Shown piece after piece: positions 1-64,000 of a DNA stretch of 64,000 nt. The DNA comes from Halorussus amylolyticus (lineage in GTDB: Archaea > Halobacteriota > Halobacteria > Halobacteriales > Haladaptataceae). The translations under genes and the position numbers were made by a program. Under the pieces are notes generated by a model. It worked only from the letters and a program-made list of their open reading frames with translations, was not told the origin of the DNA and did no database searches. Position 1 is the first letter of the stretch; each line of letters opens with the position of its first letter. The stretch is from NCBI RefSeq assembly GCF_004143485.2, contig NZ_ML974134.1:37698-101697 (forward strand), in the 5' to 3' direction.

Positions 1-60
1 CCCACCCCCCGGGGGTTATTGGGCGGGGGCGGGGCCGTCCCCGGGGGCCCCGCCCGCGAC
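1..60. other. suspect G/C homopolymer-rich window edge
   Basis: Runs of C6, G5 and repeated GGGG/CCCC blocks are unlike the rest of the window and resemble the block at 48570-48694, which breaks a reading frame. This may be low-quality contig-end sequence. The last codons of the gene ending at position 16 lie inside it. Confidence 0.4.
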
Positions 61-495
61 CGTCTCGGGGTCGAGTGGCGTCTCGGGAAACGCGGGGTTC
101 TCGCTCCACACGTCGCGCTCGAAGTGGTGAATCGCGGGGTCGTCGGGCGGGCCGCCGTAGGCGACCCGCTGGCCGCCCGGCGGAAGGTGATAGCCTCCGA
201 TGTCGTCGCGGGGGGCGACCGCGACGCGCGCGTCGCGGTCGCCCGACTCCCCGAATTCGGTTCGAGCGCCGAGCAGGGCCGCCCCGAGCAGGGCGAAAAT
301 CGCTTCCGGCGCGGGGTCGTCGGCGACCGCGACGGTCGCGTCCTCGTGGACGCCCACCCGCCGAAAGAAGTTGCCCGTCTTCCACGCGGTCGTGCAGAAT
401 CGGTGGTAGTCGTAGGCCCGATTTCCGCGCGGAGCGACGAGCGCGGGGTCGTCGCCTCTGCGCTCGCGCGCCACGAGGTCGCCGAGAGTTTCCAT
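16..495 (-). CDS. hypothetical protein with a weak acyl-CoA synthetase-like N-terminal segment
   Basis: I do not recognise a named function. The ATG at 495 gives a 159-residue acidic protein; the upstream in-frame ATG at 582 would add an Arg/Pro-rich leader unlike haloarchaeal proteins, so it was not used. Residues about 28-46 (YDYHRFCTTAWKTGNFFRR) and the following VAVADDPAPEAIF stretch resemble the N-terminal part of AMP-forming acyl-CoA synthetases. There is no Ser/Thr/Gly-rich AMP-binding loop, so ligase activity is not supported. The C-terminal codons fall in the suspect GC-rich block at the window edge, so the true end may differ. Confidence 0.6.
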   Translation of the reverse strand: METLGDLVARERRGDDPALVAPRGNRAYDYHRFCTTAWKTGNFFRRVGVHEDATVAVADDPAPEAIFALLGAALLGARTEFGESGDRDARVAVAPRDDIGGYHLPPGGQRVAYGGPPDDPAIHHFERDVWSENPAFPETPLDPETVAGGAPGDGPAPAQ

Positions 496-606
496 GCCCG
501 GCGGTTGGGGCGCCGGGAGAAAAGTCTCGCCGATTCGTTCCGGTCGGTCGCGTCGCTCACCTTCGGCTACGCGGCGTTGCACGCGGCAAAAAGCGGCGGA
601 CTCGGC

Positions 607-804
607 TCAGTTCGCGGGGACCGATTCGGCGACCTGCTCGGCTTCGTCGTCCTCTCCGCCCGACAGCAGCGTGCTGACCGCGACCGAGAGACCGGTCACG
701 ACGCCGATTTTCGTGCTAAACCGTTCACCACCGACCGCGCGGACGGCGAGCGTTGCGACGACGAACGCGACGATACCGCTTACGAGGCTCTTTTTGAAAC
801 CCAT
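607..804 (-). CDS. small membrane protein, function unknown
   Basis: This 65-residue protein has two hydrophobic segments (about residues 7-24 and 30-47) and an acidic tail (GGEDDEAEQVAES). A TTTTAGG-type TATA element lies about 26 nt upstream on the minus strand, fitting a leaderless transcript starting at the ATG at 804. The layout (short, two membrane spans, charged tail) is common in uncharacterised haloarchaeal proteins. No family was recognised. Confidence 0.6.
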   Translation of the reverse strand: MGFKKSLVSGIVAFVVATLAVRAVGGERFSTKIGVVTGLSVAVSTLLSGGEDDEAEQVAESVPAN

Positions 805-934
805 GTTCGATACTACGACACGTCACCTAAAAGAGGTACCGACGTTTCCCGGCGCGTGAGAGTGGCTGACGGGGGCGGTAGCTCGCCGGTCGAAAGAACT
901 GAAAAATCCGCGACTCGATTGTCGCGAAGTGCGC

Positions 935-3001
935 TTACTGCGGGCTGGGACTGCCGGTGCCCGACCGACCGACCTGCCGTTCGAGGGCGGAGCCGGTGAT
1001 GTTCTTGAGGCGGTCGACGAGCCCGTCCTTCTCGGGTTCGCCCGCGAGGGCGACTTCGAGGACTTCGCTGATGTGGCTGACGGGGATGATTTCGATTTGC
1101 TCCTCGTACTCGGCCTCTATCATCACGTCGTCCTCGTTGGCCTTCGGGATGATGACCCGGTCGAGACCCGCCTTCGCGGCGGCCTCGATTTTGTGGGTCA
1201 CGCCGCCGACCGGGAGCACGTCGCCCCGGACCGACAGCGACCCCGTCATCGCGAGGTCCTGCTCGACCGAGATTTCTTCGAGTGCGGAGATGACCGCCGC
1301 GGCCACCGTAATCGACGCCGAATCGCCGTCCACGCCCTGCTGGCCCGCCTGGACGAACTGGATGTGAACGTCCTTCTGGGAGATGTCCTCGTCGGAGAAC
1401 TTCTTGATGATAGCCGAGACGTTCTGGACGGACTCCTCGGCCATCTCCTTGAGCTGTCCGGTCGCGATGACGTTGCCCGGCCCCTGCGAGGGCGTGACTT
1501 CCGCCATCACGGGCAGGACGATACCCGAGTCTTCGCCCATGACCGCGAGACCGTTGACCCGACCGACGACGTCGCCTTGGTTGACGGTGAGTTCGTAGTC
1601 CTTGCGGCGCTCGATGTACTCGTCGGCGACCTGCTGTTCGATGGAGCGACTCCGGCGCTTGGCCTGAAGCACGTCCTTGCGCTCGGTCTGGGGTTTGTCC
1701 GCGGCGCGGGCGATGTCGCCCGCGACCCGGACGAGTCCGCCGAGGTCCCGAAGCTTGAGCGTGAGGTGGTCCTTCCGGCCCGACCGGCGCTGGGCTTCGA
1801 GGATGACCTCCTCGACCGCTTCCTGCGAGAAGTGGGGCAGGCGGCCGTCCTTCTCGACTTCTTGGGCGATGAACCGGGTGTACTTCCGGCGCATCTCGGC
1901 GGTGTCCTCGATGGTGTCGTCCATGTACACCTCGTACCCGTAGCCCTTGATGCGCGAGCGGAGCGCGGGGTGCATGTTCTCCATCGCGTCCATGTTCCCG
2001 GCCGCAATCATGATGAAGTCACACGGGACGGGTTCGGTCTGGACCATCGCGCCCGAGGAGCGCTCGGACTGGCCCGTAATCGAGAACTCGCCCTCCTGAA
2101 TCGCGGTCATCAGCTTCTGCTGGGTTCGGATGTCGAGCGTGTTGATTTCGTCCACGAACAGCACGCCCTTGTTGGCCTTGTGGATGGCCCCCGGTTCGAC
2201 GCGGTCGTGGCTCGGGGTCTCCATCCCGCCGGACTGGAACGGGTCGTGGCGCACGTCGCCGAGCAGCGCGCCCGCGTGGGCACCCGTGGCGTCCTCGAAC
2301 GGCGCGGTGGTCTGGTCGGCGGCGTTGACCAGCAGATTCGGAATCATCGCGTCGCTTCCCCGCGACCCGTAGCGGAACGCGAGGTAGACGACGGCGGCCG
2401 CGACGATTCCCAGCAGCGGTCGCCCCGCGATGAGGAGCGCGTACCCCACCACGACGGCGATGATGACCCACATCAGGAACGACCGCATCTGATTGCGCTT
2501 GCGGGCCTCTTCTTTGTGCGCGTCGATTATCTGTTCGCCCTTTCCTGCGGGGACGGTTCGAACCTTCGGCTCGTTGCCGTCGTCCGGGTTGTGGTAGACC
2601 AGCACGTCCTGCAAGTCCTCTTTCGGCAGCAGCTCGCTCATCGCCTTTGCGAGCATCGACTTGCCCGTGCCGGGCGTGCCAATCATCATCACGTGACGGC
2701 GCTGTTTCGCCGCCTTCTGGACGACGTCGCGTGCGTGGTCCTGTCCGATGACTTGGTCCACCAGTCGGTCCGGAATCTCGATTTCGTCGGTCGTCTCGAT
2801 GTCCAAGCCGCCGAGCAGGTCGCCCTCGGCGACCTCCTCGTCTACGATGTCGGGTGCGACATCGGTACCGAGGTCTTCGAACTCCGAGCCCCCCTGCTCG
2901 CGGGTCTGCTCCTCCTCGTGGGTTTGCTCCTGCTCGCGGGTCTGCTCCCGTTCGCGGGCTTTCTCCCTCGACGGAGCGTCGGTATCGGTATCGTTACTCA
3001 T
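935..3001 (-). CDS. lonB: membrane-anchored ATP-dependent protease LonB
   Basis: Archaeal LonB is an energy-dependent serine protease that degrades proteins at the inner face of the membrane and is essential in several haloarchaea. The 688-residue product shows Walker A GTPGTGKS (108-115), Walker B LFVDEIN (about 281-287), two membrane segments inserted in the AAA+ domain (about 175-193 and 196-210), and the Lon catalytic dyad Ser561 (GDSAS) and Lys604 (VTHK), 43 residues apart as in other Lon proteases. An N-terminal Glu/Arg/Gln repeat (residues 13-36) precedes the conserved start. A TATATCAG-like box sits 42-49 nt upstream of the ATG. Confidence 0.97.
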   Translation of the reverse strand: MSNDTDTDAPSREKAREREQTREQEQTHEEEQTREQGGSEFEDLGTDVAPDIVDEEVAEGDLLGGLDIETTDEIEIPDRLVDQVIGQDHARDVVQKAAKQRRHVMMIGTPGTGKSMLAKAMSELLPKEDLQDVLVYHNPDDGNEPKVRTVPAGKGEQIIDAHKEEARKRNQMRSFLMWVIIAVVVGYALLIAGRPLLGIVAAAVVYLAFRYGSRGSDAMIPNLLVNAADQTTAPFEDATGAHAGALLGDVRHDPFQSGGMETPSHDRVEPGAIHKANKGVLFVDEINTLDIRTQQKLMTAIQEGEFSITGQSERSSGAMVQTEPVPCDFIMIAAGNMDAMENMHPALRSRIKGYGYEVYMDDTIEDTAEMRRKYTRFIAQEVEKDGRLPHFSQEAVEEVILEAQRRSGRKDHLTLKLRDLGGLVRVAGDIARAADKPQTERKDVLQAKRRSRSIEQQVADEYIERRKDYELTVNQGDVVGRVNGLAVMGEDSGIVLPVMAEVTPSQGPGNVIATGQLKEMAEESVQNVSAIIKKFSDEDISQKDVHIQFVQAGQQGVDGDSASITVAAAVISALEEISVEQDLAMTGSLSVRGDVLPVGGVTHKIEAAAKAGLDRVIIPKANEDDVMIEAEYEEQIEIIPVSHISEVLEVALAGEPEKDGLVDRLKNITGSALERQVGRSGTGSPSPQ

Positions 3002-3142
3002 AGAACTGTCCTGTACGTATCCGAATGGAGGGCAGGAGAACTGATATACTTTCTCCCTCCGACTTTGCGGAGCCGTGTGGCTTCATTCGCCCTGAGACGC
3101 CCCGAAACGAGTGTTTCGGCCGAATACCGCGACTCGCCACCC

Positions 3143-3150
3143 TTATAAAA
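3143..3150 (+). promoter_or_regulatory. TATA box of nadM
   Basis: TTATAAAA ends 22 nt before the nadM ATG at 3172. This spacing predicts a transcript starting at or next to the start codon and supports that start over upstream in-frame codons. Confidence 0.75.
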
Positions 3151-3171
3151 CCTCCCCGCGCAACGTCACGT

Positions 3172-3690
3172 ATGACCCGCGGGTTCTACATCGGGCGGTT
3201 CCAACCCTACCACAACGGCCACCACAACGTGGTCCAGAGCATCGCCGAGGACGTGGACGAACTCGTCCTCGGCATCGGGAGCGCCGGGGACTCACACAGC
3301 CAGCACGACCCGTTCACGGCGGGCGAGCGCATCATGATGATAACCAAGTCGCTGGTCGATTCGGACCTCGTGACCTACGCAGTTCCCATCGAGGACCTGG
3401 ACCGAAACTCGGTCTGGGTCAGCCACGTCCAGAGCATGAGTCCGGACTTCGACGTGGCGTACTCCAACAACCCCCTCGTCATCCAACTGTTCAAGGAGGC
3501 GGGCGTCGAGGTTCACCAATCCCCGATGTTCAACCGCCACGTCTTGGAGGGGACCGAGGTCCGCGAGCGCATGATAGACGGCAAAGACTGGGAGCGCCTC
3601 GTCCCCGACCCGGTGGTGGACGTAATCGGGGAAATCGACGGCATCGAGCGCATCCAGCGCGTGAGCGACTCGGACAGCAACGGGGAGTAG
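3172..3690 (+). CDS. nadM: nicotinamide-nucleotide adenylyltransferase, archaeal type
   Basis: NadM adenylates NMN to NAD+ in the cytoplasm. The 172-residue length is typical. The N-terminus carries the nucleotidyltransferase signature GRFQPYHNGHHNVV, in which the HxGH histidines bind ATP phosphates. The reading frame is open upstream to 3025, but the conserved N-terminus and the TATA box at 3143-3150 fix the start at 3172. It is divergent from lonB, with about 170 bp between the two start codons. Confidence 0.96.
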   Translation: MTRGFYIGRFQPYHNGHHNVVQSIAEDVDELVLGIGSAGDSHSQHDPFTAGERIMMITKSLVDSDLVTYAVPIEDLDRNSVWVSHVQSMSPDFDVAYSNNPLVIQLFKEAGVEVHQSPMFNRHVLEGTEVRERMIDGKDWERLVPDPVVDVIGEIDGIERIQRVSDSDSNGE

Positions 3691-3720
3691 ACGGGGTTCG
3701 TAGGGGCACCGACCAGTGAA

Positions 3721-3825
3721 CTCGGCGCGCGAGAAACGCGCGAGGGACGACTGAGCGACCGGAGGGAGTGAGGGAGTCGGCTGGGGAGGACGTGGCCGTC
3801 GCGGTTGCGGTGCGGTTCTTCTAGG
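3721..3825 (-). repeat. dispersed structured repeat, family A, partial copy (reverse)
   Basis: Read on the minus strand this gives the family A boxes in order: ACCGCAACCGCGACGGCCAC, CCTCCCCAGCCGACT, then CCCTCGCGCG followed by a CGCGCG/CGCGCG hairpin with loop TTTCT. The CAGCACGCGCC box found downstream in other copies is missing. It faces the forward copy at 3909 across a 16-bp inverted repeat, so the two copies form a large imperfect palindrome between nadM and the next gene. Confidence 0.7.
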
Positions 3826-3829
3826 TGAC

Positions 3830-3902
3830 GTGTGAGCAGGACGCTTCTGTGTCGTCTACAATCTATAACCTTACATTCACCATCAGAGCGTCCTGCTCAC
3901 AC
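3830..3902. repeat. 16-bp perfect inverted repeat between two family A copies
   Basis: GTGTGAGCAGGACGCT at 3830-3845 is exactly complementary to 3887-3902, with a 41-nt A/T-richer spacer. The arms could pair as a long hairpin. The GTGAGCAGGA core resembles the conserved loop of the tRNA-trailing elements at 32385-32393 and 36257-36265. No coding potential is seen. Confidence 0.8.
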
Positions 3903-3908
3903 TCCACA

Positions 3909-4065
3909 AATGAGAAACCGCGACGGCCACACCCTCCCCAACCGACTGCGGTCCTCGGTCGTCGCTCCGCTTCTCCCTGCGGTCCTCATCCCTCGCGCGA
4001 AGAAGGCGGGACGCCAAACTGCGGCGTCCCGCCAGCACGCGCCGGAAGACGAGCCGCGTCTTCCG
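3909..4065 (+). repeat. dispersed structured repeat, family A, copy 1 (forward)
   Basis: Conserved boxes are CCGCGACGGCCACA, CCTCCCCAACCGACTGCGGT, CCTCGCGCG and CAGCACGCGCCGG. The hairpin between the last two boxes pairs GGCGGGACGCC (4005-4015) with 4023-4033 around loop AAACTGC. A second hairpin pairs CGGAAGAC (4043-4050) with GTCTTCCG (4058-4065). Similar sequence continues to about 4165, including a GTCGGACC/GGTCCGAC palindrome near 4082. The other copies are at 7774, 17340 (reverse) and 24294. Confidence 0.8.
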
Positions 4066-4233
4066 AGCCTGCGCTCGCACCGTCGGACCACGGTCCGACG
4101 AGCCTGCACTCGCTTCGCTCGCGCAGACGCTGAGTGGGTTGTTCCACCGGTTGGGATGAGTCGAACGTTTCCCGAAGCACTACCCCCGGATTCGAACTCA
4201 ACCTTTTACACGAAGTCGTACCAACGCTCGCCC

Positions 4234-5052
4234 ATGATAACGCTCGCCTCGGACTTCGGGACGCCCTACCCCGCCGCGATGAAGGGCGTGATACTCCAGC
4301 GAACCGACGCCCGACTCGTGGACGTCGCTCACGACTTCCCCCGCCAAGACGTGCGAACCGCGGCGTTCTGGCTCCGGGAGGTCCTGCCGTACTTCCCGCC
4401 CGCCGTCCACCTCGTCGTGGTGGACCCCGGCGTGGGAACCGACCGCGCCGCGCTCGCGGTTCGGGCGGGCGACCACGCGCTCGTCGGCCCCGACAACGGG
4501 GTTCTGCTCCCGGCGGCCCGCGCGCTGGCGTCGCCCGCAGACGCGGGCGACGCCAGCGCGACGGATACGAGCGCGACTGATGCCGAAATCGAGGTGTTCG
4601 AAGTCGAGTACGAGGACGCGGAAACTGCGAGCACCACCTTCCACGGCCGGGACGTGTTCGCGCCCGCGGCGGCCGACGTTCACGAGGCGGGCGTCGAGTC
4701 GCTCGAAGAATTGGACCGCGTCGTTCCGCGACAAGACTTCGCGGACCTCCGATTTCCGGCCCCCGACCTCGACGCCGAAACCGAGGAGAACTCCGCAATC
4801 GGCGAAGTCCTCGTGGTCGATGGCTTCGGAAACGTCGTCACGAATCTCCCCGGCGACCTGCTCGCGGGCCGCGAGCAGGTCGCCGTGAACGGAGAGAGAA
4901 GTCCGGTCGCTCGCGCCTACGCGGCGGTCGAACCCGGCGACCGCCTCGTCACGGTCGGGAGCCACGGCAACGTCGAACTCGCGGTGAATCGGGGCCGGGG
5001 CGACGAGGCGTTCGGCCTCTCGGTCGGCGACGAAGTCCGGGTGACGTGGTAA
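4234..5052 (+). CDS. SAM hydroxide adenosyltransferase (DUF62 family)
   Basis: Members of this family hydrolyse S-adenosylmethionine to adenosine and methionine; relatives include the halogenating fluorinase and chlorinase. The 272-residue product shows the family landmarks: N-terminal TLASDFG, VVDPGVGTD, GPDNGVLLP, and a C-terminal domain with DGFGNVVTN and VGSHGNVELA. An Ala/Asp/Thr-rich linker (about residues 100-116) separates the two halves. The ATG at 4234 is preceded by a TTTTAC element about 26 nt upstream. The frame is open far upstream, but only through repeat sequence. The gene overlaps the next by seven bases. Confidence 0.9.
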   Translation: MITLASDFGTPYPAAMKGVILQRTDARLVDVAHDFPRQDVRTAAFWLREVLPYFPPAVHLVVVDPGVGTDRAALAVRAGDHALVGPDNGVLLPAARALASPADAGDASATDTSATDAEIEVFEVEYEDAETASTTFHGRDVFAPAAADVHEAGVESLEELDRVVPRQDFADLRFPAPDLDAETEENSAIGEVLVVDGFGNVVTNLPGDLLAGREQVAVNGERSPVARAYAAVEPGDRLVTVGSHGNVELAVNRGRGDEAFGLSVGDEVRVTW

Positions 5053-5663
5053 CCGTGGAAATCGACGCCTTCGGGGTGATGAACGTCGTCGGCCTGCTCG
5101 CGTTCGCGGTCGTCGGGTCGCTCCGGGCCATCGACGCCGACTTCGACGTGCTCGGGGTCGCAGTCTTGGGCGTGATGACCGCGCTCGGCGGCGGCGTCAC
5201 CCGCGACCTGCTGGTGAACACCGTGCCGGTGGCGCTCCGCTCGACGACCGACGTGAGCGTCGCGCTACTCGGCGTCGTCGCGGGAATCGCGCTCGCACAC
5301 CTCGGCGACGACCTGACCGACCACTCCGTGGTGCTGCTGCCCGACGCGGTCGGTCTCGCGGCGTTCGCGACGACCGGGGCGCTGGTCGCGGCAGACGCCG
5401 GACTCACGGCGTTCGGCGTGGTCACGCTCGCCACCATCACCGGGGTCGGCGGCGGACTGGTGAGCGACATCCTCCTCCAACAGGTCCCGTTCGTCCTCGT
5501 GGAGGACTTCTACGCGACCTGCGCGATACTCGGCGGCGTCGTGTTCTGGGCGGTGACTGCGGCGGGCGTCGGCGACGGAATCGGAGCGGGAGTGTGCGCC
5601 GCATTCGTGTTCGTCCTCCGTCTGCTTGCGATTCGCTACGAGTGGGAACTCCCGACCGTCTGA
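5046..5663 (+). CDS. trimeric intracellular cation (TRIC) channel family protein, UPF0126
   Basis: This 205-residue, very hydrophobic protein consists of a tandem repeat of three-helix units. Each unit has the family glycine signature: VMTALGGGVTRD in the first half and ITGVGGGLVSD in the second. Prokaryotic TRIC homologues conduct K+/Na+ across the cytoplasmic membrane. The start is GTG at 5046, overlapping the stop of the upstream SAM enzyme; GTG at 5055 is an alternative. The two genes are probably cotranscribed. The TGA stop (5661-5663) is the triplet duplicated by the 107-bp element that follows immediately. Confidence 0.88.
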   Translation: MVTVEIDAFGVMNVVGLLAFAVVGSLRAIDADFDVLGVAVLGVMTALGGGVTRDLLVNTVPVALRSTTDVSVALLGVVAGIALAHLGDDLTDHSVVLLPDAVGLAAFATTGALVAADAGLTAFGVVTLATITGVGGGLVSDILLQQVPFVLVEDFYATCAILGGVVFWAVTAAGVGDGIGAGVCAAFVFVLRLLAIRYEWELPTV

Positions 5664-5773
5664 TAGTGATTGCTGTGCGTATTTTCAGCACTTCCCAGAA
5701 ATTCTATGTATCGAGGGCCGAATCCGTCGAGCCGTGACTGCCTCCCGGTAGGGAGTCACAGCAATCACTATGA
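5661..5773. mobile_element. 107-bp terminal-inverted-repeat element 1 with TGA duplications
   Basis: The element proper is 5664-5770. TAGTGATTGCTGTG (5664-5677) is exactly complementary to 5757-5770. TGA flanks both sides (5661-5663 and 5771-5773), as expected of a 3-bp target duplication, and the left TGA is the stop codon of the upstream gene. An inner hairpin GTGACT/AGTCAC lies near the right end. No ORF is present. Two more elements of the same length occur at 58855-58961 and 59719-59825. It looks like a MITE; the parent insertion sequence is unknown. Confidence 0.8.
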
Positions 5774-5830
5774 GTTTGACGCGACGCGAGGCGGTACCTC
5801 GGACGTGCCGAAGACCGGGTGAAAAAACGA

Positions 5831-6109
5831 CTATCGCTCGGCGTCGGGGTTGCGTTCGGCGTCGCGTCGGGCGGCCACCGTCACGAGACCGAACAGAAGT
5901 GCGAGGACCCCCGCGGTCGCCGCCATCCCGAACGCCGCCATCGAGACGGGCGTCATCTCGAACAGGACGACGCCCGCGATTTCCATCGGCACCTCGCGCT
6001 CCTGTCCGCTCGCGCCCACGACCGCGCCGAGCAGTCCCGCGAGCGCGACCACGACCACCGCCGCGCCCGCGAGGAAGGGTCGGCCCGAGACTTCCGATGC
6101 CTGAGTCAC
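5831..6109 (-). CDS. two-span membrane protein, function unknown
   Basis: The product is 92 residues with hydrophobic segments at about 13-33 and 45-78 and a charged Arg/Asp/Glu tail. The segment GVVLFEMTPVSMAAFGMAA looks like a conserved haloarchaeal motif, but I cannot attach a function. It is convergent with the TRIC gene across the 107-bp element and sits just downstream of pyrF on the same strand with an 80-bp gap, so cotranscription with pyrF is possible. Confidence 0.65.
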   Translation of the reverse strand: MTQASEVSGRPFLAGAAVVVVALAGLLGAVVGASGQEREVPMEIAGVVLFEMTPVSMAAFGMAATAGVLALLFGLVTVAARRDAERNPDAER

Positions 6110-6191
6110 GGTCAGTCGTTGGCGCTCGTCCCGATTAGTGCTATCGGTACGGGGTCGGGCGCTCTCTCGGCGATAGGCGTTCAGTCATCCC

Positions 6192-7013
6192 TCACCGGTA
6201 CTCGTTCAGTCGAGCTTTCAGGTCGGCGGCCGCTTCGCCCGCCGCCTCGTCGAAGTCTAAGTCCGAGTCCTCGCCCGCAAAAATGATGCCTCGCGTGGAG
6301 TTGACGAGTCCCGCGCCGCTCGTGTCCCCCGCCGGGGTCGCCGCGGTCGCATATCTCGCGGCGGCTTCGGTGTCGCCGCCCTGTGCGCCGACCCCGGGCA
6401 CGAGGAACGGGAGGTCGGGAACGCGCTCGCGGACCGCCCGGAGTTCGTCAGGCGTGGTCGCGCCGACGACGAGACCCACGTTGTCGTTGTCGTTCCACTC
6501 GCTCGCGAGGTCGGCGACTCGCTCGTAGACCAGTTGACCGGAGGCGAGTTCGAGGTTCTGCACGTCCGCGCCGCCGGGGTTCGAGGTGCGACAGAGGAGG
6601 AAACAGCCAGCGTCCTCGCGGTCGAGAAACGGCGCGAGCGAGTCCCGGCCGAGGAAGGGGTTGAGTGTGATGGCGTCCACCCGGTCGAGAATCTTCGCGT
6701 ACTGTCGCGAGGTGTTTCCGATGTCGGCGCGCTTGGCGTCGAGCAGGACCGGAACGCCCTGTTCTCGGGCGTACGCCACCGTCTTCTCCAAGGCGTGCCA
6801 GCCGTCGGGGTCCTCGTAGAACGCGGCGTTGGGCTTGAATACGGCGGCGTGCTCGGCGGTCGCGTCGATGATTCGGCGATTGAACGCCCATCGCGGGAGG
6901 TCGGCGGCGGCGACTTCGTCGGGAAGGCGGTCGGTGTCGGGGTCGAGACCCACCGAGACGATGCTGTCGATATCGGCGATGCGGTCGGCGAGCCGGCCGA
7001 AGAACGCGGTCAT
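6192..7013 (-). CDS. pyrF: orotidine 5'-phosphate decarboxylase
   Basis: PyrF decarboxylates OMP to UMP, the last step of de novo pyrimidine synthesis. The 273-residue product has the catalytic motif LDAKRADIGNT (Lys and Asp catalytic cluster) and a phosphate-binding C-terminal STRGIIFAG. The length and the long form with CRTSNPGG match the archaeal/mycobacterial-type subgroup. ATG 7013 (MTAFFGRLADRI) was preferred over ATG 7031, which adds six residues before the conserved start. Confidence 0.95.
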   Translation of the reverse strand: MTAFFGRLADRIADIDSIVSVGLDPDTDRLPDEVAAADLPRWAFNRRIIDATAEHAAVFKPNAAFYEDPDGWHALEKTVAYAREQGVPVLLDAKRADIGNTSRQYAKILDRVDAITLNPFLGRDSLAPFLDREDAGCFLLCRTSNPGGADVQNLELASGQLVYERVADLASEWNDNDNVGLVVGATTPDELRAVRERVPDLPFLVPGVGAQGGDTEAAARYATAATPAGDTSGAGLVNSTRGIIFAGEDSDLDFDEAAGEAAADLKARLNEYR

Positions 7014-7239
7014 CAGCGTAACTTCTGCCACCGCGGATACAAAGCTTGCGTCACGCGACGCGGCGACGTAGTCGGAGGGGACGGGACGACCCCTCCCGAG
7101 CGTGACGAGTCGCTTTCGAATCGGTTTCCAACACGGGGGCGAGCGCGGTTCGTCCCGAGACGTGTCACCTCATTCGGACACGTGCAAACCGTTTTCCGAT
7201 TCGGAAGGTATTTTTTCCCGTATCGTAAATACTCTCCCA

Positions 7240-7668
7240 ATGAGCACCCAATCGACACAGGACAGGATTCTCGCGGTCCTCGAACAGGACGCCCAGGCGT
7301 CCTACGCCGAGATTGCCGACCGGGCGAACGTCTCGAAGCCCACGGTCCGGAAGTACATCGACAAACTCGAAGACGAGGGCGTCATCGTCGGCTACTCCGC
7401 CGAGGTCGACCCGAAGAAGCTGTCGAGTCAGAGCATCGCGCTGGTCGGCATGGACGTGGCGAGCGAGCAGTACGTCGAGGCCACGCGCGCGCTCAAGGAC
7501 TTAGACGACATCGAGACGCTGTACACGTCGAGCGGCGACCACATGCTGATGGCCGAGGTCCGCGCCGAGGACGGCGACGCGGTCGGCGAGGTCATCAGCG
7601 AGAAGATACTCGAAATCGAGGGCGTGACCGCGGCTCACCCGTCGTTTCTCCAGGAACGCCTGAAGTGA
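7240..7668 (+). CDS. Lrp/AsnC family transcriptional regulator
   Basis: This 142-residue protein has an N-terminal helix-turn-helix (about residues 6-50; YAEIADRANVSKPTVRKYI) and a C-terminal RAM/AsnC ligand-binding domain with the typical GDHMLMAEVRAED strand. Such proteins are octameric amino-acid-sensing regulators. The ATG at 7240 is supported by an A/T-rich TATTTTTT element about 26 nt upstream; the 46-codon upstream extension is not conserved-looking. The next 300 bp are non-coding and contain a family A repeat. Confidence 0.9.
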   Translation: MSTQSTQDRILAVLEQDAQASYAEIADRANVSKPTVRKYIDKLEDEGVIVGYSAEVDPKKLSSQSIALVGMDVASEQYVEATRALKDLDDIETLYTSSGDHMLMAEVRAEDGDAVGEVISEKILEIEGVTAAHPSFLQERLK

Positions 7669-7773
7669 CGAGTAGGGGATGGAGGGGTCGTTCGGAGGGT
7701 CAGATTAGGAGTCTCGAACGCTCTCGGTCGTACTCTCTTCTGTCGTACTAGACGATCACTTTCATATCGAGAC

Positions 7774-7934
7774 GCTAGCTACTACTTGAGCCAAGGAAAG
7801 ACCGCACAGCACCGCGACCGCAGGCCTCACACCTCCCCAGCCTCCTGCGTTGCTCGGCCTTCGGCCTGCGCTACTCGTCCCTCGCGCGCCTTGGCGCGGC
7901 GCAACACAGCCGCGCCGCGCCAGCACGCGCCGTG
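7774..7934 (+). repeat. dispersed structured repeat, family A, copy 2
   Basis: It begins with GCTAGCTACT, followed by a small CTTG/CAAG hairpin (7785-7795). It continues with GACCGCACAGCACCGC, CCTCCCCAGCC, a GGCC-TTC-GGCC hairpin, and CCTCGCGCG. The variable hairpin pairs GGCGCGGC (7893-7900) with GCCGCGCC (7909-7916), and CAGCACGCGCCG closes the element. It occupies most of the gap between the Lrp regulator and the aminotransferase; 7669-7773 shows nothing recognisable. Confidence 0.8.
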
Positions 7935-7967
7935 TGGACGCCGAACATATCGCTACGTGGTGGATGG

Positions 7968-9125
7968 TCAGTCGGCGGCCGAAAGCTCGACGCGCTCTAA
8001 AGCGCGCTGAATCCGGTCGGAGGCCTCGCGCAACTGCGCTTCGCTGTTGGCGTACGACACTCGGAGGGAGTCGGCGGCGTTCGCACCGAAGTCCGGGCCG
8101 GGCGTCATCGCCACGCCCGCGTCTTCGAGGAAGAAGTCGGCGGCGTCGAACGAGTCTCCCGGCAGGTGGCTCACGTCCACGAGGAGGTAGTACGCCCCGC
8201 CGGGCGTGTAGCCCAGACTCATCCCCCAGTCCTCGACCGCGTCAACGACGAAGTCCCGGCGCTCGCGGTAGGTGTCCCGGACATCCGCGAGGAAGTCGTC
8301 GCCGGATTCGAGTGCGGCGACGCCGCCCGACTGGACGAAGTTGGGCGCGCAGATGAGGGTGTTCTGCGCGATGCGATTGACGTGGCCGACGTACTCGGGC
8401 GGCGCGACCAGCCAGCCGAGTCGCCACCCGGTCATGGCGAACCGCTTCGAGAAGCCGTCGAGGACGAAGGCGTCGTCGGTGTATTCGAGAACGGTGTGGT
8501 CCTCGCCGTCGTAGGTCAGGCCGTGGTACACCTCGTCGGAGATGACCGTGGCGTCGGCGCGGTCGGCGAGCGCGACCAGCTCTTCGAGCGTCGTCCCGTC
8601 GAGGACCGCGCCGGTCGGATTCGCGGGCGAGTTCAGAAGCAGGGCCTCCGTCTCGGAATCCACCGCGCGCTCGAACGCGCTCACCTGCGGGCGGAACCCC
8701 TCGTCGGCCGGAAGCGAGACGGTCGAAATCCGGCCGCCGGTCTGGCGGACGAAGTTCGGATAGCACGCGTAGTGGGGGTCGGTGAGGACTACCTCGTCGC
8801 CGGGGTCCACGAGCGTCGAGAACGCGAGCAGGAGCGCGGGCGACGACCCGGAGGTCACGACGATGCGCTCGGGAGCCACGTCCACGCCGTACCGGCGGTC
8901 GTAGTAGTCCGAAATCGCGGCCCGGAGTTCGGGCTTTCCTTTCGAGGAGGTGTAGCCGGTCTCGCCCGCGCGGAGCGCTGCGACTGCCGCCTCGGTCACC
9001 GCTGGCGGCGTGTCGAAGTCGGGTTCGCCGACTTCGAGGTGTACAACGTCGTCCATGCGATTGGCCCGTTCGAGCACGTCCATCGCGGCGAACGGGGTGG
9101 TTCGAGTCGCGCGCTCCGAAACCAT
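7968..9125 (-). CDS. pyridoxal-phosphate aminotransferase, class I/II
   Basis: This is a 385-residue fold-type I aminotransferase. SGSSPALLLAF binds the PLP phosphate, NPTGA and SDEVYHGL hold the cofactor ring, SKRF carries the Schiff-base lysine, and the C-terminal RVSYANS carries the substrate carboxylate-binding arginine. The closest functional guess is aspartate or broad-specificity amino-acid aminotransferase; the exact substrate cannot be read from sequence. A GATATAAAC TATA element about 26 nt upstream supports the ATG at 9125. Confidence 0.93.
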   Translation of the reverse strand: MVSERATRTTPFAAMDVLERANRMDDVVHLEVGEPDFDTPPAVTEAAVAALRAGETGYTSSKGKPELRAAISDYYDRRYGVDVAPERIVVTSGSSPALLLAFSTLVDPGDEVVLTDPHYACYPNFVRQTGGRISTVSLPADEGFRPQVSAFERAVDSETEALLLNSPANPTGAVLDGTTLEELVALADRADATVISDEVYHGLTYDGEDHTVLEYTDDAFVLDGFSKRFAMTGWRLGWLVAPPEYVGHVNRIAQNTLICAPNFVQSGGVAALESGDDFLADVRDTYRERRDFVVDAVEDWGMSLGYTPGGAYYLLVDVSHLPGDSFDAADFFLEDAGVAMTPGPDFGANAADSLRVSYANSEAQLREASDRIQRALERVELSAAD

Positions 9126-9259
9126 ACTGGCTCCTCATGAGACGCCCGGATATAAACCCTCGATGTGGCGATTCAACTGCCCTGCGGGCTGTCATCACCC
9201 GACAATTCCCGGGACGGTGAACCACAAGGAATGGGTTGTTGGAGTCCGAATTTCCGACA

Positions 9260-9745
9260 ATGCCGACCTATCAGCGGGAAGTCCGGGTCGAAGCGCCGCT
9301 CGACGAGGTCTGGGAGTTCCACTCCCGTATCGAGGGACTCGAACGGCTTACACCCGACTGGATGCACCTCCGAATCGAATCGGTCCGCGGGCCGGACGGC
9401 GACGAGACCGAGATGCTCGACACCGGAACCGAAATCCGGATGGCCATCCGACCGTTCGACGTCGGACCGCGCCAGCGGTGGACCTCGCGCATCACCCGTC
9501 GGGACCGGGGCCGAGAGACCGCGATGTTCGAAGACGTGATGGACGACGGGCCGTTTCCGACGTGGCGACACTCTCATCAGTTCTACGCCGCGGCCGACTC
9601 CCCGGACGAGGCCACAATCGTCAGGGACCGCGTGGAGTACGAACTCCCGATTGTGGGGGGTCTGCTCGGCCCGCTGGGATGGCTCGGATTCGAGCCGATG
9701 TTCCTCGACCGTCACCGCCGGACGAAGCGGATTCTCGAAGACTAA
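9260..9745 (+). CDS. SRPBCC (START/cyclase-like) family protein
   Basis: The 161-residue product has the helix-grip fold signatures: an N-terminal YQREVRVEAPLDEVWEFHS strand-helix, a central W/F-rich beta sheet, and a C-terminal long helix (PMFLDRHRRTKRILED). Members bind hydrophobic ligands or act as aromatase/cyclase-type proteins; no substrate can be assigned. ATG 9260 was preferred because the conserved fold begins there; an in-frame start at 9236 adds eight residues. It converges with the permease gene and the stop codons abut (9745/9746). Confidence 0.85.
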   Translation: MPTYQREVRVEAPLDEVWEFHSRIEGLERLTPDWMHLRIESVRGPDGDETEMLDTGTEIRMAIRPFDVGPRQRWTSRITRRDRGRETAMFEDVMDDGPFPTWRHSHQFYAAADSPDEATIVRDRVEYELPIVGGLLGPLGWLGFEPMFLDRHRRTKRILED

Positions 9746-10987
9746 TCACGCGCCGACCATCAGCGGCCCGAGCAACACCCCCATCAAGTGGACCCTTCGC
9801 GCGCCGAATCTCGCCGGAACCGACCCGACGAGCGTGGCGACCGCGAACACCGAGACGCCGACCCACCCCGCGAACAGCCAACTCACGCCGACCAGCAGAC
9901 AGAGGACTCCGACCGAGAGCCGCGTGTTATCGACCGCGCCGACCGTCACGAGGTAGCGGTCGCCCACCACGAGGACGAGCGCGAAGCCGACGATTCCCGC
10001 GAGTCCCGCGGTGGCGAGTAGAAGCGGGAGATTCACGGGCGCGTTCGCCTCTCGAAGCGCGACCATTACGCCCGTCCGAGGCGCACCGAGCGCGGCCAGC
10101 GCGAACAGCGCGAAAATCGTGTTCGAGGTGTTGACGCCACTTGTCGCGACCACGAATCCGCGCGCGCCGGTCGAACCCGGGACGACTGCGAGCGCGAGGA
10201 CCGCGGCGATGGCCGACGAGACGCCCGGCAGGTAGCCGACGACTGCGCCCGCGACAGCGCCTGCGAGCGCGGTCGCTCCGACGGCTCTCCGCGAGAACGC
10301 GATGGCGGGGTCGTCCTGCTCGGGCACGCCCGACCCCGAGAGGGCTTCGAGCAGGACCGGCGCGCCGAACAGTCCGGCGAACAGCGGCGTGAGCATCCCT
10401 CCGGCGTCGAGCGGTGCAATGGGCGAGAGGTCGAGGGTCGCGTAGCCCAAAACGGCACTTCCGAGAAAGCCCGCCGCGCCGCCGACGAGGCCCCGGACTG
10501 AGCCCTCGGTCAGCAGGAGAAACGCGGTCACGGCTCCGAGAACGATGGGGAGATGAGCGCGCACGGTCGGGTACGCGGTCGTCATCGCGTGAGTGACCGG
10601 CACCGCGAGCGGAACCGCGAAGGCGACCGCCAGTCCGCTTCCGAGCGCCGAGAGCCGTATCGCTTCCCTCCCGCGTCCGGCGATGACGAGTCGGTGGCCG
10701 GGAAGTGCGCTGACCGCCATCGCGGGGTCGGGCACGCCGAGCGCGAGCGCGGGCACCGCGTCGAGAAACGAGTGGACGACACCGGCGGCGAGCATCGCCG
10801 CACCCACGAGTCGCGGCGGACCGGGAACCGCGGGTGCGACCGACGCGAGCAACAGCGCGAGATTGTTGACGTGAAGACCGGGCGTGAGTCCGCTCGCGGT
10901 GCCGAGCGCGACGCCGCCGAGGACGAACGCGAGCGCCGTGACTGACGCGGTCGGGTCGAGCGCGAGTCGAACGCCGAGGGCCTCCAT
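9746..10987 (-). CDS. TctA-like permease (DUF112), haloarchaeal
   Basis: This 413-residue integral membrane protein has about ten to twelve hydrophobic spans. Family landmarks are the Gly/Pro-rich GTASGLTPGLHVNNLALLL near the N-terminus and VGYLPGVSSAIAAVLAL and TSGVNTSN in the second half. This repeat arrangement is that of the large subunit of tripartite tricarboxylate transporters. No small TctB-like subunit or binding protein lies nearby, so the transport mode is unclear. A TTTAAAT box lies about 26 nt upstream of the ATG at 10987. Confidence 0.85.
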   Translation of the reverse strand: MEALGVRLALDPTASVTALAFVLGGVALGTASGLTPGLHVNNLALLLASVAPAVPGPPRLVGAAMLAAGVVHSFLDAVPALALGVPDPAMAVSALPGHRLVIAGRGREAIRLSALGSGLAVAFAVPLAVPVTHAMTTAYPTVRAHLPIVLGAVTAFLLLTEGSVRGLVGGAAGFLGSAVLGYATLDLSPIAPLDAGGMLTPLFAGLFGAPVLLEALSGSGVPEQDDPAIAFSRRAVGATALAGAVAGAVVGYLPGVSSAIAAVLALAVVPGSTGARGFVVATSGVNTSNTIFALFALAALGAPRTGVMVALREANAPVNLPLLLATAGLAGIVGFALVLVVGDRYLVTVGAVDNTRLSVGVLCLLVGVSWLFAGWVGVSVFAVATLVGSVPARFGARRVHLMGVLLGPLMVGA

Positions 10988-11093
10988 CGCGGGGAGTTGG
11001 CCCCGCCTTCGGATTTAAATGTTCGTAGCGAGACTACAGGGCACACCTTCCGCCACTCGAAGCTTTATCTCCCGGCCCGCCGCACACCACCCT

Positions 11094-12215
11094 ATGTCCG
11101 AGTTCGAGCGCGTAGTGCTGACCGGGACGCCGTACGAGCGCGGACGCGAGCACGGCGAGCGATTCGCCGACGAAGTCGCGTCCAACGTCGAATGTTACCG
11201 CGAGCGGTTCGCCCACGAGGGGGTGGACATCGACGCGATTCGCGGGGAGGCAGAGAAGTACATCGACGTGGTCGAGCGCCAGAACTCCGAGTACGCCGAG
11301 GAGATGCGCGGAGTCGCCGACGGGAGCGACGTCCCGCTCGCCGACGTGACGATGCTCAACGTCCGGTGGGAGGTCATCTACCCCGCGTGGAAGGCGTCCG
11401 CGGAAGCGGACGCCGACGCCGAAACCGAGGAGAAACTCGGCGAGTCGCCCATCGACGGTTGCACGAGCTTCGGCGTGGCTCCGTCGGCGACCGCCGACGG
11501 GACGACCTACATGGGCCAGAACTGGGACTGGCTCGCGTCCATCGCGGACAACCTCTTTCTGATGGAACTCCGGCGGGACGACGCGCCCGACGTGCTGGCG
11601 ATGACCGAGGCCGGAATCGTGGGCGGCAAAATCGGCGTCAACGAACACGGAATCGGTCTCTCCGTCAACGGTCTCATCTCGGCGGGAGACGGCCGAAACG
11701 AGTTCCGAAAGCCGTACCACGTCCGGTTCCGCGAGATTCTGAGCGCCGAGCGATACGACGACGCGCTCCGGCCGATTCTGGAGACCGACCGGGTCTGCTC
11801 GGCGAACGTCCTCGTCGGCCACGCGGAGGGCGAACTCATCGACCTCGAAGCCGCGCCCGAACACGTCAATCCGGTGTACCCCGACGACGGGGTTCTCACG
11901 CACGCGAACCACTTCGAGTCCGACGCGGTCGAGAGTCTCAACGAGAAGCGCGGGCCGAGCACGCTCTACCGGGCACCGCGCCTTTACCGGCACCTCGCGG
12001 CCGACGCGGGCGACATCGACTCGGAGACGATTCGAAGCGGGCTTCGAGACCACTTCGGCAAGCCGTCGAGCATCTGCAGTCACGTCGATGAGTCCTCGCC
12101 CGAGGTCGAACACGGCCAGACCAACGCGAGCTTCGTCATCGACCTCCAGGAGCGCCGCATTCTCGCTCACCGCGGGCCGCCCTGCGAGGGCGAGTATCAC
12201 GAGTACGCGCTCTGA
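11094..12215 (+). CDS. C45 family peptidase / acyl-CoA:6-APA acyltransferase-like Ntn hydrolase
   Basis: The 373-residue product contains the C45 family pattern: an N-terminal GTPYERGREHGERF helix, the putative nucleophile Cys123 in DGCTSFGVAP, and MGQNWDW, followed by NEHGIGLSVNGL. Family members (penicillin acyltransferase-like) self-cleave before the Cys and hydrolyse or transfer acyl groups; the natural substrate here is unknown. ATG 11094 is supported by a CTTTATCT element 24-31 nt upstream, and the 25-codon upstream extension is promoter sequence. Confidence 0.85.
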   Translation: MSEFERVVLTGTPYERGREHGERFADEVASNVECYRERFAHEGVDIDAIRGEAEKYIDVVERQNSEYAEEMRGVADGSDVPLADVTMLNVRWEVIYPAWKASAEADADAETEEKLGESPIDGCTSFGVAPSATADGTTYMGQNWDWLASIADNLFLMELRRDDAPDVLAMTEAGIVGGKIGVNEHGIGLSVNGLISAGDGRNEFRKPYHVRFREILSAERYDDALRPILETDRVCSANVLVGHAEGELIDLEAAPEHVNPVYPDDGVLTHANHFESDAVESLNEKRGPSTLYRAPRLYRHLAADAGDIDSETIRSGLRDHFGKPSSICSHVDESSPEVEHGQTNASFVIDLQERRILAHRGPPCEGEYHEYAL

Positions 12216-12260
12216 AACGGTCGAACCGTCCGAACCCCCTCCGAACGTTTGCATCTCCCC

Positions 12261-12340
12261 CGAATCTCCTTCGAACCGTCCGAATCTCCTTCGAACCGTC
12301 CGAATCTCCTTCGAATCGCCCGAATTCTCTCTCGATTGGC
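12261..12340. repeat. 20-bp tandem repeat
   Basis: CGAATCTCCTTCGAACCGTC is present at 12261-12280 and 12281-12300, then with two changes at 12301-12320 and in a more diverged form at 12321-12340. It lies just after the C45 gene, in the convergent gap before the L12 gene, and has no coding role. Confidence 0.85.
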
Positions 12341-12376
12341 CAGCGACGGCGCTCGCACAGCGAGCGCCGTCGCTGG
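12340..12376. repeat. perfect 17-bp hairpin with 3-nt loop
   Basis: CCAGCGACGGCGCTCGC (12340-12356) pairs exactly with 12360-12376 around loop ACA. A further copy of the distal arm (CGCCGTCGCTGG) follows near 12391-12402. It sits between convergent genes, so it could act as a transcription barrier or be a repeat relic. Confidence 0.8.
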
Positions 12377-12418
12377 TCGGTCGGTGCGCGAACGCCGTCG
12401 CTGGCTGGATAGCGCGAA

Positions 12419-12428
12419 AGAAAAACTG
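12419..12428 (-). terminator. U-tract terminator after the L1-L10-L12 operon
   Basis: On the minus strand, about 20 nt past the L12 stop codon, the sequence reads GTTTTTCTTTC. Archaeal transcription stops at such U-rich stretches. It was assigned from position and composition only. Confidence 0.5.
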
Positions 12429-12447
12429 AACTGCTGGAATCCGCGAT

Positions 12448-12780
12448 TCAGCCGAAGAGTTCGCCGAGACCTTCGCCGCTCGCGTCGTCCTCGTCGTCGT
12501 CCTCTTCTTCCTCGGCTTCCTCTTCTTCGGCTTCCTCCTCGTCGGCTTCCTCGGCACCCTCGTCCGCGGCAGCGCCGCCAGCGGCGGCTCCGCCCGCGGG
12601 GACGGCTGCGGCCTGCTCGACGGCCTCGTCGATGTCGACGTCCTCCAGCGCGGCGACGAGCGCCTTGACGCGGGATTCCTCGACATCGACGCCAGCGGCG
12701 TCGAGCACGTTGGTGAGGTTCTCTTCGTTGATTTCTTCGCCCGATTCGTTCAGGATGAGTGCAGCGTAAACGTATTCCAT
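12448..12780 (-). CDS. rpl12: ribosomal protein P1 (L12), stalk protein
   Basis: This is the acidic stalk protein that dimerises and binds the C-terminal region of P0/L10 to recruit translation GTPases. The 110-residue product begins [17 protein letters not shown], has the Ala/Gly hinge (AGGAAAGGAAA) and an unusually acidic tail of Glu and Asp ending in the conserved GEGLGELFG. It is the last gene of the L1-L10-L12 operon, 21 bp after L10. Confidence 0.97.
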
Positions 12781-12801
12781 TGTAGTAGTGTTGAAGTGTT
12801 G

Positions 12802-13842
12802 TTATCCGAACATCGCGCCGAGACCTTCCGCACCGCCCTCGTCGTCGTCATCGTCGTCTTCGTCTTCGGCTTCGGTCTCGTCGGCTTCGGATTCGGCTTC
12901 TTCGTCGCTCGATTCGTCAGTCTCCTCGGCAGTCGGCGCGGGAGCCTCGACGCCGCGAAGCTCCTCGGGGAGCGCCTCCTCGTCGTCGATTTGGGCCGCG
13001 AGCGCGCGAACCTGCGCGTCGGCCGCGCTCACGAGGTCGTCGGCGAGGTCGGGGCTCTCGATTGCGGCCTCCAGACCCAGACTCTTGGCCTCGCCGGTCG
13101 CCTTGCTGACGAGCAGGGGCGTGGTCTGGGCGGTCGGGTAGACCGCGTTGACCGAGAGATTGCGGGCGCGGGCCGCGGCGGCCTGCACGTCGGCACGGTA
13201 CTCCTCGACGTCGATGGCGAGTTCGTCGGCCTCGAAGAGGACGCCGTCCGAGAACACGCCCTTGAGGTCGAGTCCGACTTCCTTCGGCTCGACGCCGAGT
13301 TCCGCGAGGACGTTCGCCACGTCGGCGGACACCTCGTCGCCTTCCTCGGCGACGACGCTGTCCTCGGTGACGTGGATGGACCCCTCCATGATGCGGGCCG
13401 CGGCACCGATGGTCTGGAGCTCGCCCACGAACGGTCCGGGGTCGACGCCCGTGTCGCCCTCGGGGATGAGGATTTCGTTGGGCGCGACTTCGCCCGCGCT
13501 GATGGGTGCGGGACTCTTCGACTCTTCGAGTTGTTTGAACAGCCCGAAGGGGTTGTCGTTGGTCGCGATGAGTCCGACTTCGCCCGAGACGTACTGGCCG
13601 AGTTCCTCGATACCCGCGTCTACCTCTTCGAGGGCGCGTTCGAGGAGCGTGTTCCGGCTGATGCGGAGTTGGGCGCTCCCGTGGAGATTGCGGCGCATCG
13701 TCTGGAGCTGGCGGCTCGGAATGCCGGTCACGTTGACGATGCCGACGCTGCTGTACCCCTCGATGAGGTCCACGAGGTCGTCGACCTCCTCCTGTTTCCA
13801 CTGCGGGATGGTCTCGGTCTTGCGCTCTGCTTCGGCGGACAT
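12802..13842 (-). CDS. rpl10: ribosomal protein P0 (L10)
   Basis: P0 anchors the stalk: the N-terminal domain binds 23S rRNA with L11 and the C-terminal helices bind P1 dimers. The 346-residue length and the conserved start ([20 protein letters not shown]) and [17 protein letters not shown] are typical. The acidic C-terminus ends EGLGAMFG, matching the P1 tail. The start codon lies one base after the L1 stop on the same transcript. Confidence 0.97.
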
Positions 13843-13843
13843 C

Positions 13844-14482
13844 TTAGGCCACCTCCACGGACGGACCCATGGTAGTTTTCACGTAGACGCTGTCGACGTT
13901 GAGCGGCCCCTTCTCCAGGTTGGAGTGGAGCCGACGAAGAATCACGTCGATGTTGTCGGCGATATCCTCGGCGGTCATGTCCTCCGCGCCGACGCGCGTG
14001 TGGAAGGTGCGCCGGTCGCCGCTCCGAAGCTGGACGACGTTCTTCATCCGGTTGATGGTTTCGACAACGTCGTCGTCGGGCTGGAGCGGTTCGGGCATCT
14101 TCCCTCGCGGGCCGAGGATGGTACCGAGGTAGCGACCGATGTCTTGCATCATCGACGCTTCGGCGATGAAGAAGTCGGTCTCGTCGGCCAGGTCCTTGGC
14201 CGCGTCGTCGTCGTCGCCGAGGTCTTCGAGTTCGTCGCCATCGAAGACTTCGTCGGCAACCTCCTCGGCGCGGAGGGCGGTCTCGCCCTCCGCGAACACG
14301 ACAATCTGGGTGTCCTGTCCGGTTCCGGCCGGAAGGACGATACTTTCGTCTACGCGGTTCGACGGTTCGTTTAGATCTAGGTCGCGCAAATTGATGGCGA
14401 GGTCTACCGTTTCGCGGAAATTCCGCTCCGGGGAGTCCTCGAGCGCGCTAGATACGGCTTGCTCTATCTCCTGATCTGCCAT
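13844..14482 (-). CDS. rpl1: ribosomal protein L1
   Basis: L1 binds the mobile stalk of 23S rRNA and in archaea represses its own operon by binding mRNA. The 212-residue product has the hallmark [13 protein letters not shown] loop and the C-terminal [11 protein letters not shown]. The ATG at 14482 is preceded by a strong Shine-Dalgarno (GGAGGTGA), which is unusual next to the leaderless genes nearby and fits its long, structured leader. It is the first gene of the L1-L10-L12 operon. Confidence 0.97.
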
Positions 14483-14519
14483 TGTTCACCTCCGTAGTAC
14501 GCAGGACGCTCCTACGGGT

Positions 14520-14601
14520 CAGTGAAACAGGTCACTGTCTGTTGTCGCCTCGTCGCGGGTCGCCGGGACGGCGAATCCGCGACCGAACGGCAATAGACAG
14601 T
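14520..14601 (-). promoter_or_regulatory. structured leader of the L1-L10-L12 mRNA
   Basis: On the minus strand a long hairpin pairs 14588-14601 (ACTGTCTATTGCCG) with 14534-14547 at 12 of 14 positions. It is capped by a perfect 7-bp helix of 14577-14583 with 14552-14558. A second hairpin, CAGTGA/TCACTG (14520-14537), shares bases 14534-14537 with the first, so the two cannot form together. Haloarchaeal L1 is known to autoregulate through a leader site; which part of this leader it binds is inference. Confidence 0.6.
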
Positions 14602-14638
14602 ACACGCCTGTCTCGTTCCGGAGAAAAGGTCATCTGAA

Positions 14639-14646
14639 ACTTAAAC
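14639..14646 (-). promoter_or_regulatory. TATA element of the L1 operon
   Basis: The minus strand reads GGGTTTAAG here. A start about 26 nt downstream, near 14615, would give a leader of about 130 nt that contains both hairpins described at 14520-14601. The remainder of the gap to L11 (14650-14874) shows no recognisable gene. Confidence 0.55.
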
Positions 14647-14874
14647 CCGTCGAAGCAATCTGAGCGCGCCGAGGGACTCCGTACCACGGTTCGCGTTGAG
14701 ACGGCTTTTCGTGTTCGATTGCACTAACATCCGTCTTTCACTGTCGTCCTTCGGTGAGTCCTGCGCTTGTGCGCGCGAACAACCATAATTATCGAGTAGT
14801 GTCGTGACTGCCGAGAACACAGGAATGACTACCGACGAGAAGTCGCCTATCGACCGAAAACGGGAGAAAACGAA

Positions 14875-15366
14875 TTACGCTGCGGCTTCCTCGACGCCGA
14901 GCACGTCGTCGTACTCGCCGGAGTCCACCTTCTCCTTGAACTCGCGGGCGTCCACGCCCTCGATGGTGACACCGAGCGAGGCGCAGGTGCCGACGACTTC
15001 CTTCGCGGCGTTCCGGGTGTCGTACGCGAGCAGGTCGGGTTTCTTCTGCTCTGCGATGGTCTTGACCTGTTCGATGGAGAGGTCGGCGACGAAATCCTTC
15101 TGGGGTTCGCCGCTTCCCGTCTCGAATCCGGCCTCGTCCTTGATGAGCGCGGCCGTCGGCGGGACGCCGATTTCGATGTCGTAGCTCCCGTCCTCTTCAA
15201 CGGTGATTGTCACGGGGACCTCCGTACCGTCGAAGGCCTCGGTCTGTTCGTTGATGTCGTTGACGACATCCTGTACGTTGACCGCGGTCGGCCCGAGTTC
15301 GGGTCCGAGCGGCGGACCGGGGTCCGCCTGCCCGCCGGGAACGAGTACTTCTATCGTCTCAGCCAT
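14875..15366 (-). CDS. rpl11: ribosomal protein L11
   Basis: L11 binds the GTPase-associated region of 23S rRNA beside P0. The 163-residue product has the invariant proline-rich N-terminus (PGGQADPGPPLGPELGP) and the C-terminal RNA-binding domain with GTCASLGVTIEG. It is transcribed separately from L1-L10-L12, as in other haloarchaea: a TTTTAAGA element lies about 26 nt upstream and nearly 400 bp of leader separate it from L1. Confidence 0.97.
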   Translation of the reverse strand: MAETIEVLVPGGQADPGPPLGPELGPTAVNVQDVVNDINEQTEAFDGTEVPVTITVEEDGSYDIEIGVPPTAALIKDEAGFETGSGEPQKDFVADLSIEQVKTIAEQKKPDLLAYDTRNAAKEVVGTCASLGVTIEGVDAREFKEKVDSGEYDDVLGVEEAAA

Positions 15367-15531
15367 ACCTACACGAACCCCCGCGGCAGTTTTAAGAGTT
15401 GTCTTTCGGTCGCTTCGACCGGCGGCGGAACACTCGCTTGCGGCGATTCGCCGCCGGGACGAAACGACGCCGTCGCCGACGCCCGCCCGGAAGGAAAGGG
15501 TTTTTCGGCGCGCGCGGCCGACTCACTCCTA

Positions 15532-16641
15532 ATGGGACTGGAGGAAGAAATCGAGGCCCTCCGCGACGAAATCGCCGAGACGCCGTACAACAAGTCCACG
15601 GAGGCGCACATCGGACGGTTGAAGGCCAAACTCGCGGAGAAGAAGGAGAAACTCCAAAACCAGTCCTCGGCTGGCGGCGGCGAAGGCTACCACGTCGAGA
15701 AGCACGGCGACGCCACCGTCGCGTTCGTCGGCTTTCCGAGCGTCGGGAAGTCCACGCTCCTGAACTCGCTCACCGCCGCCGAGAGCGAGGTGGGCGACTA
15801 CGAGTTCACCACGCTCAACGTCAACCCCGGCATGCTCCAGTACAACGGCGCGAACATCCAACTCCTCGACGTGCCGGGTCTCATTGAGGGCGCGGCCCAG
15901 GGTCGCGGGGGCGGCCAAGAGGTCCTCTCGGTCGTGCGCGCCGCGGACCTCGTGGTGTTCGTCCTCTCGGTGTTCGAAATCGACCAGTACGAACGTCTGC
16001 GGAAGGAACTGTACGAGAACAAGATTCGTCTCGACCAGTCCCCGCCGAGCGTGAAGATAGCGAAGAAGGGCAAGGGCGGCATCCGCGTGACTTCGAGCGT
16101 GGACTTAGACCTCCCCGAGGAAGTGGTCGGGGAAGTCCTGCGCGAACACGGCTACGTCAACGCCGACGTGACCATCCGCGAGCAGGTGGACTTAGACCGC
16201 CTCGTGGACGGCGTGATGGACAACCGCGAGTACATCCCGTCCATCGTGGCGGTCAACAAGGTGGACCTCATCGAACCCGACTACGTCGAGACGGTCAACG
16301 AGAATCTGCGCGGCCACGACATCGACCCCGAGGAGGCCATCTTCATCTCCGCCGAGAAGGAGAAGGGGCTGGACTCGCTCAAACAGACCATCTGGGAGGA
16401 ACTCGGCCTGATGCGAATCTACATGGACAAGCCCGGTCGGGGCGTCGATTACGACGAACCGCTCGTCGTTCCGCGGGGGAGCACGGTCGGCGACGCCGCC
16501 CGGAACCTCGGCGGCGACCTCGAAGACCGCTTCCGGTTCGCGCGCGTCTCCGGACCGAGCGCGAAACACGACGAGCAACAGGTCGGCACCGAACACGAAC
16601 TCGCCGACGAGGACGTGCTTCGGCTCATCGTCCGGAAGTGA
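15532..16641 (+). CDS. drg: DRG family GTP-binding protein (Obg superfamily) with TGS domain
   Basis: This 369-residue GTPase has an N-terminal coiled helical region (residues 1-45), G1 GFPSVGKS (67-74), a DVPG G3 motif, a DRG-specific S5D2L insert (about 160-215), NKVD (G4) and a C-terminal TGS domain (about 290-369). DRG proteins bind translating ribosomes and associate with RNA. It is divergent from L11 and followed after one base by a membrane protein gene, suggesting a two-gene operon. Confidence 0.95.
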   Translation: MGLEEEIEALRDEIAETPYNKSTEAHIGRLKAKLAEKKEKLQNQSSAGGGEGYHVEKHGDATVAFVGFPSVGKSTLLNSLTAAESEVGDYEFTTLNVNPGMLQYNGANIQLLDVPGLIEGAAQGRGGGQEVLSVVRAADLVVFVLSVFEIDQYERLRKELYENKIRLDQSPPSVKIAKKGKGGIRVTSSVDLDLPEEVVGEVLREHGYVNADVTIREQVDLDRLVDGVMDNREYIPSIVAVNKVDLIEPDYVETVNENLRGHDIDPEEAIFISAEKEKGLDSLKQTIWEELGLMRIYMDKPGRGVDYDEPLVVPRGSTVGDAARNLGGDLEDRFRFARVSGPSAKHDEQQVGTEHELADEDVLRLIVRK

Positions 16642-16642
16642 G

Positions 16643-17062
16643 ATGCGTCGGCTCCTCGCGCTCGCGGCGCTCGCGCTCGCTCCGTGGACCGTCTTTCCGA
16701 CCGGCGATTTCGTCTTCGCGTGGGGGCTGGTGGGGACGGGTCCGATTCACGTCACGACGCTTCCGAACTACCTGTTCGTCTACACCGCGGGCCTGCCTCA
16801 GCGATTGCTCGCGTGGCCGGTCGGCGTGGTGCTGTACCTGCTCGCGGTCGGGAGCGCGCTTTTTGGGACGTTTACCGCGCGGGAGGACCGGCGCGTGACC
16901 GGCGGCCTGCTGATTCTCGCGGGCGCGAGTCACCTGTGGTTCACGCTCGGGATGTCTCGGACCGGCTTGACCGGGTTTCCGACCGGGACGCTGTTGCTGT
17001 GGACCGCGGCGTGGTGGTTCCACTGGCCGGACCTTCGTGAGACGTTTTTATCCGATGCTTGA
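16643..17062 (+). CDS. small multi-span membrane protein (TIGR04206-like)
   Basis: The 139-residue product has four hydrophobic segments. The start (ALAPWTVFPTGDFVFAWGL) and HLWFTLGMSRTGLTGFPTG are features I associate with a haloarchaeal family of unknown function often found beside DRG GTPases. The ATG begins one base after the DRG stop codon, so translation is probably coupled. No catalytic residues are apparent. Confidence 0.75.
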   Translation: MRRLLALAALALAPWTVFPTGDFVFAWGLVGTGPIHVTTLPNYLFVYTAGLPQRLLAWPVGVVLYLLAVGSALFGTFTAREDRRVTGGLLILAGASHLWFTLGMSRTGLTGFPTGTLLLWTAAWWFHWPDLRETFLSDA

Positions 17063-17174
17063 TGTGGAACTCAGTTCAGTCGGTACGAACTACAGAATAC
17101 ACGTCTGAGAACGCCTCGAAAGCCTCCATCCGGTCGTTTTGAATCGCGACGACAGAATAACTGCGAACAGCCAG

Positions 17175-17290
17175 AAAGCCCCCGCCCGGTCGCGGTCGCT
17201 CAGCGACATATTCGGCGCAAACCGCGCGCCGAATAGGGGTCGCTGAGACGACCAAGATAAACGCGACCGGGCGGCCCCTTTCAGTCCCAC
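17175..17290 (-). repeat. structured repeat, family B, copy 1 (reverse)
   Basis: On the minus strand it opens with GGGACTGAAAGGGGCCG and ends with GGGGGCTTTCTGG. Three helices nest between them: 17262-17271 with 17185-17194 (CGCGACCGGG/CCCGGTCGCG), 17239-17245 with 17201-17207 (GTCGCTG/CAGCGAC), and 17226-17234 with 17210-17218 (GCGCCGAAT/ATTCGGCGC). It directly abuts the family A copy at 17340-17566, also reverse. 17063-17174 shows nothing else. Confidence 0.8.
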
Positions 17291-17339
17291 CCCGGTGGAT
17301 TTTGCCACCGGCTGATTTCTCGGTGGACCATCCACTCGG

Positions 17340-17566
17340 CGTCTGTGGGAGCGAAGCGACCACAGGCTCGGAAGACGCGGTTTGTCTTCCGGCGCGTGCG
17401 GTCGCGCCCTCGTGGCGCGACACAACCGCGCGAGGGATGAGGCTTGCGAGACGCTTCGCGTCTCGCTGATCTGCGAACGCAGTTCACAGACATCGCAGGA
17501 GCGACCGAAAGGAGCGACGAGAAGCACAGTCGGTTGGGGAGGATGTGGCCTGCGGTTGCGGTGCAG
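17340..17566 (-). repeat. structured repeat, family A, copy 3 (reverse, enlarged)
   Basis: The minus strand reads ACCGCAACCGCAGGCCACA, CCTCCCCAACCGACTG, an insertion containing a GCGAGACGC/GCGTCTCGC triloop hairpin (17448-17468), CCTCGCGCG, the variable hairpin, GCACGCGCCGG and a GGAAGAC/GTCTTCC hairpin. The variable hairpin pairs GTCGCGCC (17401-17408) with GGCGCGAC (17414-17421), a sequence unlike the other copies. Confidence 0.75.
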
Positions 17567-17573
17567 TGGTCGG

Positions 17574-17756
17574 GTGGACTGAAAGGGGCCGGACGGTCAC
17601 GCGAGTGAAGCGAGCGTGACCTCGGAAGATGCGGTTTGTCTTCCGGCGCTCGCGGGCGAAGCCCGTGGTAGTCTCTGCGGGCCAGTATTCGCGCGGGCTG
17701 TGCGGAGAGCGCGAATATCCCGCAGAGCGACCGCGAGCGTCCGGGGGCTTTCTGGG
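17574..17756 (+). repeat. structured repeat, family B, copy 2 (forward)
   Basis: It has the same end boxes as copy 1: GTGGACTGAAAGGGGCCG at the start and GGGGGCTTTCTGG at the end. The nested helices have different sequences: CCGGACG (17589-17595) with CGTCCGG (17738-17744), CTCTGCGGG (17673-17681) with CCCGCAGAG (17719-17727), and ATTCGCGC (17687-17694) with GCGCGAAT (17709-17716). Extra hairpins between the first and second helix include GTCACGC/GCGTGAC and a family A-like GGAAGA/TCTTCC. Confidence 0.8.
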
Positions 17757-17808
17757 TGTTTACGTTCGAGAGAGAAGCTCACGAAATCCCATTTTTATAG
17801 TTTTCATA

Positions 17809-17847
17809 GTTACGTCGCGAGCGTCCGGGGGCTTTCTGGGACGTAAC
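17809..17847. repeat. isolated tail of family B inside a short inverted repeat
   Basis: Bases 17817-17840 repeat 17733-17756 exactly (24 bp, containing CGGGGGCTTTCTGGG). This tail alone is framed by GTTACGTC (17809-17816) and GACGTAAC (17840-17847). No head or helix region of family B precedes it. Confidence 0.8.
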
Positions 17848-17933
17848 AATCCCCGTCTCGTCTGAATCGCTTTCCGACACTCCTTCCGCGAACAGTAGCC
17901 TTTTCGCTCCGGAAGCCCGAACGTTTCAAACGC

Positions 17934-18692
17934 ATGAACGCGACACTCGACCACGTGATGATGCGCGTCGAAGACCTCGACGCGGCGCTCGACTGGTATC
18001 AGGACCACCTCGACTACGAGGAGACGGGGCGCTGGGAGGCCGACACCTTCACGAACGTCTTCCTCGCGCCCGAGGGCGCACACGAGGAGAGTGCGGCCCT
18101 CGAACTCACGTACAACCACGACGGTCGCTCCTACGAGATGGGCGACGCGTGGGGACACATCGCGGTCCGCGTCGACGACGTGTACGACGCCTACGAGGAA
18201 CTGATGGACGAGGGCGTCGAGGACTACCGCGACCCCGATTCCTGTGGCGGGTCGTACGCCTTCGTCAAGGACCCCGACGGCCACGAGGTCGAAATCGTGG
18301 AGCGCGACTACGGCGCCGAGTGGAGCCTCGACCACACCATGATTCGGGTCGAGGACGCCGACGAAGCGCTCGGGTGGTACACCCGAAAGCTCGAATACGA
18401 GCACACCGGCCGGTGGGAGTCCGACACGTTCGCGAACTACTTCATGAAGCCCGAGGACGCGGCCGACGAGGCGATGGCCGTGGAGCTGACGTACAACTAC
18501 GACGGCCGCTCGTACGAGATGGGCGACGCGTGGGGCCACCTTGCAGTCCGGACCAGCGACCTCGATTCGGCGTGGGACAGCCTGATGGAACGCGACGCCG
18601 AGGACTACCGCGACCCCGAATCCTGCGACAATCGCTACGCGTTCACGAAGGACATGGACGGCCACGAAATCGAAGTTGTGACGCGGGACTGA
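17934..18692 (+). CDS. double VOC-domain (glyoxalase I-like) protein
   Basis: This 252-residue protein is an obvious internal duplication: residues 1-126 and 127-252 each have LDH[VT]MxRVEDxDxAL, WYxxxLxYExTGRWExDTF, ELTYNxDGRSYEMGDAWGH and DPDSC/DPESC. Each half is a vicinal-oxygen-chelate domain; His and Glu residues at the usual metal positions are present in both. It is most like lactoylglutathione lyases, but haloarchaea use other thiols, so the substrate is unknown. The ATG at 17934 matches the first repeat boundary. Confidence 0.88.
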   Translation: MNATLDHVMMRVEDLDAALDWYQDHLDYEETGRWEADTFTNVFLAPEGAHEESAALELTYNHDGRSYEMGDAWGHIAVRVDDVYDAYEELMDEGVEDYRDPDSCGGSYAFVKDPDGHEVEIVERDYGAEWSLDHTMIRVEDADEALGWYTRKLEYEHTGRWESDTFANYFMKPEDAADEAMAVELTYNYDGRSYEMGDAWGHLAVRTSDLDSAWDSLMERDAEDYRDPESCDNRYAFTKDMDGHEIEVVTRD

Positions 18693-18925
18693 ATCGTGGC
18701 ATAAAGGGCGAACCGCTCGACAAATTCTGAGACGCGTGAAGCGACGAAATCGCGGACGACGCGCGTTCGGTCATCCGCGAAGGGCGCGAGCGAACCAAGG
18801 AAAAGGCGGCCGAACGGTACGAATCGGCTCGGAATCGCGACCCTGTTCTCTCCCGGAGAAGTCGCTCGTTTCTCGCGGTATCGCTCGGTGAAACTCCCCC
18901 GCTCCCCGTAAGGCCTAAGCTACTC

Positions 18926-19099
18926 GCGGTAGTGGCCTTGACACCGACCGAGGAAAGTGCAGTCCGTCTCGGGAGACTGTCCTTGCGTGCATCGGTCCTC
19001 GACGACGCGATTCCTCTAGGAGTGTCGCGCGAGCGCGCACGAAAGTCCCGTAACTAGAGTCGATAGAGAGACACGAAGTGCTGACCTGACCACTACCGC
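18926..19099. ncRNA. possible structured RNA upstream of csg (candidate only)
   Basis: GCGGTAGTGG (18926-18935) is exactly complementary to CCACTACCGC (19090-19099), and the pairing can extend imperfectly inward. Inside, GACCGA (18946-18951) pairs with TCGGTC (18992-18997) around further short helices. No promoter is obvious and neither strand is favoured. No convincing ORF exists in 18693-19425. It contains GAGGAAAGT, as in RNase P RNA, but lacks the rest of that molecule. Confidence 0.3.
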
Positions 19100-19260
19100 T
19101 ACACAATCGAACGAGCGGTACTCGGAAAAGATACTCAAACCCGAGTACGAAATCTGTCATTGACCTCCACCCCCGTCGCGTAAGCAACCGCAACGCCCGC
19201 GTAACGGCAGCTTTCGACTTCCGAGAACGGACGTGTGAGCCGTTCCCACGCCCGAATAGC

Positions 19261-19305
19261 GGTTAAGATAACACAAAGTATTTACCACGCCCGCTAAATT
19301 AGTTG
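19261..19305 (+). promoter_or_regulatory. A/T-rich promoter zone of csg
   Basis: This is the most A/T-rich stretch before csg, with two TATA-like elements: AGTATTTA (19278-19285) and CTAAATTA (about 19294-19301). Either predicts a 5' leader of roughly 100 nt or more, which contains a CCCGG/CCGGG hairpin (19354-19368). No Shine-Dalgarno precedes the ATG; the last 20 nt are A/C-rich. Confidence 0.5.
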
Positions 19306-19425
19306 AACTGTACCCCTACCCATGGTGCCAGTGTTGAGTACAGGTGGTCCACACCCGGAAACGCCGGGTTACGCAAAAAGGACTACGGGAAAGATGCTGT
19401 CGCCGACCGAATAACCAAACCAAAC

Positions 19426-21591
19426 ATGACAAGCAATACAAAGAAACTTCGCGCGGTCTTCCTGGCTGCGCTTATGGTGGCGTCTGTGTTCGCAGGCACC
19501 GTAGCCTTCGCGGGTTCCGCCGCGGCGGTTAGCGCCAACGACGCAGACGACACTCTCGACGACGGCGAGCGGTATTGGCAGGGTGAGACCCTGTACCTGG
19601 ACAGTGGTAACAACAACGTGGAGTGGGAACTTCACTCGGTTGAAGATGATGGCAGTGGTAGCTCAGGCGTTGACACTGACTTCGAAAGTGAAATCACTTT
19701 CGACGACGGTGCAATCCTTGACACCGCGGGTCTTGAAGACGGCGACTATGTCATTGTTGACGAAAGCGGTAATTACGTCACATTCGATAGCAACGGCGTC
19801 GAAGACGGTACTGATACCGTCGACAATGCACTTTGGTCCCTCGCAGTCCAGGACTTCGAAGTGACTGCGGACCCCGTTAACGTCACGAACGGTGCGGGCG
19901 ACGAGAGTAACACCACGTTCGAGTTCGACTCGAACCGCGGTAGTTACGATGTCGACGTGACGGCCGACGGACTCGACCACGAGGAACTCGCAGACATCTT
20001 CAACACCTCGCAGTACAACGACCGTGCTGTCTACGAAGATGACGACAAAGCCGTAATCACGGTCTCCGACGAACTCGAGGGTGACTTCGATGGAATCGAC
20101 ACCGGCGAGTACGACATGGAGTTCGACGTGAACGACACTAGCGCCGAGGACACCGCCACGGTCAACGTGACCGAGCCCGAGGACGCTTCCATCTCGCTCC
20201 CGAATAGCGTCGTCTCGGAGGAGAACGGTGACGTCGCCGAGTTCACTGTCGACATCGAGAATACCGACACCGCTGATGTTCAGATTGGTGGCTCGGACAG
20301 TAACTTCATGGTCAACTTCTCCGTCACCGACGAGGATGACGACGACGAAGTGACCGTCGAGTTCGACACCTCGAAATCTTACAGTGGTAGTGCGAGCGAC
20401 ATGGTTGACGTTGCAGGCGATGACAGTATCGACACCAGCGGAGACTACGGCGTCTACAGCGGTGAGAACTTGGACGCTGGTGGCCTGAGCGATGTCGTCG
20501 GTAACGGGAACTACGACCTTACGGTCTACCAGCAAGGCTCCGACAGCCGCGAAGACAAGACGAGCCTCCGTCTGACCCAGCGCTCGACGGACGACCTCAA
20601 CACGTGGGTCCATGCTGATGCGGGCAGCTACCCCAGCGACGTTGACGAACTCCTCGAGGGTGTCTCGGAATCTGACACCATCGCACAGAACGACCTCGTT
20701 GTCGTCGAAACCCAAGCGTCGGGTATCTACGGCAACGTCAGCGGTGCTGGCGACTTCGGCGGCGCAAACGACTCGAAGCACGGTGTCTTCCTGAACGTCA
20801 CGCAGACGAACGAGGGAGCCAACGCGCAGCCGAACGAGTTCAACGCGACGACCGCAAACGCATCGTACTTCGACGCGGAGAACAACACGTTCTTCCTCAT
20901 CTTCGACACTGACGGTCACAGCATCGAAGCTGACGACGAGTACGAAGCAGAATTCAAGATCAGTGACGCACACAGCTTCACTGACGAGGAAGAGAGTGTT
21001 TCAGGCGACTTCAGTGTCCCTGAGACGAATCTCGAACTCAGCAACCTGAACGACAACGACGAACTCGAGCTCCCGAACTCCGAGGACTCTGAGGTCTCCG
21101 GTACGAGCAACCTCGCGCCCGGCACCGAGGTCACCCTCGAAGCCGAGTCCGAGAGCGACTACTGGTCGACCTCCGGCGAAATCGACTCCGACGGGGAGTT
21201 CTCCGGTGAGTTCGACTTCTCCGGACTCGACAACGGTACGGAACTCGAGATAACCGCCTCGGCTGACAACGTTGAGGACGCCACCGCTGACGCGATGGTC
21301 CTCGACAGCGTCGACCAGGGCGAGGACAACGAGACGGAGACGACCACGGAGGAGACGACCACGGAAACGACCACCGAGGAAACGACCGAGGAAACGACCA
21401 CCGAGGAAACGACCGAAGAGCCCGACACCACGGAAGAGCCTGACACCACCGAAGAGCCCGAGACCGACGAGGGCGACGGTGACGACGGCGACGGTGACGG
21501 TGGCGACGGCGGCATCCCCGGCTTCGGCATGGGTGTTGCCCTTGTCGCACTGCTCGGTGCCGCGCTCCTCGCGCTCCGCCGCAGCAACTGA
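19426..21591 (+). CDS. csg: S-layer (cell-surface) glycoprotein
   Basis: This is the major envelope protein of the cell. The 721-residue precursor has a signal peptide (about 1-35, ending near GSAAA), a long acidic extracellular region with about fourteen N-glycosylation sequons (NVT, NTS, NAT and others), a Thr/Glu-rich stalk (about 640-685, likely O-glycosylated) and the PGF-CTERM tail IPGFGMGVALVALLG ending in ALRRSN. Archaeosortase A removes that tail and adds lipid. It is shorter than the better-known haloarchaeal csg proteins (about 800-850). Upstream in-frame sequence to 19303 is leader, not coding. The 3' flank has a hairpin and T6. Confidence 0.95.
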   Translation: MTSNTKKLRAVFLAALMVASVFAGTVAFAGSAAAVSANDADDTLDDGERYWQGETLYLDSGNNNVEWELHSVEDDGSGSSGVDTDFESEITFDDGAILDTAGLEDGDYVIVDESGNYVTFDSNGVEDGTDTVDNALWSLAVQDFEVTADPVNVTNGAGDESNTTFEFDSNRGSYDVDVTADGLDHEELADIFNTSQYNDRAVYEDDDKAVITVSDELEGDFDGIDTGEYDMEFDVNDTSAEDTATVNVTEPEDASISLPNSVVSEENGDVAEFTVDIENTDTADVQIGGSDSNFMVNFSVTDEDDDDEVTVEFDTSKSYSGSASDMVDVAGDDSIDTSGDYGVYSGENLDAGGLSDVVGNGNYDLTVYQQGSDSREDKTSLRLTQRSTDDLNTWVHADAGSYPSDVDELLEGVSESDTIAQNDLVVVETQASGIYGNVSGAGDFGGANDSKHGVFLNVTQTNEGANAQPNEFNATTANASYFDAENNTFFLIFDTDGHSIEADDEYEAEFKISDAHSFTDEEESVSGDFSVPETNLELSNLNDNDELELPNSEDSEVSGTSNLAPGTEVTLEAESESDYWSTSGEIDSDGEFSGEFDFSGLDNGTELEITASADNVEDATADAMVLDSVDQGEDNETETTTEETTTETTTEETTEETTTEETTEEPDTTEEPDTTEEPETDEGDGDDGDGDGGDGGIPGFGMGVALVALLGAALLALRRSN

Positions 21592-21608
21592 ATAGCTGAC
21601 TAATCACC

Positions 21609-21655
21609 GAACCCTTCAGGGTTCGATTCGCTTCGCGGTTCCATTTTTTCGGACC
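21609..21655 (+). terminator. csg terminator: hairpin plus T-run
   Basis: CGAACCC-TTCA-GGGTTCG (about 21608-21625) forms a hairpin, followed by a CCATTTTTTCGG stretch. It begins 17 nt after the csg stop codon, where a strong stop is expected for a very highly expressed gene. Confidence 0.65.
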
Positions 21656-21674
21656 TACACCGACCAGCGATAGC
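21619..21674. repeat. direct repeat, left copy (csg 3' flank)
   Basis: GGGTTCGATTCGCTTCGCG through CGACCAGCGATAGC recurs at 23113-23167 with few differences (55-56 bp). The two copies bracket both toxin-antitoxin pairs. Confidence 0.85.
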
Positions 21675-21781
21675 TGGTACGTGAGCACCACGACCTGTTC
21701 TAGCGAACTGGTGGACCAATACCTACGAGACACTCGAATTCAGCAGTTTTCGAAAATCAAATGTAGCCGTCGGTTCCGTTT

Positions 21782-22180
21782 TCAGTACGTTTCCACTTCG
21801 ATGTCAGGGAACTTCTCGAAATCCGCGACGTTGTCGGTGAGAACCGGCTCACCGAACCGGTCGGCAACCGCTCCGATGACCGCGTCCGGTGTATCGACAC
21901 CGCTATTGCCTCCGTGCTGGTGATCCGACTCAGCTAGCAGTTCGCCTGCCCGGAGCGCTGTGCGTTTGTCAACGGGCACGAGTGGGTACATCTGCAGGAG
22001 ATTCTGCACTCGTCGCTGTTCGTCCGGCGAGTCGGTGAAAACCGCGCCGTACTGCAGTTCCATCACGGATGGCACTGCCACGCGCTGTACCGCGTTCGAG
22101 TCGTACAGTTCGACGGCTTTTTCGAACGCATTTTGTTTACCATCCTTTAAATCGAGCAAAAACGACGTGTCCAGAATCAT
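21782..22180 (-). CDS. vapC: PIN-domain ribonuclease toxin, VapC family
   Basis: VapC toxins cleave RNA, usually tRNA or rRNA, when released from VapB. The 132-residue length is typical. The acidic metal-binding residues are Asp4 (LDTSFLLD), Glu41 (MELQYG), Asp99 (TPDAVIG) and Asp116/Asp120 (TDNVADF). The start codon overlaps the vapB stop by four bases (ATGA), the usual antitoxin-first arrangement. Confidence 0.9.
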   Translation of the reverse strand: MILDTSFLLDLKDGKQNAFEKAVELYDSNAVQRVAVPSVMELQYGAVFTDSPDEQRRVQNLLQMYPLVPVDKRTALRAGELLAESDHQHGGNSGVDTPDAVIGAVADRFGEPVLTDNVADFEKFPDIEVETY

Positions 22181-22413
22181 TCGAACCGCTCGCGAATATC
22201 TGCACGGCGCTCTCGACCCCGATCGCGTTTTTGCTTGATTGCCTCGCGCATCTCTGCAGCGGTCTCGTCACTTTCGCCGATGATCTCTGCGAGGGCGTCC
22301 GGGGATGGGCCACCCATCAGTCGCCGCAGTGCATCCTCCATCGTTTCGTCACCTCGCTTGTGGGCTTTCACGACCTCGTGGAAGCGCTCCGAAACGCGAA
22401 TCGTCTTGGTCAT
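22177..22413 (-). CDS. vapB: VapB-type antitoxin
   Basis: This 78-residue protein starts with a ribbon-helix-helix-like strand and helix (TKTIRVSERFHEVVKAHKR) followed by a charged helical tail that would wrap the toxin. It lies immediately upstream of, and overlaps, vapC, and is probably both antitoxin and operon autorepressor. A TAATAATTG element about 26 nt upstream of the ATG at 22413 fits a leaderless transcript. Confidence 0.85.
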   Translation of the reverse strand: MTKTIRVSERFHEVVKAHKRGDETMEDALRRLMGGPSPDALAEIIGESDETAAEMREAIKQKRDRGRERRADIRERFE

Positions 22414-22570
22414 ACGGTGTCTTTGTATGTACGCAATTATTAGTGTTAGCTTCAGGAAGGGGCGGTGCGCTCTTCACGGTCTTCCTGAGCAACTGAATTT
22501 CGGGCGTAAACGAAGCGCAGGCGCTAGCGCAGCCAAGCACTTATTCCGCCGGTCGGTCTAACTTGAGCCG

Positions 22571-22834
22571 ATGAGCACCACGACCGACGACCACGTCGGA
22601 GAGGGTGTCGAGTTCACCTACGAGGATGGTCTCGTCACTGCGCGCGACCTCGAAACCGTCGTCGCATCCAGCGGGCGGTCGAAGTCCGATGCGCTCGCGA
22701 TGCTCGCGGAAGCCCTCGAACTCCACGAAGGCGGTGGCGAACCCGTCGACGACGAAGACGAATTTTTCGCCACAATCGGGATAGACCTCGATGGAATCGA
22801 GGACGACGAATCACCTCCACCGTGGCTCGCGTAG
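22571..22834 (+). CDS. hicB: HicB-like antitoxin
   Basis: The 87-residue acidic protein contains the partial RNase H-like HicB fold (VEFTYEDGLVTARDLETVVASSGRSKSDALAMLAEAL). A CACTTATTCC promoter element lies about 26 nt upstream. The stop codon directly precedes the hicA start, as in haloarchaeal hicBA pairs. The antitoxin frame is intact although its partner is broken. Confidence 0.8.
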   Translation: MSTTTDDHVGEGVEFTYEDGLVTARDLETVVASSGRSKSDALAMLAEALELHEGGGEPVDDEDEFFATIGIDLDGIEDDESPPPWLA

Positions 22835-23086
22835 ATGGTGTACGCTGATTTCGACGGGTGAGACATCGTCAAGGCGCTCCGTTCGAAACGCTACAAACCG
22901 GTCGGGCGCACCGGTAGCCACGTCAAGCTCCGGTACGAGCATCCTGACACCGGTGCGGTTCGCATCGTCACGGTTCCGCTTACTGATTCGGACCGAATCT
23001 CTCAGGACACGTACCGGTCTATCGCCGAACAGTGCGGTGCGAAGGACTTCGAGGAGTGGGCCGAGTGGATAGACCGCAACTGCTGA
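22835..23086 (+). pseudogene. hicA: HicA-family toxin interrupted by an in-frame TGA
   Basis: Translated through the stop, the frame reads MVYADFDG*DIVKALRSKRY, then KPVGRTGSHVKLRYEHP, ending EWIDRNC. This is the HicA mRNA-interferase pattern with the catalytic GSHVKLR histidine. The TGA at codon 9 (22859-22861) stands where HicA relatives usually have Arg (G-R-D-[IV]-V-K-A-L), consistent with a single CGA-to-TGA change. The rest of the 83-codon frame is undamaged, suggesting recent inactivation or a sequencing error. Haloarchaea are not known to use selenocysteine. Confidence 0.85.
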
Positions 23087-23112
23087 TACCTTGTTGCCCA
23101 CCAAATACGACC

Positions 23113-23167
23113 GGGTTCGATTCGCTTCGCGACACCATTTTTGGACTCTACACCGACCAGCGATAGC
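23113..23167. repeat. direct repeat, right copy (before artA)
   Basis: This near-copy of 21619-21674 includes the CCATTTTT run but not the left half of the csg terminator hairpin. It ends about 110 bp before artA. Confidence 0.85.
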
Positions 23168-23274
23168 ACCGCCGCTCGCGGAAACGCCGTGTTTCCACCG
23201 CGCTAAGCCGACGTTAACAGACTCGACCGGAGCCGACACCTCTTTATTCGGCGCGCGCTTGCTACCGAGTAACC

Positions 23275-24213
23275 GTGAGTACAGCCCTCACCGACGCGCT
23301 CGCGTGGCTCTCCGTCGGACTGTTCGGCGCGGCCGTCGTCCTCGACTGGTACGACGGTACGCGCGGTCGCGGCCGAGCGCGCTACCTCGCGTCGGGCGCG
23401 TGGGTCGTGTTTGGCGTCTTCTGGCTGGTGTTGTTCCCGCACTTCGCGTTCGAACAGCGGAGTTTCATCGAGGGTGCGCTCAGCCTCGCCGCGCTTCCGG
23501 CGTGTCTGTACGCCGCGTATCTGCTGGCGCAGGGTCGCGAGACGCTCTTCATCCTCTCGCGCGCGGTCGCGTTCATGGGTCTCATCTACATGCCGTTCAC
23601 GATGATTTCGCCCGCGAAGACGTGGCTCATCGAGCTCGTGACGATGCAGGGCGAGTTCGTGATGCGGACGATGGGCTACGAGTTCGAGGTCATCCAGCAC
23701 GAGCGCGACCTCTGGGGGACGTACCTGTTCGTCCACCCGACGAAGGGCGAGTTCACGACCAACGTCCTGCTGGCGTGCACCGGACTCGGGAGCATGGCCA
23801 TCTTCGGCGGCCTCATCGCCGCGGTTCGCGCGCCGCTCCGCCGAAAGCTCCGGGCACTCGCCATCGCCATCCCGGTCATCTGGGTGCTGAATCTCGCTCG
23901 CGTGGTGTTCATCACGCTCGCGTTCAGCTTCCAGTGGCTCCAGATATTCGTGGACCCGATTTCGGGGCTGGTGGGGTACGACAACCCCAACATGGTGTCG
24001 TACTTCATCTCCGACCGCGTCATCGCCCAGAGTCTCTCGGTGGTGGCGCTGGTAGGTATCGCGTGGGCCGTGGCCCGCGAGGTTCCCGAGATACTGACCG
24101 TCGCCGAGGACGTGCTCTACATGGTGACCGGCGACGAGTACGACCTCCACGATGCTGTGGGCTCGGACCACGCTGTGGAGACGGCTGTTCGGGCGGATGG
24201 TGAAGGCGAGTAG
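23275..24213 (+). CDS. artA: archaeosortase A
   Basis: ArtA is the membrane cysteine transpeptidase-like enzyme that removes PGF-CTERM tails from surface proteins such as the S-layer glycoprotein and allows their lipidation. The 312-residue product has about eight membrane spans. The catalytic residues match the Haloferax enzyme with a constant offset of five: Cys168 (LLACTGLGS), Arg209 (NLARVVF) and Arg248 (SDRVIAQ). The start is GTG at 23275 with a CTTTATT box about 30 nt upstream. It lies 1.7 kb from its main expected substrate, csg. Confidence 0.96.
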   Translation: MSTALTDALAWLSVGLFGAAVVLDWYDGTRGRGRARYLASGAWVVFGVFWLVLFPHFAFEQRSFIEGALSLAALPACLYAAYLLAQGRETLFILSRAVAFMGLIYMPFTMISPAKTWLIELVTMQGEFVMRTMGYEFEVIQHERDLWGTYLFVHPTKGEFTTNVLLACTGLGSMAIFGGLIAAVRAPLRRKLRALAIAIPVIWVLNLARVVFITLAFSFQWLQIFVDPISGLVGYDNPNMVSYFISDRVIAQSLSVVALVGIAWAVAREVPEILTVAEDVLYMVTGDEYDLHDAVGSDHAVETAVRADGEGE

Positions 24214-24293
24214 GAGTCGCTTTTTCGTAGTACGTGGACTTTCTTGACGGGAATGCGGTTGAGGATTCCCGAAATAGAAGCGCAAAATCGTGA

Positions 24294-24452
24294 AGCTAGC
24301 TACTCCCGGTACCTAGGGGAGACCGCACAGCTCCGCACCCGCGACAGCCACACGCCTCCCCAACCGCCTGCGGTCCTCACTCCGTTGCGGTCCTCAGCCC
24401 TCGCGCGTGTCGATGCGACGCCAAACCACGGCGTCGCACCAGCACGCGCCGG
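24294..24452 (+). repeat. structured repeat, family A, copy 4
   Basis: It begins AGCTAGCTACT, then a CTCCC/GGGAG hairpin (24303-24321). It continues GACCGCACAGCTCCGC, CCTCCCCAACCGCCTGCGGT, CCTCGCGCG, the variable hairpin TGCGACGCC (24414-24422) with GGCGTCGCA (24430-24438) around AAACCAC, and CAGCACGCGCCGG. It fills the convergent gap between artA and dphB. Confidence 0.8.
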
Positions 24453-24515
24453 ATTGAATGGTGAGAATGAGTTTCGAGACGGCAGGAAGAAATTCTCGAA
24501 ACGGGTGACTGGGTT

Positions 24516-25289
24516 CTACTCCACGTCGAGCAGGTCTTCGGGCGCGTCGGCCAACGCTGCGAGCGCGTCGGCTTCGATGTGGTGGAGGTCGCCCGGCACC
24601 ACGAGGAGGTGGAGCGGGTCGCCGAACTCCCGGTCGGCGAGCGCCGAGAGGCGGTCGGCGGCCACGAGGGGTTCGGGGCTCCCGGCGCGCGCGACGGCGA
24701 CCGCCAGCACGTCGTCGTAGCCCTCCGCGAGCAGTCGGGCGGCGTGGTCGGCGGTCATGTACTCGCCGCGCTGGGCTTTGATGTCGAGGTAGACCAGCGT
24801 GTGCAGGCCGCGGTCGCGGTTGTCCGAGAGCACGTCGGTCACGCTCGCCGGGAGGCCGTCCGCGCCGTGGGCGTAGTCGAACGGGAGCGTGGTCGCCTTC
24901 CCGAACCGGTAGTTCTGGAGGCCAGTCAGCCCGCTCGCCGCGGATTCGGCGGTGGGAGCGTGGACGACCCGCGTCTCGATACCGCGCTCCTCGGCTCGCA
25001 ATCGGAGGTCCACATGGGTAGTCGAAATCATGGTGTCGCCCGCGGTGAGAAAGACCGCGTCACCCGTCTCGGCCGCCCGGAGGATGTCCTCGGGGTCCTG
25101 TTCGACGCCTGCGCGGTCTCGGACCTCGATGTCCGTATCGTGGTAGGCTTCGAGGTCCTCGACGCTCGCGCCGAGTAGCGTGCTGGTGTAGAACTCCGCG
25201 AACGCGCGGTCGGCGTCGCGGATGGCGTCTCGACCCTCGACCGTGACGGAGCGCTCGTCGTAGAGTCCGAGTCCGACGAAAGTGAGCAT
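24516..25289 (-). CDS. dphB: diphthine synthase
   Basis: DphB methylates the modified histidine of elongation factor aEF2 with SAM during diphthamide formation. The 257-residue length is typical. The N-terminus MLTFVGLGLYDERSVTVEG and the GDTMISTTHVDLRLRA segment are the SAM-binding and substrate motifs of this tetrapyrrole-methylase-fold family, followed by VHAPTAESAASGLTGLQNY. It is divergent from trm5 with about 100 bp between starts. Confidence 0.95.
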   Translation of the reverse strand: MLTFVGLGLYDERSVTVEGRDAIRDADRAFAEFYTSTLLGASVEDLEAYHDTDIEVRDRAGVEQDPEDILRAAETGDAVFLTAGDTMISTTHVDLRLRAEERGIETRVVHAPTAESAASGLTGLQNYRFGKATTLPFDYAHGADGLPASVTDVLSDNRDRGLHTLVYLDIKAQRGEYMTADHAARLLAEGYDDVLAVAVARAGSPEPLVAADRLSALADREFGDPLHLLVVPGDLHHIEADALAALADAPEDLLDVE

Positions 25290-25385
25290 GGACGATGTAG
25301 GGGCCGGACGCGGCTATAGCCTTTCGAGTCTCGGTCGTCGAACCGAAACGCCAGCGTTAACGCTGAACCGTTCCACGCTACGGAT

Positions 25386-26414
25386 ATGAACGTGCCGTGC
25401 GTGCGCGTCGAGCGCGAGCGCGGCGAGGAGACCCGCCGGAGGCTGGCCGAGGCGGACCTCCTCGCCCACGACTACGAAATCGAGGCCGAGGAGGGGTGGC
25501 TCTACGTCCCGGTCGCCGACGCCGAGGCGGTGCCCGCGGACCTGACGGTCGTGACTCGCGCGGTCGGCGAGCGCGACACGCGGGACACCCCCGCGGACCT
25601 GCTCGGCTTCGAACCCACCTACGAACGCCTCGGCGACATCGTGATTCTCGACGAGGACGACCCCGAGCGCGCCCGCGACATCGCCGACGCGGTGATGGCC
25701 TCCGACCTCCCCGTCAGAGCGGTCATCAACCGCGCCTCGAAGGTCAAGGGCGAACTTCGCGTTCGAGACTGGGAGGTCCTCGTGAGCGACGGGACCGAGG
25801 CGAGCGAAGCGACCCGAGGGGCCGAAGACGCGTCTTCCGAAACGGAGACCGTCCACCGGGAGTACGGCTGTGAGTTCCTCCTCGACGTGGCCGAGGTGTA
25901 CTTTTCGCCTCGGCTCGCGACCGAGCGCCATCGGGTCGCCGAGCAAGTCGAACCCGGCGAACGCGCCTTCGACATGTTCGCCGGAGTCGGCCCGTTCGTC
26001 GTCCCCTTCGCCGAGCGCGGCGCGGAGGTCGTCGGCGTGGACCTGAACGAGCGCGCGGTCGAGTACCTCCGGGGGAACGCCCGCAGAAACGGCGTGGCCG
26101 ACCGCGTCACCGCGATTCAGGGCGACGTGAGAGACGTGGCAGAGGGGTACCACGACTGGGCCGACCGCGTCGTGATGAATCTGCCCCACAGCGCCGACGA
26201 GTTCCTCGACACCGCGGTCGCAGTCGCGGGCGACGACTGCGTGATTCACTACTACGACATTCAGCACGAGGACGACCCGTTCGGGCCGGGCGAGACCGCG
26301 ATTCGGGCGGCCGCCGAACCCGAGTACGAGGTCGAAGTCCAGACTCGCCACGTGGTTCGGTCGTACGCGCCCCACGAACTCAACGTCTGTCTCGACGTGC
26401 GACTGACTCGCTAA
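25386..26414 (+). CDS. trm5: tRNA (guanine37-N1)-methyltransferase Trm5
   Basis: Trm5 makes m1G37 next to the anticodon, preventing frameshifts, and starts wyosine-type modification in archaea. The 342-residue product has the N-terminal D1/D2 domains and a Rossmann SAM-binding core: DMFAGVGPFVVPFA (motif I), VVGVDLNERAVEYL (motif II) and the catalytic NLPHSADEFLDTA. A less conserved acidic insert (about 138-157) separates the domains. It is followed by a tRNA-Thr gene on the same strand. Confidence 0.93.
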   Translation: MNVPCVRVERERGEETRRRLAEADLLAHDYEIEAEEGWLYVPVADAEAVPADLTVVTRAVGERDTRDTPADLLGFEPTYERLGDIVILDEDDPERARDIADAVMASDLPVRAVINRASKVKGELRVRDWEVLVSDGTEASEATRGAEDASSETETVHREYGCEFLLDVAEVYFSPRLATERHRVAEQVEPGERAFDMFAGVGPFVVPFAERGAEVVGVDLNERAVEYLRGNARRNGVADRVTAIQGDVRDVAEGYHDWADRVVMNLPHSADEFLDTAVAVAGDDCVIHYYDIQHEDDPFGPGETAIRAAAEPEYEVEVQTRHVVRSYAPHELNVCLDVRLTR

Positions 26415-26476
26415 GGGCGTGCGATTTCGGAACGCTTATTTTGTCTGTAGAGGGTAGTAAGGAGTACGGACTGAGC

Positions 26477-26551
26477 GCCGGTGTAGCTCAGACTGGCTAG
26501 AGCGATTCCTTCGTAAGGAATAGGCCGAGGGTTCAAATCCCTCCACCGGCT
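26477..26551 (+). tRNA. tRNA-Thr (anticodon CGT)
   Basis: The full cloverleaf is present: acceptor GCCGGTG/CACCGGC, D stem GCTC/GAGC, anticodon stem ATTCC/GGAAT with loop TTCGTAA, T stem GAGGG/CCCTC with TTCAAAT. The discriminator base is T, as usual for archaeal tRNA-Thr. No intron and no encoded CCA. Unlike the other two tRNAs here, no T-arm duplication follows; 26552-26761 shows nothing recognisable. Confidence 0.97.
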
Positions 26552-26761
26552 TTCTACTTCGATTCGACTCTCGGAGTCACGACTCGGCGGCGAACTGTTC
26601 GAAGGGAGAGTGATTCGGGTGGCGGCAAGGGGCGATGTCAGAGATGTGGCGCAACGACCGATGCTGGGTGGCTTTCCTGCCGCCGGTTACTCTACAGGAC
26701 CGACCCCGTGTAAATTCAGCCCCTATAATGAGAGGGTTTCTCACTCGTAGAGGACGGCTCC

Positions 26762-27001
26762 TTACTCGTAGATTCGTTCGCGCTCGCGCGAGCGCGACCG
26801 TCCCGACCCGCCGTTTCCGCCGACGAACTTCGAGACCGCGAGGTACGCGAGATACAGTAGCCCCGCGAGCAGGAGGAGCGAAACGACTGCACTCACCACC
26901 CACGAGACGATGCCGAGGAGGATGCTGACCAGTTCGAGGACGACCCACAGGACGACGACTGCGAGGAGCGCCCAACCGCCGATTCGGAGCCAACGGGACA
27001 T
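26762..27001 (-). CDS. small membrane protein, function unknown
   Basis: The 79-residue product is almost entirely hydrophobic from residue 8 to 60 (two or three spans) and ends in a Gly/Ser/Arg-rich basic tail (GRSRSRERERIYE), which is unusual for this acidic proteome. A CATTAATGT element about 26 nt upstream of the ATG at 27001 supports a leaderless start. No family was recognised. Confidence 0.65.
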   Translation of the reverse strand: MSRWLRIGGWALLAVVVLWVVLELVSILLGIVSWVVSAVVSLLLLAGLLYLAYLAVSKFVGGNGGSGRSRSRERERIYE

Positions 27002-27094
27002 ACTCGCCCGGTTCGTCTCCGGTCCACATTAATGTTTGCTCGGGACGACGAAAGCGTTCACACCGGGTATCGGCCCGTCCGGCGTCCCGCGCCG

Positions 27095-28024
27095 TCACTC
27101 GTACTGCGAACAGACCTGTTCGATACCCTCCTCGAAGCTAATCTCGGGTTCCCACCCGGTCGCGGCCGTCATCTTCGAGGGGTCGGCCATCGTGTCGTGG
27201 ACGAACATGGTCTCGGGAATCGGGTTCTCGACGTGTTCGGGTTCGACGTCGGCACCGAGTGCCGCCGCCAGCATCTCGACCACTTCGTTCGCGCTGTACG
27301 ATTCGCCGGTCCCGAGGTTGTAGATGCCGGTGAGTTCGTGGTCGGCCGCGAGTTCGAGGCCGCGAACGACGTCGGAGATGTGGGTGAAATCGCGGGTGTG
27401 CGACCCGTCGCCGTAGATGACCGGCGACTCGCCGTTGGCGATGTCGTCGGCGAACTGCGAGATGATGTTGGCGTACTCGCCTTTGTGTCCCTCCGACCCG
27501 CCGTAGCCCTGATACACCGAGAAGAATCGCATCCCCGCGACGCTCAGGTCGTGGGCGTTGGCGAAGTACTCGCCGTAGCGTTCGCGCGCGAGCTTCGACG
27601 CCTCGTAGCCGGTTCGGGCTTCGACGTCCATCTCCTCGGGCGAGGGTTCGGTCCGGTCGCCGTAGATGGACGAGGTAGTCGCGTACACTACTGTCTCACA
27701 CCCGTCCTGTCGGGACTGTTCGACCGCGTTGGCGAACCCCTCGACGTTGACGCGCGCGCCGCGCCGAAGTCCGTCGATGCTGTCTTCGTGCATGGTGAGC
27801 GACGACAGCGCCGCGAGGTGAAAGAGCACGTCCACGTCTTCGGTCGGGAGATCGTCGTCCAAGACGCTCGCTTCGTGGAATTCGACGGCGTCGTCGAGGT
27901 TCTCGGGAGTCCCGAGATAGAGGTCGTCGAGCGCGAGTACGTCGTTGTCCGCCGCGAGATGGTTCGCGAGGTTCGACCCGATGAAGCCCGCGCCGCCGGT
28001 GACGAGGACGCGTTTGCCTTGCAT
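27095..28024 (-). CDS. NAD-dependent nucleotide-sugar epimerase/dehydratase
   Basis: This is a 309-residue extended short-chain dehydrogenase: nucleotide-binding VTGGAGFIGSNLA at residues 7-19, catalytic Ser/Thr in ATTSSIYGD, and the YxxxK pair in GYEASKLA. It is GalE/WbpP-like and probably makes UDP-sugars for glycans such as those on the S-layer; the exact sugar is not readable. ATG 28024 (MQGKRVLVTGG) is preferred over the upstream in-frame ATG at 28045. Confidence 0.9.
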   Translation of the reverse strand: MQGKRVLVTGGAGFIGSNLANHLAADNDVLALDDLYLGTPENLDDAVEFHEASVLDDDLPTEDVDVLFHLAALSSLTMHEDSIDGLRRGARVNVEGFANAVEQSRQDGCETVVYATTSSIYGDRTEPSPEEMDVEARTGYEASKLARERYGEYFANAHDLSVAGMRFFSVYQGYGGSEGHKGEYANIISQFADDIANGESPVIYGDGSHTRDFTHISDVVRGLELAADHELTGIYNLGTGESYSANEVVEMLAAALGADVEPEHVENPIPETMFVHDTMADPSKMTAATGWEPEISFEEGIEQVCSQYE

Positions 28025-28221
28025 GGTTGGTCGCTCCGTCGCCACCGATAAATCGGTGTCGTTCTCTCACCCGGAGCGGGAGATAACGTCCGGGGCGGAC
28101 GCGGGCGGCGTCTCGGCCTTCGAATCGACGAGACGAGTCGATTAAGGCGGTCGATGCGCAACCGTCAGTCGTCCTCGTCGGTTCGTCGCATTTAAGGAAA
28201 TCTATTACCAAGGTTTTCCCA

Positions 28222-28755
28222 ATGTCTACCATCGAACTGACGCCGAGCCAGAAAACGATACTTACCGCCCTGGTAAACCTCCACCGGGACACCGAGGACG
28301 CGGTCAAAGGCGAGGATATCGCCGCCGAAGTCGACCGCAATCCGGGCACCATCCGGAACCAGATGCAGAGCCTGAAGGCGCTCCAACTGGTCGAGGGCGT
28401 CCCCGGCCCGAAGGGCGGCTACAAGCCGACCGCCAACGCCTTCGAAGCGCTCGACGTTCAGAAGATGGACAGCGCCGCCGAGGTTCCCCTGTTCCACAAC
28501 GACGAGCAGGTCGAGGACTCCAACGTCGAGGAAATCGACCTTTCGAGCGTTCACCACCCCGAACTCTGCCGCGCCGAGATTCACCTCCAGGGGTCGGTCC
28601 GGAAGTTCCACGAGGGCGATATCGTGCGCGTCGGCCCGACGCCGCTCTCGAAACTCGTTATCGAGGGCGCAGTCGATGGCAAGGACGACACCAGCAACAT
28701 CCTGATTCTGAAAATCAATTCGATGGAGGCCCCGAGCGAGACGCCCGCGCACTAG
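28222..28755 (+). CDS. winged-helix transcriptional regulator, Rrf2/TrmB-like
   Basis: The 177-residue protein has an N-terminal winged helix (about 5-70: TPSQKTILTALVNL, VKGEDIAAEVDRNPGTIRNQM, GPKGGYKPT) and a C-terminal beta-rich domain (about 110-172) of unknown ligand. A TTTAAGG promoter element lies about 26 nt upstream. It is divergent from the epimerase gene. The regulated genes are unknown; a Cys in HHPELCRAEIH is the only obvious candidate for metal or redox sensing. Confidence 0.75.
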   Translation: MSTIELTPSQKTILTALVNLHRDTEDAVKGEDIAAEVDRNPGTIRNQMQSLKALQLVEGVPGPKGGYKPTANAFEALDVQKMDSAAEVPLFHNDEQVEDSNVEEIDLSSVHHPELCRAEIHLQGSVRKFHEGDIVRVGPTPLSKLVIEGAVDGKDDTSNILILKINSMEAPSETPAH

Positions 28756-28842
28756 CGTCGTCGCCTCGCTTTTTCCACTCCCGTCGCCCTGCCTTTTCAT
28801 TACCGTCGTCGTCCCCACCCTCTGCTCCGAGTTCTACTGCGC

Positions 28843-28871
28843 CCGAACGCGCGACGGAGTCGCGCGTTCGG
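28843..28871. repeat. perfect 13-bp hairpin with 3-nt loop
   Basis: CCGAACGCGCGAC (28843-28855) pairs exactly with 28859-28871 around loop GGA. It lies between the regulator and the NADH dehydrogenase gene, about 90 nt past the regulator stop. It may insulate or terminate transcription. Confidence 0.7.
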
Positions 28872-29001
28872 GGTGCTACCGACGCGATGATGCCGTCTCG
28901 ATTTTGCGTCGCCAACGCGGCGACGAATCGTGGGAGAGACTCTCACTCATCCGGATTCGGCTTTCAAAGCCTTTGTATCACAGGACTTCGGACTGTCCGG
29001 T

Positions 29002-30159
29002 ATGACGGAAAAGGTCGTCGTCCTCGGTGCGGGGTACGCCGGGGCAGGCGCGATTCAGCGACTCGAAGACGAATTGGACACCGCGGACGCCGAACTCACG
29101 TGGATTTCGGACACCGACTACCACCTCGTTCTCCACGAGGCCCACCGCGCCATCCGCGACCCGAGCGTCGAGAGCGATATCACGATTCCGGTCGGCGACA
29201 TCGCCGCCCGGACGACGGAGTTCGTGCAGGCGACCGTCGAGAACGTCGATACCGACGGTCAGACGGTCGAACTCGACGGCGACGACGACGTGGACTACGA
29301 CTATCTCCTCGTCGCGCTCGGGAGCCAGACCGCCTACTACGGCATCCCCGGCATGGCCGAGAACGCGCTGACCCTGAAGAACCTCGACGACGCGCTCGAA
29401 ATCCACGAGCAGGTCACGCAGGCCGCGACCGACGCCACCCGGAACGACCCCGCGACGGTCGCCATCGGCGGTGCGGGCCTCTCGGGCATCCAGACCGCGG
29501 GCGAAATCGCGGAACTCCGCGACGAGCGACGCGCGCCAATCGACATCTACCTCGTGGAGGCGCTCGACGAAATCATGCCCGGACAGGACTCGGAGCTACA
29601 GGGCGCGGTCCGTCGTCACCTCGAAGAGGCCGACATCGAGATTCTGACCGACGACCCCATCACCGAGGCCGACGAGGAGACCATCCATTTCGACGAGGGC
29701 GACCCCCTCGACTATGACGTGTTCGTCTGGACCGGCGGCATCACGGGCCGCGATGCGATGGCCGACTCGGGTCTCGACAACGAACACAACCGCGTCACCA
29801 CCGAGTCGAACTTCCAAACGAGCGACGACCACGTGTTCGCCATCGGCGACTCGGCCATCATCGACCAGGGCAACGACCCCGCGCCGCCGACCGCGCAGGC
29901 CGCGTGGCAGGCCGCGGAGGTCGCCGGTGAGAACATCGCTCGCGCAATCTACGGCCAACCGCTGGAGACGTGGACCTACGACGACAAAGGGACGCTCATC
30001 TCGGTCGGCGAGAAGGCGGTCGCCCACGACGTGGACGCGATTCCGGTCCGGACGTTCAACTCCTACCCGGCCCAGTTCCTGAAGAAGATGGTCGCCGCGC
30101 GCTGGATTGCGGGGCTGACCTCGTGGCCCCGCGCGCTGAAGGCGTGGGACTCGCTGTAG
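29002..30159 (+). CDS. type II NADH dehydrogenase-like FAD/NAD(P) oxidoreductase
   Basis: The 385-residue two-dinucleotide-binding-domain flavoprotein has the N-terminal FAD site VVVLGAGYAGAGA (5-17), the NAD(P)H site AIGGAGLSGIQTAGE, and the FAD-contacting FAIGDSAII. The C-terminal helical segment (AQFLKKMVAARWIAG) probably associates with the membrane. Most likely it is NDH-2, passing electrons from NADH to menaquinone; sulfide:quinone reductase is an alternative, but its cysteines are absent. ATG 29002 fits a TTTGTATC element about 30 nt upstream. Confidence 0.88.
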   Translation: MTEKVVVLGAGYAGAGAIQRLEDELDTADAELTWISDTDYHLVLHEAHRAIRDPSVESDITIPVGDIAARTTEFVQATVENVDTDGQTVELDGDDDVDYDYLLVALGSQTAYYGIPGMAENALTLKNLDDALEIHEQVTQAATDATRNDPATVAIGGAGLSGIQTAGEIAELRDERRAPIDIYLVEALDEIMPGQDSELQGAVRRHLEEADIEILTDDPITEADEETIHFDEGDPLDYDVFVWTGGITGRDAMADSGLDNEHNRVTTESNFQTSDDHVFAIGDSAIIDQGNDPAPPTAQAAWQAAEVAGENIARAIYGQPLETWTYDDKGTLISVGEKAVAHDVDAIPVRTFNSYPAQFLKKMVAARWIAGLTSWPRALKAWDSL

Positions 30160-30239
30160 CGTCGAATCCCGATTGATTCACTGTAGAATCGACCGCCGAC
30201 TTTCGGCGGGAAGGCTGATTTTCGGCGGTTCGACCCGTT

Positions 30240-30686
30240 TCAGGCCCGCTCTTCGAGAATCCGGTCGATGATTCGACCCGAGGACAACAGTTCACCGTCG
30301 TACTCGGGGTCGCGCGGACTCGCACGCCGGACCGAACACTCGACGCCGCGCCGCGCGAGTTCGTCCTCGATGGCGGCCTCGTCGTGGTGCTGGTCGTAGC
30401 CGAGCGCGATGATGTCGGGCCGGAGTTCCTCGATTGGCGCGAAGATGTCCTCGGGGTGGCCGACGCGGGCGTCGTCCACCGCGTCGAGCGCCGCGACCAC
30501 GTCGCGGCGCTGGCGGTTCGGCAGAATCGGGGGTTGTTTGTGGGTGACGTTCTCCCTGCGCGCGACGATGACCGTGAGGCGGTCGCCCATCGCCGCGGCG
30601 TCCCGGAGGTAGTGGACGTGACCGGGGTGGAGGAGGTCGAAGGTGCCCTGCGCGACGACGTGTGTCGTGGTGTCCTCGTGATTCAT
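30240..30686 (-). CDS. ribL: archaeal FAD synthase
   Basis: RibL adenylates FMN to FAD. The 148-residue protein has the cytidylyltransferase-type signature [14 protein letters not shown] (HxGH) and the C-terminal [10 protein letters not shown] segment of the family. Translation appears coupled to the upstream JAMM gene through a chain of ATGA junctions and two mini-ORFs (30683-30744); each start has its own GAGGA ribosome-binding motif. Confidence 0.93.
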
Positions 30687-30744
30687 TCTGCGTCCTCGTC
30701 GTTCATTTCGTGTCCTCGCCGTTCATTCTCTCCTCGTGGCTCAT
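30683..30744 (-). CDS. two mini-ORFs in a repeated start-codon cassette
   Basis: On the minus strand the JAMM stop overlaps an ATG that opens [13 protein letters not shown] (30744-30703). Its TGA overlaps the ATG of MNDEDAE (30706-30683), whose TGA overlaps the ribL ATG. The DNA is four imperfect units of about 20 bp, each with a CGAGGA motif 6-9 nt before an ATGA. The peptides resemble the ribL N-terminus (MNHEDTT), so these are duplications of that start region. Whether they are translated is unknown. Confidence 0.6.
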
Positions 30745-31247
30745 TTCGTCTCCTCGTCGAAGTTGTAGTCCAACTCGGCGTCGATGTCGGCCTGCGTGAA
30801 ATCGAAGAAGGATTCGCCCTCGGGGAGCGACACGTCGAGTACGTCGAGGTCCCGAGGTTCGCCTTTCCGGTCGAACGCCTGCCAGTCGCCCTTCTCGTAG
30901 GGGTAGCCGATGATGATGTGGACCTTCCCTCGGCCGAACGTGGCGAGGTCGGCGTCGCTCGGCCGGAGGACGCCGTTCGGGTGGGAGTGGACCGACCCGA
31001 CCGAGTTGAAGTCGTTGGGGACTTGGCTGGTCTTGACCGTGGCGCTCACGGGGTTCGACTCGGTGCCGGGGATGACCAGCACGTCGGTGATGACGGTGCC
31101 GTTGCGGTCGAGACCGAGCGAGCGCGCGTCCTCGCCACGCAGGAAGCCCATGTACTCGTGGGGATGGGCGTCTTCGGACGCCGCGAGCGCGAAGTCGAGC
31201 GCGTCCTCGGCGATGCCGAGAATCTCGCTCGAACGGAACAGCCGCAT
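30741..31247 (-). CDS. JAMM/MPN+ metalloprotease
   Basis: The 168-residue protein carries the full zinc-protease signature: Glu31 (HPHEYMGFL) and HSHPNGVLRPSDAD with His87, His89, Ser97 and Asp100. Haloarchaeal JAMM proteins include enzymes that remove ubiquitin-like SAMP modifiers; pairing with ribL suggests the less studied second paralogue. ATG 31247 (MRLFRSSEIL) was chosen; the 23-codon upstream extension is Arg-rich and overlaps the neighbouring promoter. Confidence 0.9.
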   Translation of the reverse strand: MRLFRSSEILGIAEDALDFALAASEDAHPHEYMGFLRGEDARSLGLDRNGTVITDVLVIPGTESNPVSATVKTSQVPNDFNSVGSVHSHPNGVLRPSDADLATFGRGKVHIIIGYPYEKGDWQAFDRKGEPRDLDVLDVSLPEGESFFDFTQADIDAELDYNFDEETK

Positions 31248-31436
31248 GGTGAACCCTCCGACCGGGCGCGTTCTAAAGGTTGCGAACCGCCGGGCGGAGT
31301 CGGCGTTCGAAGCCACCCCGAACTGACTCCCGACGACCCCGCTGACCCCGCCGACTCCGCCGACTTCACCGACTTCACCGACTTCGCCAGCATCGAACCC
31401 GGTGGCATTTTACCGGCCTGCCCCCCACGAACGAGC

Positions 31437-32099
31437 ATGGAAGACGCGGACGACGACCCCCGGGACCCCGCGGAAATCCGGGCGACTTACGACCGAATCG
31501 CGAGCCACTTCTCCGAGACCCGCGAGTACCCGTGGCCCGAAGTCGAGTCGTTCGTGGCCGACGGAGGCCGCGTCCCCGCAGCCCTCGACCTCGGCTGTGG
31601 CAACGGTCGGCACGCCGAACTGCTCGCCGACCGCGCGGACCGCGTGGTGGCCGCCGACGCGAGTGCGGGCCTGCTCGCGGAAGCTCGCGCCCGCGCGAGC
31701 GAACGGGGGTTCGACGCCGACCTCGTGCAGGCCGACGCCGCGAGGCTTCCGCTTCGAAGCGAGACGGTGGGACTCGCGGTGTACGTCGCCACGCTCCACC
31801 ACCTCCCGAGTCGGGCGGCGCGCATCGCGAGTCTGGGCGAACTCGCGCGAGTGTTGACTTCCGACGGTCGCGCCTTGGTCAGCGCGTGGAGCACGGCCCA
31901 CGACAGATTCGACCGCGAGACGGGGTTCGACACCACGGTCGATTGGACCCTGCCGGGCGGCGAGACAGTCGAGCGATTCTATCACATCTACTCGCCCGAG
32001 GAGTTCGAGGCCGACGTGGCCGAGAGCGCGCTGGAGGCGACGACCGTCGAGATTTCGAGCGGGAACTGTTACGCCACGGTCCGTCGGGCGAAACAGTAA
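31437..32099 (+). CDS. class I SAM-dependent methyltransferase, Trm9/ALKBH8-like
   Basis: The 220-residue protein opens ATYDRIASHFSETREYPWPEV, the N-terminal pattern of the TRM9/ALKBH8 tRNA wobble-uridine methyltransferase family, then ALDLGCGNGRHAELLA (SAM motif I). A C-terminal SGNCYATVRR strand follows. A role in tRNA wobble modification is plausible from family membership; a general small-molecule methyltransferase cannot be excluded. ATG 31437 fits a TTTTAC element about 26 nt upstream; the much longer open frame upstream is antisense to JAMM and ribL. Confidence 0.85.
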   Translation: MEDADDDPRDPAEIRATYDRIASHFSETREYPWPEVESFVADGGRVPAALDLGCGNGRHAELLADRADRVVAADASAGLLAEARARASERGFDADLVQADAARLPLRSETVGLAVYVATLHHLPSRAARIASLGELARVLTSDGRALVSAWSTAHDRFDRETGFDTTVDWTLPGGETVERFYHIYSPEEFEADVAESALEATTVEISSGNCYATVRRAKQ

Positions 32100-32206
32100 G
32101 GCCCTTAACGTCGGGCGATGAACTTCGGGATGCGAAACGAGCGCCGGTGTCTGACCGAGCGAAGCGAGGTCAGGCTCGGGGCGCGAGCGAACGAAGTGAG
32201 CGAAGC

Positions 32207-32277
32207 GCGCCGGTGGTCTAGTGGCAGGACCTGAGCCTTCCAAGCTCATGGCCCGGGTTCAAATCCCGGCCGGCGCA
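32207..32277 (+). tRNA. tRNA-Gly (anticodon TCC)
   Basis: Acceptor GCGCCGG/CCGGCGC, D stem GTCT/GGAC, anticodon stem TGAGC/GCTCA with loop CTTCCAA, T stem CCGGG/CCCGG with TTCAAAT. The discriminator is A. No intron, no encoded CCA. Its last 22 bases and two flanking bases recur 150 bp downstream. Confidence 0.97.
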
Positions 32278-32343
32278 TTCTACTCGAACACAACGAACGA
32301 GGAGCGGTAACGACGAGTGAGTCTGTGAGAGAATGGACCCTGC

Positions 32344-32429
32344 GGGATTCTGAACCCTGTCAGTCGCACGCCCGCGCAACGCAGTGAGCAGGAGCGTCTG
32401 ACTCCGGTTCAAATCCCGGCCGGCGCATT
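32344..32429 (+). repeat. tRNA-Gly trailing element: antisense T-arm, hairpin, sense T-arm copy
   Basis: GGGATTCTGAACC (32344-32356) is a diverged antisense T-arm. It is followed by GTCAGTCGC (32359-32367) pairing with GCGTCTGAC (32394-32402, one T-T mismatch) around a loop shared with the element at 36213. Bases 32406-32429 then repeat the tRNA 3' end and flank (32256-32279) exactly over 24 bp. No integrase gene is nearby. 32278-32343 and 32430-32507 show nothing else. Confidence 0.8.
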
Positions 32430-32507
32430 TCTGCCGAACGTAGAGTCGGAAGTCGCTACGCTGGCGATTCGAATCTTTGAGTCTCTGTTTCTGATAGCTC
32501 GACCAAT

Positions 32508-32544
32508 CGCGCGTTTCGGCGCTCTGCGAGCGCCGAAACGCGCG
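32508..32544. repeat. perfect 17-bp hairpin with 3-nt loop
   Basis: CGCGCGTTTCGGCGCTC (32508-32524) pairs exactly with 32528-32544 around loop TGC. It begins two bases past the stop codon of the minus-strand gene at 32547, a terminator-like position, although archaea do not normally rely on GC hairpins. Confidence 0.8.
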
Positions 32545-32546
32545 AC

Positions 32547-32744
32547 TCAGTCCAGATACCGGACCATCACGGTCGCCACGACGAGCGCGACCAGCGCGGT
32601 GACGCCGGTCGAGGCGACTCGCATCGTTCCGGTCGCGTCGTTCGCGACCCAACTCGCGACCGCGACGAGGCCCACGCCGAGCAGAATCAGCCAGAGTTCG
32701 AGTCGTTCGATGCCGAAGACGGTGTCGGCTCCCCCGGTTTCCAT
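32547..32744 (-). CDS. small two-span membrane protein, function unknown
   Basis: The 65-residue product has two hydrophobic helices (about 15-32 and 43-60) joined by a short loop (NDATGTMR). A GCTATTTG TATA-like element lies about 26 nt upstream of the ATG at 32744. A 17-bp perfect hairpin directly follows the stop codon. No family was recognised. Confidence 0.6.
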   Translation of the reverse strand: METGGADTVFGIERLELWLILLGVGLVAVASWVANDATGTMRVASTGVTALVALVVATVMVRYLD

Positions 32745-32875
32745 ACGTCACCCTGCGACAGCGTCGTCAAATAGCTACCGAGGTTCGGCGGGGCGTTCCC
32801 GACCGAGTTTCCCGTTCGCGAAGCCACCAACACTTTCGCGCGGAGCGTCGAGAGTCGCGCTCGGGAGAACTCAAA

Positions 32876-33421
32876 ATGTTTCCGACGAGCGACGACGCCA
32901 GAAGCGGTGCCGAGACGACTGCCACCGAGGTCCGCGAGTCCGACGACGACGCCGGACCGCGGCCGCGAATCGCTCGCCTCCGCGCGCTCGCGCTCGGGTC
33001 GGTCGCGGGTGCCGTCGCGACCGGCGTGATGACCGCGTTTCGGATGCCCATCAGCCACTCGCTCCCGCCGACGGGTCCGTTCTGGGCGAAGTACGTCGGC
33101 GGCGGCGACCCCGACCAGTACGTTCGGGAGGCGCTCGCGCTCCATCTCCTGTACGGGACCGGAGCAGGGGCGGTCTTCGGCGTGGCGGTGTCTGGCGCGC
33201 TCGCTGGCGCGAAGTCGGAGGTCGAACGCGAGCGCCGGGCGACCGCGCTCGGCGTAAGCTACGGACTCGCGCTGTCGGCGTTCGGGATGAAATTCCTGCT
33301 GGAGCGACTGCTGGAGATGGATTTGGACCCCGACGAACGACTGCTGTTCCACCTCGGTCACGTCGTCTACGGCCTGACGCTCGGCGCGTGGTTCGGGTCG
33401 AATATCTACAGTTCCGACTGA
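32876..33421 (+). CDS. four-span membrane protein, function unknown
   Basis: The 181-residue protein has an acidic N-terminus (1-33) and then Gly/Ala-rich membrane segments (ALALGSVAGAVATGVMTAFRM, LLYGTGAGAVFGVAVSGALA, ALGVSYGLALSAFGM, HLGHVVYGLTLGAWFG). Conserved-looking charged loops and two histidines lie near the C-terminus. The arrangement resembles an uncharacterised haloarchaeal membrane family (DUF6789-like, low certainty). Its 3' end overlaps the convergent YYY-protein gene by 16 bp. Confidence 0.7.
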   Translation: MFPTSDDARSGAETTATEVRESDDDAGPRPRIARLRALALGSVAGAVATGVMTAFRMPISHSLPPTGPFWAKYVGGGDPDQYVREALALHLLYGTGAGAVFGVAVSGALAGAKSEVERERRATALGVSYGLALSAFGMKFLLERLLEMDLDPDERLLFHLGHVVYGLTLGAWFGSNIYSSD

Positions 33422-35739
33422 TTCACCCGGTAGACGACGACGCCGTCGTTCCGGAACGCTTCTTCGATGCCGGGGTACTCCGCGAAGTCGAGGTCCGAAG
33501 AGTCGTACTGCTCGCGTTCGAGCGGCCCGACGTAGACGTACTCCACGTCGTACTGCTTGAGCAACTCCGCGCGGTCGCTCCACTGGCCCTCGTAGATGAG
33601 GTCCACTTCGCTGGCCCGGAACTCGGCGGCGTCGTGGCCGCGGTAGACGCCTTCCTGCCACACCCATCCGACGACGGTGGGGACGCCGGTCAGCGAGGAG
33701 GCGGGACTCGACCACGTGTACACGTCGTAGCCCGGCGCAGTGGCGACGTGGGGTTGGCCCTCTCTGTCGTCGAGCCAGTGGATAGCCTCGACCTCGTGAG
33801 GGTGGCTCGATTCGAGGTACGCGAGTCCGTCGAGGGTCGCGTCGTCGGGACCGACGACCTCGCCCTCGGGCGCGAAGTGGTCGCTCATCGCGAACGCGCC
33901 GTACATGCTCGTGGACGCGACGAGTAGGACCGCGAAGCCGGTCATCGCGTCGGCTCTCGACACTCGTCCGACTCCGGGGAACGACCAGTTTCCGGGGTTC
34001 GCCTCCCTGCTCATCAGGGTCGCGAGCGCGGCCCCGGCGGCCGGACCCCACAGCACCCACACCTGCATGTACACCTTGAACACGGTGTTGAATCGCTCGG
34101 TCGCGGCGTTGTCCTGTACGTAGGCGAACTCCACGAGCGTCACGAGTCCGGCACCCGCGACGACGAGGACCGTCTCGTAGCCGGTGTCGCTCTCGGTTCT
34201 GAGGAGGAGCCACCCGACCAGAATCAGCGGCGCGACCAGCGCCAACACCGCGTAGTCGGCGAGCCACGCGAGCGCGACGAGTGCGCCCGCGAGCAGGCCG
34301 AACCGGGCGGGGTCCACCGAGAACGACTCGCGCGCCCGTGGCCAGAGGTAGAGCGCGAACACCGAGAGAAACGCCCCGAAGACGACCAGGAGACCGGTCG
34401 CGCTTGCTGGCGTCGGGAGGAGTCCGAGGCTCCGATTGCTCGCCGACTGGAGCAGGATTCCGGCGACGAACGGCGACGCCCAGACGACGGTGAGGACCCC
34501 GACGACCGCGGTCGCGGCGAACGCCCCCGCGATTCGGCGCGCCTCCGCGAGCAGGGCGTCGCCCGGCGACGCCTCACCGCCGTTCGAGACCGCGGCAGTC
34601 GCGTCGCGGCTCTCTACGACCGCCGAAACGCCGGGAATCAGCGAGAGCGGGTCGGCGGGCGCGAACACGAGCGCGAGCCACACCACCCCGAGTCCGGTCG
34701 CGAAGCTCCAGACGTTGACCATCGTGAGCAGCGCGACTACGGGGGGAAGGACCCCGAGGAAGAGCGTTCGACGCCGACCTCGATTCTCGGACGGCGTTCG
34801 GTAGTACGCGTAGCCGAGCGCAGCGATGAGCAGGAGGAACTGCGTACTCAGCATGTGGCCGTGGAGGTCGCCGTTGTAGAACGCGAACAGCGGGAACTCG
34901 TTGATGGTGTCGGGAATCACCCGACTCGGTGCCCAGTAGCCGAACTCGCTCAGACCCTCGCGGACGAGTTCGCCCGAGTAGGGTTCGGCCATCGTGGCCG
35001 CGATTCGGTCGGCGACCCCCGTCGCGAGCGAGCCGGGGAGGAGCCAGACGAGTCCGGTCACCGGCACCACGAGGTTGCTCGCGAAGCCGACCAAGAAACC
35101 CCCGAGAACGCCGCCTGCCCGCCGGGGTGCGCCTCGGGCGTCCGCCATCGCGGCCGCGAGTCCGTACGCTGCGGTGACGAGCGAGGCGTAGAATCCCGAG
35201 AGTGCGAGGTTGTACCCGTACCGCGGTGCGGTGTCGGTGAGGTGGGTGAGTATCGCGGCCATCAGGTGGCCGCCGTAGTAGTAGAGAACGTGGTCGCCCG
35301 CCCACCACATGTCCTCGGGCGGGAGCGCGTCGCCGCGCAGCAGCGACTTGTAGATGCCGAAGTCGAGGAACTTCTCGCCGCCGCCCGGGACGATTGCGGG
35401 GTCGATAGCTCGGACAGCGACGAGGAACAGGAACGCGACGGTGAACACCGCGGCGGCGTCGGCATACTCGCGCGGACGAATCGACGCGTTCGAATCGTGC
35501 CAGACGAGGACCGCCGACAGCCCCGCGAGCGCCCCAACCCCGACGAACGCGGTCCAGCGACCGAACCCGACGTGGCCGACCCAGTAGACCACGGTGGTCG
35601 CGACCACCAGCGCGACCGGGAGCGAGAGGGTCGCGCCCCGGTCGGGAAACCGGGGAAACAGCCGAGCCGCGACCGGGAGGCCGACGAGCGCGAGCGCGTG
35701 AAACGCGACCAGCCACAGCAGGACGAGCGCGTACTCCAT
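33406..35739 (-). CDS. DUF2298 'YYY' multi-span membrane protein
   Basis: The 777-residue protein has about sixteen hydrophobic spans and the name-giving motif VLYYYGGHLMAAILTHL. Other landmarks are SGFYASLVTAAYGLAA, NGDLHGHMLS and FKVYMQVWVLWGPAAG, and a soluble C-terminal domain (about 650-777) ending VVYRVNQSEL. Family members resemble GT-C glycosyltransferases and are presumed lipid-linked sugar transferases; no activity is established. ATG 35739 is supported by a TTTATCGG element about 28 nt upstream; an in-frame ATG at 35790 would lie upstream of this promoter. Confidence 0.85.
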   Translation of the reverse strand: MEYALVLLWLVAFHALALVGLPVAARLFPRFPDRGATLSLPVALVVATTVVYWVGHVGFGRWTAFVGVGALAGLSAVLVWHDSNASIRPREYADAAAVFTVAFLFLVAVRAIDPAIVPGGGEKFLDFGIYKSLLRGDALPPEDMWWAGDHVLYYYGGHLMAAILTHLTDTAPRYGYNLALSGFYASLVTAAYGLAAAMADARGAPRRAGGVLGGFLVGFASNLVVPVTGLVWLLPGSLATGVADRIAATMAEPYSGELVREGLSEFGYWAPSRVIPDTINEFPLFAFYNGDLHGHMLSTQFLLLIAALGYAYYRTPSENRGRRRTLFLGVLPPVVALLTMVNVWSFATGLGVVWLALVFAPADPLSLIPGVSAVVESRDATAAVSNGGEASPGDALLAEARRIAGAFAATAVVGVLTVVWASPFVAGILLQSASNRSLGLLPTPASATGLLVVFGAFLSVFALYLWPRARESFSVDPARFGLLAGALVALAWLADYAVLALVAPLILVGWLLLRTESDTGYETVLVVAGAGLVTLVEFAYVQDNAATERFNTVFKVYMQVWVLWGPAAGAALATLMSREANPGNWSFPGVGRVSRADAMTGFAVLLVASTSMYGAFAMSDHFAPEGEVVGPDDATLDGLAYLESSHPHEVEAIHWLDDREGQPHVATAPGYDVYTWSSPASSLTGVPTVVGWVWQEGVYRGHDAAEFRASEVDLIYEGQWSDRAELLKQYDVEYVYVGPLEREQYDSSDLDFAEYPGIEEAFRNDGVVVYRVNQSEL

Positions 35740-35932
35740 CGACTGATACGCGAGCGACGAACCGATAAACATCTTGGGGTTTATCGGCACCTCGCACGGC
35801 AGGTCGCGGTCGAAACCCGGTACTGACGCCGAGGACTGGCGAACTCGGTGTCGGCGCTCGACTCACCGGCAAAAACTCGCATACGGCAATTGAATCACAA
35901 TCCTTATCTGTCGAACGCGGTTACGAGATAGT

Positions 35933-36007
35933 AGCGGGATGGGATAGCCAGGAGATTCCGGCGGGCTCATAACCCGCAGACCGGTAGTTCAAATCTACCT
36001 CCCGCTA
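35933..36007 (+). tRNA. initiator tRNA-Met (anticodon CAT)
   Basis: Acceptor AGCGGGA/TCCCGCT gives the A1-U72 pair, and the anticodon stem has the three G-C pairs (GGG/CCC around CTCATAA) that mark initiators. T arm GGTAG/CTACC with TTCAAAT. The discriminator is A. A CCTTATCT promoter element lies about 30 nt upstream. Its 3' end is copied downstream (36122-36142). Confidence 0.95.
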
Positions 36008-36076
36008 CTTTTCAAAAATTCAGACGGTGAGCGACGAGCGTAGCGAGGAGCGAACCCGAATTTTCGAAAATCATAC

Positions 36077-36142
36077 GGAGTAGATTTGAACCAGGGAGTG
36101 GAGCGAAGCGGAACGACCGTGGTTCAAATCTACCTCCCGCTA
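36077..36142 (+). repeat. tRNA-Met trailing element 1: antisense and sense T-arm hairpin
   Basis: GTAGATTTGAACCA (36080-36093) pairs perfectly with TGGTTCAAATCTAC (36120-36133) around a 26-nt loop. Bases 36122-36142 repeat the last 21 bases of the tRNA (35987-36007) exactly. 36008-36076 carries only an imperfect A/T-rich inverted repeat. Confidence 0.8.
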
Positions 36143-36161
36143 TTTTTGAGCGAACTACGTC

Positions 36162-36187
36162 GGCGCGGAGACGAAGTTCTCCGCGCC
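36162..36187. repeat. 10-bp perfect hairpin between the two tRNA-Met trailing elements
   Basis: GGCGCGGAGA (36162-36171) pairs exactly with TCTCCGCGCC (36178-36187) around CGAAGT. Its position between the two T-arm elements suggests a transcript end or processing signal. Confidence 0.65.
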
Positions 36188-36212
36188 TCCTCTGTGAGCG
36201 AAGAATTGCTTC

Positions 36213-36290
36213 GGAGTAGATTTGAACGAGGCGAGACGCACGCCCGCGCAGCGTAGCGAGCAGGAACGTCTCGGCGTTGTTCGAATTGCC
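36213..36290 (+). repeat. tRNA-Met trailing element 2 (degenerate)
   Basis: The antisense T-arm GGAGTAGATTTGAAC (36213-36227) is followed by GAGACG (36233-36238) pairing with CGTCTC (36267-36272). The 27-nt loop (36239-36265) is identical at 24 positions to the tRNA-Gly element loop (32367-32393). The sense arm has decayed to GTTCGAATTGCC. Confidence 0.75.
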
Positions 36291-36389
36291 GTTTCACTAC
36301 TGTGTCGAAACCCGGCACGCTCCGAGAAAAAGCGGCAACTCGACGGGAAGCCCCGCCGCTTATTGAACTACGGACCGTTACTGCTCACG

Positions 36390-37085
36390 ATGGCATCAGT
36401 ACTGTTCGTCGTGAGCGAGGAGGGCTACTGGGGAGAGGAGTGCATCGACCCGCTACAGACGCTCTCGGAGACCGACGCCGACATCGACGTGGCGACCCCG
36501 AGCGGGGGACCGCCGGTCGTTGACGAGCGCTCGATAGACCCCGAGAATGTAGGCGAAGAGACCGCAGAGCGCGTCAAAGAGGCCCACGAAAACGACCAGC
36601 GACTCCAGAACCCGATGCCGATTGCGAAGGCCGACCCCGAGATGTACGACGCGGTGGTGTTCCCCGGCGGCCACGGCACCGAGTGGGACGTGAATCAGGA
36701 TAGACACGCCCGCGCCCTGCTCCGCGAGATAGTCGAGCGCGAGGACGGCGGCAAGGCGATGGTCGTCTGTCACGCGGTGGGACTGTTGGCGTTCGCGCGA
36801 GACAGCGATGGGGGATTTCTGGTGGCGGGTCGCGACGTGACCGGCTTCCCGAACGAGTGGGAGGAGGGAATCGTGGACGACGACGACTGCATGCCCGACG
36901 GTCGAAAGCTTCCCTACTGGGTCGAAGACGAGGTGAAGGCCGCGGGCGCGAACTGGGACGCCGAACTCGATTCGGACACGAGCGTCACGACCGACGGCGA
37001 CCTCATCACCGGGCGCGGTCCCGAGTCGTCTCACGCCGCCGCGATGGCGCTCGTCGAGGCGCTCGGCACCACACCGCCCGCGTAG
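36390..37085 (+). CDS. DJ-1/PfpI family protein
   Basis: This 231-residue class I glutamine amidotransferase-like protein has the nucleophile-elbow cysteine Cys127 (MVVCHAVGLLAF), the acidic partner near the N-terminus (Glu10/Glu11 in VSEEGYWGEE) and FPGGHGTEWDV. It is most like Hsp31/chaperone-deglycase-type members, which act in repair or stress; no activity can be proved here. ATG 36390 is preferred: a GCTTATT element lies about 30 nt upstream, and the open upstream frame is tRNA-trailing repeat. Confidence 0.88.
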   Translation: MASVLFVVSEEGYWGEECIDPLQTLSETDADIDVATPSGGPPVVDERSIDPENVGEETAERVKEAHENDQRLQNPMPIAKADPEMYDAVVFPGGHGTEWDVNQDRHARALLREIVEREDGGKAMVVCHAVGLLAFARDSDGGFLVAGRDVTGFPNEWEEGIVDDDDCMPDGRKLPYWVEDEVKAAGANWDAELDSDTSVTTDGDLITGRGPESSHAAAMALVEALGTTPPA

Positions 37086-37142
37086 GCCGGAACGCACACT
37101 TTTATCACCCGTCTGTCCTCACCGGTAGATGAGGTCATACTC

Positions 37143-37418
37143 GTGATAGGAACGCGCGGAGTTCTCGCGGTGATGGCTGGCGCGGTCATGACGGCCGGAC
37201 TGATAGCCGCCCAAACCGAGCGGCGACTCCTCGGTACGTGGCTCACGATGGTCGGATTCGTGTTCGCTTCGATGTGGTCGATTATGAGCATCTTCTGGGC
37301 GCAGTCGAATCCGAGTCCGCTCGAACCCGAGTCGTGGATGTTGCTGTCTTCGATGGCCGTGTCCGCGACGGTGTATTTCGGCTATCTCGGTCTCTACGGC
37401 GACGGTTTGGGCGAGTGA
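37143..37418 (+). CDS. small membrane protein, function unknown
   Basis: The 91-residue product has three hydrophobic segments (about 6-24, 30-50 and 66-86). The chosen start is GTG at 37143; a TTTATCAC element is 36-43 nt upstream. An internal ATG at codon 11 is possible. No family was recognised. About 140 bp of A/T-rich sequence with the dpp operon promoter follow. Confidence 0.55.
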   Translation: MIGTRGVLAVMAGAVMTAGLIAAQTERRLLGTWLTMVGFVFASMWSIMSIFWAQSNPSPLEPESWMLLSSMAVSATVYFGYLGLYGDGLGE

Positions 37419-37559
37419 GGCGTTCGGAGAGGGTGCTTCTCGAGGAGCTGTCGAAGGGGAGTTTAGAACTCGCGATACTTATACCGAGGTCGATTAATGT
37501 ATACAACAACGTAATCAATAACCAGTAGATTTAAATGTGTATTCATCCAGCAATTTGGT

Positions 37560-39599
37560 ATGCCACACCGGCGCAATCGTTCGAACGGTACCGACGGAAG
37601 CCGACGAAACTTTCTGAAGGCGAGCGGTGCTGGAGCCGTCGCACTTTCTCTTGCTGGCTGTAGCGGTGGCGAGAGTGAACAGGGAACGACCGAGGAGTCG
37701 GGAGACACCGAAGCGACCGAGACCACCGAGGAGACGGTCGCCGAGAACACGAGCGATTCCGACGAAATTCCGCAGGGCGGAACCCTCGTGTACGGAATGA
37801 GTTCGAACCCCGACACCTCGAACTACCTGATGGCGGGGAGCGTCTACTCCGCGGTTGCGCTCGACCTCGTCTACGATTACGGTGTCGAAATCGACCCCGT
37901 CACCTACGACATCCGGCCGTGGGCGTTCACCGACTGGGAACTCCAGAACGAGGACGCCGACCAACCCGAAGTCGTGTTCAACGTTCGCGACGACCTCACG
38001 TGGAACGACGGCGAGGATTTCACCATCGAGGACGTCATCTTCTCGCACGACTACATCATCGAGAACCAGGTCGGTGAGTTCTCGACGGTCTGGAACAACA
38101 TCGAGAGCGTCGAAGAGGACGACGGCGACTGGGACTGCCGGATGACGCTGACTCAGCAAATCGGGACGTGGGACTCCTCCGCGCTCGGCGCGTGTCCGAT
38201 GCTTCCCGAGCACATCTGGTCGGACGTGGACGACTTCGAGAACTACGACCCGATGGAGGAACGCGAGAACGGTCCGGTCGGCACCGGTCCCGGCATACTC
38301 ACCCAGTTCGACCCCGACACGTCGATGCAGATTCAGTTCCGAGACCCCGAGGAGTACCCCCTCACCGACCAGGACTGGATAGACGAACACGACAACCTCG
38401 TCGCGGGCGGACCGTTCCTCGACCAGGTCAACTTCCAGGTGTACGGCGAGGAAGCCGCGATGACCCAGGCGTTCATGCGCGGGGAAATCGACACCCACTA
38501 CGGCACCCTCGACACCGACAAGATTCCGGAGGCGCAGGACACCGACGGACTCGGCCTCGTGAAGGGCTACGACAGCGGGTTCTCCTACATGGGCATCAAC
38601 TGCCGTCGCGAACCGCTCGACGACGTCGCACTCCGTCAGGTCGTCTCGTTCTGTTTCGACGACTACTACTGGACCCAAGAACTCCAGCAGGACTACGTCT
38701 ACGAGGGTGACTTCGCGCAGTCGCCGGGGTACTCGGGCGTCAGACCCGAAACCGTGTTCGACGGCGAACTCCTCGAAGACCCCGCCACGCAGGCGTTCAC
38801 GTTCCGCGGCATCGACGAGAGTGCCGACCCCGACGTGGAGGCCATGCGGGAGTTCCTCGAAAACGGTGAGGTCATCGACGGTTCGGAGGGCACCTACGCG
38901 GGACAGGAGTACCCCGGGTCGCTCTCCGGCGCCGAAGCCTCCCAGTCGGAGGCCAAGTACGACTACACGTTCGAGGAGGCCCAGTCGAGCGAACTCGAAG
39001 ACTACTCCGAGGAGGAACTGTACGTCGATGGCGAGCCGATTTCGGAGGTCATGAACGACGGTGCCATCACGATTCTGATGGACCCGCCGAGCGACTACCC
39101 GAAACAGAGCCAAGCGTTCGAGCGCTGGTCCGAGAACATGAAGAAGGTCGGTATCCCGGTGAAGCTCGAACCGACCGAGTTCAACACCATGAGCGACATG
39201 GTGTACTACGACGCCGAGTTCGACGTCTACGAGATGGGCTGGGGCGGCACCGGCGTGTTCGGTACGTCGGTCCGGTCGTTCTTCCACTCGGACTTCGCCA
39301 AGGAGGCCTACGAGGAGGAGACGTACGCGTACAATTCCACGGGGTACGGCGTCGCTGGCGGCAGCAGCGACGAACTCATCATGGACGCCTACACCGAGAT
39401 GGACCCCGAAGCCCGGAACGAGAAGTTCGCGACCGCGCTCGAAAAGGTCTACCTCGACATGCCGTACATGGTTCGTGACTACGCCAAGATGCGGTGGCCG
39501 ATGAACACCGCCGACTTCACCGGCGCGGTCGAGCCCATCGTGGACCCCGCGTACGCCAACTGGCACTGGCAGGCGTATCACCTCCATCAGACAGAATAA
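37560..39599 (+). CDS. ABC importer substrate-binding lipoprotein, dipeptide/oligopeptide type
   Basis: The 679-residue protein captures substrate outside the cell. It has a Tat signal (RRNFLKASG) followed by a lipobox (LAGC, Cys34), a Thr/Glu-rich linker (about 40-68) and the SBP_bac_5 domain (GGTLVYGMSSNPDTSNYL, then VFNVRDDLTWNDGEDFTIEDV). This is family 5, which also takes sugars and nickel, so peptide specificity is inference. A GATTTAAATG TATA element lies about 26 nt upstream. It is the first gene of a five-component importer operon. Confidence 0.92.
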   Translation: MPHRRNRSNGTDGSRRNFLKASGAGAVALSLAGCSGGESEQGTTEESGDTEATETTEETVAENTSDSDEIPQGGTLVYGMSSNPDTSNYLMAGSVYSAVALDLVYDYGVEIDPVTYDIRPWAFTDWELQNEDADQPEVVFNVRDDLTWNDGEDFTIEDVIFSHDYIIENQVGEFSTVWNNIESVEEDDGDWDCRMTLTQQIGTWDSSALGACPMLPEHIWSDVDDFENYDPMEERENGPVGTGPGILTQFDPDTSMQIQFRDPEEYPLTDQDWIDEHDNLVAGGPFLDQVNFQVYGEEAAMTQAFMRGEIDTHYGTLDTDKIPEAQDTDGLGLVKGYDSGFSYMGINCRREPLDDVALRQVVSFCFDDYYWTQELQQDYVYEGDFAQSPGYSGVRPETVFDGELLEDPATQAFTFRGIDESADPDVEAMREFLENGEVIDGSEGTYAGQEYPGSLSGAEASQSEAKYDYTFEEAQSSELEDYSEEELYVDGEPISEVMNDGAITILMDPPSDYPKQSQAFERWSENMKKVGIPVKLEPTEFNTMSDMVYYDAEFDVYEMGWGGTGVFGTSVRSFFHSDFAKEAYEEETYAYNSTGYGVAGGSSDELIMDAYTEMDPEARNEKFATALEKVYLDMPYMVRDYAKMRWPMNTADFTGAVEPIVDPAYANWHWQAYHLHQTE

Positions 39600-39777
39600 C
39601 CCCGCAACTGCGGCCGTTTTTTGCTGGTGGCGAGAGCTCGCACGAAGGCTTATCACAGCCGAACGGGGAGATAGGACAAGAACCACTACATTAATAATGA
39701 ATCTATCCGATGACGCACATACAATACTCGGCGAGTTTGGATATGGTACACGATAGCTCGATACGGAGTGAAACGAG

Positions 39778-40767
39778 ATGACACGAATTAGCGCACGCTA
39801 CCTCGGCAAGCGGGTCGTGGTGTCGTACATCACCCTGTTGGTGATAATGACCCTGCTGTTCGCGCTGTTGCGTAGCATGCCGGGAACGTTCCTGGCGTCG
39901 ATGATAACCCCGGAGATGACGCCCGAGCAGATAGCGCGTCTGGAGGAAGTGTGGGGTCTCAACGAACCGCTCTGGGTGCAGTACGTTGACTTCATGGTCA
40001 ACTACCAGACCGGCGAGTTCGGGATGTCGCCCACCCGTCGCGTGCCGGTGTGGGACGTTATCGTCCGCCGGCTTCCCCGGACGCTGATTCTGTTCGGCGC
40101 GGGGTTCATCGTGGCGTACATCGTCGGCCCGCTGGTCGGCATGTATCTGGGCTGGTGGCGCGGGTCTCGTAAGGACAAGTCGATTTTCGCCAGCAGTCTG
40201 GTGATGTACTCCATGCCGTCGTTCTGGGTGGCGTGGCTGTTCATCTGGTTGTTCAACTACGAACTCGGCTGGCTCAAATCGACGTACATGTTCACCAAGT
40301 TCCCCGAGTTCGAGTGGACGATAGTCACGACGCTGACCGACGTGTTACACCACATCACGCTTCCGCTCCTGAGCATCTCGTTCGTCGGGTGGGTCGGGGC
40401 GATGCTCGTGATGCGACCGTCGATGAACAACGTGACCGAGGAAGATTACGTCTTCCTCGCGCAGGCGAAGGGACTCAGCGAGCGAACCGTGATGATAAAA
40501 CACGCCGCGCGAAATGCGCTGATTCCGGTCGCGACCCAGGCCATCGTCGGCCTGGCGTTCCTCATCGACGGGAGCATCCTCATCGAGCAGGTGTTCAGTT
40601 GGCCGGGCATCGGCGAGCTAATCGTCAGTTCCGTGCTGGAGAAGGACTACCCCATCGCGCAGGCGTCGTTCTTCATGCTCGCCGTGATTATCATCGTGAT
40701 GCGACTGCTGACCGACGTGGTGTACACGTACCTCGACCCGCGAATCAAGTTCGGGGGGGGACAATAG
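39778..40767 (+). CDS. ABC importer permease, DppB/OppB type
   Basis: The 329-residue permease has the DppB N-terminal segment (YLGKRVVVSYITLLVIM), six or so spans, and the ATPase-coupling EAA-like loop (DYVFLAQAKGLSERTVMIKH). The C-terminal VVYTYLDPRIKFG is standard for this family. A gap of 178 bp after the binding-protein gene contains an A/T-rich stretch (ACATTAATAATGAATC, about 39687-39702) that may be a second promoter or processing site. The stop codon is directly followed by the next start. Confidence 0.93.
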   Translation: MTRISARYLGKRVVVSYITLLVIMTLLFALLRSMPGTFLASMITPEMTPEQIARLEEVWGLNEPLWVQYVDFMVNYQTGEFGMSPTRRVPVWDVIVRRLPRTLILFGAGFIVAYIVGPLVGMYLGWWRGSRKDKSIFASSLVMYSMPSFWVAWLFIWLFNYELGWLKSTYMFTKFPEFEWTIVTTLTDVLHHITLPLLSISFVGWVGAMLVMRPSMNNVTEEDYVFLAQAKGLSERTVMIKHAARNALIPVATQAIVGLAFLIDGSILIEQVFSWPGIGELIVSSVLEKDYPIAQASFFMLAVIIIVMRLLTDVVYTYLDPRIKFGGGQ

Positions 40768-41724
40768 ATGTCTACACAATCAGAGAGCCGATTCGAACTC
40801 GACACGATTCGAGAACGCTGGGAGCCGCGCATCGAGCGATTCAAACGCGGATGGGCACGCTACACGACCCACAAGATGGGCGTCATCGGTCTCGTCATCC
40901 TGGTCATATACATCCTGTGGGCGCTGTTCCCGTCGGTCTTCGCACCGCACGAACCCGCGTGGAAGGCGTACGTCGGCTACGAGAACACCCGATGGACCGC
41001 AGAGCAGTCCGCGTCGCTTCCCCACCCACCCGCGTTCGGCGACCCGTTCTTCGCACCGCTCGGCACGAACGCAAACGGAAACGGCATCTACACGCTGTTG
41101 GTGTACTCCGCGAAAGACGCGCTGTACATCGGCTTCGCGGCCGGACTCCTGTCGAGTCTGGTGGGCGTCCCGCTCGGACTCATCAGCGGCTACTACGGCG
41201 ACACCTGGATAGACGAGACCATCCAGCGCATCGTCGACGTCATGTACGGCCTGCCGTTCCTGCCGTTCCTCGTCGTGCTGGTCGCCATCCGGGGGGTCAA
41301 CACGACGAACATCATCCTCGGCATCGCCATCACGTCGTGGCTCAACAACTGCATCCTGATACGCGGGGAAACGCTGTCGCTGAAAGAGCGGGCGTACATC
41401 GAGTCCGCGAAGGTCGCGGGCGCGAGCGACACCCGAATCGTGTTCCGACACATCATGCCCAACGTCCTGCCGCTGGCGTTCGTGTTCCTCGCACAGGACG
41501 CCGCCATCGCCATCATCACGCAGGCGTCGCTGGCGTACCTCGGACTCGCGGACTTCACCGCGAACTCGTGGGGCATCATGATAGAGAACGTCAAAGCCCA
41601 CGGCTACATCTACGAAGCGCCGTGGTGGCTCATCCCGCCGGGACTCGCGATTACCTCGATTGCGGCAGCGTTCTACTTCATCGGCTTCTCGATGGAGGAC
41701 GTGACGAACCCACAGAAGGAGTGA
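40768..41724 (+). CDS. ABC importer permease, DppC/OppC type
   Basis: The 318-residue second permease subunit begins on the base after the DppB-type stop. The N-terminal cytoplasmic region precedes TTHKMGVIGLVILVIYILW, and the coupling loop is IESAKVAGASDTRIVFRHIMPN. The periplasmic insert (about 60-100) is longer than in many bacterial DppC proteins. It forms the pore with the DppB-type subunit. Confidence 0.93.
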   Translation: MSTQSESRFELDTIRERWEPRIERFKRGWARYTTHKMGVIGLVILVIYILWALFPSVFAPHEPAWKAYVGYENTRWTAEQSASLPHPPAFGDPFFAPLGTNANGNGIYTLLVYSAKDALYIGFAAGLLSSLVGVPLGLISGYYGDTWIDETIQRIVDVMYGLPFLPFLVVLVAIRGVNTTNIILGIAITSWLNNCILIRGETLSLKERAYIESAKVAGASDTRIVFRHIMPNVLPLAFVFLAQDAAIAIITQASLAYLGLADFTANSWGIMIENVKAHGYIYEAPWWLIPPGLAITSIAAAFYFIGFSMEDVTNPQKE

Positions 41725-41727
41725 CAG

Positions 41728-42876
41728 ATGACCCTACTCGAAGTCAACGACCTATCGATTCGGTACGACACGGGTGACGCCGAGGTACACGCTATCGACG
41801 GCGTCACCTTCAGCATCGACCGCGGCGAGACGTACGGTCTCGTCGGCGAATCCGGGTGTGGAAAGACCACGCTCGCGAAGTCGATTATCCACCTGCTCGA
41901 CCACAACGGCTTCATCGAGAGCGGCGAAGTGTGGTTCGACGGCACGCTCCCCCACTGGGAGGACGAGAACGGCGACCCTCGCCGGGAGATTGTCGAGGAC
42001 GACCGGTATCCGGTGCGCGACGACGGGATGACCGACCTCGCCCAACTCGACACCGAGCAGATTCGGGACATCCGGTGGCGGAACATCGCGCTGATTCCTC
42101 AGAGCGCGATGAACGCGCTGAATCCGGTGTACAAGGTCGGCGACCAAATCGTGGAGGCCGTGTTGCGCCACGAGCCACACACGCCCGAAGACGAGGCCCA
42201 CCAGCGCGCCCGCGACCTGCTCGAACGGGTCGGCATCGAACCCGACCGGGCCGACGACTACGCCCACGAGTACTCGGGCGGGATGAAACAGCGCGCGGTC
42301 ATCGCGATGGCGATGGCGTGCAATCCCGACATGCTCATCGCCGACGAGCCGACCACCGCGCTCGACGTCATCATTCAGGACCGGATTCTCGACGAACTCG
42401 ACGAGCTCCAGAAGGAGTTCAACGTCTCGATTCTGGTGGTGAGCCACGACATCAGCGTCATGGCCGAAATCTGTGACCAGCTCGCGGTGATGTACGGCGG
42501 GAAGATAATGGAGAGCGGCCCGAAGACCGAGGTGTTCCAGCAGTCGGCGAATCCCTACACGCTCGGTCTGAAAAATTCGTTCCCGACGGTGAAAGACGAA
42601 CAGACCGACCTCGTCTCGATTCCGGGGTCGCCGCCGACGCTGCTCGACCCCGACGACGAGTGTCGATTCTTGGACCGATGTCCGTTCGCGGTCGAGGAGT
42701 GTCGCTCGTCGCATCCGCCGATGTACGACGTGTCGGCCGGGGAGGAAAGCCGACGCGTCACGGCCGAAAACCCCCAGATTCACCGGTCGGCGTGCTATCG
42801 AGTGGACGAACTCGAAACGATGCGAACCGAAGCAAGCAAGGAGGAAACATGGCAAGCGACGACCCAGAACCGATAG
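41728..42876 (+). CDS. ABC importer ATPase, DppD/OppD type
   Basis: The 382-residue ATPase has Walker A GESGCGKTT, signature YSGGMKQRAVIAMAMA, Walker B MLIADEPTTALD and the switch histidine in VVSHDISV. The C-terminal oligopeptide-transporter domain has the clustered cysteines (CRFLDRCPFAVEEC and SACYR) that in relatives can hold an iron-sulfur cluster. A roughly 45-residue acidic insert (about 66-110) splits the first half of the nucleotide-binding domain. It overlaps the next gene by 28 bp. Confidence 0.93.
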   Translation: MTLLEVNDLSIRYDTGDAEVHAIDGVTFSIDRGETYGLVGESGCGKTTLAKSIIHLLDHNGFIESGEVWFDGTLPHWEDENGDPRREIVEDDRYPVRDDGMTDLAQLDTEQIRDIRWRNIALIPQSAMNALNPVYKVGDQIVEAVLRHEPHTPEDEAHQRARDLLERVGIEPDRADDYAHEYSGGMKQRAVIAMAMACNPDMLIADEPTTALDVIIQDRILDELDELQKEFNVSILVVSHDISVMAEICDQLAVMYGGKIMESGPKTEVFQQSANPYTLGLKNSFPTVKDEQTDLVSIPGSPPTLLDPDDECRFLDRCPFAVEECRSSHPPMYDVSAGEESRRVTAENPQIHRSACYRVDELETMRTEASKEETWQATTQNR

Positions 42877-44204
42877 TCGAGGTACAGAACGTCTCGAAGC
42901 TGTTCGGCACGACCCAAGGCGTCACCGACAGGCTTCTCGGTCGCGACCCCACCCCGGTCCGCGCGGTGGACGGCGTGGACCTCACCATCAACGAGGGTGA
43001 CATCATGGGAATCGCCGGGGAGTCGGGATGCGGGAAGACGACGCTCGGCAAACTCCTCGTGAAACTCCACGAGGCGACCCACGGCACCATCGAGTTCGAC
43101 GGGAAGGACATCAGCGACCTGTCGAAGACCGAGCGCAACGAGTTCCGCCAGCGCGTCCAGATGATATTTCAGGACCCGTTCGAGAGCCTGAACCCTCGGA
43201 TGACCGTGTTCCAGTCGGTGATGGAGCCGCTGAAGATAAACGACATCGGCGCGGGGTATCAGGACCGACGCGACCGGGTCAAGCAGGTGCTCAACGACGT
43301 GGGTCTCGCACCGGCCGAGGCGTACCTCGACGAGTTCCCGAAGGAGCTTTCGGGCGGCGAGCGCCAGCGGGTCGCCATCGCACGCGCGCTCATCGTGAAC
43401 CCGGACTTCATCGTCTGCGACGAACCGGTGTCGATGCTCGACGTATCGATTCGCGCGGGCGTATTGAATCTGATGAAGGAACTACAGGACGAGTACGGCC
43501 TGACGTACGTCTTCATCAGCCACGACCTCTCGCTCATCCGGTACATGTGCGACCGGACCGCAATCATGTACCTCGGAAACGTCATCGAGCAGGGACCGAC
43601 CAGCGAAGTGGTGATGAACCCGAAACACCCCTACACCGAGGCGCTGTTCGACGCGGTGCCCGAAATCGACCCCGAAGCCGAGCGCCACCGCGCGAACGTC
43701 ACGGGCGAGGTCCCCGACCCACGGAATCCGCCGGCCGGGTGTCGGTTCCACCCGCGATGCTCGAACATCATCCCGCCGGAGGGGTGGGCCGGAAGCCAAG
43801 AGGCGTTCCGGCGAGTGTTCCAGTTCAAGAGTCGCGTCCTTCAGGACGACCTCGACCCCGAGGAAGCGACCGAGAACGCCGCGAGCGAGTCGACCGACGC
43901 GATTCTCGAACGCGGTCTCGCGCTCGAACTCCCCGAGGAGCACTCGCTCGACGCCGAAGCCTCCCGGTCCATCGACCCGTCGGTGCTCGACCTTCCGGCC
44001 GACGCCGAGCGAACCCTCCGAGAAGCGGCCGAGCGCCTCCTCGAAGGCGACTTCGAGGCCGCGAAGGCCGAAGTCGAGGACGAGTTCGAGTCGATTTGCG
44101 AACGTGAGAACCCCGCAGTACGAGAGGCCGGGACGCAGGTCACCGCGTGTCACCTCTACGAGGAGGAGGCGGGCGAACCCGTCGCGCCCGGCGTCTCGGA
44201 CTGA
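42849..44204 (+). CDS. ABC importer ATPase, DppF/OppF type, with an unusual insert
   Basis: The 451-residue ATPase has Walker A GESGCGKTT (57-65), signature LSGGERQRVAIARA, Walker B FIVCDEPVSMLD and the His switch FISHDLSL. The ATG at 42849 has a strong AAGGAGG ribosome-binding site inside the upstream gene, which decides the start. The C-terminal Cys domain is split: GCRFHPRC is separated from SICERENPAVREAGTQVTAC by an acidic segment of roughly 110-120 residues (about 305-420) that makes this protein over 100 residues longer than typical DppF. Confidence 0.92.
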   Translation: MASDDPEPIVEVQNVSKLFGTTQGVTDRLLGRDPTPVRAVDGVDLTINEGDIMGIAGESGCGKTTLGKLLVKLHEATHGTIEFDGKDISDLSKTERNEFRQRVQMIFQDPFESLNPRMTVFQSVMEPLKINDIGAGYQDRRDRVKQVLNDVGLAPAEAYLDEFPKELSGGERQRVAIARALIVNPDFIVCDEPVSMLDVSIRAGVLNLMKELQDEYGLTYVFISHDLSLIRYMCDRTAIMYLGNVIEQGPTSEVVMNPKHPYTEALFDAVPEIDPEAERHRANVTGEVPDPRNPPAGCRFHPRCSNIIPPEGWAGSQEAFRRVFQFKSRVLQDDLDPEEATENAASESTDAILERGLALELPEEHSLDAEASRSIDPSVLDLPADAERTLREAAERLLEGDFEAAKAEVEDEFESICERENPAVREAGTQVTACHLYEEEAGEPVAPGVSD

Positions 44205-44243
44205 TTCGATGCGAACGTCCCCGCGAACCCACTGATTCACGTC

Positions 44244-44750
44244 ATGGTACCCCTACGCTTTCCCGACCGACCCGAGGATTCCGAGCGTCGCGCCCAGATT
44301 ACCGCGAGACATCTCCTCGTCGGCGCGTTCCTCGTCGTGGCAGTCGCGACGGCCGCCATGTTCGCACAGGCTGCGACCGGTCACGTCGCGTCGATGCACG
44401 CCACGAGCGCGAACGTCACGGTCGCCGACTACGACGTGACCGACGGCGACCGACTCGACCTCACACTCCGAGTCCACAACCCCACGATTCGGGACCTCGA
44501 ACTCGGTCCCGCGCTGGTGAACGCCTACGTCGATGGCGAGCAGACGACGGACGGGACCACGACAACGTTCGACGGCGGGCCGATTCCGGCGGATGAGACG
44601 GTCGAGATTACCGGCACCCTCGGTCTCCGCGAAGCGGGGGGCGATCGGCTTCGGAGCGCCGACCGGGTCGAGGTCCGGGGTCGGCTCAAGGTGTTCGTCG
44701 GCGACGAGCTAATTTACGTGCGGGTCGATACCGTGGGGGTGTCCGAATGA
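44244..44750 (+). CDS. membrane-anchored LEA14-like domain protein
   Basis: The 168-residue product has one N-terminal span (about 23-45) and an extracytoplasmic beta-sandwich-like region (VTVADYDVTDGDRLDLTLRV, HNPTIRDLELG), similar to the water-stress LEA14 fold. It lies 39 bp after the importer ATPase on the same strand and overlaps the next gene by ATGA, so it may be part of that operon; a transport role is only inferred from position. Confidence 0.65.
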   Translation: MVPLRFPDRPEDSERRAQITARHLLVGAFLVVAVATAAMFAQAATGHVASMHATSANVTVADYDVTDGDRLDLTLRVHNPTIRDLELGPALVNAYVDGEQTTDGTTTTFDGGPIPADETVEITGTLGLREAGGDRLRSADRVEVRGRLKVFVGDELIYVRVDTVGVSE

Positions 44751-45199
44751 GCGGTGGAACCTCGTCGGGATGGTCCTCGGACGCGCAGGACGCCACCGGA
44801 CTCCACCGGACCGCCGCGTTCCTGCTCGAAGGAGTCGCGGTCGGCCTGCTCGCGGGGATGGGCGCGTTCGTCTACAACACGCCACAGTTCGTGGGTCTCG
44901 GCGCGGACGCGAAACTCCTGCTCGTCCCGATGGTCGGGGCCGGAGCGTTCGCCCACCTGTTCGCGTCCTCGCTTCGGGACTCGATTCGGCTGGGTCTCAC
45001 CGGCTTTTTCGTCGGACTCGCGGTGTTCGTCGGCGCGTGGATTGCGCCGCTGTGGATGCTGTCGTACCCGCCGACCGCTCGGGACGTGTTGCTCCCCGAG
45101 ATGGTCGGCGACGTGATGTCGGCGGCGTTCCTGAACTACGCCGGGGCGTACCTCGGTGGCTACCTCCTCACGGTGTCTCTCGGCGCGCTCTGGGAGTAG
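44747..45199 (+). CDS. four-span membrane protein, function unknown
   Basis: The 150-residue product has four hydrophobic segments beginning at about 24, 51, 83 and 128. Its ATG overlaps the stop of the LEA14-like gene (ATGA), indicating translational coupling. The two proteins probably work together, and their position suggests they accompany the importer. No family was recognised. Confidence 0.65.
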   Translation: MSGGTSSGWSSDAQDATGLHRTAAFLLEGVAVGLLAGMGAFVYNTPQFVGLGADAKLLLVPMVGAGAFAHLFASSLRDSIRLGLTGFFVGLAVFVGAWIAPLWMLSYPPTARDVLLPEMVGDVMSAAFLNYAGAYLGGYLLTVSLGALWE

Positions 45200-45242
45200 C
45201 CGAACCGCTACGCTTTTCTACGCGGTCGGAAAACGTGAATTC

Positions 45243-45497
45243 GTGCCGAAGGACACGCCACAGCGCGAGAAGACCGTGCGCGAGCGCGGGACGTTCGCCA
45301 AGCACGGCGGCGACCCGTCGCTGAAGAGCTACCTCTCGTCGCTGTTCTTCGTGCTGTCGGTTCCGGGGCTGATTCTGGTGGCGTACGCCGGATTCACCGC
45401 GGGGTTCTACTCCTACTCGTTCGTGGTCCCCGTGTTCGCGGGGCTGTTCGTGGCGTCGCTGGTCGTCGTGTTCACGGCGATGCACGTGTTCACGTAA
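45243..45497 (+). CDS. small two-span membrane protein, function unknown
   Basis: The GTG start at 45243 (MPKDTPQREKTVRERGTFAK) gives 84 residues: a basic/polar N-terminus (1-30) and two hydrophobic helices (about 34-53 and 58-80). A CTTTTCTA element lies about 26-33 nt upstream, supporting this start over an ATG at 45156 inside the previous gene. No family was recognised. Confidence 0.65.
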   Translation: MPKDTPQREKTVRERGTFAKHGGDPSLKSYLSSLFFVLSVPGLILVAYAGFTAGFYSYSFVVPVFAGLFVASLVVVFTAMHVFT

Positions 45498-45530
45498 CGT
45501 CGCGGTTCATGCACGTAGCGGTGTCACGTC

Positions 45531-45740
45531 TCATCCGGTGTTCCCCCACACCGTCAGGTAGAACACGACGACCATCGCGCCGAGTAAGAGGCCGAACTGC
45601 GTTCTCGTCGGCGACCCGCCCGGCGAGAAAACGAAGCTGACGAGGCTCCCGACGCCGAGCAGTGTGGCGAGACCGAACAGAAGCATCATCCGGTAGGTCT
45701 CGTCGGACAGCGCGGCGTACAGGCGGGAGCGGTCTACCAT
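45531..45740 (-). CDS. small two-span membrane protein, function unknown
   Basis: The 69-residue protein has hydrophobic segments at about 19-37 and 48-66 separated by a SPGGSPTRTQ loop. It is the last of three closely spaced minus-strand genes; its start is 4 bp after the stop of the 176-residue gene upstream. No family was recognised. Confidence 0.65.
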   Translation of the reverse strand: MVDRSRLYAALSDETYRMMLLFGLATLLGVGSLVSFVFSPGGSPTRTQFGLLLGAMVVVFYLTVWGNTG

Positions 45741-45744
45741 GTCG

Positions 45745-46275
45745 TCAGTACGGAACGCCCTCGTACACCGCTTCGACGGGTTCGACGACCAACTGCTGTG
45801 CGAGCGCGTACGTCGCCAGCGCGACGTCGTCGTCGGCCGCGAACTCGCCCGGTTGGTCGCGCCACTCGGCCACGCTCGCGGCGTACCGGACGTGCGAGTC
45901 GTGGACCGTGAACAGCCACTCTTCGGGGAGTTCGTCGTCGACCTCTCGGCGGGCGCGAAACAGGTACTTGAACGTCTCGTCGGTACGGTCGCTGATGTCC
46001 TCGCCAGCGTGATACTCGGGCAGTTGGGGCGTGCCGAACAGTTGGACGAGTCGGTAGAGTCCGACGCCGACGCTCACGTCCTCGGAACCGTCGGGGTCGG
46101 GACTCAGATACGCGATGACGTTGAGGTCCTCGCGCTCGCGGACGTTGTCCTCGACGAGCACCGACCCGGCTTCGCGCTCGCGTTCGATTTCCTCGCGAGA
46201 CACCGGTTCGACGAGAATATCCTGTAGCGATTCGGGGTCGGGTGCGTCGGGGTGGTTGCGAATATCGACCGACAT
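45745..46275 (-). CDS. conserved-looking soluble acidic protein, function unknown
   Basis: The 176-residue protein is highly acidic with no signal or membrane segment. It has a mixed alpha/beta look, with a Trp-containing C-terminal half (EEWLFTVHDSHVRYAASVAEW). It lies between two small membrane-protein genes with gaps of 3-4 bp, so the three are probably one operon. No known motif was recognised. Confidence 0.65.
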   Translation of the reverse strand: MSVDIRNHPDAPDPESLQDILVEPVSREEIEREREAGSVLVEDNVREREDLNVIAYLSPDPDGSEDVSVGVGLYRLVQLFGTPQLPEYHAGEDISDRTDETFKYLFRARREVDDELPEEWLFTVHDSHVRYAASVAEWRDQPGEFAADDDVALATYALAQQLVVEPVEAVYEGVPY

Positions 46276-46278
46276 GGG

Positions 46279-46527
46279 TCAGTACGCGAAGTAGTTGAAG
46301 CTCTTCCATCCGAGATAGCCGACGACGATGCAGGCGACGCCCACGAGACCAACGACGATGGATTCGAACGCCGAGAGCGCCTCCGCGGGGTCGCCCATCC
46401 CGAAGTACAGCGTGATACCGACCATCGTGAAAATGTAGCCGACGACCAGACCGAGAATCATTACGCCCAGCGACCCGAATCCGATGGGTCCTCGAAGCGG
46501 TTTCGGCACGGTGTCTTTCAGGGCCAT
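46279..46527 (-). CDS. small two-span membrane protein, function unknown
   Basis: The 82-residue protein has hydrophobic segments at about 15-40 and 55-73. It is the first gene of a three-gene minus-strand cluster. A CTTTTAAGC TATA element lies about 26 nt upstream of the ATG at 46527. No family was recognised. Confidence 0.65.
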   Translation of the reverse strand: MALKDTVPKPLRGPIGFGSLGVMILGLVVGYIFTMVGITLYFGMGDPAEALSAFESIVVGLVGVACIVVGYLGWKSFNYFAY

Positions 46528-46566
46528 GCTCTGTGATGTCTTTCCTCAAGCTTAAAAGTTCTGGAA

Positions 46567-46929
46567 CTATCGCTCGTCGTCGGCTTCGAGGCGGTCGAAG
46601 TCCTCCTCGGACAGCGGCGACATCTCGGGGTCGAAGTCGGTTGCGTCGGCGTCGATAGCGTCGGCGGCGTCAGAGGTGTTGGCGTCGGTGGTCTCGGCTT
46701 CGGGTTTGGACTCCTCTGACGGGAGCGACGTGTACTCCGAGACGGGCGTCTGAAACCGGTAGCCGAGCGCGATGAAGACGAGACCGAGCGCGGCCCGGAA
46801 CACCGCCCACGGCGAGGTGACGGCGTACTGGCCGGTCACGACCGACCCGTGGAGCGACTCGCCGAGCATGAGCGCACCCGTCACGAGCAACACCGTACTC
46901 AACATCGCGACCAGACGGACTGAAATCAC
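46567..46929 (-). CDS. membrane protein with acidic C-terminal tail, function unknown
   Basis: The 120-residue product has two hydrophobic segments (about 7-25 and 41-60) followed by a long Asp/Glu/Ala/Thr-rich tail (65-120), typical of haloarchaeal cytosolic extensions. ATG 46929 is used; Met9 is an alternative. It has its own gap of about 40 bp from the following cluster. No family was recognised. Confidence 0.6.
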   Translation of the reverse strand: MISVRLVAMLSTVLLVTGALMLGESLHGSVVTGQYAVTSPWAVFRAALGLVFIALGYRFQTPVSEYTSLPSEESKPEAETTDANTSDAADAIDADATDFDPEMSPLSEEDFDRLEADDER

Positions 46930-47143
46930 GCGCGGGGATTTCGAGTCGCGAAAGTTACGTGTTCCGATTCGGGGTGGGGTGGTCTCTCACGCCACGGTCT
47001 CGACGTCTCTACCAACGCTCACGGGGCAGAGAAAGTAGGGATTTCTCGGATTCAACGCTTCGTTACCGGCGACCGTACGATGAAATGACATGTGCGGTAA
47101 TCGGCAAGAGGTTTTTTCAACCATTAGCCGAAGGAAACAGCCA

Positions 47144-50100
47144 ATGAGCGACGAACCGGACGCGGGGGAGGCGTCCCCCGACGAAGCGACCCGGCGCGAC
47201 GACGCCGAGAGCGAGTCAGAAACCCGGAACGACGCCGGGACGGCGGCCGAGTCCGACCGCGGTCACGACTCGAACGCGGGCGCGACCGTCGGCGAGTACG
47301 ACTGGGAGGCGTTCGAACGGGAGTTCTTTTACGAGGACGGCGGCCCGCCGACCAACTGGCGGGGCAAGCCCTACTCGTTCGACGCCGAGGAGTACTTGGG
47401 TCACGACCCCGCCGATACGCCGGACCGAATCGGCGACGCCGCCGAGACCGCGGCCGGGCTCGCGACTTACTTCGAGTCCTTTCTCGACCCCGAGGAGACG
47501 CCGGTCGAACGCGGCGAGTACCTCTGGGAGCACTTCCGGTACGAGTACTACTACGACCGTAGCGACGATGGCGTCGAGCACCCGCGAGACGACGAGGGCG
47601 ATGTCGTCGCCTTCGACCGAGCCGAGTGGCTCGGTCACGACGACTTCCCGGCGAGCGTCTTCGAGGGCGGGTTCGCAGTCACCGACCTGAGCGCCGACTT
47701 CGAGGAGTGGCTCGACCCGGCGACCACCCCCGTCACCAAGGGCGAGTACTACTGGGAGCACTTCAAGTACGAGTACTACTACGAGGATACGAGCGTTACC
47801 GCGCCCGAGCGACCCCGCGACGACGACGGGGAAATCGAGCGATTCGACGAGTCGGAGTGGCTCGGCTTCCCCGAGGACGACCTCGAATTCCTGCTCGCCG
47901 ACGGCGCGGCCAAGGCAGAGAAACTCCTCGAAGTCGAGGACGAGCGCACCCTCGACGTGCCTGAGGAACTCGACGAGGACGAGTTCTTCTCGACGGTCGA
48001 GGGCCACACCACGGTCGTAAATCGGTACGACCTCGAAAAGGAGGTCGCGCTTCCGAAGAAACAGCACTTCCGCGAGGTAGACCGCTACTGGGTCAACAAG
48101 CCGTTCTCGTTCGTCGTCATCTTCCACTCCGAGAAGGAGAACGAGACGAAGTACTACGCGGTCGAACCGTATCGCACGCCCATCGAGGACGACCTCACCG
48201 AGTTCCTGACGGGCAAACTCCGGGCGTCCATCAAGTACTCCAGCGACGATGTGGTGGTCGAGGCCGCCGAGGAGGAGCGCGCGGGAGTCATCGAGCGTGA
48301 GGCGCTCGAACTGCTCGCGCGGTACGACCTCTACGCCGAGAACGACGGCGAGCGCGCAGCACAGCTCCGGAGTGCCCTCGCTCGCTACGACGAGACGAAA
48401 GAGACGGTCACCGAGTTCCTCGACCGGATTCGCGTGGAGACCGACGCGGCCATCGAACCCCTCCGCGAGAGCTACCGCGAGCGAATGGCCGAGCGCGCCG
48501 ACGACAAACCGTCGAAAGCGGACACAGAGAACGCCGAAACCGAGGGTGCCGAACCCGATTCGACTCCCGCGGCGTGCCGCGGCCGCGCGGGGCCCGCGGC
48601 GGCCGCCGCGACCCAGGGCGGCGAGCCCGTGGGGCGCCCACCCGTTTCCCCCCCCGGGGGCGCGGGGGGCGGGCGGGCCCCCGCCGCGGCACGCCGAGAC
48701 CGAGGACGGCGAGCAGGTCGCCGCGGACGGCGGAGCAGTCGGTGAGGCAGACGCCGAACGGTCTGTCGGTGACGCCGAGGCGGATGAGTCGCCACCCGCG
48801 CCCGACGAACCCGAATCGCCCGCGACATCCGGCTTCGGGGACGCCGACGCCGGAGACGCCGACCTCCCCGCCGAGACCGAAACCGCCCGCGAACCCCGAA
48901 TCCGACTCGACGAGTATCTCGACCTCGACTTCGAGGCCGGGGGGAGCCTTCGCGACCAGATTCGGGCCGCTGTCGAGGCCAAAATCGAGGCGCTCGAACC
49001 CGACGACTCGGGCGGACTCGACGGCATCATGGCCCGGCCAGAGCCGGTCCTGATTGAGGAGAACGACGAGACGCTCTCGGAGTATCAGGTCGAGAAGCTA
49101 CTCTACTACCTCACGCGCGATTTCACGGGATACGAGCGAATCGACGCCATCAAACACGACATCAACGTTGAGGACATCTCGGTGGACGGCTACGACTCGC
49201 CCGTGTTCGTCTACCACACCGACTACGAGCAGATTATCACGAACGTGTTCCACGGCAAGACGGAGTTGGACGACTTCGTGGTCAAACTCGCCCAGCGGTC
49301 GGGCAAGGGCATCTCGAAGCGCCAACCGCAGGTCGATGCGACTCTCCCGGACGGCTCGCGCGCCCAGCTAACTCTCGGCCGGGAGGTGTCGGACCACGGG
49401 ACGAACTACACCATCCGGCAGTTCAAGGACGTGCCGTTCACGCCCATCGACCTCGTGAACTGGAACACGTTCTCGCTGGAGGAGATGGCGTTCCTCTGGC
49501 TCGCCATCGAGAACCACAAGTCGCTCATCTTCGCCGGGGGCACGGCGTCCGGGAAGACCACCAGCCTGAACGCCGTCTCGCTGTTCATCCCGTCGAACAC
49601 GAAAATCGTCTCCATCGAGGACACCCGCGAAGTCGAACTGCCACAGCGCAACTGGATTGCGAGCGTGACCCGGCCCTCCTTTTCGGACGACGACAAGGGC
49701 GACGTGGACGAGTTCGACTTACTTGAGGCCGCGCTCCGCCAGCGCCCCGACTACATCGTGATGGGCGAGATTCGGGGCGAGGAGGGTCGCACCCTCTTTC
49801 AGGTCATGTCCACGGGTCACACCACCTACACCACGTTCCACGCCGACACCGTAGGCGAGGTGCTCAAGCGGTTCACGACCGAACCCATCAACGTCTCGAA
49901 GACCCTCTTTACCGCGCTCGATTTGGTCTCCATCCAGACCCAGACCCGCGTGCAGGGGAGCAAGGTACGCCGGAACAAGTCGCTCACCGAAATCAACGAG
50001 TACAACGCCGAGAACGACGAGATAAACGTCCAGGACATCTTCCAGTGGCGCGCCGAGGACGACGAGTTCATGCGCGTGCCGGGGTCGTCCACGATGCAGG

Positions 50101-50855
50101 ACATCATGTTCGACCGCGGATGGGACGCCGAGCGACTCGAAGACGAGATTCTCAAGCGCCGAGCCATCCTCGCGTACCTCATCACGAACGGCCTGAACGA
50201 GTACACGCAGGTCGCGGCGACCGCACAGGCGTTCATCAACGACCCCGACACAATCCTGACGCTCGTCGCGAACGACAGACTCGAAGAGAGCTTGGCCGAC
50301 CTCCGGGAGATGGAGAGCGTCCACATCGACATCGACCCCAAGAAAGAGGAGATGGTGCCCCGGCCCGACCCCGACTCGGAGACCTACGACCTCGCGAAGG
50401 GCATCCTCGCGGAGGCCGAGGACCGCCTGTTCGACGAGTACCGCGGGGCCGACGCGAGCGTGGACGGCCTCGCGGTCGCGCTCGCGGACACGAGCGAACC
50501 GACCGAGACGCCCACGAGAGGGGAGACGGATTCTGGGGGTCGAGACGACGCCGACCGCGCCCCACCGCGCTCGACCGAGGAGTTCGCCCACGGCGTGCGC
50601 GACCCCGCGGACGGCGGCGAACTCGGGCGGTTCCCCGACGGAAGTGAGGCCGAGCGCGGCGACGGAAGCGAAGCCGAGCGCGACGGCGAGACCGACGGGG
50701 ACGCCGACGGCGGAGATGACGACAGTAGGAACGACGCCGAACGGGACGACGACTCGTTCGGCGGCTTCGAGGCCGCGTTCGACGGTGAGGATGGAAATCG
50801 CGAAGTGGACCAGTCGGACGCCGAAGCCGACCGCGACCGGGAGGCCGACGAATGA
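47144..50855 (+). CDS. type IV pilus/TadA-like secretion ATPase (frame broken in the assembly)
   Basis: Two overlapping frames make one gene. 47144 to about 48570 encodes an acidic N-terminal region with three copies of a W-EHF-YEYYY/EFFYEDGG-type repeat and a V-alpha-beta domain. From about 48695 another frame continues to 50855 with the GspE/PilB core: Walker A GGTASGKTTSL (about 49536), MGEIRGEE, and the His box STGHTTYTTFHAD. It powers assembly of pilus-like fibres and most resembles haloarchaeal PilB3. The one-base shift lies in the suspect block 48570-48694. ATG 47144 follows a GTTTTTTC element. It overlaps the platform gene by ATGA. Confidence 0.85.
48570..48694. other. suspect GC-homopolymer block causing a frameshift
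   Basis: About 120 bp of almost pure G/C with runs such as C8 and GGGGGG, framed by GCGTGCCGCGG (48572-48582) and its exact reverse complement (48684-48694). In the upstream frame it would encode a basic, Pro/Arg/Gly-rich stretch, alien to the surrounding Asp/Glu linker. Flanking codons in both frames are normal. It probably replaces a repetitive acidic linker that was mis-assembled. Confidence 0.6.
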
Positions 50856-52903
50856 GCCACGGCACCTCGACCGGGACGAAGCGGTCGGCCGACTCGCTCG
50901 CCGACGCGTTCTACCCTCTGTTCGCGTACCTGTTCGACGAGGACGGCGACTTCGTGGCCGACGTGGAGCGAAAGCTCGCGGAGGCTCGGATGGCCGACAC
51001 GGTGGAACTCTACCTCTCGCGGGGACTCGCCATCGGGACGATTCTCGGGGGCGTCCTCTGGATTCTGGGCACGCTCGTCGGTTACGGCCTGTTCGCCACC
51101 GGCGTCGTGGACGTGGGGATTCTCATCGGCGTACCGGTGCCCAACGAGACGCTCTTAGTACTCATCAACACGCTCAAAATCCCGGCGCTAATCGTCGTCA
51201 GCGGGCTGTTCTTCGGCGCAATCGGTCTGGGAATCGGGTTTGGAACTATCGCCGCGATTCCGTACTACCGAGCGGGAGAGCGAAAGCGCGAGATAAACAT
51301 GCTCCTGCCCGACGCCATCTCGTTCATGTACGCGCTGTCGGTCGGCGGGCTGAATCAGCTCGAAATCCTGGAGGCGATGGCGAAGGCCGACGACACCTAC
51401 GGCGAGGTGTCCAGAGAGTTCCAGTCAATCGTCCAAGAGACCGAGTACTTCGACACCGACTACCGGACCGCCATCCGCCAGCGGTCGCTCGAAACCCCGA
51501 GCGACGAACTCGGCCAGTTTCTGACCGACATGCTCTCTATCGTGAGTTCGGGCGGCGACATGGGCGACTTCCTCGACGACAAGAAGGACAAGCACATGCG
51601 GACCGCCAAGCAGGAACAGGAGATGACCCTGGAGACGCTCGAACTGTTCGGCGAGATGTACATGACCCTCTCGCTGTTCCCGCTGTTGCTCATCATCATC
51701 CTCGTCATCATGTCGATGCTCGGCGAGGCCCAGCAGTCGCTGCTCTACGGCACCGTCTACGGACTCATCCCGCTGACCGGTCTCGGCTTCCTCGTCCTCG
51801 TCTCGACGGTCAAGCAGGACGACCCCGGCGACGGCTATCTCGACCCCGAGGCGGGCGGCGAGCGACTCACCGCCCGGACCGGCGCGGGCCTGCTCCACCT
51901 CGGACTCGTCGAGAAGTACGTCGGCGACTTCGCGGTGTTCGACCGCATCAAGAGCCGCGAGGGCACCTACGAGACGGTGGCGCTCCTCAAGCGCCCGCAC
52001 GTCTTCTTCCGGGACAATCCGCTGTTCACGCTGGGTCTCACTGTGCCCGCCGCGCTGGTGCTGGTCGGCAACGCCGTCTGGTCGGGCGCGGCCCCGCGCA
52101 GCCTCGACGGCATGATTTCGAATCCGGTCTGGGGGACGTTCATCTACGTCTACGTCCCCATCTACGTCGTGTTCTTCCCGCTCGCGGTGTTCCACTCGTG
52201 GAACGTCCGGTCGCGTCGAACGGTCATCGACAAACTCTCGGACAATCTCCGAAAGCTGTCCAGCGCGAACGACACCGGCCTGACCCTGCTCGAATCGATT
52301 CGGACCGTCGCCGACACCTCCACCGGAAAGCTGGCCGACGAGTTCGACGTGATTCACGCCAAGGTCGAGTACGGCATGGGGATGCGCCCCGCGCTCATCG
52401 AGTTCAACAATCGGTACCACATCCCGCGACTCGCCCGTACCGTCAAGCTGGTCAGCAAGGCCCAGGAGGCCTCCAGCCAGATTTCGGCGGTCCTCACGAC
52501 CGCGGCCCAGGCCAGCGAGAATCAGGACGACATCGACCGCGAGCGCCGGTCGCGCGCCCGGATGCAGGTCGTCATCATCATCATGACCTACCTCACACTG
52601 CTCGCGGTGATGGCGATTCTGAAGGTCCGCTTCCTCGACGTGATGGCGGGACTCTCCTCGCAGGCCGCAGGAAGTAGCGGCGCGGGTGCGAGCGCGGCCG
52701 GGGGCGGTGGCGGCGGTGCGGCCCAACTCAGCGACGGCGTGGACACGAATCTGCTGTCGATGCTGTTCTTCCACGCCGTGACCCTACAGGCCATCCTCTC
52801 TGGATTCGTCGCGGGCTACATCCGAGACGCCTCGCTCCTGTCGGGCGTGAAGTTCGCGGTCGTTCTCCCGACCGTCGCGCTCGTGACGTTCATCTTCATC
52901 TAA
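50852..52903 (+). CDS. type IV pilus membrane platform protein (TadC/FlaJ/PilC type)
   Basis: The 683-residue protein anchors the ATPase and pilins. It has two GspF-type domains: one around residues 150-290 (LPDAISFMYALSVGG, then GDMGDFLDDKKDKH) and one around 430-560, each followed by membrane spans (for example LFPLLLIIILVIMSML). A Gly/Ala/Ser-rich loop (AAGSSGAGASAAGGGGGGAA) precedes the last spans. The ATG overlaps the ATPase stop. It matches haloarchaeal PilC3-type proteins in size and partner. Confidence 0.93.
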   Translation: MSHGTSTGTKRSADSLADAFYPLFAYLFDEDGDFVADVERKLAEARMADTVELYLSRGLAIGTILGGVLWILGTLVGYGLFATGVVDVGILIGVPVPNETLLVLINTLKIPALIVVSGLFFGAIGLGIGFGTIAAIPYYRAGERKREINMLLPDAISFMYALSVGGLNQLEILEAMAKADDTYGEVSREFQSIVQETEYFDTDYRTAIRQRSLETPSDELGQFLTDMLSIVSSGGDMGDFLDDKKDKHMRTAKQEQEMTLETLELFGEMYMTLSLFPLLLIIILVIMSMLGEAQQSLLYGTVYGLIPLTGLGFLVLVSTVKQDDPGDGYLDPEAGGERLTARTGAGLLHLGLVEKYVGDFAVFDRIKSREGTYETVALLKRPHVFFRDNPLFTLGLTVPAALVLVGNAVWSGAAPRSLDGMISNPVWGTFIYVYVPIYVVFFPLAVFHSWNVRSRRTVIDKLSDNLRKLSSANDTGLTLLESIRTVADTSTGKLADEFDVIHAKVEYGMGMRPALIEFNNRYHIPRLARTVKLVSKAQEASSQISAVLTTAAQASENQDDIDRERRSRARMQVVIIIMTYLTLLAVMAILKVRFLDVMAGLSSQAAGSSGAGASAAGGGGGGAAQLSDGVDTNLLSMLFFHAVTLQAILSGFVAGYIRDASLLSGVKFAVVLPTVALVTFIFI

Positions 52904-52905
52904 CA

Positions 52906-53430
52906 ATGAGTAGTCAGAATCACCACCGAATCGACCCCGGCCGAAGCCACCACCGAACCGAGCGCGGCCAGACCAGCATCGATTTCGTGGTCGGGATGAG
53001 CGTCTTCCTGCTGACGGTGGCGTTCGTGGTGGGGTTTCTCCCCGGCTTGTTCGAACCGTTCGACGGCGGCGACGGCGCGGCCGCGCTCTCGGCCGACCGG
53101 ACCGCCGCGGGACTCACCGGGGACCTGCTCGGGTCGCCCGACCGGCCGGACGTGCTGGACGCGACCTGCACCGCGGAGTTCTTCGACGCCGACGGCGACA
53201 CCGCCGACTGCCGATTCGACGCCGACGCGTCCGACCTGTCGGGCGCGCTCGGACTCGGTTCGGGGACGAACGTCAACGTGACCGTCGAGGAAGACGGGAG
53301 CGTTCGGTCGGTCGCCGGGCAGAAACTCCGCGCCGGACCCGCCCCGTCCGAATCGGGGAGCGTCACGGTCGGGCGTCGCGTGGTCCTGCTCGCAGACGAG
53401 GAGAGTACGCTGTTCGTGAGGATGTGGTAA
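52906..53430 (+). CDS. pilin-like protein 1
   Basis: The 174-residue protein has a class III-type leader: charged ERGQ followed by the hydrophobic TSIDFVVGMSVFLLTVAFVV, with an acidic residue at +5 after the Gly, as in type IV pilins. The mature acidic domain contains two cysteines (DATCTAEFF, TADCRFD) that could form a disulfide. It starts 2 bp after the platform gene and belongs to the same operon. Function as minor pilin is inferred. Confidence 0.75.
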   Translation: MSSQNHHRIDPGRSHHRTERGQTSIDFVVGMSVFLLTVAFVVGFLPGLFEPFDGGDGAAALSADRTAAGLTGDLLGSPDRPDVLDATCTAEFFDADGDTADCRFDADASDLSGALGLGSGTNVNVTVEEDGSVRSVAGQKLRAGPAPSESGSVTVGRRVVLLADEESTLFVRMW

Positions 53431-53431
53431 G

Positions 53432-54022
53432 ATGGACCGAGGACAGGCACACACGCTGGAGGCGTTCACCGCGGCACTCGTCGTCGTCAGCGGCGTCATC
53501 TTCGCGCTGCAGGCGACCGCGGTCACGCCACTGACCGCGAGCACGTCGAACCAACACATCGAGAATCAGCACCAAGAGATGGCTCGCGGACTGCTCGCCA
53601 GCGAGGCCGAGAACGGGACGCTCCGCGAGGCGCTCGTCCACTGGAACGTCTCGGAGGAGTCGTTCGTCGAGTCGCCCGACCGCGGGTACTTCGCCAACCG
53701 CGGGCCGCCGAACGCGTTCGGCGACGCGCTCGACGAGACGTTCGGGGACGCCCACGTCGCGTACAACGTCCGGGTTCGGTACCGAACCCCGGACAATCGC
53801 TCGCGCACCGAGACGATGGTGTACATGGGGTCGCCGAGCGACAACGCCGTGACGGCGACCCGAACCGTCGTGCTGTACGACGACGATTCGCTGGTGGGTC
53901 CGGACGACGACACGACCGTCGGCGAGGCCGACGCGGAGGGCGACTTTTACGCGCCCGATGCCGCCCCCGACGGTCCGGTGTTCAACGTCGTCGGCGTGGA
54001 GGTGGTCGTATGGCGGATGTAG
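53432..54022 (+). CDS. pilin-like protein 2
   Basis: The 196-residue protein starts MDRGQAHTLEAFTAALVVVSGVIFA, a short charged leader and a single hydrophobic helix with an early Glu, typical of archaeal pilin-like proteins. The exterior domain has several N-glycosylation sequons. The start lies one base after the previous stop; the end overlaps the next gene by 13 bp. Confidence 0.75.
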   Translation: MDRGQAHTLEAFTAALVVVSGVIFALQATAVTPLTASTSNQHIENQHQEMARGLLASEAENGTLREALVHWNVSEESFVESPDRGYFANRGPPNAFGDALDETFGDAHVAYNVRVRYRTPDNRSRTETMVYMGSPSDNAVTATRTVVLYDDDSLVGPDDDTTVGEADAEGDFYAPDAAPDGPVFNVVGVEVVVWRM

Positions 54023-54945
54023 ACGACCGCGGCCAGATAATCCTCATCACGGGGTTAGCAATCGCGGTCACGATGGTCGCGCTCGTCCTCGTGCTCAACA
54101 CCGTCATCTACACCGAGAATCTCGCCACCCGGAACACGGGCGTCGGCGAACGCGACGCCATCGAGTACCGAAACGCCGCCATCGAGGGCGTCGGCGGACT
54201 CGTGGACCGCGAGAACGCGGCCGAGTACGCCAGCGACGCGGAGGTCGAAGCCGCGGTCGAGTCGGGGGTGCGGAGGCTCGCCGACCTGCTCGCCCGCGAC
54301 CGGGTCGCGTCGGGCGCGATAGCGGAGTTACGCGTCGAAACGACGTGGGAGGGCGACCTCGTGCGACAGACCGACACCGACCGCGAGATGACCGCGGCCG
54401 ACGGGAGCGAGTCGTGGGCGCTCGCCGGAAACGTCGAGGAGGTTCGGGGCTTCGCGCTGACAGTCGAAGACGACGACCTCTCGGGGTCGTCGCCCGCCGA
54501 CGCCTTCACCGTGGTCGCCGACGACGGCGACGACCGGTGGCGCGCCGCGGTCTACGACGACGGCGGCGTCACCGTCGCGGTTCGGAACGCGAGTCAGGGC
54601 GACTGGACCGAGGGCGTCTGTTCGGACGCCACCGGGGAGACGACGACCATCGACCTCACCGCGGGTGCTGTGAACGGCGAGTCGTGCTCCGCGCTCGCGT
54701 TCGGTGAGGGGGTCGGGGAGTCGTACGACCTCCGGTACGAGAACGGCGGCGCGGCCGTCGGGACGTACGACCTCACGGTCAACACCTCGGGAGACGCCGA
54801 AATCGACGGTTCGAACTTCGACGCACCGGGGTCGTCTCCCTACGTGGTGGACGCCGTGTACGGACTCGAACTCTCGGTCAGGTACGAGCGCGCCCGACTC
54901 GCGTTCGCTGACAGACTCAGGGTCGCACCCGGTGAGTCGCGATGA
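54010..54945 (+). CDS. pilin-like protein 3
   Basis: The 311-residue protein opens ADVDDRGQIILITGLAIAV, again a charged RGQ followed by a hydrophobic helix (about 9-30). A large acidic exterior domain (35-300) has two cysteines (GVCSDATG, GESCSALAF) close enough for a disulfide. It overlaps both neighbours, consistent with translational coupling in the pilus operon. Confidence 0.75.
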   Translation: MADVDDRGQIILITGLAIAVTMVALVLVLNTVIYTENLATRNTGVGERDAIEYRNAAIEGVGGLVDRENAAEYASDAEVEAAVESGVRRLADLLARDRVASGAIAELRVETTWEGDLVRQTDTDREMTAADGSESWALAGNVEEVRGFALTVEDDDLSGSSPADAFTVVADDGDDRWRAAVYDDGGVTVAVRNASQGDWTEGVCSDATGETTTIDLTAGAVNGESCSALAFGEGVGESYDLRYENGGAAVGTYDLTVNTSGDAEIDGSNFDAPGSSPYVVDAVYGLELSVRYERARLAFADRLRVAPGESR

Positions 54946-55397
54946 CCAGACGTCCCCGGAGCGACGAACGGGGCGTCTCGGTCACGGTCAACTACGCGCT
55001 GAACCTCGTCGTCGCCACGCTTCTCGTCTCCGGCCTGCTCCTCGCCACCGGAAACGTGGTCGAGGACCGCCGGGAGTCGGCGGCCGAAGCCGAGTTAGAG
55101 GTCGTCGGCAACCGACTCGCCGCGAACCTCGAAGCCGCCGGCCGACTCGCGTCGGTCGGCGGGTCCGACGCCGAAGTCCGGGTCGAGGCAGACCTCCCCG
55201 CTTCGGTCGCCGGAGCGACCTACAGCGTCGAAATCGACGACGGGGGCGAACGCCTCCTGCTGGAGACCAACACGCCCGAGACGACCGTCCGGGTCCCGGT
55301 TCGAACGTCCGCGACGGTCGAGACGACCCGAGTCGGCGGCGGCGACATCGTAATAACGCTCGCCGCCGACGGCGATTTGGAGGTCGAGCGCGGATGA
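54942..55397 (+). CDS. pilin-like protein 4
   Basis: The 151-residue protein has a DERGVSVTVNYALNLVVATLLVSG N-terminus (charge, Gly, then helix) and a short beta-rich exterior domain. It overlaps the previous and following genes by four bases each. The small size suggests a minor or tip subunit; no direct evidence. Confidence 0.75.
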   Translation: MTRRPRSDERGVSVTVNYALNLVVATLLVSGLLLATGNVVEDRRESAAEAELEVVGNRLAANLEAAGRLASVGGSDAEVRVEADLPASVAGATYSVEIDDGGERLLLETNTPETTVRVPVRTSATVETTRVGGGDIVITLAADGDLEVERG

Positions 55398-56158
55398 ACC
55401 GGGCGGTCAGCGACACCCTCGGCTTCGTGTTCGCGTTCGCGCTCGTGACCGCGTCGGTCGGCGCGGTGTACGTCTCGGGCATCGACGGGCTACAGAACGC
55501 CCAGCGCGACGAGCAGTTGCGGAACATGGAGCGGGCGTTCGACGTGGTAGACGACAACTTCCGCGACATCCGCGCCGGGGGCGCACCGAGTCGGGCGTCG
55601 GAAATCAAACTCCCCGGCGGTACCCTCGAATTTCTGGACTCGACACGGATAACGATTCAGACCAACGGCACCGGCTGTGTCGGCGGGTGTTCGCGACTCA
55701 ACAACACGACGACGATGAACCCCAGACCGGTGGCGTACACCGACGGCGACACGCGAATCGTCGCGGTCGCGGGAGCCGTGTTCCGAACCGGTCCCGGCGG
55801 GTCAGTGATGCTGTCGGACCCGGGGTGGGTACGCGGTCCGGAGCGTGCGCTGATTCCGGGGTTCGTCACGTATCCGAGCGGCGACCGTACCAGCCTCGGC
55901 GGCGACGCGACCGTCCTGCTGGTCGCTCACGCTCAATCGCGCGAGGCCACCGAACGGATTCGGTCCGGAAGCGGTCGCGGACTGCGAGTGAACGCGACCG
56001 TCAGGACCGTCCGGGCCGACGCGTGGAGACGCTACTTCGAATCGGAGGGGTACGATATCACTCGGTACGACGAGACGGAGGAGGTGGTCTCCGCGGAGTT
56101 CGAAACCGAGCGCGTGTACATCTCGGAGACGGTCGTCGGTCTCGAAATCGAGCGGTAG
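55394..56158 (+). CDS. pilin-like protein 5
   Basis: The 254-residue protein starts MNRAVSDTLGFVFAFALVTASVGAVY, close to the RAVS-type leader of archaeal pilins. The exterior domain has a tight cysteine pair (GCVGGC, about 95-100) and sequons. ATG 55394 overlaps the previous stop (ATGA). It is the last gene of the forward pilus operon and converges with a large pilin-like gene 64 bp away. Confidence 0.75.
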   Translation: MNRAVSDTLGFVFAFALVTASVGAVYVSGIDGLQNAQRDEQLRNMERAFDVVDDNFRDIRAGGAPSRASEIKLPGGTLEFLDSTRITIQTNGTGCVGGCSRLNNTTTMNPRPVAYTDGDTRIVAVAGAVFRTGPGGSVMLSDPGWVRGPERALIPGFVTYPSGDRTSLGGDATVLLVAHAQSREATERIRSGSGRGLRVNATVRTVRADAWRRYFESEGYDITRYDETEEVVSAEFETERVYISETVVGLEIER

Positions 56159-56222
56159 CCACGACGGTGTGCGAACACGACTCTCGGGGGCACAGAACGC
56201 TCTTCGCGGCGAGCACGGAACG

Positions 56223-58001
56223 CTACCCGCGGGTGACGTTGACTTCGCTGACGCTGACGTGGAGGTAGGTCAACTGCGGGACGTTCGACGCCTCGCCGTC
56301 CACCGGGTCCACGCTGCTGAGCGCCTGGTCGAAGTGGACCGACCCGCCGGATTGGAGGAGGGTCTGGCCGCCGCCCACGATTCCCCCGTAGAGTTCCGCC
56401 TGCGAGGTGACGGTGACCGACCCCGATTGGGCGTCGGTTCCCGGGGCGTACACGAGACCGACGAGGGTCGAATCGCCCTCGATTTCGGCGTCGAGTCCCG
56501 GCCCGGCGTACACCCGGAGCGACGGCGATACGTGGCCGTCGGTGTCGCCAACCGTCGCGCCGCCGATGACGCGGAACTCCGAGCCGGTGGTGTACACCTT
56601 CACGGTGCCGTCCTCGGGGTCGGTCACGTCCACGTTCGCGCCGTTCCACTCGATTTCGTCGTCCACGACGAGGACGACGTCGCCGTCAGAGGTGTCGAAT
56701 GTGAGGTCTCGCGAGCCGTCGAGGTCGCCGTTTTCGAGGTAGTACGCCCCGGACGGGAGCGTCAGGGTCGATTCGGAGTCGTTCCACGTACCGGTGGTCT
56801 CGTTTATCGCCGTCACCGCGTCGTTGTCGTTGGCCGAACCGTCGCGGTAGGTCTCGGCCTTGATATCGACGAGGTCGCCGATTGGCGAGATGTCGGGCGC
56901 GCTCCCGTTGTCCGCCACCCAGCCGGTCACGTCTCGACAGTCGTCGCCTCCGCCGCCCTTGCAGTTGGGTGGCGGACCCCCGTAGGAGAGATTACCGTGG
57001 ACGGTGACGCCACCGCCGAGGTCGGCGGTGCCGCCGGCTCGGAGGTCGCCGTAAATCTCCGCGCCGCCGGTCAGGGTCACGCTCCCCTTCGTGACGATGG
57101 TCCCGTTGTAGGGTTCGACCGGAGCGCCCGAATACGCCCCGTCGGACGAATTGTAGCTGTCGGTGAACGACGACCCGCCAGCGCCCTGTATCGTCATCCG
57201 GTCGGCGGTCGTTCCCGCCAGCGCGTTCGTCACGGTCTTGGTCTCGCCGGGCACGACCAGCGTGATGGTGACGCGCTCGCGGTCGTGGTCGTAGCTCACT
57301 TCTCCGCCGGTTCGGTCCTCGAAGAATCGGCCCCACGCGTCGTAGTAGGCGCTGTCCACGGTGACGTTCACTTTCCCGTCTTCGAGCGGGTTCGACAGGT
57401 CGGGGTCGCCCGCGACGGGGTACTTCGCGTCGGTGTCGTCGCCCTTCGCGAGATGGGCACGCCCGTCGAGCCTCTCGGTGCCGTTCACCGCGACGAGCGG
57501 GAGCGTCAGCGTCGTCCCGCGATAGTGGAACTCCGGCGGCGAGACCATCGCGCTTCCGGCGTCGCTACGCCGCCAGACTCCGCCGCCCTGATACGCGACG
57601 GTCGTCTCGCCGTTCTCGTAGACGACCGCGCCGAGGGTCCGGTTCAGCACGACGGCCTCGACCGTCTCGTCGGTTCGGTTCACGACCTCCACTCGCATCC
57701 ACCCCGTGTCGTCATCGACGCGGGTGGTCGAATCCACGCCGAGCGAAACCGTCTGGGAGGTCGAGTCGCCGAGACCGACGAGGCTCAGTTTCGAGTCCAA
57801 CTGGGTCATCGCGTGTTCGGCGCTGTCGAGTTCCGAGGACTGCTTCGAGTCGTCGAGCGCCGACGAACCGAACGCCACGATGAGACCCGTGCCCGCGATG
57901 GTGATGCCGAGGAGGAGGACGACGCTGAGCACTTCGGACTGGCCGCGCACCCGCACGCTCGCCGTTCGATTTCCGCGTGTCGGAGTCGGCGACCGGGACA
58001 T
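56223..58001 (-). CDS. large pilin-like protein with PilX-type C-terminal domain
   Basis: The 592-residue protein has a RGQSEVLSVVLLLGITIAG leader helix (about 19-45) and a long exterior region with sequons. Beta-solenoid-like Gly repeats follow (GSVTLTGGAEIYGDLRAGG, LGGGVTVHGNLSYGG). The C-terminus AELYGGIVGGG then GGSVHFDQAL resembles the end of bacterial PilX-like pilus proteins. ATG 58001 is supported by a GGTTTATAAG TATA element about 26 nt upstream. It is convergent with the pilus operon. Confidence 0.75.
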   Translation of the reverse strand: MSRSPTPTRGNRTASVRVRGQSEVLSVVLLLGITIAGTGLIVAFGSSALDDSKQSSELDSAEHAMTQLDSKLSLVGLGDSTSQTVSLGVDSTTRVDDDTGWMRVEVVNRTDETVEAVVLNRTLGAVVYENGETTVAYQGGGVWRRSDAGSAMVSPPEFHYRGTTLTLPLVAVNGTERLDGRAHLAKGDDTDAKYPVAGDPDLSNPLEDGKVNVTVDSAYYDAWGRFFEDRTGGEVSYDHDRERVTITLVVPGETKTVTNALAGTTADRMTIQGAGGSSFTDSYNSSDGAYSGAPVEPYNGTIVTKGSVTLTGGAEIYGDLRAGGTADLGGGVTVHGNLSYGGPPPNCKGGGGDDCRDVTGWVADNGSAPDISPIGDLVDIKAETYRDGSANDNDAVTAINETTGTWNDSESTLTLPSGAYYLENGDLDGSRDLTFDTSDGDVVLVVDDEIEWNGANVDVTDPEDGTVKVYTTGSEFRVIGGATVGDTDGHVSPSLRVYAGPGLDAEIEGDSTLVGLVYAPGTDAQSGSVTVTSQAELYGGIVGGGQTLLQSGGSVHFDQALSSVDPVDGEASNVPQLTYLHVSVSEVNVTRG

Positions 58002-58239
58002 ACCGGCCCATCGAACCCCGGTCTTATAAACCAATCCGCCACATCTAAGAAATGTTTGATTTCGAGGTGGCGGTCGGTGTCGTTTCGGGACGGGAGTCGA
58101 TGTAGTGGGCGAACCCGAAGTGTAGCGGCCATCGAGGACCGGGATTTCGAGAAAACCCTTCGCAGTCGAGGGGTTTTCCGCCGTCGCCGGAAAGGCTATG
58201 TACGTCCCACCCTGAAATCGCGTAGTAACCGATTGTAGC

Positions 58240-58563
58240 ATGCCGAGTTTCACTATCGACCCAGTCGAGATAGAAGTCGCCTCCGAGAACGGCGACACCA
58301 GTTCGACCTACGTCTTCGACATCAGCGACTACCTGCTCGACGGCGAGGTGTGTACGGCCGTCGCGCTGGCGCTGTCGAACGTCGTGGAGACCTCGCCGGA
58401 GCGAATGACGCCGTTGAGTTCCGTCGTGGACTGTGACGCCCTCCAACTCCTATTTCAGCCCCGACGGTACGGCGACCTCCGCGACGACGTGCGAGTCTCG
58501 TTCCCGTACGACGTGTACGAGGTCACAGTGTTTTCGAGCGGTCGCGTCCTGGTTCGCGGGTGA
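58240..58563 (+). CDS. HalOD1 output-domain protein
   Basis: The 107-residue protein consists of one HalOD1-like domain, a haloarchaea-specific module found in or beside two-component signalling proteins. It is recognised from the pattern VALALSNVVETSPERMTPLSSVVDCDALQ and the terminal VTVFSSGRVLV strand. The molecular role of the domain is unknown. A HalX response regulator lies 0.5 kb downstream. Confidence 0.8.
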   Translation: MPSFTIDPVEIEVASENGDTSSTYVFDISDYLLDGEVCTAVALALSNVVETSPERMTPLSSVVDCDALQLLFQPRRYGDLRDDVRVSFPYDVYEVTVFSSGRVLVRG

Positions 58564-58665
58564 GCGGCCCCCGGTCGCACACACGGTGCTGGCTACGACT
58601 GCGACCACCGCGTCAGTAGTGACCACCCCGAGCGTAATGTGTCCCGCCCGCGTACGAGTCGAGCG

Positions 58666-58854
58666 ATGCGCGCTCGCTCGGTCGGTCTGTATCGAACGCT
58701 CGCCGCCGCCCTCGCAGTCGCGGCGATTCTCGTCGTCGCCCACCTCGTCGCCCACCCCGTCGCCGAGTACGGCGCGTGGCTCGCGGCGTTCGCGATTTGG
58801 ATGGCGTGGTTCGTGGCGGCCGCGCACGACTGGCTCTCGAACGCCGACTTCTGA
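58666..58854 (+). CDS. small two-span membrane protein, function unknown
   Basis: From ATG 58666 the product is 62 residues with two hydrophobic helices (about 10-27 and 31-50) and a Trp-rich second span (WLAAFAIWMAWFVAAAHDW). A GTG at 58639 would add nine residues. Its TGA stop (58852-58854) is the triplet duplicated by the 107-bp element that begins at 58855. Confidence 0.55.
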   Translation: MRARSVGLYRTLAAALAVAAILVVAHLVAHPVAEYGAWLAAFAIWMAWFVAAAHDWLSNADF

Positions 58855-58964
58855 TACTGTCGGCTGTAATTCTTCGAATAGGGGTGCGTAGAAGAGGGGA
58901 GTGGAGCCGAGGAAACGCTCAATCCCCAGCGGTGATTTCCGCGTAGTTACAGCCGACAGTATGA
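58852..58964. mobile_element. 107-bp terminal-inverted-repeat element 2 with TGA duplications
   Basis: The element proper is 58855-58961. TACTGTCGGCTGTAA (58855-58869) is exactly complementary to 58947-58961. TGA flanks it at 58852-58854 (stop codon of the upstream gene) and 58962-58964. The interior shares no obvious sequence with the elements at 5664 and 59719 although all are 107 bp. Confidence 0.85.
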
Positions 58965-59078
58965 GTCGGCGTTTGCGGCCGGAAATCGACCAACGGCCCT
59001 GCGAATTGCTGTCGAACCGCTAACCGTTACCGTCAGCTTAAAGTAGGTTATCCCGAGCAGTGTAACCAAGGTGTAGCC

Positions 59079-59654
59079 GTGTCAACAGTGCTTGTCGTCG
59101 AAGACGAAGCGGAACTCGCCGAGACCTACGCGTGTTGGCTGCGCGACAGCTACGACGTTCGAATCGCACTCTCGGGCAGCGAGGCGCTCGACGAACTCGA
59201 AGCCAATATCGACGCCGTTCTCCTCGACCGGCGAATGCCCGAGATGACGGGCGACGAGGTGCTCGACGAGATTCGAAGTCGGGGGTACGATGTCCGGGTC
59301 GCGATGCTCACGGCGCTCGAACCCGACTACGACATCTTCGAGATGGGGTTCGACGAGTACGCCGTCAAGCCGGTTCTCAAGGACGACATCCGGCAAATCG
59401 TCGAAGCGCTCCTCCGTCGAAGCCAGTACACCGACCGGCTTCTGGACTACTTCACGCTCGTCTCGAAGCGAGTGGCGCTCGAAACGCACAAGCCCGCGGC
59501 GGAACTGGAGCGAAACGACGAGTACCGCCGACTCGAAACCCGGGAGACGAAACTCGAACGCGAGATGGAGTCCGCGCTCGCCGAGTTCTCCAGCGAGGAC
59601 TTCGAGGCGTTGTTCTACGACATCGGGGGCGAGAGAGCGAACTCCACGTCGTGA
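59079..59654 (+). CDS. HalX-type response regulator
   Basis: The 191-residue protein has an N-terminal receiver domain: acidic pocket Glu8/Asp9, phosphoacceptor Asp50 (VLLDRRMPE), Thr78 and Lys97 (YAVKPV). A C-terminal HalX helical domain follows (about 120-180: EALLRRSQYTDRLLDYFTLVSKRVALE). HalX proteins relay signals from haloarchaeal histidine kinases; the output target is unknown and no kinase is nearby. The start is GTG 59079. The gene is flanked by 107-bp elements 2 and 3. Confidence 0.9.
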   Translation: MSTVLVVEDEAELAETYACWLRDSYDVRIALSGSEALDELEANIDAVLLDRRMPEMTGDEVLDEIRSRGYDVRVAMLTALEPDYDIFEMGFDEYAVKPVLKDDIRQIVEALLRRSQYTDRLLDYFTLVSKRVALETHKPAAELERNDEYRRLETRETKLEREMESALAEFSSEDFEALFYDIGGERANSTS

Positions 59655-59715
59655 ACCGACGCCGAGCCGTCGCGTACTCCGAGTCGTCCTCCGTCGAGCG
59701 ACTGCGCCGGTTCGC

Positions 59716-59828
59716 TCATACTGTCGGCTGTACGTACGTGAATACCCGTGTCCGAAACCGCTCGTTTTAACGCTCGAACTCCTCGTATCCGCAATCGGCC
59801 GTTCGAAGAAGTACAGCCGACAGTCTCA
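59716..59828. mobile_element. 107-bp terminal-inverted-repeat element 3 with TCA duplications
   Basis: The element proper is 59719-59825. TACTGTCGGCTGTAC (59719-59733) pairs with 59811-59825 except at the outermost base. TCA (TGA on the minus strand) flanks it at 59716-59718 and 59826-59828; the right copy is the stop codon of the minus-strand DUF58 gene. Terminal repeats match element 2; the interior does not. Confidence 0.85.
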
Positions 59829-60683
59829 CTCGAACCAGAGGTCGCCGAACGAGTCGAAGAACGGCGTGTCGGTCTCGACCCGCTCGTAGCGCGCTCTGAG
59901 GTCGCGCGCGACCCCCTCGACCGCGTCGGCGTGGTCGGCGAAGCGGTCGCGATAGCTCCGTTCGAGCCGAGACCCGACGTGCGCTCGGACCGACTCGTCG
60001 GATTCGAGCGCCTCGAACACGGTGTCCCCGGCGGTCGGCAGGTCGCGCTCGCCGGGCGCGACCACGTGCGCGAGGACGACCTGATTCGACGCGAGGGCTT
60101 CGAGTCCGGCGTCGATGGCGTCGGTGTCGGCCAGGAAGTCGCTGCACACCACGACGAGCGCCTTCGAACGGATGGTCGCGGCGTAGTCGGTGAGCGCCGC
60201 GTCGAACGCGGCTTCGCCGTCGGGGTCGACCGCGTTGCACTGCTCGACCAGCCCCATCACTTCGCCGCGGTTCGACCGCCCGCGGTCGAGTCGCTCGGCG
60301 GTCGAGTCGAACGTCGCGAACCGGAAGTCGTTGTGCTCGCGCGCGGTCAGGTACGCGAAGCCGAGGCCCAGTTTCGCGGCGTACTCGAACTTATGAGCGT
60401 CGTCCTCGCCGAAGTCCATCGACGCGCTCGCGTCCACCAGCACGTGGACCGTGAAGTTGCGCTCGGCCTCGAACTGCTTGACGTAGAGTTCGTCGGTCCG
60501 GGCGTAGAGATTCCAGTCGATGAACCGGGGTTCGTCGCCGGGTTCGTACCGCCGGTAGTCGGCGAACGTCAGGCCCTCGCCCACGGCGTCGGTCGTGCGC
60601 TCGCCCTGTTGCTGGGAGCGCGCCCGGCGGTCGCGCGCGTCGTCGAACCGGTCGAGTTCCGCGAGGAACTCCGGGGTTATCAT
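59826..60683 (-). CDS. DUF58 (von Willebrand-like) protein of a MoxR operon
   Basis: The 285-residue protein has the DUF58 core: GEGLTFADYRRYEPGDEPRFIDW, then FTVHVLVDASASMDFG, a MIDAS-like DxSxS metal site, and ALVVVCSDFL. Such proteins act with MoxR AAA+ ATPases as chaperone or metal-insertion systems. Its ATG overlaps the moxR stop (ATGA). It is the last gene of a five-gene minus-strand operon, and its stop is duplicated by the 107-bp element 3. Confidence 0.9.
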   Translation of the reverse strand: MITPEFLAELDRFDDARDRRARSQQQGERTTDAVGEGLTFADYRRYEPGDEPRFIDWNLYARTDELYVKQFEAERNFTVHVLVDASASMDFGEDDAHKFEYAAKLGLGFAYLTAREHNDFRFATFDSTAERLDRGRSNRGEVMGLVEQCNAVDPDGEAAFDAALTDYAATIRSKALVVVCSDFLADTDAIDAGLEALASNQVVLAHVVAPGERDLPTAGDTVFEALESDESVRAHVGSRLERSYRDRFADHADAVEGVARDLRARYERVETDTPFFDSFGDLWFE

Positions 60684-61633
60684 CGGTCCTCGACGAGCGT
60701 CTGAATAACGTCGTCGGGCGTCAGGCCCTCGCGCTCGGCCCGGAAATCGACCACGACGCGGTGACGGAGAACCGGCGGGGCCATCGCGGTCACGTCGGCG
60801 GCGCTGACGTGGGTCCGGCCCTCGATGAGCGCCCGCGCCTTCGCGGCCCGGACGAGCGACATGCTCGCTCGGGGACTCGCGCCGTATTCGAGGTCGTCGG
60901 CGGTCCGGGTGTCTCGGACCACGCCGACCGCGAGGTCCCGGAGGTCGTCGGCGATGGGGACCTGATGGGTGAGCCGTTGCATCTGGCGGAGTTCGCCGGT
61001 CGAGACCCGCTTTTCGACCGGCACGCTCGCGTCCACGTCGCGGGTGTACCGGTCCACGATTTCGCGCTCGGCCGCCTCCGGCGGGTAGTCCACGACCACT
61101 TTCAGCAGGAAGCGGTCGGACTGGGCCTCCGGGAGCGGGTAGGTCCCTTCTTGGTCGATTGGGTTCTGCGTGGCGAGGACGAAGAACGGTTCGGGAAGGT
61201 CGTACGTCTCGTTTCCAGCCGTGACCTGCCCTTCCTCCATCGCTTCGAGCAGGGCCGATTGAGTCTTGGGCGTCGCGCGGTTGATTTCGTCCGAGAGGAC
61301 GAGATTCGCGAACACCGGCCCCTTCTCGAAGGTGAACGTCCGGCCCGCGTCGGTTTCCCGGACCATCTCGGTTCCGATGACGTCGGAGGGCATCAGGTCG
61401 GGGGTGTTCTGGATGCGCGAAAACGAGAGGTCGGTCACCTCCGCGAGCGTGCGAACGAGCAGGGTCTTGCCGAGACCCGGCGTGCTTTCGAGCAGGGCGT
61501 TGCCGTCGCACAGCAGGCACGCCAGCACGTGGTCCACCACGCGCTCTTGGCCGACGATGCGGCGTCGAATCTCCGAGCGGATGGCCTGAATGCGGTTCGT
61601 CACGTCGTCGATGGATGGGTTTCTCTCAGTCAT
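60680..61633 (-). CDS. MoxR family AAA+ ATPase
   Basis: The 317-residue ATPase has Walker A STPGLGKT (50-57), Walker B LVLSDEIN, sensor 1 FFVLATQNP and the MoxR-specific QEGTYPLPEAQSDRFL. MoxR proteins remodel or load cofactors into partner VWA proteins. ATG 61633 overlaps the preceding gene by 8 bp; a longer upstream frame is Ser/Pro-rich out-of-frame sequence. Confidence 0.95.
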   Translation of the reverse strand: MTERNPSIDDVTNRIQAIRSEIRRRIVGQERVVDHVLACLLCDGNALLESTPGLGKTLLVRTLAEVTDLSFSRIQNTPDLMPSDVIGTEMVRETDAGRTFTFEKGPVFANLVLSDEINRATPKTQSALLEAMEEGQVTAGNETYDLPEPFFVLATQNPIDQEGTYPLPEAQSDRFLLKVVVDYPPEAAEREIVDRYTRDVDASVPVEKRVSTGELRQMQRLTHQVPIADDLRDLAVGVVRDTRTADDLEYGASPRASMSLVRAAKARALIEGRTHVSAADVTAMAPPVLRHRVVVDFRAEREGLTPDDVIQTLVEDR

Positions 61634-62513
61634 CTGTAGAGTTCCCGTCGAGTTCTCGGGCGTATCGCTGGACGAGGTCGGCGTCCTCGACGCGCTCGGG
61701 CGAGGCGAATCCGGCGCGCTCGGCTTCGACGCCCGCGCCGTCACCGTCGGTATCGCGGTCGTAGTTCGCCGACTCGTCGCCCTCGCCGCCGGGACTGCTC
61801 CCGACCGACGCGGTCACGTTCTCGGACCCGGCCGAGACGTTCGTCTCCTCGCCCAACACCTCCGACCCGTTCCGGAGTTCGACGGACGAGCGGTTCTCGT
61901 CCGACTCCGCCTGAACCGCGCGGTCGCCGACGCCACCGGACGAGCCGGCGGTCGAGACGCCGATATCGACGCCGACGACCGCGGTCTGGACGGCCGCCAG
62001 ACTCAGCGCGAGCGCGAAGACGAGCGTCACGCCGAGTCGCGTGGCGTCCAGCAGGCCGAGGCTGGAGGCGTTTCGGAGGCGGTACAGCACGTCTGCGTAG
62101 AGGGCTTGGGCCATCGGGTTCGCGCGGTCGGCGTCGGCAGCGTCCCGCGCGGTCCGGAGCGCCTCGCGCACCTCCGGGTTCGCGTCCTCGAACTGCTCTG
62201 CGACCGGGCGGCGGGTCCGGACGACGTACTCCGCGACGAACGCCGAGACGCCCGCCAGGACGGCCGCGAGCGCCCCCACGTCCGGTCCGGGGACGGGAAG
62301 CGAGTCGAACGTCGCGGGGGCGAGTTCGACGTCGAGGAGCGGAACCCCGGTAACGCCGACCGCGAGGTACGCCGCGAGCACGACACACGCCGCGTCGAGG
62401 CTGGCGTAGACGAACGCGGCTTTCCGGGTCTCGCGCCGGATTTCGGCGAGCGCGGCGCGAACGTCGTCACGGTTGTCCGGCGGGGTCCGGTCGTCGGTCG
62501 CGTCCTCACTCAT
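61626..62513 (-). CDS. membrane protein of the MoxR operon (DUF7502-like), function unknown
   Basis: The 295-residue protein has three or four hydrophobic segments (about 34-60, 77-95, 160-185) and a long acidic, Ser/Asn/Gly-rich stretch (190-295) with several sequons. It lies between the coiled-coil gene and moxR with 8-bp overlaps at both ends (ATGAGTGA and ATGACTGA). The family assignment is from memory of haloarchaeal MoxR neighbourhoods and is tentative. Confidence 0.7.
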   Translation of the reverse strand: MSEDATDDRTPPDNRDDVRAALAEIRRETRKAAFVYASLDAACVVLAAYLAVGVTGVPLLDVELAPATFDSLPVPGPDVGALAAVLAGVSAFVAEYVVRTRRPVAEQFEDANPEVREALRTARDAADADRANPMAQALYADVLYRLRNASSLGLLDATRLGVTLVFALALSLAAVQTAVVGVDIGVSTAGSSGGVGDRAVQAESDENRSSVELRNGSEVLGEETNVSAGSENVTASVGSSPGGEGDESANYDRDTDGDGAGVEAERAGFASPERVEDADLVQRYARELDGNSTDD

Positions 62514-63162
62514 TCGACTCGTCCTCCAGTTCGTCGATGCGCTCGCGGAGGCGGTCGTTCTCCTCTCGGAGGTCCCTGATGGTGACGTTCTTCCGGTCGA
62601 GGGTCCGGTTTCGGCTGTTGAGCAGGTCGTCGCGCCTGTCGAGCGTCTCGTTCCGGGTTTCGAGCAGGTCGGTGCGCGTCTCCAGCGTCTCGTTGAGTTC
62701 GTCCGAGAGCGCCTGGGCGTCTTCGAGGTCGGTTTCGAGTCGCTGTTTCTCGGCTTCGAGTTCGTCGCGCCGGTCCTCCAACTCCGAGACCTCCGCGCGA
62801 AGCGACTCGACTCGGTCGTTCGCCCGGTCGAGGTCGCGCTCGGTTCGATTGAGTTCGTCGCGGGTGGCGTTGAGTCGTGACTCGGTCTCCCTGAGTCGGT
62901 CCGAAACCGTCGCCACGTCCGACCGCCGGGTTTCGAGCGTCTCGTTGAGTTCCCGGAGGGTTCGGTTCGCGTCGTCGATTCGCTGGCGCTTCTGGTCGAG
63001 TTGGGACTGGAGTTCGTCGTTCCGGTCGGCGAGATTCTGATTCTCGGAGCGAACGTCCTCGACCGACTCCTGATAGTACAGCGTCGTCCCGACCAGACCG
63101 AGCGACGACAGTCCGACGAGCAGTGCGACCGCGACGTTGATGGTGGTTCCGAGGTAGCTCAC
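62506..63162 (-). CDS. membrane-anchored coiled-coil protein with many N-glycosylation sequons
   Basis: The 218-residue protein has one N-terminal span (about 5-29: TTINVAVALLVGLSSLGLVG) and then an uninterrupted coiled coil (30-218) rich in Glu, Arg, Asp, Leu and Asn. Eight NxT sequons lie in the coil (for example LNETL, LNATR, RNRTL, KNVTI), suggesting it faces outside. The start is GTG at 63162, overlapping the previous stop (GTGA). No function is known; it may bridge the envelope to the MoxR/VWA system. Confidence 0.75.
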   Translation of the reverse strand: MSYLGTTINVAVALLVGLSSLGLVGTTLYYQESVEDVRSENQNLADRNDELQSQLDQKRQRIDDANRTLRELNETLETRRSDVATVSDRLRETESRLNATRDELNRTERDLDRANDRVESLRAEVSELEDRRDELEAEKQRLETDLEDAQALSDELNETLETRTDLLETRNETLDRRDDLLNSRNRTLDRKNVTIRDLREENDRLRERIDELEDESNE

Positions 63163-64000
63163 GGTATCACGTCCTGTTTGTGGCGGCGACGGAGTCGCCG
63201 AACGCAGACTTCGCCGACGTAGACCGCGAGACCGGCGACTAGCACCGCCCAGTCCCACGATTGCTCGACTCGCTGGCGGTGGGTGGTCTGTCGCGTGACC
63301 GCCGACGCGATGGCGTCCGACTGGTCGGGCGCGAACGCCCGGCCGTCGGTTCGGTCCACGGCGCGTTCGAGGTCCGACGAGACGCCAAGTTCTGCGTACT
63401 CGGCCGGGTAGTCGGCGGCGTACTCGGCGTCGAGCGCGTCGTAGTAGCCCGGTTCGGCCGGGACCGTCCGGGCCTCGTAGCGCCCCGGCCCGACTTCGGA
63501 GAACGACAGGTCCTCGGCGTCGGGGCGCTCGTCTCCGGCGTACGCCACGGTCGTCGCCTCGCCCGCGCGGGTGTCGGGCGCGGCCACGATCCCCGTCGCC
63601 TTGCGCTGGGGGTCGCCGATGGCCCAGTTCACCGACCGCGAGAGCAACAGCGAGTTCGGGCGCTCGCGGAGGTCGCCGAGGCTCCCGTCGGCCCCGTAGG
63701 CGGTGACGGCCGCGACTCGCCCGAGACCGAACCGCCACGTCGAGAGCGCGGGCGCGCCGTAGCCGGTCGAGACCAGCAGGTCCGCGCCCTCCCTGACGCC
63801 GACCTCGTTCGCGCCGGGGAGTTCGGCCGTGGGTTCGACGCCCCGCGTGACGAAGTGGCCGTCGTCCACCACGACCGCGCTGTCGCCGCTGTACTGGCGG
63901 TCCGGCCCGCCGAACTCGACTCTGAGCCGGTTCGTCTCGTCGGCCGGGAGGAACGACCCGCCGGTTCGCTCGGCCACCCCGCGGAGGACGCCCGCCTTGA
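63159..64000 (-). CDS. VWA-domain membrane protein, C-terminal part (gene runs off the window)
   Basis: The frame is open through 64000, so only about the last 280 residues are seen. They begin LRGVAERTGGSFLPADE, as at the end of a von Willebrand A domain. A Gly/Ala-rich region (VSTGYGAPALSTWRFGLGRVAAVTAYG) and a C-terminal span (about 30 residues before the end) follow. It is the first visible gene of the MoxR operon and the probable substrate-facing partner of the ATPase. The GTG at 63977 is internal, not the start. Confidence 0.8.
   Translation of the reverse strand, partial: KAGVLRGVAERTGGSFLPADETNRLRVEFGGPDRQYSGDSAVVVDDGHFVTRGVEPTAELPGANEVGVREGADLLVSTGYGAPALSTWRFGLGRVAAVTAYGADGSLGDLRERPNSLLLSRSVNWAIGDPQRKATGIVAAPDTRAGEATTVAYAGDERPDAEDLSFSEVGPGRYEARTVPAEPGYYDALDAEYAADYPAEYAELGVSSDLERAVDRTDGRAFAPDQSDAIASAVTRQTTHRQRVEQSWDWAVLVAGLAVYVGEVCVRRLRRRHKQDVIP

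Follow-up and report, generated by a model that had tools for sequence, protein, structure and literature searches.

Why should three short inverted-repeat elements in one stretch of haloarchaeal DNA each lie exactly on the stop codon of a gene? The window analysed here, a 64-kb stretch of the Halorussus amylolyticus genome, contains three such elements, each 107 bp long and without an assigned strand. Element 1 (5664–5770) is bounded by TIRs at 5664–5677 and 5757–5770 (TAGTGATTGCTGTG). Its left target copy, the TGA at 5661–5663 (+ strand), is the stop of a gene at 5046–5663 (+) for a TRIC/UPF0126-like protein (PF03458, Gly_transporter), and the right copy is the TGA at 5771–5773 (+). Element 2 (58855–58961; TIR TACTGTCGGCTGTAA) lies between the TGA at 58852–58854 (+) and that at 58962–58964 (+); the former terminates a gene (58666–58854, +) for a membrane protein of 62 aa, which is conserved in the genus and present in 16 of 18 congeneric genomes. 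Element 3 (59719–59825) has its target copies on the minus strand: the TCA at 59826–59828 is the TGA stop of a DUF58 gene (59826–60683, −; PF01882), and a second TCA occupies 59716–59718 (−). The TIRs of elements 1 and 2 are perfect over 14 bp, while the right TIR of element 3 has a single mismatch at its outermost base (ACAGTC). The flanking triplets of elements 1, 2 and 3 are therefore TGA/TGA, TGA/TGA and TCA/TCA, and at all three a real gene ends in frame at the flanking TGA. Our analysis reproduced the description in the earlier note, namely three 107-bp elements on stops, the first with perfect 14-bp TIRs, TGA flanks and the TRIC stop.

The end pattern TANTGNNNGCTGT had five matches in the window, where shuffles gave an expectation of 0.17. 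An Rfam search of the window returned tRNAs only, with no known RNA family at the elements. The window also holds two repeats of other kinds. A long nested inverted repeat (3775–3947, 173 bp, intergenic) has 32-nt arms that are 91% complementary and inner 30-nt arms, and pieces like it occur at L022 5384–5468 in the same genome and at the congener loci L266 and L181. At 18009–18690, a repeat at 381-bp spacing lies inside one gene (161 nt at 78%, 109 nt at 73%) and is apparently a duplicated protein domain.

The elements belong to two families, whose ends are TACTGTCGG / TAGTGATTG. Element 1 is a member of family A, of which the H. amylolyticus genome contains, by BLAST with one query copy, 12 full copies along with two palindromes of 48 bp; elements 2 and 3 belong to family B (ends TACTGTCGGCTGT), for which the same kind of search, again with one query copy, gave eight copies plus fragments. 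Paired ends 65–90 bp apart numbered 11 in the whole genome and 0 with the reversed control pattern. The earlier note had observed that both ends change together between element 1 and elements 2 and 3, and this was correct, since the two kinds of TIR mark the two families. It had also taken the interiors to be unrelated and the elements to differ in this from ordinary MITEs, which was mistaken: interiors are about 75–86% alike within a family, and they looked unrelated because one family A element was compared with two distant family B copies. In family A, the mean column identity of 12 aligned copies is 86%, with 79–86% identity to one reference copy; in family B, the interiors are about 75–84% identical. 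A and B are ordinary divergent MITE families. Their members are short and non-coding, have TIRs of 13–14 bp, amount to 22 copies in the own genome and carry matching flanks in most cases.

The constant length proposed previously holds roughly for the own genome, where copies measure 105–109 bp besides the two 48-bp palindromes, but not for most other genomes. Of 394 genomes of the order, 72 contain the exact 14-base B end. The copies fetched are about 78 bp long (70–82 bp) in most genomes; those from the own genus and from a few other genomes measure 102–109 bp, and a central hairpin is frequent among the shorter copies. The near-perfect 48-bp palindromes L012 and L013 (G000 C1:522894-522941 and C9:95673-95720) consist of two copies of one family A end, likewise lie on stop codons, and are either minimal elements or deletion products. 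At L003, a family A copy (1501–1609) has inserted into a TGA next to which 11 bp of a family B end are left over; both families use the same target.

This target is a triplet. Copies with intact flanks have identical left and right triplets of the form TNA, mostly TGA or TCA and more rarely TAA or TTA; in stop orientation, the targets comprise 18 TGA in the own genome and 39 TGA and 7 TAA in other genomes. Flanks are unequal in a minority of copies, as expected from later mutation or rearrangement. The earlier proposal of insertion into TGA with a 3-bp duplication was right as to the duplication and too narrow as to the target, which is TNA. TAA and TGA are stops, and their complements are TTA and TCA, so whichever base takes the place of N, one strand reads a stop codon, and an insertion into a stop rebuilds it. 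The empty sites agree with this. Orthologues of the element 1 host share its C-terminus and lack the element, as in Halorussus litoreus, where the gene ends ELPTV-TGA. The C-terminus LWFE of the element 3 host is followed directly by TGA in nine congeners without the element, and the element 2 host ends in ADF, TDF, AEF or ANF and then a stop in 15 congeners (TGA in 13, TAA in two). The three loci of the window are thus empty in relatives, with a single stop codon at each, and the proposal that insertion rebuilds the stop and leaves the host gene unharmed is borne out. TGATATGA was seen at none of these empty sites, which indicates that insertion duplicated the whole 3-bp stop rather than TA.

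Three TGA or TCA flanks say little by themselves, any TNA being a stop triplet on one strand, and the association with stops could in principle be accidental or a mere consequence of this property. We regard such an explanation as very improbable. The three stops in the window are backed by orthologous C-termini, and at 20 of the 22 own-genome copies (the exceptions are L002 and L007) the TNA serves as the in-frame stop of a gene whose codon use looks coding, whereas about 7–13% of the TGA sites in the non-coding DNA of this genome are stops. The background rises near genes, to 21–29% of the TGA/TCA sites within 100–150 bp downstream and 47–51% of those within 30 bp. Against the strictest null, non-coding TGA/TCA sites at most 30 bp downstream, the count of 20/22 has a P of 2e-5 to 1e-4 with the own-genome background and of 3e-3 with the background of other genomes. 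The genes underlying these counts were called with our codon-usage caller, a non-standard annotation for which NCBI-annotated plasmids served as a check. There, four of nine copies lie exactly where an annotated CDS ends, the CDSs being those of an SCP2 protein (Haloferax mediterranei), a CPBP protease (Haloarcula sp. CBA1115), a universal stress protein (Halomicrobium urmianum) and nadE (Haloarcula marismortui).

The suspicion that three stops out of three exceed chance is thus upheld by the own-genome copies. The stop enrichment that the earlier note had proposed to look for across haloarchaea is strong in H. amylolyticus and weaker elsewhere, where 34 of 60 copies that could be evaluated lie on stops, as do 10 of another 18 (together 44/78, about 56%, counts that are partly dependent, many of the copies coming from related species). 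With only about half of the copies elsewhere on stops, insertion is not strictly specific to stop codons. On a Halovenus salina plasmid, a family A-like element with the end TAGTGATTGTTGTGG (L197 2504–2612) splits a transposase gene, so that stop codons are not obligatory. Target context was rejected as the cause of the bias: non-coding [CG]TGA[GA] and CTGAG sites are not mainly stops, and the former are stops in about 6–16% of cases in the non-coding DNA of the own genome.

What moves these elements? A MITE copy on a Haloarcula plasmid adjoins an IS630-family transposase, and the end of that transposase's element resembles the MITE end. This insertion sequence (IS) is about 1070 bp long, its transposase matches NF033545 (transpos_IS630) and PF13358, and 13 of the 14 bases of its left end in four plasmid copies, TACTGTCGGCTGAA, are those of the B end. 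Seven copies have identical TNA flanks, and one copy in G008 is flanked by TGA/TGA; several copies have unequal flanks, and those of L207 and L189 are not TNA. The IS and the MITE also have in common a subterminal GTACGTGAAGA-like sequence, and a AAGTACGTGAAGA-like sequence at the right end of the IS is present just inside one MITE end as well. A full IS with matching ends, for which a search had been suggested, therefore exists elsewhere in haloarchaea for family B only and is of the IS630 family. Family A has only the TAnTGnnnGCTGT pattern and the TGA target in common with it; a full-length IS with family A ends (TAGTGATTGCTGT) was not found, and no parent turned up in the plasmid records. 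A partner check of about 75 loci for a full-length IS with the exact B end on both sides gave a few distant, chance-like candidates; most ends pair into elements of about 70–109 bp, and single B ends without a clear partner were L118, L130, L147, L151, L153, L156 and L157. A second IS630 subgroup (ISNpe3, ISNma7) was rejected, as its ends differ. A Pfam search for DDE_3 (PF13358) in the genus yielded genes in two species and detected none in the own genome, and no close homologue of the IS630 transposase was found in the MITE-rich genome G060. This suggests that the mover may have been lost or may be a different one.

Judging from their ends, target duplications, empty sites and family relationships and from the matching full-length IS in other haloarchaea, the elements are very probably non-autonomous MITEs of this haloarchaeal IS630-family subgroup. 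A DDE transposase of the subgroup, this one or a lost relative, would move them in trans and insert them at TNA with duplication of 3 bp, as against the TA of IS630/Tc1-mariner elements. An insertion into the stop codon of a gene would leave an intact stop, and since the protein stays unchanged it would be tolerated and retained, in contrast to insertions within genes or in promoters, most of which would be lost. We assign a probability of roughly 0.8 to this explanation as a whole, that is, IS630-moved MITEs whose harmless insertions at stops persist. For selective survival as the main cause of the stop-codon bias, our confidence is somewhat better than even. Full-length IS copies lie on stops in about 1 of 11 cases, which differs from the 20/22 of the own-genome MITEs (Fisher P 7e-6), although the IS sample is small, comes mostly from plasmids and was differently sourced. 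This low share and the Halovenus insertion into a transposase gene point to survival rather than obligatory targeting.

The own-genome bias nevertheless exceeds the survival null, so that an extra preference is possible and survival alone may fall short. A transposase or host factor might steer insertion to the 3′ ends or stops of genes, for example via termination of transcription or translation; the bias persists against non-coding TGA/TCA sites within 30 bp downstream, under either background, and the TNA context alone fails to predict stops. The share of only about 56% elsewhere, the 4/9 among annotated plasmid copies, the family A-like element inside a transposase gene and the rarity of full-length ISs on stops all speak against such steering, and we consider it unlikely. 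It is equally doubtful that, in one lineage or more, an archaeal TNA-duplicating IS630 lineage and its MITEs have an active preference for the 3′ ends of genes, with stops as a safe harbour.

The hairpin could also have been domesticated as a 3′-UTR, positively selected after the stop for stabilising mRNA or ending transcription. The elements form much better folds than their shuffled versions (z −3.2 to −10.4) and lie directly after stops, and some insertions occur at the same gene in more than one species, with the same C-termini (L110/L146, L095/L139). However, any inverted repeat folds, insertions away from stops also recur between species (L097/L149), family A has no clear orientation bias relative to the gene, and the element is absent from orthologues in the genus. 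A functional RNA stem was rejected, because covariation in the inner stem is weak and changes in the TIRs are mostly uncompensated; the latter favours recognition at the DNA level over an RNA stem. We therefore hold a domesticated role to be improbable, somewhat more so than targeting.

The preferred reading, that of IS630-moved MITEs persisting at stops, explains how such elements may settle at low cost in a gene-dense genome, since a stop repairs itself when its 3 bp are duplicated. In archaea, this reading would broaden the IS630 group to include a TNA target, and it would supply a likely mover for widespread short haloarchaeal repeats, of which we found no description in the open-licence literature; open-licence papers likewise yielded neither the end sequence nor a report of IS630 with TNA in archaea. 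The split between 91% of copies on stops in the own genome and about 56% in others makes the question of selection or targeting directly testable.

MITEs of the IS630/Tc1-mariner type are known from bacteria. RUP of Streptococcus pneumoniae is about 100 bp long and non-coding, has TIRs, duplicates TA, and probably relies on an IS630-family transposase acting in trans. The elements described here are likewise about 100 bp long with TIRs, and differ in the TNA target and, in the own genome, in the strong association with in-frame stops. The TA duplication of classic IS630 elements was not observed; both the MITEs and this IS630 subgroup duplicate the 3-bp TNA. The haloarchaeal IS630-family ISs with TACT ends (for example in Haloarcula sinaiiensis pHsi388 and pHsi540 and in Halorubrum ezzemoulense Fb21) resemble the MITEs in the end TACTGTCGGCTGAA, TNA and subterminal sequence, and differ from them in having 1070 bp with a transposase and in lying rarely on stops. 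IS605-type elements and PATEs lack TIRs and target duplication, both of which are present here.

Similar in size are the small mobile repeats SMR-A and SMR-B of Haloquadratum walsbyi, which measure 80–110 bp, have prominent ITRs and lack a transposase (PMC3119063). Our elements share these features, and they could be SMRs moved by another system, given an SMR-A of about 110 bp and an SMR-B of 80 bp (PMC3119063). SMRs are, however, described as having neither target duplication nor transposon-like ITRs, and SMR-A is frequently located inside IS605-type elements and PATEs (PMC3119063), whereas the present elements duplicate TNA, have an end like that of an IS630 element and lie on gene stops. 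Identity with SMRs is quite unlikely. The Haloquadratum plasmid PL47 contained no TIR pairs of MITE size. In the IS630-Tc1-mariner group, Fot and Fot-like pogo elements duplicate 3 bp, TAA, instead of TA (PMC7386202). They belong to the same superfamily group and have a duplication of the same length as the elements reported here, but are eukaryotic and use TAA rather than TNA.
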